From Candidatus Peribacteria bacterium (GTDB lineage Bacteria > Patescibacteria > JAEDAM01 > Absconditabacterales > Absconditicoccaceae): a DNA stretch of 8,901 bases. The position numbers and the translations under genes are program-made. The stretch is taken from positions 1-8,901 of the forward strand of contig JAITQZ010000082.1 of assembly GCA_031288635.1 (NCBI GenBank). Reading direction: 5' to 3'. The notes beneath the pieces are model-generated. The model was given only the letters and a program-made list of their open reading frames with translations. It was not told the origin of the DNA and did not search any database. Of this stretch, positions 1-8,901 are shown piece by piece (positions within the stretch are counted from its first letter, which is position 1; each line of letters starts with the position of its first letter).

Positions 1-123
1 ACATATCTACTATTAGTAATACAAAACATCAAAAATGAAAATATCTGTTATCTAATCAGCTTCTAAACCACTTAATCTCAAACGTTGACTTTTTTATTTA
101 TACAGTGAACACTTACAAATTTT
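1..123. other. Left edge, no recognisable feature
   Basis: This AT-rich stretch follows the stop of the polytopic membrane gene. I see only very short open frames and no convincing terminator, promoter or RNA gene. Confidence 0.5.
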
Positions 124-1425
124 TTATTTCTCCTCACTATTGAGAAATTGCAGCACATAATACAAAATCATCAGCTCTATCCCACAGTAAAAAAATACCA
201 GAGAACACAAAAACTGCAACGGCAACTGCACCTGAAACAACAACACAACATTCACAATCGAAGCAAAACACGTCGCAATCGTCCAATACAAATAATCCTT
301 ACGAGAAAACAAAAATCTGGATTTTAAGCGGTCAATATAAAACAACGCCACCTGACAGATGAACGTCCACATCACCAGAAACGGCAAAATCCCCGCAATA
401 TTCCCTGCCCCTGTAATGAATAACGCCGAATAGAGTGCAAAGTTGACCACTAACGCAAGTGCAAATCTAGAAATATTGCTCACATATTGAATTTTCTTGA
501 GCACATAAACATTTCCCAGAAAGAATACTAAACTCAGCCGATACCACAAATGAAGACTCATCTCTGGAGTAGCAGTAGAAAGCAAATACAAATAATTCAC
601 TATCACAGCAACCAGCACCAACAAATTTGGCAACTCCAATAAACGCTGAAATCGCCCCGGAGACGAAACAATCCACTCGTGAAAAGAGACTTTTCGTTTG
701 GGGAAATTGAGCCTTTTCTTAATTTTTTCTCCCGCCAAAATACGACGCACCGACAACAAAGAGTGCTCTTTTTGCGGAACCTTCCACCTTTTCACCCATA
801 GCGTCAACAAATAGTACCCACTTAGGAGCAGCAAAGAAAGGAAAAGTCAGAATGCCAAACTAGCAACCGCATTTACAATCAACGAAACAATAACCACACC
901 ACCAGCAAGGAAAAGTTCATAACTATACTTCCTTTCCACGCGATAGAGCAACCCCAAAATGAACACAATGAATGCTAAAAATCCGAGCCAAAAATACGAC
1001 AATAACGAAAACATCGACCGAAAAACCGTTCCTCCCTCCGTAATCAAAGCATACCCCAAAATCACCACCATCACGCCATACGCTCAGAGTTCAAAGACCT
1101 TTTTTCCGTCAGCATAATCAAACACATACGAACCAATTAAGAGAAAAATATTGAGAAAAAACAGACATAAATAGACAATAATCTCACTAATCCCAATAAA
1201 AAAGAGTAATCCCGACAATCCCACTAAAATCAACATCCAAATCAAAAACAAGCTATACTTATACCAGACTTCATCAATTTTTAGCGTAGGAGAAAGCGTT
1301 TGTACCCCTTGTACTCCCATAAATATCAAAAATCCCAACGGCAAGATACCAAAATACCACATATCAATAGCATAAAAGAAGAGGGAGAATACTGCACACA
1401 CCATACAGCAAAGCAAAAATACCAT
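124..1425 (-). CDS. Polytopic membrane protein, unknown family
   Basis: The gene encodes 433 residues when UGA is read as Gly (UGA at residues 114 and 193) and ends at TAA. I chose the ATG at 1425. A TTG at 1434 is in frame but lies only 9 bases after the TAG of the upstream gene. Roughly 13-14 hydrophobic stretches are visible. The first eight cover residues 1 to about 210. A basic, soluble loop of about 50 residues follows (it contains KRWK and KIKKR), and then about six more segments run to the C-terminus. I see no transporter signature, catalytic motif or signal peptidase site, and I do not recognise the family. It follows the coiled-coil membrane protein with an 18-base gap, so the two are probably cotranscribed and may form one membrane complex. 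That is inferred from spacing only. The function is unknown. Confidence 0.8.
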
Positions 1426-1443
1426 TCCATCCAAAGAGCAAAG

Positions 1444-2670
1444 CTAAAAAGCAAACGTGGATTTGATGAGCGTAATCCCATAAAAATAAATACCAACGAG
1501 TACAAGGAAGGCAAGCACTTGATACCACACACGCTGAAATCCACACTGGTTATACCCATACAACAACAATCCTAAAAATCAGAATACTGACAAATAATAC
1601 AACAAATCTGACTCATTCCCCAATACCGTAGCCACCACCCAAACACCAGAAAGAATAACGATAATCCGTAATACCAAGTACTCTAACAAAGACAACGTAT
1701 TTGGCAAAAGAAAGGTCAATGAAGTAAATTGCTGACGAAAATCTTTTCGGAAAAAAACAGAAAAAATCGCCGCTTGCTTCCCCGACACATACAGACTTTC
1801 TGCCGTAGAAAGAGACTTTTTCAGGACAAATTTTTCTTCTGCTCTAATCAACGTCGCATATTGAGAAATAACATCAATATTGGTAATCACACTATTTCTA
1901 TCAATGAGAAATTTTTTGTCATCCAAAGCTGCAAAAACAGCGTCTTCAGCCTTATTGATATGGCTTTGTGCTTCTAATAAGAGTTGAGCCATTTTATTGA
2001 AATTGGTCCCTAGTCTGATTTTTTTGAGTTCATTGGAAAGTGCAATTAAAATTCTGACTTCATCAGAGCTCAAAATAGACTTTCCAATCAAAAGCATCTG
2101 GTCAATACGGTCAATATTGCTATTAATCACTTTGAGAGCCTGTTTAATATCTTTGTTTTCATATTTCTTGAGTTCTTTTTGCTGAAGCACTTGTTGCTGA
2201 GTTTCCCACTGTTTGTGCTCTGTCTCATACTCTTTTGCAATTTTCTGTATCAACTGTTGAATTTCCTCTTCTGAAAATGAGCCATCACTCACTACCACAT
2301 TTTGCGGAACCAATCAGAGAGAAAAGACATAACGAAGCGACTTTTCCAAGGTATCACTAAAAGTAACCAGAGAAAACTCTCTGTCTTTGAATACTACCGT
2401 CATACGGATTTTTCAAAATTCTTCCACTGGCTTGTCATATTTCTCCAGAGAAACCACGACCACCCCTCGATGCTCCAAAAATTCCTTAATCTGAAAAAGA
2501 TTCTCCACCCCTCCGATGAGAATGTCGAGTTGGTACTGCATACCATCTTTTTCTTTAATCCCAATAAGATGGAAAAACATTTTTGGAGCAGTAAAGAAGA
2601 GATAAAAAAAAGCACCATTTCATTTGATTTGTTGTATTCCCAATTCAACACTTATAACATAAGAAAGCAT
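1444..2670 (-). CDS. Coiled-coil protein with C-terminal membrane anchor, unknown family
   Basis: The gene encodes 408 residues with UGA as Gly at residues 17, 86, 119 and 364, and it stops at TAG. The ATG at 2670 is the first ATG in the open frame; no clear Shine-Dalgarno site precedes it. Residues 1-130 are a mixed alpha/beta soluble region. Residues about 133-195 are rich in Glu, Gln and Lys and look like a coiled coil (EEEIQQLIQKI and QQQVLQQKELKKYE). A second helical region runs to about 310. Three hydrophobic helices lie near 328-349, 355-372 and 382-402. There is no N-terminal signal peptide, so the soluble part probably faces the cytoplasm. It is transcribed divergently from the glycosylase gene (60-base gap) and sits just upstream of the polytopic membrane gene. 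I do not recognise the family. Confidence 0.8.
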
Positions 2671-2730
2671 ACAGCGATTGCAAGAGAAACTTACTTTGAT
2701 TTTATAAGGGAAAACCCTATACTGAAAAAA

Positions 2731-3318
2731 ATGATACCTCCCCAACCCATCGAAACCCACCCACTCGGGTTCTTCCTCCCTCAATGAACAAAACTACTCC
2801 TCTTAGGAAGTTTCCCTCCGCCAAAAACTCGTCGGTCTATGGAATTTTACTATCCAAATTTTCAAAATGATATGCGAAGAATGCTAGGACTTATTTTTCA
2901 TCACGATAAAAGCTTTTTCATCGCACCTAATGGAAAACAATTTGATGCAGAAAAAGCAAAAAAATTCTGCGAAGAAAACAAGATGGGGATTGGCGACACC
3001 GCAGAACAAATCATCCGCCTCCAAGGAAACGCTGCCGATGACAAATTACAAATAGTAAAACCAGCAAATATCGAAAAAATTTTAGAGAAAATCCCCGAAT
3101 GTCATACCCTCGTCGTCACCGGACAGAAGGCAATGGAAACTCTACGTTTTCTCATCGATTTCCCTCAACCAAAAATCTGAACCTGCTCCTCCACCACAAT
3201 CGCTAACAGAATAGTTCGCATTTACCGTATGCCCTCCACCTCTCGTGCCTATCCAAAACCCTTAGCAGAAAAAGCGAAAGTATATGAGACGATGTTTCGT
3301 GAAGCAGGAATAGTGTAA
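2731..3318 (+). CDS. Uracil-DNA glycosylase superfamily protein
   Basis: The gene encodes 195 residues with UGA as Gly at residues 19 and 150. It resembles a family often annotated as uracil- or hypoxanthine-DNA glycosylase, which removes deaminated bases from DNA to start base-excision repair in the cytoplasm. Visible signatures are LLLLGSFPPPKT (GSFPP at residues 26-30, active-site loop 1), MEFYYPNFQNDMRRMLGLIF from residue 37, the central GIGDTAEQIIR segment, the TGQKA segment, and the C-terminal YRMPSTSRAYP (MPSTSRAYP at 167-175), which matches the second substrate loop of the superfamily. Both UGA codons sit where relatives commonly have Gly (before TKLLLLGS, and in PKIG). The start at 2731 gives the usual short lead-in before GSFPP. 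The product is full length. Substrate preference cannot be told from sequence. Confidence 0.88.
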
Positions 3319-3319
3319 A

Positions 3320-3334
3320 TTTACTAGTAGTAAA
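3320..3334. repeat. Perfect short inverted repeat between the two plus-strand genes
   Basis: TTTACTA and TAGTAAA are exact reverse complements separated by one G, starting two bases after the TAA of the glycosylase gene. No T-run follows, so it is not a convincing terminator. It could be a regulator site for the transferase gene, or chance in AT-rich DNA. Confidence 0.3.
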
Positions 3335-3404
3335 ACAAAAAATCTCTATCCTCACTTGAAGAAACACTATCAACAATACAATTTTATAGGGTACATCCTC
3401 CCTT

Positions 3405-3920
3405 ATGCTCTCTTTCATCCCTACTCCCACAAAAGACCCCACACTAGTCAGCCAAATCGCGAAAGAAAGCATTTTTCAAATCACCGGAAAACTTCCAAAA
3501 AAAGATGAAAACTGAATTCCTATTTTTGAAGACAGTCATTTTTGGAGCATTTCCCACAAAGAAAATCTGATTTTTCTAGGAATAGACAGCGTCCCTTTGG
3601 GAGTAGATTTGGAAATCATCAAACCCAGAGGAACAGACGCCTTTTCGCTACATACCGACCCAGAATACCAACTCATTGGAGGGAAAAATTGGGAAAACTT
3701 CTACCGCCTCCGAACCCTCAAAGAAAGCATTATCAAACTCTATCTCAGCAATCTGGAAGAATTACAACACATAACATTGACTCATCTCGTGAGACAAGAC
3801 TGTAAAAGAGAAGGAATACCGTTTGATACGCAAATCCAAGGAAGCTTTTTAGAGAAACAATACATCTGCTTTACTTGAAAAGATAGAGAGAAAGTATATA
3901 GCATAGCTTACAATATCTAA
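3405..3920 (+). CDS. 4'-phosphopantetheinyl transferase (Sfp-type superfamily)
   Basis: The gene encodes 171 residues with UGA as Gly at residue 37 and again shortly before the C-terminus (codon at 3876). Members of this family transfer 4'-phosphopantetheine from CoA to a serine of acyl or peptidyl carrier proteins. Family signatures appear in order: WSISHKENL (SISH at residues 48-51), LGVDLEIIKPR with the metal-binding acidic pair Asp68 and Glu70, and NFYRLRTLKESIIKL with the Lys106-Glu107 pair corresponding to the family's WxxKEA motif. An in-frame TAG lies just upstream of the ATG, which fixes the start to within a few codons. At 171 residues it is shorter than Sfp (about 220) but contains the core motifs. 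It lies 86 bases after the glycosylase on the same strand, so cotranscription is possible. No carrier protein or synthase is present in the window, so the substrate is unknown. Confidence 0.82.
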
Positions 3921-3963
3921 TACCTTATCAAAAAAATGGACGATTTCTTGCATTATTCACCAT

Positions 3964-3992
3964 TTGAAATATACTTATCTAAATTTTATAAT
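3964..3992 (+). promoter_or_regulatory. Near-consensus sigma-70-type promoter for the small LacI-like gene
   Basis: A -35 box TTGAAA at 3964-3969 is separated by exactly 17 bases from a perfect -10 box TATAAT at 3987-3992. It is the best promoter in the window. Transcription would start near 4000 and give a leader of about 40 bases before the ATG at 4043. Confidence 0.72.
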
Positions 3993-4042
3993 ATTTTAAT
4001 TATCTGTGAACATTCCTAGCAATTCTATAGAGGAAACTAACA

Positions 4043-4273
4043 ATGGTGTCGCTACTTCCAAAGAGTTCTCACCCCAATCAGAAACTTATAGAGATATGGC
4101 ATCACCAGAAAAACAAATGAGACCTTAAAATACCAAGCCAAGCTTCATTCTCCAGCGTACTTAATAACAAAGAATTTGATACTTTTTTCAATATTACCCC
4201 AGAAAAAAAAGACAGAGTTTTGAAAGTCTGTGAGTTCTTCCATCAATTATCCTATGGACTACATCCTTTATAG
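4043..4273 (+). CDS. Small protein with a LacI-type helix-turn-helix-like stretch
   Basis: The gene encodes 76 residues, open only if the TGA at residue 26 is Gly, and it ends at TAG. A Shine-Dalgarno site (AGAGGA, 4029-4034) lies 8 bases before the ATG. A near-consensus promoter precedes it and a hairpin terminator follows, so it looks like a complete single-gene unit. Residues 32-42 read SQASFSSVLNN, close to the recognition-helix pattern of LacI-family regulators (SxATVSRVLNN). Residues 51-75, ITPEKKDRVLKVCEFFHQL then SYGLHP, resemble the third helix and hinge (xSxExRxRVLxxxxELxYxPNP). No sugar-binding domain is present. The N-terminal part fits less well, and the first helix is not obvious. 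It may be a minimal DNA-binding protein or a decayed remnant of a longer regulator. The gene call is moderate; the HTH assignment is tentative. Confidence 0.6.
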
Positions 4274-4276
4274 AAT

Positions 4277-4303
4277 AAAACATACAATGTTATGTTTTTC
4301 TTT
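4277..4303 (+). terminator. Bidirectional hairpin terminator
   Basis: AAAACATA (4277-4284) and TATGTTTT (4291-4298) form a perfect 8-bp stem with a 6-base loop, followed on the plus strand by a T-rich run. It begins 3 bases after the TAG of the small gene. The A-run on its left lets it also act on minus-strand transcripts from the gene ending at 4352. The stem is low in G+C, so termination may be partial. Confidence 0.6.
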
Positions 4304-4351
4304 CCACAAATTATAAGAGAGCTTTAGCAAGAAAATTTTGAAATTTTTTTA

Positions 4352-4792
4352 TTAAAAAGGATCTCAACCAAATGAAGCAGGATTCCATCAAGGTCGTTTT
4401 TCCTTTTTCTTCATTGTAAAATGCTGAAAAACTTCGTTATATTCAGAATCTTTACAACAAGGTTTTACACGTCCTATCATCGTCGCTATCTCTTCATATC
4501 TTCTATAAGGTATATCAAGAGTATCTTTTATCATTCCATATTTCTCATATGCAAACTTTACAACAAGTTGTTTAATAGGAACATCAAAACGATCATCTAA
4601 AAAACCAGTCTCTTTAACTCGGAACATTGTATGTCTCCTATCTTCATTCTTCTCTTGCATTACATCAAAATCAAGTATTTGAAACACAACGGAACGAACT
4701 CTTCTTTCCAATTCTTCTTGATCCTTTGCTGCTGAAAAGAAAGTATGTACGCGATCCATAAATTCGTTTGATCAACTTGGCATTTTTAACAT
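4352..4792 (-). CDS. Unknown protein, C-terminal part of an apparently frameshifted gene
   Basis: The frame is open for 146 residues from the ATG at 4792 (alternatives ATG 4783 and ATG 4759), with UGA as Gly in the PSGSNEF segment and twice near the C-terminus, ending FGGDPF before TAA. Under the standard code it would stop early at 4388. The protein is soluble and charged, with segments such as KDQEELERRVRSVV, EDRRHTMFRVKETGF and YRRYEEIATMIGRVKPCC. I recognise no domain. It overlaps the 3' part of the gene starting at 4979 in another frame by about 155 bases, far too long for ordinary overlapping genes. Removing one A from the five-A tract at 4783-4787 fuses the two into one 208-residue protein through DVK-MPSGSNEF. 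I favour a single gene with a one-base indel or a frameshift. Confidence 0.65.
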
Positions 4793-4979
4793 CCAAATAA
4801 AATATACTATATAGTATACTTAAATTAATAAACATAGCAACATTTCTCCAATATTTTTTATCAACTACTAAAGAATAACTAGGTGCAATCTTTTTCAACA
4901 CTTTTTCCAAAAACTCCTTTTCAACAAAAACTTCTCTGATAGTATCAAGGTTCTCCCTAATGAGCTTAATTTCATTCAT
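4638..4979 (-). CDS. Unknown protein, N-terminal part of an apparently frameshifted gene
   Basis: The ATG at 4979 opens a frame that under code 25 runs to TAG at 4638 (113 residues). Only the first 65 or so residues (MNEIKLIRENLDTIREVF through YLDVK) look like protein. After that the frame becomes Arg- and Ser-rich shadow sequence (GSRRIGKKSSFRC), while the neighbouring frame carries the coding signal. The visible part is a charged helical N-terminus followed by a moderately hydrophobic stretch around NVAMFINLSILYSIFYL. A TATACT box (4985-4990 on the minus strand) sits only 5 bases before the ATG and there is no Shine-Dalgarno site, so the mRNA may be leaderless. It lies 87 bases downstream of the large protease-like gene. 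The function is unknown. Confidence 0.5.
4803..4818. repeat. 16-bp perfect palindrome
   Basis: TATACTATATAGTATA equals its own reverse complement. It lies inside the 5' part of the frameshifted gene, about 15 bases upstream of the A-tract where the frame changes. On the minus strand it includes TATACT, so it could hold an internal promoter for the downstream part, or it could be coding sequence that is palindromic by chance. Confidence 0.45.
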
Positions 4980-4984
4980 TTTGT

Positions 4985-4990
4985 AGTATA
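4985..4990 (-). promoter_or_regulatory. -10 box candidate for the split gene, possibly leaderless
   Basis: The minus strand reads TATACT, then ACAAA, then ATG. A start site 6-8 bases past the box would fall at or next to the ATG. The -35 region is weak. The box has the same TATACTAC sequence as the putative promoter at 8545-8550. Confidence 0.4.
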
Positions 4991-5066
4991 TTGAAAAGTT
5001 CTAAAAATAAGGTAAGTGATAAATTACCGAGTAATTTAGTGGATTTTGTTAAAAAATAAAGAAGCT

Positions 5067-8000
5067 TTAATGAAAAGATCTTTTAATAAATTTTTTAACA
5101 AAGGTTTGCCCTCCTACTATTCATTTGATAAGATAGTTTCAAGTGGGTAAATTAGCTACATTGATATTTTCTTTGGTTGAAACGATGTTTCCGTGTGATA
5201 CAGCATTCCCATTCATAGTAAAAATTTGGAAATCTCCTTTTTTATCTGCAGTTGTATCTCAAAATTCCAGATGAAGAATATCTAGTACAGGATTAGGATA
5301 GAGTTTTACATCATGCTCCTCCAACTTTTCAACTTGTGAAATTGCGGTGTTTCAGTCTATTGTAAGTAGGATTTTTCCATCAGATTCCACTCTAAAATGA
5401 TTATCGTAAGTGGTCTCATCTCCATTAGTATCTACTACTGTCCTAGGTAATCGTTTTGAATAAGAGGTATAAGGAATCTCAAATGATTGATCTTCTCTCG
5501 CTTCATCTGTATGAATCACAAGCATATATTTTCTATCAATCTGCTTCTTTTCTGCTATGATAGTACTATTCCCATCAGCAATCCTCCATTTCTCCTCATT
5601 TTCTTTCGAAATAAAAAAATTTCAAAATTTTCCTTCAGATAATTCAAAATCTTCTGCATCATCTCCATCATTAGCCAAAATATCAATTTCTTTTGTGGTA
5701 TTGAGTGATAGAGATACTTCATCAATATTCCCTTCTATATCCTTGCGACCATCATATATTGCTGTTGGGACATAATAATCTGTAAATACTACCTCTCAGG
5801 ATTCATTATATCGTGATTTTCAGCTTCCAGCATCCATTATAGGTGCGAATGTTTTACATTTTCACCATTTTGCCACTGCATGTGCCATGTTCATTATATC
5901 TTCGCCATATGTACTCCCTGTAGAACATGAATTGAATGTCACTGTTCATCATTCAATGTATTTCCCCAATTCTTGGATGAAATTTTTATCCCCACTATTC
6001 ATCATCCCATCAGATAGTTCATCAGAAATCGTGCTTCTCTTTAAGCTTCTCAATTCCGTCCCATCTTTATAGCCGTGTCAGGCAATAATTACGTTCGGGT
6101 TTTCTCGTGTCCCTCCAGCTCACAGATAGGAAGTATGAAACTTTTCCATTTTGGGAAAGAAAAGTTCAGGATATCATCATGGTTCAAAGACCCTTACATC
6201 ATAATAAGGAAGCAGATCGTTAATGTTTCTATCCTCAAAAACTCTTTGAGCTTGATAATACAATCAGTTTCTATCTTCATTTCCAATCATACTATCTATC
6301 GCTCCATTCCAATCAGATTTAGACATAAAAATAGGAAAGACTGGTTTTCAAGTAGGAGCATCTTTATTCTCAAAGAGATGAGATAAAACATTTACCCCGT
6401 ACCTAGAAAATCTTGTAATATTATAGGTATCAAACAGTGTAGTCAGTATTTCTTTTTCAGGAAACATTTCTTTTATCATCCTCATTTGTAAAAGATCATT
6501 GAGAAATATCGCCTTTTCTCTGTCCCAATGAGGACTAACAGCATACATCTCCAAAAGCTTTGACTCTTCTATTCAAAGGACTTCTTCTGTGGCAAATTGG
6601 TTTAATTTTCCGATACTTTCTTTTCCAAACAAACACAATGAATACATCCATAGCAATTGTTTTTGTGAATTATCTGAAACAGCGTTTATTTTAGCGTTTA
6701 CTTCCTCCAGAGTTAATCCCACTTGTTTCATAGTAAGAGAACTATCAGTACCTTGTATATAATTGGTATAGCTTTTCATAGCTGCAAGGATCGCATTAGT
6801 GTCCGAAGATTCTTTGATAATGGTTGATCCCAAGGATACAACTTCATGACCAATGCCATTATAATTATAGGTATATTCTGTGATACTATCCTGTAAAATT
6901 CAGTCTCGCACCGTATAATTTCATTCAGCCTTTAGCATCTCGCAAATAGCGAACTTTTCTTCATCGCTTACACTATCATCCTCTTCCATTCAAAAGATAG
7001 ATTTATATAAACCTTGATAATTACTTTCTGTGCAAAATAAAAGCTTTGTACAGGCATTTAATCTATTATCATTATTAACCATTGTTTTAATGGACTTATA
7101 GAGATTACTACCAGAGTTTCTGGAACAGTGAAACAAATAGGTACTGACCAAGATTGATTTTTTTGATAAGTCAGTCAAGGAGATCAACTCTTCCAAGAAA
7201 ATCTCCTCTTGGTTGGTTTTTGAAAGCTTATCTACATATTCATACAAAGGGTTACTAATTGCTGACGAGAAGAGTGGTGCAGCGTTGTGGTGTTGATGTC
7301 CTAATTGTTTTATATAGATTTCCGCAGCCTCGTCCATGATACTCATAATTGAAGTTGGGAATAGTTTTTCTGATAAGCTATGAAGGATATTTAGAGTGGA
7401 TATATTGGTCTCACAAGGATTTATTTCATATATAGAATAGCATTTTTTGTATATCCTTTGATAATCTTCTTGAGTAAAGCTAGAAGGAAGATTATTTGCC
7501 AGCCTTTGGAATAATCTATCCAACACTGCCACATTATATTGTTTGGACTGTAGCAACTGATCTATCATCTTCTCCGAAGCCATAAAAAACTTTCACGCTG
7601 ATTGCTCATCATTGAATCACCAACGATGTAAATCTGACAGCTGAGACAGAAGATTTGTATATCCCATTACGGTAGATGAATCAATAGTAATAGAAAGAAT
7701 AACATCACAAGCAACACTAATGAGTGCCTCTCCTTCTTCTTTCGAAAAAACATTTTCATTAACAAAATACATACGATTCATGGTTTGAAGTAATGTTTGT
7801 AGTTCTTCTTTATTCCCACTTGTCATAATTTGTTTTATCTTTTCTATATTCACTGTATTATTTTCTGCATTGTATAGTTCATGATCGGATTCATCAATGA
7901 CTGTAGTTGTTTCCCATCTCCCTTCCAGATTCATTTTTAATTTAATAAACTTCTCCCACAGTGCAACATCGTTTCCTTGAAAGAAGCTAATATCTTTCGA

Positions 8001-8207
8001 AAATTTTTCTTTATAGAACGTTCAATAGGGCGTTTCTCCATCAGAAAACTTATAGAGTAAGTCATAATCCGTTTTTCATGATTTTGAGAAGATATTAGCA
8101 CGTAAAGCAACATTGATTTCTCTGATGAGTAGCTCCTCTGCTGGCAGAAGTTTTTCATAAGACAATATTACTTCTTTCTCATAGTTTTCTGGCATGGAAT
8201 GTAACAT
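5067..8207 (-). CDS. Large clan CD (caspase/gingipain-like) cysteine-protease-like protein with a T9SS-type C-terminal sorting tail
   Basis: The gene encodes 1046 residues, with 24 in-frame UGA codons traced as Gly and a TAA stop. The ATG at 8207 overlaps the upstream TAA (TAATG). Residues 1 to about 620 are mostly alpha-helical, with no signal peptide or recognised repeat signature. Residues about 622-825 look like a caspase-fold peptidase: the strand PVFPIF, then SDWNGA, then YDVRVFEPGG, then NVIIAGHG with the candidate catalytic His711, then TVTFNSCSTG with the candidate Cys761. The 50-residue His-Cys gap fits clan CD. Residues about 826-965 are a beta-rich linker resembling cadherin/Ig-like modules (EIDILANDGDD). 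Residues about 968-1046 match the Por-secretion tail: KLYPNPV, FQIFTMNGNAV, INVANLPTGNYLIKG and FVKKFIKR. A surface or secreted protease is inferred. A CHAT-like intracellular protease is the alternative for the catalytic domain. Confidence 0.88.
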
Positions 8208-8542
8208 TAAAAAATAAAATCTGGAATCATGTTTTCTTTTTCTTGTGCCTCTTGTTCTTGGATTCTCTTGAGATGCTGTTGTACTTTCCTTTGTTTCTTT
8301 TCATAATTATATTGCACTACAAAATCTCAGAACTCAATAATAGCTTTATAGGTATCATCAAGAAATTTTTCATCTACTTCCGTACATTTGATACATACCA
8401 TCGTCTGCCTAAAAATATCATCAGAGGGTTTCAGTTGATCCAATAAAGTTATCAGCTTTTCTTTTTTCTTTTCAAAAGAAAGTTTGTGGAATTGAATTGA
8501 TAGAGTATTCAAAATAGTTGTATAAAGAATAAAAACACACAA
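8207..8542 (-). CDS. Small helical protein, first gene of the protease-like operon
   Basis: The frame is open for 111 residues from a TTG at 8542, with one UGA as Gly (8327-8329), ending at TAA, which shares one base with the ATG of the large gene. The start is uncertain because no in-frame ATG gives a long product. A TTG at 8512 is the alternative, and would suit a transcription start near 8538 better. The N-terminal dozen residues of the long form are hydrophobic (CVFILYTTIL). The rest is charged and helical, with EKKKEKLITLLDQL, a small CIKC motif, and a Gln/Glu/Lys-rich C-terminus (KKQRKVQQHLKRIQEQEAQEKE) that looks like a coiled coil. The stop-start overlap implies translational coupling, so it may be a partner, chaperone or regulator of the protease-like protein. 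I do not recognise a family. Confidence 0.62.
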
Positions 8543-8544
8543 GT

Positions 8545-8572
8545 AGTATACTCAGATTTTATAATTTTACAA
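8545..8572 (-). promoter_or_regulatory. Putative promoter of the protease-like operon
   Basis: On the minus strand TTGTAA (8572-8567) is separated by 16 bases from TATACT (8550-8545). The -10 box ends only 2 bases before the TTG at 8542, so if this promoter is real, translation of the small gene should start further in. A 9-bp inverted repeat covers the same stretch. Confidence 0.42.
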
Positions 8573-8581
8573 AAAATCTGA
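8552..8581. repeat. Inverted repeat over the operon promoter (candidate operator)
   Basis: TCAGATTTT (8552-8560) and AAAATCTGA (8573-8581) are perfect 9-bp inverted repeats with a 12-base spacer. They span the -35 box and spacer of the putative operon promoter. No T-run follows on either strand, so an operator is more likely than a terminator. Confidence 0.5.
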
Positions 8582-8607
8582 CCGTTTTGAGACAGATTTA
8601 TCGTATT

Positions 8608-8641
8608 TTGTACTTATATTTCTTAAATTTTAATATATAAT
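8608..8641 (+). promoter_or_regulatory. Candidate plus-strand promoter for the remnant gene
   Basis: TTGTAC at 8608-8613 lies 17 bases before TAATAT at 8631-8636. A second box, TATAAT, at 8636-8641, lies 8 bases before the ATG at 8650. The DNA here is very AT-rich, so such matches are easy to find by chance. Confidence 0.35.
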
Positions 8642-8649
8642 AGGTTAAA

Positions 8650-8823
8650 ATGACCATTAGAATCATAGCACCAACATCACGTTCAACACCAAATTCCCGT
8701 AGGGACAAACTATTGGCATGTCCAAACCATATAATACAGAAAATCGGACGCACCATGAGTGTATCTCTACATAAATAATACGATTTTGCAACCAAATCAA
8801 CTTTTTTCAAAGAACTAAACTAA
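8650..8823 (+). pseudogene. Possible decayed N-terminal fragment of an LD-carboxypeptidase (MccF/LdcA-like, S66 family)
   Basis: The ATG at 8650 opens 42 residues to TAA at 8776. The same frame continues for 14 more codons to TAA at 8821. The start, TIRIIAPTSRS, resembles the S66 family opening (IRVIAPSRS). Residues IGRTMSVSLHK resemble the GFTVTFGKHV strand, and the stretch after the first stop, YDFATKSTFFKEL, is spaced like DEFSSSSIESRVEDL. The catalytic Ser, Glu and His regions would lie further on and are absent. The frame ends 2 bases before a strong terminator, as a gene end would. S66 enzymes cut the L,D-peptide bond of muropeptides or inactivate microcin C. The similarity is weak and rests on short motifs. 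The opposite strand is open for 70 codons from a TTG (8598-8810), which I take as a shadow. Confidence 0.35.
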
Positions 8824-8859
8824 AAAAACAGCCCTAAACTTGTGGGGCTGTTTCCTTTT
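8822..8859 (-). terminator. Strong rho-independent terminator
   Basis: AAACAGCCC (8826-8834) pairs perfectly with GGGCTGTTT (8845-8853) across a 10-base loop. On the minus strand the stem is followed by a continuous T-run, and it lies a few bases after the TAA of the gene entering from the right. The plus-strand copy ends TTTCCTTTTA, so it may also stop transcription of the remnant gene. Confidence 0.85.
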
Positions 8860-8899
8860 ATCAATTTGCATTTTTCTCTACCATTTTCTTTCAAAAAGG
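8858..8899 (-). CDS. C-terminal end of a gene entering from the right edge (partial)
   Basis: The last 13 codons before TAA at 8860-8858 read PFGKKMVEKNANG with two UGA codons as Gly, the second just before the stop. The strong minus-strand terminator follows directly, which supports a gene end here. The other two minus-strand frames are a frame closed by TAG and a frame running into the terminator hairpin. Too little is present to suggest a function. Confidence 0.5.
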
Positions 8900-8901
8900 T
8901 A

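Follow-up and report, generated by a model that had tools for sequence, protein, structure and literature searches.

The locus described here raises the question of whether a bacterium that reads UGA as glycine encodes a genuine sorting domain of the type IX secretion system (T9SS) and, if it does, where the domain came from and what it is used for. The whole stretch of DNA analyzed, 8,901 nucleotides in length and referred to below as the window, was translated with table 25, and a 1046-aa ORF was found on the minus strand (5067..8207, coordinates including the stop codon) that is open when TGA is read as Gly and contains 24 in-frame UGA codons. With table 11, this ORF was seen in pieces only, and no ORF of at least 60 aa on the minus strand spanned its C-terminal tail. 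The start of the 1046-aa ORF overlaps the stop codon of an upstream ORF within the sequence TAATG (8205..8209, minus strand), an arrangement that would be consistent with translational coupling of the two. The upstream ORF (8207..8542, minus strand; table 25 reading) encodes 111 aa from an uncertain start, matched no family over cut-off, and perhaps lies on the same transcript.

The earlier note on this DNA had recognized a type A sorting tail at the end of the ORF and had proposed searching the code-25 translation with TIGR04183 and PF18962. When this was done with hmmscan, the tail (aa 969-1043; 5079..5303, minus strand) exceeded both curated cut-offs along nearly the whole of the profiles, with 42.7 bits against a cut-off of 27 for PF18962 (7.1e-11; profile positions 1-74 of 75) and 42.8 bits against a cut-off of 23 for TIGR04183 (3.9e-11; positions 1-72 of 72). 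The tail observation was therefore confirmed. The match was placed at the extreme C terminus, ending at aa 1043 of 1046, and the tail could be aligned from end to end with 29 tails of Bacteroidota. On a profile of these 29 tails, the real ORF reached 90.6 bits, compared with 12.5 for the highest-scoring of 2000 shuffled tails; as the 29 had been picked by similarity to the window tail, the former value is inflated and only the gap to the shuffles is meaningful. Six tail residues (P971, N972, P973, G1000, G1023, and Y1025) were invariant in the 30 aligned rows, comprising the window and the 29 Bacteroidota tails picked by similarity, and the motifs PNP, the conserved Gly, LPxGxY, and the basic end were all present. 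The four pieces of sequence quoted previously (KLYPNPV, FQIFTMNGNAV, INVANLPTGNYLIKG, and FVKKFIKR) were likewise found, but FVKKFIKR was not terminal, being followed by SFH.

The predicted model of the tail had the CTD beta-sandwich fold, and its two best structural matches were T9SS cargo tails, with third-ranked and lower T9SS tails level in Z with DUF3244 Ig-like proteins. The VIA rows of the structure search covered mainly the tail (model residues 363-447). A search of the PDB with the single sequence gave nothing significant (7pzj, E 0.12; 8qb1, E 0.61), and the profile search of the PDB was significant. Of the two outcomes named earlier as speaking against the assignment, lack of a profile match and a closer resemblance to some other Ig-like domain, neither was observed. 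The tail is a full member of a known domain family, and that family is almost certainly the T9SS type A sorting domain.

Within the tail, UGA codons were located at G983, G1023, and G1029. The second of these (5139..5141, minus strand) encodes the Gly of LPxGxY, and its alignment column was invariant in 30/30 rows; G983 and G1029 were found in variable columns. The claim that UGA-Gly codons occupy conserved glycines is therefore true for one invariant tail glycine but does not extend to the other two. When the TGA codons were read in different ways, the score on the tail profile was highest for Gly (90.6), followed by Cys (85.8), Ser (85.0), X (84.4), Arg (83.2), and Trp (82.8). A uracil-DNA glycosylase (UDG)-like gene elsewhere in the window contained two further UGA codons, one in a column that was Gly in 39/41 homologues and the other in a column that was Gly in 21/41 homologues and Asn/Asp in four Parabacteroides rows. 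To judge from the alignments, the Gly columns of the tail (30/30) and of the UDG-like gene (39/41) would both support the reading of UGA as Gly. On the strength of this code alone, the source lineage would be Gracilibacteria or Absconditabacteria.

The share of Gly codons written as UGA was 3/8 in the tail and 21/57 in the body of the 1046-aa protein (Fisher p = 1), although with eight Gly codons the 95% interval for the tail is 9-76% and the comparison has little power. For the 1046-aa gene as a whole, the share was 24/65, compared with 9/68 for the four genes at 124-3920 (p = 0.002) and 16/82 for all seven other ORFs (p = 0.025). Since the three small ORFs around the 1046-aa gene reached 7/14 together, the excess of UGA is not peculiar to that gene. 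The UGA-rich half of the window was 4352-8542 (minus strand), where the counts of 24/65 and 7/14 contrast with the 9/68 at 124-3920. The presence of any UGA codon in the tail argues against its having been newly imported or joined on during assembly, and with UGA at 3/8 of its Gly codons the tail is unlike a fresh standard-code import. The earlier view that it is not recent contamination and has been adapted to the recoded genome was thus upheld.

According to the available part of a review (PMC5445135), T9SS cargo requires not only the tail but also an N-terminal Sec signal peptide. Judged by hydropathy and the reading frames, the 1046-aa ORF showed no start resembling a signal peptide; the best 19-residue hydropathy was 0.65 for segments starting before aa 60 and 1.63 for the whole protein, at aa 162. 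The in-frame stretch upstream of the ORF contained no ATG, GTG, or TTG before its stop and no hydrophobic run, and hence neither hydropathy nor the upstream frames provided the Sec signal that T9SS cargo needs. The interpretation of the 1046-aa protein as ordinary T9SS cargo is not supported, and the export route in the source cell that had been suggested from the tail is likewise unsupported, there being neither a hydrophobic N terminus nor an upstream in-frame start. As the Sec signal was unseen, we infer that the protein does not leave the source cell as T9SS cargo, and it seems fairly likely that no export by a T9SS of its own cell takes place. With the usual entry signal lacking at the front, the tail was probably borrowed for another use. 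A literature search, with most subscription journals outside its scope, found no paper on T9SS tails in Gracilibacteria, Absconditabacteria, or Patescibacteria/CPR among the papers listed. In the available parts of two genome reports, Vampirococcus was described with a Sec system, type IV pili, and 126 genes gained by transfer (PMC8080830), and groundwater Gracilibacteria with Sec, type II, and type IV systems and with no mention of a T9SS (PMC11452946).

The origin of the tail was approached together with that of the UDG-like gene (2731..3318, plus strand; 195 aa, two UGA-Gly codons), whose Parabacteroides affinity emerged from a homologue scan and a tree. Its product scored 31.8 bits against the DNA-deoxyinosine glycosylase family TIGR04274, under the cut-off of 80. 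In matched GTDB contigs, 85 relatives were detected, and 76 of the 80 that were kept came, to go by their record titles, from Bacteroidota, the top-ranked being a Parabacteroides protein with 60% identity. Because the scan depended on exact 8-residue matches to the protein of the window itself, code-25 homologues could have escaped it. The tree was built from the window and 41 hand-chosen loci of the 80, one of them (L055) a codon short; the 39 dropped loci included a partial Parabacteroides match, L080 (62%). The window grouped with four Parabacteroides rows (100/96); within this clade, an inner fork joined it to three of the four with support of 97/76, below the level marked with a star. Its end branch was long (0.9). 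The gene is likely, on the evidence of homology and tree position, to be Bacteroidales-derived and resident in a code-25 contig. Nested among Parabacteroides, it constitutes a second piece of the window pointing to Bacteroidota, which makes a Bacteroidota source likely.

Matches to the tail itself were found in 333/393 genomes of the order to which G001, the genome with Parabacteroides locus L001, belongs (best, 51 bits), in 73/296 genomes of the phylum sample of G001 (best, 45.4 bits), and in 35/123 genomes of the family of the UDG donor (best, 35.6 bits). The share was lower in the phylum sample than in the order, and close relatives of G001 may be overrepresented in that sample. From the abundance of tails in this order and the nesting of the neighboring UDG-like gene in Parabacteroides, the transfer from Bacteroidota proposed earlier was graded likely, and a Bacteroidota source of the tail in particular is considered quite probable. 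The best tail scores came from the wider order and exceeded those in the UDG donor's family; the best tails and the best UDG match thus do not fall in the same group, which argues against a single donor for both. The tree of tail sequences suggested in the earlier note was built with 45 rows (the window and 44 of 52 tail loci, selected by similarity to the window tail), but only 3/42 inner branches were starred and the tail was left unplaced, so that no tail donor can be named. The end branch of the window in this tree measured 0.27, against a median of 0.79.

The tail had also been called characteristic of Bacteroidota, and while it is common there, PF18962 was also over cut-off in 23/149 genomes of the phylum of G806, the MAG with Treponema locus L038. 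Three of these 23 genomes had 14-20 PF18962 matches each at E up to 0.001. The family was also over cut-off in 1/200 genomes of the phylum that includes G805, which carries Neisseria locus L014, in 2/4 single genomes, in 1/1 of a separate test, and in 0/14 controls, one of which matched below the cut-off. The scanned bins may include foreign contigs. The occurrence of PF18962 in the phyla of the Treponema and Neisseria loci therefore means either that the tail travels beyond Bacteroidota or that the bins are mixed.

For the remainder of the protein, about 960 residues, the searches recovered no relative. In a search of 5.8 billion proteins, no relatives were obtained for the full 1046 aa at E up to 1e-3 (7995 candidates scored), for aa 955-1046 at E up to 0.01 (132 candidates), or for aa 660-880 at E up to 0.1 (1044 candidates). 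This search depends on exact short words, and for that reason the query of aa 955-1046 missed even the Bacteroidota tails found by the genome searches. For the whole protein, 14 pattern matches in GTDB contigs and 4 in viral contigs yielded no relatives, 50,697 phage records gave no match, and plasmid records gave four weak tail matches (E 0.02-0.04). Matches to the 1046-aa protein were present in 50/296 genomes of the phylum of G001; with at most two candidates scored per genome, they began at aa 844-967 among the matches listed. These starts extend into a partly beta-rich linker (aa 801-959; 5331..5807, minus strand), defined by model strands and by alignment to Bacteroidota pre-tail stretches. 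The end of the linker aligned with the stretch directly before some Bacteroidota tails, and for its modeled strands at aa 859-900, the pLDDT taken over blocks of ten was roughly 68-86.

Modeled from its sequence alone, the whole protein had a mean pLDDT of 37.6, and the following domain descriptions are correspondingly of low confidence. The N-terminal part (aa 1-611; 6375..8207, minus strand) was predicted to be mostly helical, and hydropathy revealed in it neither a clear membrane segment nor anything resembling a signal peptide. After aa 611, strands and helices alternated in a putative alpha/beta domain (aa 612-800; 5808..6374, minus strand) whose strand order may be clan-CD-like, with the motifs NVIIAGHG (H711) and TVTFNSCSTG (C761) at predicted strand ends. 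An HG and a Cys at strand ends in an alternating strand/helix pattern are expected of a caspase/CHAT-like fold. No Pfam family matched aa 600-815 at E up to 10, under HMMER filters that discard most weak matches, and a sequence search with aa 600-804 found no clan CD peptidase chain in the PDB at E up to 10. The region is possibly a candidate for an HG...C clan-CD-like cysteine-protease fold, which is offered as a lead only.

Among the neighboring ORFs, the one at 3405-3920 (plus strand) showed a weak 4'-phosphopantetheinyl transferase match (18.7 bits, below the cut-off of 25) and weak matches in 5/99 genomes of the order of G001. ORFs 4352-4792 and 4638-4979 (minus strand) overlap in different frames and could represent either one shifted gene or two genes; neither had a family over cut-off in the profile search, nor had the two adjoining ORFs within 124-2580 (minus strand). 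By eye, ORF 124-1434 (minus strand) seems to encode a many-helix membrane protein, and the adjoining ORF has hydrophobic stretches toward its C terminus. Comparison with PHROGs gave a weak match for one of eight window proteins, the 378-aa ORF, to an entry of unknown function (E=0.009). The window had no match in plasmid DNA, no defence families were detected among the four window proteins tested, and no relatives of three neighbor proteins were found in viral contigs. Viral contigs were also scanned for code-25 tails; 27 stretches fitted the DNA pattern PNP...LPxG(UGA)xY, and a tail was present in 0/27 once they were translated.

The reading that best accommodates these data, with about an even chance of being correct, is that the tail was acquired, became fused to a lineage-specific protein, and has been repurposed as a binding module. 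The tail would have come from Bacteroidota (a host or prey organism, perhaps), would have been fused to a protein for which no relatives were found, and would since have had time to acquire UGA codons, including the one at its most conserved glycine. It may now serve as a stable C-terminal beta-sandwich module for binding or anchoring on a large protein that is predicted to be chiefly helical and may contain an HG...C cysteine-protease domain, although this binding role is proposed tentatively, at slightly under even odds. Against reuse, the tail deviates little from the rest of the family (its end branch of 0.27 compares with a median of 0.79), and its T9SS binding surface could still be used. 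The tie in Z between third-ranked and lower T9SS tails and the DUF3244 Ig-like proteins also counts against this reading, as does the derivation of the protease idea from motifs and low-confidence models. If the binding surface were still in use, a code-25 episymbiont or predator might deliver the protein into a Bacteroidota host, where the tail would bind PorV and the host T9SS would display or release the protein. Such a hijack would be in keeping with the retention of all family-invariant residues and the fold, with the gene of Parabacteroides affinity in the same window, and with the correlated coverage of Absconditabacteria and Bacteroidetes in microbial mats, given "moderate support" in the available part of that report (PMC8406219); the phage-encoded T9SS cargo presumed to hijack its host system in the accessible text of PMC7468147 supplies a precedent. 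However, with the signal peptide unseen, the effector would need another way into the host periplasm, neither a delivery system nor a host is known for the genome, and the UDG donor's family is not the one with the best tails. The hijack was judged unlikely.

A T9SS-like translocon of the organism's own would be in keeping with the type A features of the tail, provided that the true N terminus with its signal peptide had been lost by assembly error or lay in another frame. The start overlapping the upstream stop (TAATG) and the upstream in-frame stretch devoid of a start or hydrophobic run speak against this, as do the systems described for Vampirococcus (Sec and type IV pili) and groundwater Gracilibacteria (Sec and type II/IV, with the T9SS unmentioned in the available part of the latter report) and the finding of no paper on a T9SS in these lineages in the literature searched; an own translocon is accordingly regarded as quite improbable. 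The unseen export signal and the failure to find relatives that would show constraint would suit a non-functional passenger, captured by recombination and merely tolerated. Yet all six family-invariant residues have been kept and UGA codons had time to arise; the tail has therefore lasted without visible decay, and a mere passenger seems unlikely. A further possibility, that the window belongs to a mobile element using code 25, such as a phage or prophage, and that the tail is phage-borne T9SS cargo, draws on the use of code 25 by most predicted Absconditabacteria phages (PMC10746230, available part) and the existence of phage-encoded T9SS cargo (PMC7468147, likewise). This was rated very improbable, since the tail protein was unmatched in 50,697 phage records and viral contigs, and the eight proteins gave a single weak PHROGs match (E=0.009) with no plasmid DNA match. 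Finally, contamination or mis-assembly that attached DNA of Bacteroidota to a code-25 contig could produce Bacteroidota-like pieces in the window but is largely refuted by three in-frame UGA codons in the tail and two in the UDG-like gene, one at the column that is Gly in 39/41 relatives.

The host associations of Absconditabacteria and Gracilibacteria have been called largely unknown in the available part of PMC8406219. A Bacteroidota tail and a Parabacteroides-like gene, both recoded and within one 9-kb stretch, suggest a testable partner. If the tail still binds the T9SS, it would constitute a direct molecular link from an episymbiont to the secretion machinery of its host, and if the hijack is true, a bacterial parasite would be exploiting the secretion machine of its prey, as has been suggested for phage. 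Even a domain that is merely reused would represent a T9SS tail uncoupled from export.

Compared with known systems, the putative alpha/beta domain may resemble the clan CD cysteine peptidases (caspase, CHAT, and gingipain) in its HG and SC motifs, which lie 50 residues apart, behind predicted strands, and after a helical region. It differs in that the window protein has no profile or sequence match, and any catalysis is putative. The tail is like the established T9SS type A domain (TIGR04183 and PF18962; e.g., the mirolase CTD, 8qb1, and NucA-CTD, 8glk) in its whole-profile match, C-terminal place, motifs, and beta-sandwich. Unlike that domain, it is written with UGA as Gly, sits on a protein in which no Sec signal is visible, and belongs to a lineage in which a T9SS is unreported within the literature searched. 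In the available parts of their descriptions, a T9SS cargo of a Cryophage (PMC7468147) and a crAss-BACON ORF with a T9SS sorting domain (PMC6949934) offer the remaining comparison: the window carrier, unlike these, looks like a cellular code-25 contig, but in each case the tail is encoded outside the T9SS-bearing cell.
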